From Melioribacteraceae bacterium (lineage in GTDB: Bacteria > Bacteroidota > Ignavibacteria > Ignavibacteriales > Melioribacteraceae), in the NCBI GenBank assembly GCA_026987055.1, contig JALSNL010000330.1:1-10063 (forward strand): 10,063 bases of DNA. The letters are read 5' to 3'. How positions within the stretch are numbered: position 1 is the stretch's first letter; every line of letters starts with the position of its first letter. The translations under genes were made by a program, and so were the position numbers. Under the pieces are notes generated by a model. That model was not told the DNA's origin, ran no database searches, and was given only the letters and a program-made list of their open reading frames with translations. Of this stretch, positions 1 through 10,063 are shown piece by piece.

Positions 1-743
1 TTTTTATCCAAAATTGTATTTTTAATAACTATAGTTTGTTCAGTATTGCTTTTGTTTTTAAGAATACTTTTTATTTTTACAATAGCTTCTTTTGCGGAAA
101 TTTTCGGAGTTGAAATAAAAGTTTGCGAAATATTAATATTATTTTTAATCTCTATCCAAACATCTCTGTAAATTCCGCCGTAAATAGCATAATCCGAACT
201 GTTCGGAAATTTTCCGAATGGTTCATACATCCAAGGAGCTATTGTACTGTCATTTTTATTACTGACTTTAACGGCAAGCAAATTTTCTTTATCAAACAAA
301 ACATTATTTGTTATGTTAAATGTGAAAGCGGTATAACCTCCTTTATGTTTTCCAATAAATTTTCCGTTTAACCAAACCTCTGCCATCAAACTTGCAGCTT
401 CAAATTTTATTTGTATTTGTTTGTTTTTATATTTTTTATCCAATGTAAAATTTACTCTGTACCACGCAGGTCCCATATACATATTAGGTCCGGTAAAAAC
501 ATCAAAATTAACACCATCTATTCCGCCGTTCCAATCATGGGGAATGCTAACATTCAACCAATTGGAATCATTATATCCAGGTTTCATAGCGTCAACAACA
601 TTTTGCTTTTTAAAACGCCAGTTGTTCTTATTTATTGAAAACTTTAATCCGGTAAAACTATTATCTTTTGTACACTTGGTAAAAGTTGTAACAAAAATAA
701 CGAGAAAGATTATTTTGATATATCTATATAGTTTAACATACAT
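1..743 (-). CDS. Glycoside hydrolase family 2 protein, N-terminal part (3' end beyond window)
   Basis: My minus-strand translation gives 247 residues in one uninterrupted frame from the ATG at 741-743 to the window edge. Residues 1-24 form a basic then hydrophobic leader ending FTKC, a possible but poor lipobox, so this may be an outer-membrane lipoprotein. Residues 30-200 match the GH2 sugar-binding jelly roll: IPHDW (67-71), AWYR (93-96), VWLNGKFIGKHKGGY (123-137) and YGGIYRDVW (188-196). An Ig-like second domain begins near residue 205. The TIM barrel with its two catalytic glutamates lies outside the window, so beta-galactosidase, beta-glucuronidase and beta-mannosidase cannot be told apart. 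The start lies 5 bp past the stop of the GH3 gene, and GAAGAG inside the GH3 3' end serves as ribosome binding site, so the two are almost certainly cotranscribed. Family confidence is high; substrate is unknown. Confidence 0.88.
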   Translation of the reverse strand, partial: MYVKLYRYIKIIFLVIFVTTFTKCTKDNSFTGLKFSINKNNWRFKKQNVVDAMKPGYNDSNWLNVSIPHDWNGGIDGVNFDVFTGPNMYMGPAWYRVNFTLDKKYKNKQIQIKFEAASLMAEVWLNGKFIGKHKGGYTAFTFNITNNVLFDKENLLAVKVSNKNDSTIAPWMYEPFGKFPNSSDYAIYGGIYRDVWIEIKNNINISQTFISTPKISAKEAIVKIKSILKNKSNTEQTIVIKNTILDK

Positions 744-748
744 GTAAC

Positions 749-3013
749 TTACTCTTCTTTGCTTCCAGTTAACTTGAAATTTGTTTTTAATAAATCTTTA
801 TCATTTGCCGAACTACCTACAAATAGTTCAAAATCACCGGGTTCTGTGTTATATTGCATATTTATATCATAAAATTTCAAGTCTTCAGAAGTAAGTTCAA
901 AATTTATTTTTTTTGTTTCTCCCGGAATAAATTCTACTTTCTTAAATCTCTTAAGCTCTTTAACCGGTCTTGTTACACTTGCATACAAGTCTCTAATATA
1001 AAGCTGAATTGTTTCTTTAGCTTTATATTTACCGGTGTTTGCAACTGTTACAGATACTTTTAATGTATCATTAAAATCAATATTTTTTTTCGATAGAGTT
1101 AAATCGGAATAGTTAAAACTTGAGTAAGACTCTCCGTAGCCAAAATAGTAAGCCGGTGTAAAATCAACATCCAAATAATAGCTGGCAAATCCTTCAGGGT
1201 TTTCCGGTGTTCCAAGCGTACGCCCTAATTGATTTGCAGATGGAGGTCTTCCTGTATTTTTGTGATTATAATAGATCGGAACTTGTCCAACTGTTCTGGG
1301 AAAAGTTACAGGTAATTTACCGGAAGGTGATGTTTTACCAAAGATAATATCAGAGATTGCTTCTCCACCCATCGTACCCGGATGCCATGCGTATAAAATG
1401 CTATTTACTTTATCAGTTATATTTCCAAAAGTTAATGGTCGTCCTGCCATAATTATTAGAACTAATGGTTTGCCTAATTTGGAAAGTTCTGTAATTAAAT
1501 CTTCTTGATTTCCAGGTAAATTTATAAACGCTCTTGAATGAGTTTCTCCTGAAAGGTTAGCATCTTCACCCAAAAATAGCAGAGCAGCATCTGATTGTTT
1601 AACTGCATCTATTGCATTTTGAAAATATTTTGTATCGTTACTTCTGCAAGTAGCCATAGCTTTGACATATTTAATTTTTATAGTTTCTCCAAACTCTTTA
1701 GTAATAGCAGTTAATGGTGTTATGGTATTTTTTGCCTTTCCATCAAGTGTCCATGTTCCCAGTTGATCTTTAGGAGCATCTGCAAGAGGTCCTATTATTG
1801 CAAGACTTTTTAAAGATTTTGTTTTTAGCGGCAGGGTTTGGTTTTTATTTTGTAGCATCACAACACTTTCCGTAGCTATTTCTTTTGCTATTGCTTTATT
1901 TGTTTTACATAAAATTGTAGATTCTTCGAAATTTCTAATGTAAGGATTTTCAAAAAGACCCAACTTAAATTTAATCCGCAATATTCCGGCAACCAATTCA
2001 TCAATCCACTGTGTACTGATTTTACCGCTTTCCACTAATTGTTTTAAGTATTTAGTATAATTTTCAGAAACCATCTCCATGTTAACACCGGCATTAACAG
2101 CTTTTAACGCAGCTTCTTTACCGTCTTTGGCAAATCCATGTTTAATTAATTCATCCACAGAAGTCCAATCACTTACAACAAACCCGTCGAATTTCCATTC
2201 ATCTCTTAAAATAGTTTTGAGTGTAAAGCTATTTCCGGTGGTAGGTACTCCATTAAGATCATTAAAAGCACTCATTAAAGTTGCAACACCGGCTTTAACT
2301 ACAGCATGAAAAGGTTTAAGGTAAACATCACGTAATTCTCTTTCGGGTATTAAAGTTGTATTGTAATCTTTGCCTCCTTCGGCGGCACCATAACCAACAT
2401 AATGTTTTGCACATGCAGCAATTGTATTTGCAGACTTAAGGTCGTTACCCTGAAATCCCTTTACCATTGCTGACCCAATAATACTAGCTAAATAGGGATC
2501 TTCGCCGCAAGATTCTGCTATTCTTCCCCACCTGGGATCTCTGGCAATATCTATCATCGGGGCAAAAGTCCAGTGAATTCCATCTTCAGCAGCTTCCCGT
2601 GCAGAAATTTCTGTTCCTCTTTTTACCAAATCCGGATTCCATGTAGAAGCTTGTCCTAATGGAATTGGGAGCACTGTTTTATAACCGTGAATTACATCTC
2701 TACCAAAAATAAGAGGAATACCCAGTCGTGATTTTTCAACCGCAGCTTTTTGAAGTTTAATTTTATCTTGTTTATTTCCGGCATTTAAGAAAGAGCCTAC
2801 TTTCCCTTTTGCAACAGTATCAATTACTTTACTATTCATTTGCCAAAGATTTAATTGCTGCATTTGCCCAATCTTTTCTTCCAAGGTCATTTTACTTATC
2901 AAGTCAGAAATTCTTAGTTCTATATCAGCATTTGCATTTTTATATGTTTGAGCTAAAAAATGGTTGGAAATAAAAAAAACAAAAAACAAAAATAACTTAA
3001 CACGATACTGCAT
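749..3013 (-). CDS. GH3 beta-glucosidase, BglX type, exported
   Basis: This 754-residue protein is the usual length for periplasmic BglX-type enzymes, which remove non-reducing-end beta-glucose from oligosaccharides. Residues 1-21 are a signal peptide (hydrophobic core, cleavage near FLAQ). The N-terminal TIM barrel carries GRDVIHG (104-110), RDPRWGR (158-164), the substrate-binding KH (203-204) and the nucleophile Asp282 in SDW. The alpha/beta sandwich follows at about 380-575, with Glu490 in the SGETHSR loop as the likely acid/base, judged by position against E. coli BglX. A fibronectin III-like domain closes the protein (about 650-750). All key residues are present. The ATG is firm: GAGGG lies 4 nt upstream and an in-frame TAA at 3026-3028 blocks extension. 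It heads a two-gene unit with GH2. Beside a GH144 enzyme, its substrate may be sophoro-oligosaccharides, as recalled for a Bacteroides GH3 homologue, but linkage preference cannot be read from sequence. Confidence 0.95.
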   Translation of the reverse strand: MQYRVKLFLFFVFFISNHFLAQTYKNANADIELRISDLISKMTLEEKIGQMQQLNLWQMNSKVIDTVAKGKVGSFLNAGNKQDKIKLQKAAVEKSRLGIPLIFGRDVIHGYKTVLPIPLGQASTWNPDLVKRGTEISAREAAEDGIHWTFAPMIDIARDPRWGRIAESCGEDPYLASIIGSAMVKGFQGNDLKSANTIAACAKHYVGYGAAEGGKDYNTTLIPERELRDVYLKPFHAVVKAGVATLMSAFNDLNGVPTTGNSFTLKTILRDEWKFDGFVVSDWTSVDELIKHGFAKDGKEAALKAVNAGVNMEMVSENYTKYLKQLVESGKISTQWIDELVAGILRIKFKLGLFENPYIRNFEESTILCKTNKAIAKEIATESVVMLQNKNQTLPLKTKSLKSLAIIGPLADAPKDQLGTWTLDGKAKNTITPLTAITKEFGETIKIKYVKAMATCRSNDTKYFQNAIDAVKQSDAALLFLGEDANLSGETHSRAFINLPGNQEDLITELSKLGKPLVLIIMAGRPLTFGNITDKVNSILYAWHPGTMGGEAISDIIFGKTSPSGKLPVTFPRTVGQVPIYYNHKNTGRPPSANQLGRTLGTPENPEGFASYYLDVDFTPAYYFGYGESYSSFNYSDLTLSKKNIDFNDTLKVSVTVANTGKYKAKETIQLYIRDLYASVTRPVKELKRFKKVEFIPGETKKINFELTSEDLKFYDINMQYNTEPGDFELFVGSSANDKDLLKTNFKLTGSKEE
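752..757 (-). promoter_or_regulatory. Ribosome binding site of the GH2 gene, inside the GH3 3' end
   Basis: On the minus strand GAAGAG lies 8 nt before the GH2 ATG and overlaps the last sense codons of the GH3 gene. It supports the chosen GH2 start, although the frame stays open further upstream, and suggests translational coupling. Confidence 0.55.
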
Positions 3014-3292
3014 TATTCCCTCTTTTTAATTTTATATCATTATATAATAACAATAACTATACCATTATTAAAAGCTTGAAAATTAGTTGAATTAAGTATT
3101 TTATTTTATGACTATCAAAAGTTATTATTAAAATAATAACATGCATTATTATTTTAATAATAATTTGAAAATTAAAATATTATATTTAACTGTAGGAGCT
3201 TATCACAAAGGATAGAAATAATAGACAATAAGAAAATTACACCTCTTAAATTTCATAAAAAATGGTTAATGAAAAATATAAAAGATAGTATT
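3014..3292 (-). promoter_or_regulatory. Gene-free leader upstream of the GH3-GH2 unit
   Basis: This 279-bp gap is very AT-rich and has no convincing ORF on either strand. It should hold the GH3 promoter. A perfect TATAAT (minus strand, 3044-3039) lies about 26 bp before the GH3 ATG, and TATAGT lies at 3061-3056, but neither has a good -35 box at normal spacing. I found no GG-N10-GC sigma54 signature on the minus strand here. The GH3 ribosome binding site GAGGG is at 3022-3018. The only striking structure is the nested palindrome at 3121-3164. Nothing notable is seen in 3165-3292. Confidence 0.45.
3121..3164. repeat. Nested AT palindrome: two dyads forming one larger inverted repeat
   Basis: Two 20-bp dyads sit side by side. 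The first, at 3121-3140, has perfect 9-bp arms (GTTATTATT / AATAATAAC) around AA. The second, at 3145-3164, has perfect 9-bp arms (ATTATTATT / AATAATAAT) around TT. The two are also reverse complements of each other over 18 bp (3122-3139 and 3146-3163) around the hexamer CATGCA, so the whole block can fold as one long hairpin. It lies about 130 bp past the response regulator stop and about 110 bp before the GH3 start. A paired operator, an AU-only mRNA hairpin, or low-complexity drift are all possible. Confidence 0.7.
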
Positions 3293-4747
3293 TTATTTTA
3301 AGCCAAGTTCTTTACACATTCTGTAATAATTCGGTGGAGCTAACCCTAGTTTTTGTGCGGCTTCAGCATCCGAAGATGCGTTTTTTCTAATAAAAAGGAA
3401 GTACTCTTTCCTAAATTTTTTCTCCATTTCTTTAAGTGGAATAACTGAATTTTGGTTACTAAAATTAAATATACCATTTGATTTAGTATTAACAAATAAT
3501 CTATCTACCAAAGATTTATCAACAATTTCTTTAGTAATAACTTCATGTTCGTTCAACAACAAGCGTTGAACAACATTTTTTAACTCTCTGATATTACCGC
3601 GCCAATCATAATTTTTTAGATGTAAAATTGCCGCATCTGAAAATTCAGGCATTGCTATTCCCATATCGCTACAATATCTTTTTACAAAATGATTAATTAG
3701 CAATGGAATATCTTCAGCTCTGTCTTTTAATGAAGGTATGTGAATTCGTACTACATTTAATCTGTAATATAAATCTTCTCTAAATTTATTTTGATTTACG
3801 CGTTCCTCTAAATTTGTATTTGTAGCGGCAATAATTCTTACATCTACTTTAACAACATCCGTTCTTCCTATTTTTTCTATTTCACCATCTTGAATAACAC
3901 GTAATAGTTTAACTTGAGCCGACAAAGGTAATTCGGATATTTCGTCTAAAAAAATTGTCCCTTTATCGGCAATTTCAAATAATCCTTTTTTCTCGTTTCC
4001 GGCTCCGGTAAATGCTCCTTTTTCATAGCCGAATAATTCACTTTCAATTAGTTCCTGCGGTAAACTTCCGCAGTTTATTCTTATAAACTTTTCAAATTTT
4101 CTTTTTCCCTTGTAATGAATGTGGTACGCAACCAACTCTTTCCCTGTGCCGGAAGCTCCGTCAATTAGGATATTTAATTCATTAAGTGATAATTTTTCAA
4201 TTTGAGATTTAAGCGCAATTATTTCTTCCGAATTCCCCACTATTTCTTTTTCATCAAGTATTGTATCTATATTTTGAGATAATTTTTTATTGGAAGCATA
4301 AGTTTGTTTTTCCAAAACTCTTTTTTCGAATGCATTAAAAATTGATAAAACAAAGTCCGTAGGTTGATATATATAATTTTCAATATCACCAGGATATTTT
4401 GTGCAATACCAAAATGCTCCGGATTCAATAAGAGCATTAGCAAATTTGAAATCCGTTATGTTAATTGTAAGTTTGGTTATTACAATAATCTGAATAGTTG
4501 AATCTACTTTTTTTATTTCCTTTATTAAATCTTCACCTTTTATACCGCCGGCAATTTGAAAATCCATTATAACAATACTAAAATAATTTGGTCTTGCTTT
4601 AAGTAAATTTAATGCATCGGTACCGTTAGAAACTATTTCCTTTATTTTTATTTTATTATTAAACGGTTCAATTGTATTTAGCACTCTTTTAACATCAAAG
4701 TCTTCATCTTCAATAAGTAAAATATTTATATTTACATCTGTGGTCAT
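3293..4747 (-). CDS. Sigma54-dependent response regulator, NtrC family
   Basis: This 484-residue protein has the full three-domain NtrC layout. The receiver (about 7-140) has the acidic cluster Glu13-Asp14-Glu15, phosphoacceptor Asp62, Thr91 and Lys117. The AAA+ domain (about 168-400) has Walker A GASGTGKE (197-204), the sigma54-contacting loop GAFTGA (244-249), Walker B IFLDE (265-269) and the arginine-rich FREDLYYRL segment (322-330). The C-terminal Fis-type helix-turn-helix (about 440-484) includes EAAQKLGLAPPNYYR (462-476). All key residues are intact, so it should be a phosphorylation-controlled activator that remodels sigma54 RNA polymerase using ATP. The start is firm: AGGA lies 6 nt upstream and an in-frame TAA at 4751-4753 blocks extension. 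The kinase gene ends 23 bp upstream, so that kinase is the likely partner. Its targets are probably the flanking glycosidase genes, but no sigma54 promoter is visible in the window. Confidence 0.95.
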   Translation of the reverse strand: MTTDVNINILLIEDEDFDVKRVLNTIEPFNNKIKIKEIVSNGTDALNLLKARPNYFSIVIMDFQIAGGIKGEDLIKEIKKVDSTIQIIVITKLTINITDFKFANALIESGAFWYCTKYPGDIENYIYQPTDFVLSIFNAFEKRVLEKQTYASNKKLSQNIDTILDEKEIVGNSEEIIALKSQIEKLSLNELNILIDGASGTGKELVAYHIHYKGKRKFEKFIRINCGSLPQELIESELFGYEKGAFTGAGNEKKGLFEIADKGTIFLDEISELPLSAQVKLLRVIQDGEIEKIGRTDVVKVDVRIIAATNTNLEERVNQNKFREDLYYRLNVVRIHIPSLKDRAEDIPLLINHFVKRYCSDMGIAMPEFSDAAILHLKNYDWRGNIRELKNVVQRLLLNEHEVITKEIVDKSLVDRLFVNTKSNGIFNFSNQNSVIPLKEMEKKFRKEYFLFIRKNASSDAEAAQKLGLAPPNYYRMCKELGLK

Positions 4748-4770
4748 AGTTTATCCTGCTTGGATTTTAA

Positions 4771-6246
4771 TTAGTAAATAATTTTAAATTCACATCCGCC
4801 ATTTGATTTATTTTCAACATCTAATTTCCAACCACATCTTTGTGTTGCTATTTGATATGCTATATAACAACCGTAACCTCTGTTTTGACTTTCAAAATTT
4901 CTTGTTGATGTATTTTCTAAAAATATTTTTTTTATGCCGTTTTCATTTTTTTTCAAAAGACTCTTTTTAATTCCTATACCGTTATCTACAATTGAAATTA
5001 TTGATTCATTTTTAGCTGAATTATAATATGTGGAAATTGTAATTATTAAATTTTTTACATTTCCATGGTCAATGCTATTTTGAATCAGAGGTTCTATTAA
5101 TTCCCAGACAACATATTCGTTTATAGCAACTTCCGGTAGTTTACTATCCAGATTTAATTTAAATGTAAAAATATCTGTCTTCGAAGATATTCTCAAAAAT
5201 AAATTATTTACAATAAATGTTATAACTTCATTCACATCAGTTTTAAAAATTGGATTTCTTATTGTTTGCACGGGAGGATCGTACCATTTCATATCATAAA
5301 TAACACGTGATACAAAATTGGAATATTTATATAATTTTTCCTTAACTTCGTTTATATTTTTTTCGTTTAAGCTTTTTAAATCTTCTTTAATAAATCCCAT
5401 TACTTTTTCTGCTTTATGATGTGTATGATAAATTCGTTTTGTAAAAAGGGATTCTTTTTCGTGCATAATTTTATCTTTAAGATGCCTTTCATGTTCTTCA
5501 AATAATAGTTTTTGAGCTTGGTCTCTTTGATTTACCGAGTAAGATGAAATTAAAAACATTGCTATCAATCCTAACAATATTAGTATTGAATATATAATTG
5601 CAACTTCATTGTAGCCTGAAAGAATATCTTCCGTAATAAAAGAAAAATTGGGTGTGTTTTTCATATATAAAACACCTAAAAATTCACCGTGCGGAACTAA
5701 AGGAACAAGTACATGAAAAGTTTCTTCCGGTTTTTGAATACTGTATATTTGTTCTTGATCTTGTATTATTTTTCTATTTTCTAATAACAGTTTTACTGCA
5801 TCATTATACTTAGTATCTATTTTTACAGGTTCATGTATTTTTCCATTTAAGTAATTATAGAATACTTTTCCGTCATCTATAACTAAAGGTTTATTATTAT
5901 AAAATACTATTAAGCAACTTAGTTCAACATCTTGCTCTAATAATTGTTGGCTAAAAATTATATTGAACGATTCAATAATTTTTGTTTTGGATTCTTCTGT
6001 AATCTGATCACCTACTTGAATATATTCCATCAGTAATTCTAATGATGTTGTAGATAAATTTGCAATTCTTTCGGCAGATTCTTTCTGATACCAGTCTTGG
6101 GTTCTTCTCAGAAAATTTTCTAATGAGGATTTTTGCACTAAAGAAAAAATAATTTGAAAAACTACCAGTATAAAAAGTATAACTGTTATATGCCTTAATT
6201 CAAAATGATACTTCTTTAATTTATTTTGTATCTCTTTTTTAAGCAT
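4771..6246 (-). CDS. Membrane sensor histidine kinase with atypical H-box
   Basis: The 491-residue protein has membrane segments at about 19-38 and 214-236, flanking an extracytoplasmic sensor region of some 175 residues that I do not recognise. It could be a Cache- or PAS-like fold. A likely coiled coil (about 240-270) leads to a DHp-like helix with His274, His276 and His277 (motif YHTHHKAEK). The sequence does not show which is phosphorylated. The ATPase domain is clear: N-box ELIEPLIQNSIDHG (382-395), G1 box DNGIGI (421-426), and a degenerate G2 box RGYGCYIAYQIA (456-467) that lacks the usual last glycine. It should autophosphorylate and pass phosphate to the regulator encoded 23 bp downstream. 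The start is firm because the upstream gene's TAA at 6253-6255 is in frame. No Shine-Dalgarno is evident. The 6-bp gap from the binding-protein gene suggests the two proteins work together. Confidence 0.9.
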   Translation of the reverse strand: MLKKEIQNKLKKYHFELRHITVILFILVVFQIIFSLVQKSSLENFLRRTQDWYQKESAERIANLSTTSLELLMEYIQVGDQITEESKTKIIESFNIIFSQQLLEQDVELSCLIVFYNNKPLVIDDGKVFYNYLNGKIHEPVKIDTKYNDAVKLLLENRKIIQDQEQIYSIQKPEETFHVLVPLVPHGEFLGVLYMKNTPNFSFITEDILSGYNEVAIIYSILILLGLIAMFLISSYSVNQRDQAQKLLFEEHERHLKDKIMHEKESLFTKRIYHTHHKAEKVMGFIKEDLKSLNEKNINEVKEKLYKYSNFVSRVIYDMKWYDPPVQTIRNPIFKTDVNEVITFIVNNLFLRISSKTDIFTFKLNLDSKLPEVAINEYVVWELIEPLIQNSIDHGNVKNLIITISTYYNSAKNESIISIVDNGIGIKKSLLKKNENGIKKIFLENTSTRNFESQNRGYGCYIAYQIATQRCGWKLDVENKSNGGCEFKIIY

Positions 6247-6252
6247 AGTAAA

Positions 6253-7590
6253 TTATTTAATAATAAAAGATTCGGAATAAATATTTTTATTTGCATATTT
6301 CAAAGCTTCTTTAACATCCATTTCGCCTTTTATTGCTTTATTAGAATAATAAGAAAATATATCGGATATTTTAGTATAGTCTTTTTTAAAAGGTCTGTGA
6401 ATTCCTCTTTCTAATAAAGAACTATAAAATAAAATATCAGGATTTTCAGCAATAAAATCTTTATTATGATAGAGTGATTTAATAACCGGTAAAAAACCTG
6501 CTTTAGCATATAGAACTTTTTGGGATTCTTCTTTTAGAACAAACTTAATAAATTGTAATGCTTCTTTTTTATGTTTGCTAAATTTTGAAATCATAAAATT
6601 CCATCCACCGAAAACAGATACCGGTTTAGTCCCTTTCGGATGTGGTAATGGAACTTTTACAATAAATTTTTCTACATTATACTCTTTGAGCATTTTCTTT
6701 TTATCTCTACTAAACCCAGGCCAACCTCTTAAAAACAAACCATTGTTTCTAATATAATATTCCCAAGAATTATTTTCTTTAAAATTTACTACTTCCTTTG
6801 GAGACATTTTATATTTATATACTAAATCCACTAAAAACTGTAAAGCTTCTTCAGTAGCTTTATCTTGAAGGTCTATTTTTTTCTTAAATGAATCCGGGGA
6901 CTTACTTCTAATTAATTCTGTTAAGCTACAAATAAGTCCTTCATAATTATTTGCTTGAAAAATGTAAAATGGGTTTTTATTTTTTTTAAAATTTTTGCTT
7001 AGTTTTATAAAATTTTCCCAAGTGATAGAAGCACTTAACTCTTTTTTAATTGCTTGATAATTTGGCAACTGTTTTAATAAATCTTTACGATAATACATTA
7101 AAGCAATATCAATATAAAGTGGTAAGGCAACAAGTTTATTTTGATAGTAACAAGACTCCATTGAATATTCCAGTAACTTATTTTCGATGCCATCTAAATC
7201 TTGAACATTAAAAGCTTCGCACCATTTTGCAAAACGAGCTACCCAAATTATATCAACAGTAAAAACATCTATCTTATCGCTTTTACTTCTTAGTGATCTT
7301 GCTAAAAGTTCCTTCCGTTCATTTGTGCTAAATTTGTTAAAAGGTAAATCAATTGGTTCAACTTTTATTTTACCTTTGTTTTCTTCATTAAATTTATCAA
7401 TCAGTAATTTATGTGCGGCAGATAAATTATCAGCATATGTAATTATTATTTCTTTTTGTCCACTATGCTTACTTGTTAGTTGCGGATAAATAATTAGAAT
7501 AAAAAATATTAGAATTACAAAAACAAATAATGCTTGTTGTAAATAATAATTCTTAAACTTTATTTTTAGTATTTCAATAATTCTGTGCAT
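6253..7590 (-). CDS. Membrane-anchored extracellular solute-binding protein, family 1 (sugar type)
   Basis: The protein is 445 residues. A single hydrophobic segment (about 20-38) follows a basic N-terminus, with no lipobox cysteine and no clear signal peptidase site, so it is probably held in the inner membrane with the binding domain outside. The rest resembles MalE-like family 1 binding proteins: VDIIWVARFAKWCEAF (112-127), ALPLYIDIALMYYRKDLL (155-172), LRGWPGF (287-293), VFGGWNFMISK (326-336) and EALQFIKFVLKEESQKVLY (343-361). Aromatics such as Trp290 and Trp330 suit sugar stacking, but the ligand is unknown. Such proteins normally deliver substrate to an ABC importer. None is adjacent; the next gene, 6 bp on, is a sensor kinase. 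I infer a sensory role. The start is firm (in-frame TAA at 7597-7599), with no Shine-Dalgarno. An importer elsewhere in the genome cannot be excluded. Confidence 0.88.
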   Translation of the reverse strand: MHRIIEILKIKFKNYYLQQALFVFVILIFFILIIYPQLTSKHSGQKEIIITYADNLSAAHKLLIDKFNEENKGKIKVEPIDLPFNKFSTNERKELLARSLRSKSDKIDVFTVDIIWVARFAKWCEAFNVQDLDGIENKLLEYSMESCYYQNKLVALPLYIDIALMYYRKDLLKQLPNYQAIKKELSASITWENFIKLSKNFKKNKNPFYIFQANNYEGLICSLTELIRSKSPDSFKKKIDLQDKATEEALQFLVDLVYKYKMSPKEVVNFKENNSWEYYIRNNGLFLRGWPGFSRDKKKMLKEYNVEKFIVKVPLPHPKGTKPVSVFGGWNFMISKFSKHKKEALQFIKFVLKEESQKVLYAKAGFLPVIKSLYHNKDFIAENPDILFYSSLLERGIHRPFKKDYTKISDIFSYYSNKAIKGEMDVKEALKYANKNIYSESFIIK

Positions 7591-7632
7591 TATTAATTAA
7601 ATATTACATTTGTTAGAATTCATAAAATATTA

Positions 7633-7649
7633 TACCTTATCTTAAGGTA
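7633..7649. other. Small stem-loop between glucanase and binding-protein genes
   Basis: TACCTTA and TAAGGTA form a perfect 7-bp inverted repeat around a 3-nt loop, 9 bp past the glucanase stop. On the minus strand it is followed by TAATATTTTATG and not by a clean T-run, so it is a weak terminator candidate at best. It could be an RNA-stability or attenuation element separating glucanase from sensor expression. The rest of the 68-bp gap shows no promoter that I can support. Confidence 0.3.
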
Positions 7650-7658
7650 ACTTTTTTA

Positions 7659-10063
7659 TCATTTTAAAATAAGCATTTTTTTTACTATCGATTTTTTGTT
7701 AAAACTTATTCTGTAATAGTAAATGCCATTTGCCAGTGACGAACTATCCATTATAATTTTATAGTTACCGGGACTTTGTACTTTATTTACTAGTGTTTTA
7801 ATTTTCCTTCCAAGTATATCGTATAATTTTAGCTGAACGAGTAAAGATTCCGAATTTTGAACTTGAGGGAGAGAATATTCAATTATAGTTGTTGGGTTAA
7901 ACGGATTTGGATAATTTTGTTTTAAAATTAATTTATCAGAAAGTTCCGATTTATTATTTTTTACATCTGTTGTTTGATTTTTAAATCCTATTGAATCTAA
8001 CATTGGGCTAATTTCAGGATTCCGCATAAACAAATTCCATAATAAATTTGTTCTATAATTTTCTATCATTATAATAATTGGTCCTTGATCTATTGCCAAA
8101 AAGCTTTTTGCATACCAGTTTTCTTGAACATTAAAAGCATCTGTAAAACCGTAATATTTCCAAATTTTTTCTCCGTAATTTCTATAAAAATTTTTTAGAG
8201 CAGACATTGATTCATTTGGTGTATAAGGAAAAGAAGACAATGCTGCAGTTGGAGTAATTGTTCCGTTATCTCTTCCTGCCGCAGGTTCGTGAGCAAGATA
8301 GCCCCAAGGATCGTCACTAGCTGTTAAACCCCAAGTATCCTTATTGTAACCGGTAAATCCTTTGGGATTATCTATGCAATATGCTCTGTTAATTAAAGTA
8401 TGATTTCTATTATTAGTAAAATAATCAGTATAATTATCTCTTTTATTTCTCGGATCAAAACCTAAAAAAGAATAGTGAGCAAAAAACAACGGACCGCCAT
8501 AATCCCAACCAACATCAAGACGATAGCCGTAAAAAGTTTTCCCGTTTTTGTAGTTAGAACTGCTAGCCCAACCTTTGTAATATAAGCTTGCAGGAATTGC
8601 ATGAGTTGGCGAAGCAATGGCAAGTAAATATGCTATCATTGTTTCATTAGGACCTTGCAGCTTAAAATTCATTTTCCAATTATAATTAGGAGACCAATGC
8701 CAATATAAAAAATTACTGTTTTCTGATTTCCGATACCAGTCCCATTCTACATTCTGCCAAATAGTAGTAATATTTGTTCTTAGGGAATTCTCTATGGATT
8801 CATTTTTATTAAAATATTGTTTTGCACAAAGAAGTCCTTGAATTAAAAATGAAGTTTCCACTAAATCACCGCCATTATCATATTTGCTAAATGGAATTAC
8901 TTTTCCGGTTTCACCATTTATCCAATGTGGGAAAGCACCATGAAATTTATCAGCTGTGTTTAACAAAAAGTCTGTAATTTTTTTTAATCTTTTTGCTCCC
9001 TGTTCTCTTGTAATAAATTGTCTCTCAATTCCAACCAAGAGTGCCATTACTCCAAAACCTGTACCGCCGGAAGTACAAATATCATCGGAACCTAATCGCT
9101 CGCGTATAAGTCCCGAAATAGGATGACCATAATCCCAAAAATATCTAAAAGTATATTCTTGTACCATATCTAAAAATTGTTCATCCGTCATATCAAACGT
9201 GGTGGTTGTTATTTCGTTACTTTTGTCTGATTCAATTAAATTTTTTTTAATGGCAGAAATTTTATAAGAAACTAATGTATTACTCTTTCCGATAAAATCG
9301 ATGTAATTGTTTTGTTTGGAATCTACAAAAGCAAGTAACCTATAATCATTTCCAAATTTTTTATAAATATTATAACCCGATATATTGCTTCCCGAATTAG
9401 GTAACCATTTAAGCTCTACATGTCTTTCATAACCTATAGCGCTAACATTTTTAGGAACAGACGGTTTACTTGTATCTGAGGTTTGATTCGATGTCATTCT
9501 TACATCGCCTATGTAAATTGTATGTTCCTTCCCATCGGAGATACTTTGACCTAAAAAGATAGTTTTAATTTTTGTAATATCGGCAGAAGAATGTTTTTCT
9601 TTTATTGGTTGTAAGGGAACAGATATTCTTTCCCATATATTTTCGTTTATATTACCATGAAAATTATTTAAAGAAAATTTTTCAGTTTTACGATTGTTTA
9701 TATCTTCCAAATATATTTGCGGAAGTTCATTGGAAGGGAGATATACATTACTATAGATATAAAATATTATCGAATCCATTATTGTTATATCATGTTCTAT
9801 CCATCCCTTTTCTGCAATTGCAACCGCCCAGTTTCCGTTTGTGTGAGATGTCCAATTCAATTTCAAACTGTTTGAACCGGAATAACTTAATGTAGTATCT
9901 ACCGGAATCTTACTATCTCCGGGTCCGACTAAAGTTAACAAACTTGGAGAAGCATAAGTGCCCCAACTATAATCATAATAGTCATTTAATTCACTTTCAT
10001 TAAAAAAAACAAAATCTTGTGCTAAAACATTTTGAGCCAATAAAAGTATAAGTAAATATATTT
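7659..10063 (-). CDS. Secreted GH144-type endo-beta-1,2-glucanase with T9SS sorting domain (5' end beyond window)
   Basis: The frame is open to the window edge. A TTG at 10038-10040 is only a leucine inside a signal peptide (IYLLILLLAQNVLAQ, cleavage near LAQ), so the true start lies outside. Counting that leucine as residue 1, domains are: a beta-rich, CBM-like module (about 9-185, ending IYIGDVRM); a fibronectin III domain (about 194-282); a Pfam Glycoamylase/GH144 (alpha/alpha)6 domain (about 284-685); and a T9SS type A sorting domain (about 700-793, with PNPFNP at 711-716 and GIYYYRI at 772-778). Family hallmarks are GGTGFGVMALL (325-335), HWINGETGKVIPF (372-384), GLTASDDPWGYLAHEP (571-586), DNGTITPTAALSSFPYTP (591-608) and DQGPIIIMIENYR (651-663). 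Known GH144 enzymes cut beta-1,2-glucan to sophoro-oligosaccharides. I cannot assign the catalytic acids, and the Pfam family also holds other activities. The protein is probably exported by T9SS and released or surface-anchored. Confidence 0.92.
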   Translation of the reverse strand, partial: IYLLILLLAQNVLAQDFVFFNESELNDYYDYSWGTYASPSLLTLVGPGDSKIPVDTTLSYSGSNSLKLNWTSHTNGNWAVAIAEKGWIEHDITIMDSIIFYIYSNVYLPSNELPQIYLEDINNRKTEKFSLNNFHGNINENIWERISVPLQPIKEKHSSADITKIKTIFLGQSISDGKEHTIYIGDVRMTSNQTSDTSKPSVPKNVSAIGYERHVELKWLPNSGSNISGYNIYKKFGNDYRLLAFVDSKQNNYIDFIGKSNTLVSYKISAIKKNLIESDKSNEITTTTFDMTDEQFLDMVQEYTFRYFWDYGHPISGLIRERLGSDDICTSGGTGFGVMALLVGIERQFITREQGAKRLKKITDFLLNTADKFHGAFPHWINGETGKVIPFSKYDNGGDLVETSFLIQGLLCAKQYFNKNESIENSLRTNITTIWQNVEWDWYRKSENSNFLYWHWSPNYNWKMNFKLQGPNETMIAYLLAIASPTHAIPASLYYKGWASSSNYKNGKTFYGYRLDVGWDYGGPLFFAHYSFLGFDPRNKRDNYTDYFTNNRNHTLINRAYCIDNPKGFTGYNKDTWGLTASDDPWGYLAHEPAAGRDNGTITPTAALSSFPYTPNESMSALKNFYRNYGEKIWKYYGFTDAFNVQENWYAKSFLAIDQGPIIIMIENYRTNLLWNLFMRNPEISPMLDSIGFKNQTTDVKNNKSELSDKLILKQNYPNPFNPTTIIEYSLPQVQNSESLLVQLKLYDILGRKIKTLVNKVQSPGNYKIIMDSSSLANGIYYYRISFNKKSIVKKMLILK

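Follow-up and report, generated by a model that had tools for sequence, protein, structure and literature searches.

A conserved trio of sugar-binding protein, histidine kinase and NtrC-type regulator predicted to sense sugars and switch on polysaccharide-use genes from sigma54 promoters

The window (the whole stretch of 10,063 nucleotides analyzed here) carries six genes, all on the minus strand, and its center is occupied by a compact run of three. The first (6253..7590) codes for a family 1 sugar-binding protein (SBP) with an N-terminal hydrophobic anchor and no lipoprotein cysteine, as judged from Pfam (SBP_bac_1/SBP_bac_8, PF01547/PF13416), a match to the 1eu8 profile and a comparison of anchors. 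It is followed after 6 bp by a histidine kinase gene (4771..6246), whose product has HATPase_c as its sole Pfam match and an aligned H-box reading YHTHHKAEK, and after another 23 bp by the gene for an NtrC-type response regulator (3293..4747), in which Pfam and alignment revealed a REC domain (Response_reg), an AAA+ domain with GAFTGA (Sigma54_activat, AAA lid) and a C-terminal HTH. Sensor, kinase and regulator are found on three separate genes and not on one chain. Pfam also identified the flanking glycosidases. The SBP gene is preceded, at a distance of 68 bp, by a GH144-like endo-beta-1,2-glucanase (PF10091; 7659..10061) with a CBM30 and a T9SS tail, its 5' end truncated by the contig. Beyond the regulator lies a GH3 beta-glucosidase gene (749..3013), the first of a putative target operon, followed 5 bp later by a GH2 glycosidase (3..743) truncated at the contig end. 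A first-pass annotation of this DNA had the coordinates, strand and intergenic gaps of the trio right, and its description of an SBP, a kinase and an NtrC-type regulator between glycosidases is borne out by Pfam. It had also noted the lack of permease and transporter ATPase genes in the window, and none was detected among the six proteins scanned.

To evaluate the conservation of this arrangement we used 155 distinct kinases, 70 obtained via SBP-selected loci and 85 via kinase-selected loci. Of the loci that could be tested, 151 of 152 had the SBP gene directly upstream of the kinase and 144 of 145 had the regulator gene downstream of it, the exceptions being kinase L251, which has no SBP, and kinase L261, which has no regulator. 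Median gaps within the trio were 7 bp (n=145) and 10 bp (n=138). One of the trios, in locus L266, belongs to a cultivated bacterium, Stygiobacter electus 09-Me. Starting from the SBP, the kinase was the next gene in all 71 loci (of 73) in which the contig continued. This arrangement is far beyond chance, and the linkage of SBP and kinase on which the first-pass reading depended was recovered; judged by gene order, the trio is a conserved module. A 755-amino-acid ORF in locus L173 (on a contig shared with L268) was considered as direct proof of an SBP-kinase fusion and rejected, since it translates the SBP region out of frame. Upstream of some trios we observed a PPIase/SurA-like gene (a same-strand ORF of 590 to 660 amino acids within 60 bp), which was discarded as a fourth component because it was present in only 13 of 131 trios.

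The SBPs of the trios carry the N-terminal hydrophobic anchor, and a lipoprotein-like cysteine was found in 0 of 73, compared to 24 of 26 ABC-linked SBPs. Their nearest solved relative is the trehalose/maltose-binding protein 1eu8 (profile E value of 3.9e-74). In the columns aligned with the 1eu8 residues that we take to touch trehalose, D113, W290, G328, R399 and Y405 were present in all 130 sequences, W330 in 129, R92 in 126, Y216 in 117 (plus 13 with F) and D161 in 113, with Y159 in just 75 (plus 25 with F). On these columns, the trio SBPs retain a sugar pocket like that of the trehalose/maltose-binding protein.

The kinase has two hydrophobic segments (about residues 19 to 37 and 213 to 235, assigned by eye) that enclose an extracytoplasmic domain of about residues 39 to 212, distinct and conserved. 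No Pfam family matched this ectodomain in the window kinase, and those found in other members were scattered and weak. Searches of its profile against the PDB gave designed repeat proteins over ca. 26 residues and then E values of 0.75 or worse, so these matches were dismissed as a guide and no fold is claimed. The catalytic part is canonical in sequence, with N390, D421, G423, F442, G457 and G459 of HATPase_c (PF02518) invariant among 130 sequences, i.e., the N, G1, F and G2 boxes are present. There was no match to HAMP in the trio kinase, nor to any HisKA-family DHp domain up to an E value of 10 in the four proteins searched; the candidate phospho-acceptors are H274 (129/130) and H277 (130/130).

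In the regulator, D62, T91 and K117 were found in 130 of 130 sequences, and within GAFTGA the F, T and last A were equally invariant (first G, 128; second G, 119; second A, 87). It has the phospho-Asp of REC, the AAA+ GAFTGA and the HTH of the NtrC family, with Sigma54_activat, AAA lid and GAFTGA in the place of an AraC-type output domain of the LytS/YesN type. The first-pass annotation had deduced a sigma54 response from the regulator alone, to which evidence from the promoter and an enhancer motif can now be added. The top de novo dyad before the gene that follows the regulator was TGG-N8-TTG, that is, the sigma54 -24/-12 element, in 52 of 100 regions versus 40 of 550 in the comparison set, and the spacing GG-N8-TTG formed a peak (61/100 versus 9/100 in reverse). 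Sigma54 scores of at least 12 were reached by 26 of 53 regions, compared to 0 of 53 on the reverse strand and 14 of 197 other genes, and the difference was maintained in a held-out set (19/47 versus 17/180; Fisher p of 2e-6). The gene rpoN was present in the host and in 36 of 38 relatives. In the window, a sigma54-type promoter found by site scan, TGGTATAGTTATTGTT (3049..3064, minus strand), ends 35 bp ahead of the start codon of GH3. Its -12 GC has T in place of C, at a position where C is not conserved (20/72 sites), and TGGYAYN5TTG has a single match in the window against 0.29 expected, which is not significant by itself.

Ahead of this dyad lies a palindrome, TTATYA-N3-TRATAA, which is frequently found as a tandem pair. 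A motif scan of the window located two putative enhancer copies (unstranded), a distal one (TTATYANNNTRATAA, 3146..3160) and a proximal one (3125..3139), with centers 21 bp apart and the proximal one lying 60 bp ahead of the -24 box, and a third, single copy inside the SBP coding sequence (6338..6352). The shorter form TTAT-N7-ATAA occurred in 57 of 100 regions downstream of the regulator versus 94 of 550, leaving 43 of 100 with no palindrome, even single. The distance from the pair to the -24 box was 58 to 63 or 70 to 74 bp in 21 of 31 loci; among 55 regions with both site and palindrome, 24 distances fell outside these classes. The tandem pair was the specific signal: it appeared once in the host metagenome-assembled genome (MAG), at the trio locus (control, 0), and in 43 of 63 genomes with a trio versus 0 of 34 others, the exact pair being missing in the remaining 20 of 63. 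Of the 75 pairs listed among 91, 42 were within 10 kb of a trio SBP. Across the host genome, single palindromes showed no enrichment (10 versus 18 for the reversed control) and were abandoned as regulon finders. The genes downstream of the trio included GH5 (15/55) and GH2 (10/55) in first position, SSF symporters (8/55 first, 12/44 second) and TonB receptors (8/55 first, 8/44 second). These shared control sites suggest which polysaccharide-use genes the sensor switches on.

Taken together, the trio is likely to be a transporter-free three-component sugar sensor that activates sigma54 promoters of polysaccharide-use genes. With its hydrophobic N-terminal segment anchored in the inner membrane, the SBP would bind an oligosaccharide in the periplasm and act on the extracytoplasmic domain of the neighboring kinase, which would phosphorylate the regulator via its unusual H-box. 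The regulator would then bind the paired palindromes ca. 60 or 71 bp upstream of the -24/-12 element and open the promoter of glycosidases, outer-membrane receptors and SSF/MFS sugar symporters. The predicted target in the window is the GH3-GH2 operon, and the substrate here is probably beta-1,2-glucan, given the GH144 and GH3 neighbors.

We consider it very improbable that the SBP is the receptor of an orphan ABC importer whose other genes lie elsewhere, and that it sits next to the kinase only so that uptake is co-regulated. SBPs of 22 to 30% identity in the same order of bacteria are indeed ABC receptors adjoining two BPD_transp_1 permeases, so the first-pass expectation that homologues would not lie beside permeases is valid for the close family only (trio-type, at least 34% identity). 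In trio loci, MalFG-type permease profiles had 0 matches, versus 53 ORFs in 26 ABC loci. The trio SBP has neither the adjacent permeases nor the lipoprotein form of ABC receptors in this lineage, it is paired nearly one to one with the kinase, and transporters linked to the trio belong to the SSF and MFS symporters, although ABC_tran matched 2 of 55 first downstream genes. A dedicated importer elsewhere in the genome, another possibility raised by the first-pass annotation, found no counterpart in the host MAG (2.35 Mb), where PF00528 had one match, below the cut-off, and the one further PF01547 match falls on an ORF that we interpret as a PstS-type phosphate-binding protein; this absence weighs little because the MAG is only 68.6% complete, i.e., 31% is missing.

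Within a signaling role, the sign of the response could differ. An apo-SBP might lock the kinase in one state until sugar releases it, acting as an inhibitor in the manner of LuxP-LuxQ and not as a ligand-dependent activator; both modes occur in SBP-kinase systems, and the sequence carries no sign of signaling direction and nothing against inhibition, which we nevertheless regard as unlikely, if a serious option. It is improbable that the ectodomain itself senses the glycan, with an SBP that only sharpens affinity or is dispensable: the domain is distinct and conserved, and the two-component part of CuaDSR alone still perceives cellobiose (PMC10384115), but the SBP is nearly always retained and diverges at a rate similar to that of the ectodomain (mean pairwise identities of 0.44 and 0.41). 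Two approaches to SBP-kinase contact were set aside. Mutual information with APC (130 sequences) placed 18 of the top 50 SBP-kinase pairs in the ectodomain and 25 in the linker/DHp, with no enrichment of the former over the latter, and the mirror-tree correlation (r of 0.83; partial, 0.45 given the regulator) is confounded by linkage, which alone can produce it.

The model offers a complete, testable receptor-to-promoter prediction of how sugar genes may be controlled in a large group of polysaccharide degraders with many uncultured members, pairing a transport-type receptor with sigma54 control through a kinase that adds an unclassified sensor domain and H-box. The chances seem even that a tethered receptor, unclassified kinase and sigma54 activator of this kind act throughout Ignavibacteria, Calditrichota and KSB1 bacteria as a main control over the use of polysaccharides. 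With several trios per genome, diverged receptors, a conserved DNA-reading helix (mean pairwise identity of 0.74) and one shared motif, signals from different sugars may feed into a single regulon, and the candidate enhancer motif could be used to map regulons from sequence alone.

Periplasmic binding proteins also present ligands to kinases in LuxP-LuxQ and ChvE-VirA, which differ from the trio in kinase architecture and, to our knowledge, have no conserved SBP-kinase-NtrC operon. The hybrid two-component systems of Bacteroidetes PULs resemble the trio in gene-adjacent sensing of periplasmic glycans, with SusC/glycosidase operons as targets, but they fuse sensor, kinase and AraC-type output in a single chain, with no separate SBP and no sigma54. 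In XylFII-LytS-YesN of Clostridium, an SBP-kinase complex senses sugar for the regulator, although the system differs from the trio in SBP family and in the types of kinase and regulator; it and CuaDSR are functional precedents. We found no description of the trio in the open-licence PMC literature. Ignavibacterium album, of the same class, has a GH144 cluster in which GH144 and GH3 genes accompany a family 1 SBP that binds Sop, resembling our ABC loci L108-L130; unlike the trio protein, that SBP is an ABC receptor, and a sensor is not mentioned in the passages considered (PMC8861115). Among the closest parallels is CuaDSR of the Gram-positive Ruminiclostridium cellulolyticum (PMC10384115), in which the gene for a sugar SBP likewise adjoins those for a sensor and a regulator; a two-hybrid assay showed binding of the SBP to the ectodomain of the kinase, and the system controls sugar-use genes. 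The first-pass annotation named no characterized system with this exact arrangement; CuaDSR shows that the principle is not new, whereas the trio is novel in its NtrC/sigma54 output, its tethered SBP and its unclassified kinase. CuaDSR combines a lipoprotein SBP, a HAMP sensor and a YesN/AraC-family regulator to induce an ABC importer operon, where the trio has an anchored SBP, a kinase with no HAMP match, an NtrC regulator, a sigma54 promoter and SSF, TonB and GH genes as predicted targets.

The three genes of the window, the solute-binding protein (SBP, 6253-7590), the histidine kinase (4771-6246) and the NtrC-type response regulator (3293-4747), are all encoded on the minus strand and separated by 6 and 23 bp, as the first-pass annotation had stated. 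Pfam matches agreed with these identities, HATPase_c being the sole match for the kinase. The window is one entire contig (G000:C330) of a MAG of 2.35 Mb in 458 contigs with 68.6% completeness. Relatives of the SBP were found in 69 of 97 related genomes and fell into two groups. We sampled 100 SBP neighborhoods (L033-L132), 73 with at least 34% identity (group A) and 27 picked from weaker matches. Leaving out L097 and L102, cut by the contig end before the kinase position, the kinase was the next same-strand gene in all 71 group A loci, followed in 69 by the regulator; in L075 and L090 the contig ends inside the kinase. The weaker set comprised 26 proteins (22 to 30% identity; L131 showed no SBP), most of them followed by two permease-size ORFs, and all eight ORFs tested were BPD_transp_1. 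Addition of kinase-chosen loci (L134-L283) and removal of 65 duplicates left 155 kinases (70 SBP-chosen and 85 kinase-chosen), with the SBP upstream in 151 of 152 testable loci and the regulator downstream in 144 of 145. The exceptions were L251, with kinase and regulator without SBP, and L261, with SBP and kinase without a recognized regulator. Permease profiles from the ABC loci gave 0 matches in trio loci versus 53 ORFs in the ABC loci themselves.

The closest solved structure to the SBP in a profile search was the trehalose/maltose-binding protein 1eu8 (E value of 3.9e-74). Across 130 sequences, nine of the pocket columns aligned to 1eu8 residues that we take to be trehalose contacts were near-invariant or strongly kept, and only Y159 varied; since the pocket is mostly kept, the trio SBP should still bind a sugar. 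Of the 73 group A proteins, 72 start with a hydrophobic segment, which may act as a membrane anchor. None of these 73 had a lipoprotein-like cysteine, versus 24 of the 26 ABC-type SBPs (11 of 26 with a stricter regular expression).

The kinase has a domain of ca. 175 residues between two hydrophobic segments, for which we found neither a consistent Pfam match nor a PDB relative. HisKA families did not match the kinase even at an E value of 10. The H-box region of the window kinase (residues 265 to 281) is unusual, with two near-invariant histidines. Within the H-box (YHTHHKAEK), H274 was kept in 129 of 130 sequences and H277 in all 130, making both candidate phospho-acceptors, and the ATP-binding boxes were invariant. 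In the regulator, the phospho-acceptor D62 and residues T91 and K117 were present in 130/130 sequences; the window regulator has an intact GAFTGA, a motif that varies in the family at the second (87/130) and fifth (119/130) positions. Of 38 genomes searched, 36 encode RpoN, as does the host MAG.

The kinase (E value of 1e-20 or better, with three to four candidates scored per genome, so that copy numbers are lower bounds) was found in 115 of 391 genomes sampled across the class and in 42 of 395 across the phylum, four of the latter outside the class and all from one family. Among GTDB contigs, 254 relatives were found and 80 kept. Relatives were labeled Melioribacteraceae, Ignavibacteriales, Kryptoniota, Calditrichota/Caldithrix and KSB1, and the organisms named include the cultivated Stygiobacter electus 09-Me. 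The SBP of Ignavibacterium album JCM 16511 is 48% identical to that of the window. One locus labeled Deltaproteobacteria (L230) bears the SBP-kinase pair; the label is probably a binning error, the alternative being a transfer.

For the genes after the regulator, counts cover 55 of the 61 in first position and 44 of the 51 in second position. First genes included 24 T9SS-tailed proteins, 15 GH5, 10 GH2, 8 SSF symporters and 8 TonB receptors (12 and 8, respectively, for the last two among second genes), and two matched ABC_tran, which counts against a clean picture. Upstream of the SBP (54 of 68 genes scanned), PPIase/SurA-like proteins appeared in up to 19 cases and MFS in 9. An ORF of 606 to 646 amino acids ended within 30 bp upstream of the SBP in 13 of 131 cases (L037, L040, L044, L056, L070, L078, L082, L092, L166, L260, L264, L266 and L279); the one tested, from L070, was a PPIC/SurA-like peptidyl-prolyl isomerase, possibly a folding factor in the trio operon.

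Promoter scores used weights from the sigma54 consensus. Scores of at least 12 occurred upstream of 26 of 53 post-regulator genes, whereas the reverse strand gave 0 of 53. Other genes reached this score in 14 of 197 cases in trio loci, and genes of the ABC loci in 2 of 94. Later-fetched loci gave 19/47 (4 on the reverse strand) versus 17/180 (Fisher P = 2e-6). Without weights, 61 of 100 regions contained GG-N8-TTG, compared with 9 of 100 when the reverse strand was read and 114 of 550 among other regions, with no other spacer prominent, and TGG-N8-TTG ranked first in an unbiased dyad count (52/100 versus 40/550). Conservation did not extend to the C of the -12 GC (20 of 72 selected sites). The predicted site of the window, TGGTATAGTTATTGTT (3064-3049), lies 35 bp before the GH3 start and, with 0.29 matches expected by chance, is not significant taken by itself.

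From the same dyad count emerged TAT-N7-ATA and its relatives. The palindrome TTAT-N7-ATAA (consensus TTATYA-N3-TRATAA) occurred in 57 of 100 post-regulator regions versus 94 of 550 others, with two or more copies in 42/100 versus 57/550, successive copies usually being 21 to 23 bp apart (37 of 44 spacings). The window has three matches versus 0.03 expected: a tandem pair (3125-3139 and 3146-3160) and a third copy (6338-6352) inside the SBP coding sequence, ca. 90 bp before the kinase gene starts. This tandem pair is the only one in the entire host MAG (reversed control, 0), where single palindromes were not enriched (10 versus 18 for the reversed control). The 97 relatives contained 91 pairs in 43 genomes (reversed control, 1), and these were 43 of 63 trio bearers versus none of 34 genomes without the trio (Fisher P = 2e-12, relatedness ignored). 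Because palindrome and trio co-occur, we took the palindrome as the predicted site of the trio regulator. Among 31 loci (one per genome), the pair was 58 to 63 bp from the best sigma54 site in 11, 70 to 74 bp in 10 and elsewhere in 10, two classes that differ by one helical turn; in the set of regions downstream of the regulator, the distances were 58 to 63 bp in 17, 69 to 74 bp in 14 and elsewhere in 24. The distance in the window is 60 bp. A trio SBP was within 10 kb for 42 of the 75 tandem pairs listed. Ten genes following pairs, all away from any trio found except the MFS gene, encoded five SSF, one MFS, one GH9, one GH2, one TonB plug and one familyless protein. Clusters of tandem palindromes at G006:C1:1094091-1127829 and G030:C14:4901-21964, distant from or on a different contig than any trio found, are candidate regulon islands under trans control.

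Clues to the substrate come from the flanking glucanase, which is similar to BDI_3064 (E value of 2.6e-185) and the endo-beta-1,2-glucanase 5gzh (3.5e-150), and from the GH3, which is similar to JMB19063, 5xxl and Lin1840, the last two of which act on beta-1,2-gluco-oligosaccharides. Many of the ABC loci likewise lie next to a member of the flanking glucanase's family. Together with such a glucanase and ABC cluster described for I. album (PMC8861115), these likenesses make beta-1,2-glucan the likely substrate at this locus. In L108-L130, homologues of the window GH144 stand beside ABC importers whose family 1 SBPs are lipoproteins, apparently the transport counterpart of the present locus. Other trios adjoin enzymes of other kinds.

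Mean pairwise identity was low on the receptor side (0.44 for the SBP and 0.41 for the kinase ectodomain) and higher on the output side (0.70 for DHp, 0.61 for REC and 0.74 for the last 24 residues with the HTH). Because the receptors diverge while the HTH end is kept, different receptors seem to feed regulators that read one motif. If so, cross-talk or a common regulon would be predicted in genomes with several trios. As far as sequence can tell, the evidence for the output half of the trio is unusually complete; the SBP-kinase contact is putative, and the ligand and the sign of signaling are predictions.

Our literature search found no description of an SBP-kinase-NtrC trio. Ignavibacteria are absent from the main text, as far as available, of a sigma54 regulon survey (PMC12316311), and the accessible portion of the Melioribacter genome paper (PMC3534657) covers cellulases and sus operons but makes no mention of the trio. 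A sugar SBP has already been combined with a two-component system in CuaDSR of Ruminiclostridium cellulolyticum, whose paper also cites XylFII-LytS-YesN (PMC10384115). However, the regulator of CuaDSR is of the YesN/AraC type, whereas that of the trio is NtrC-type.
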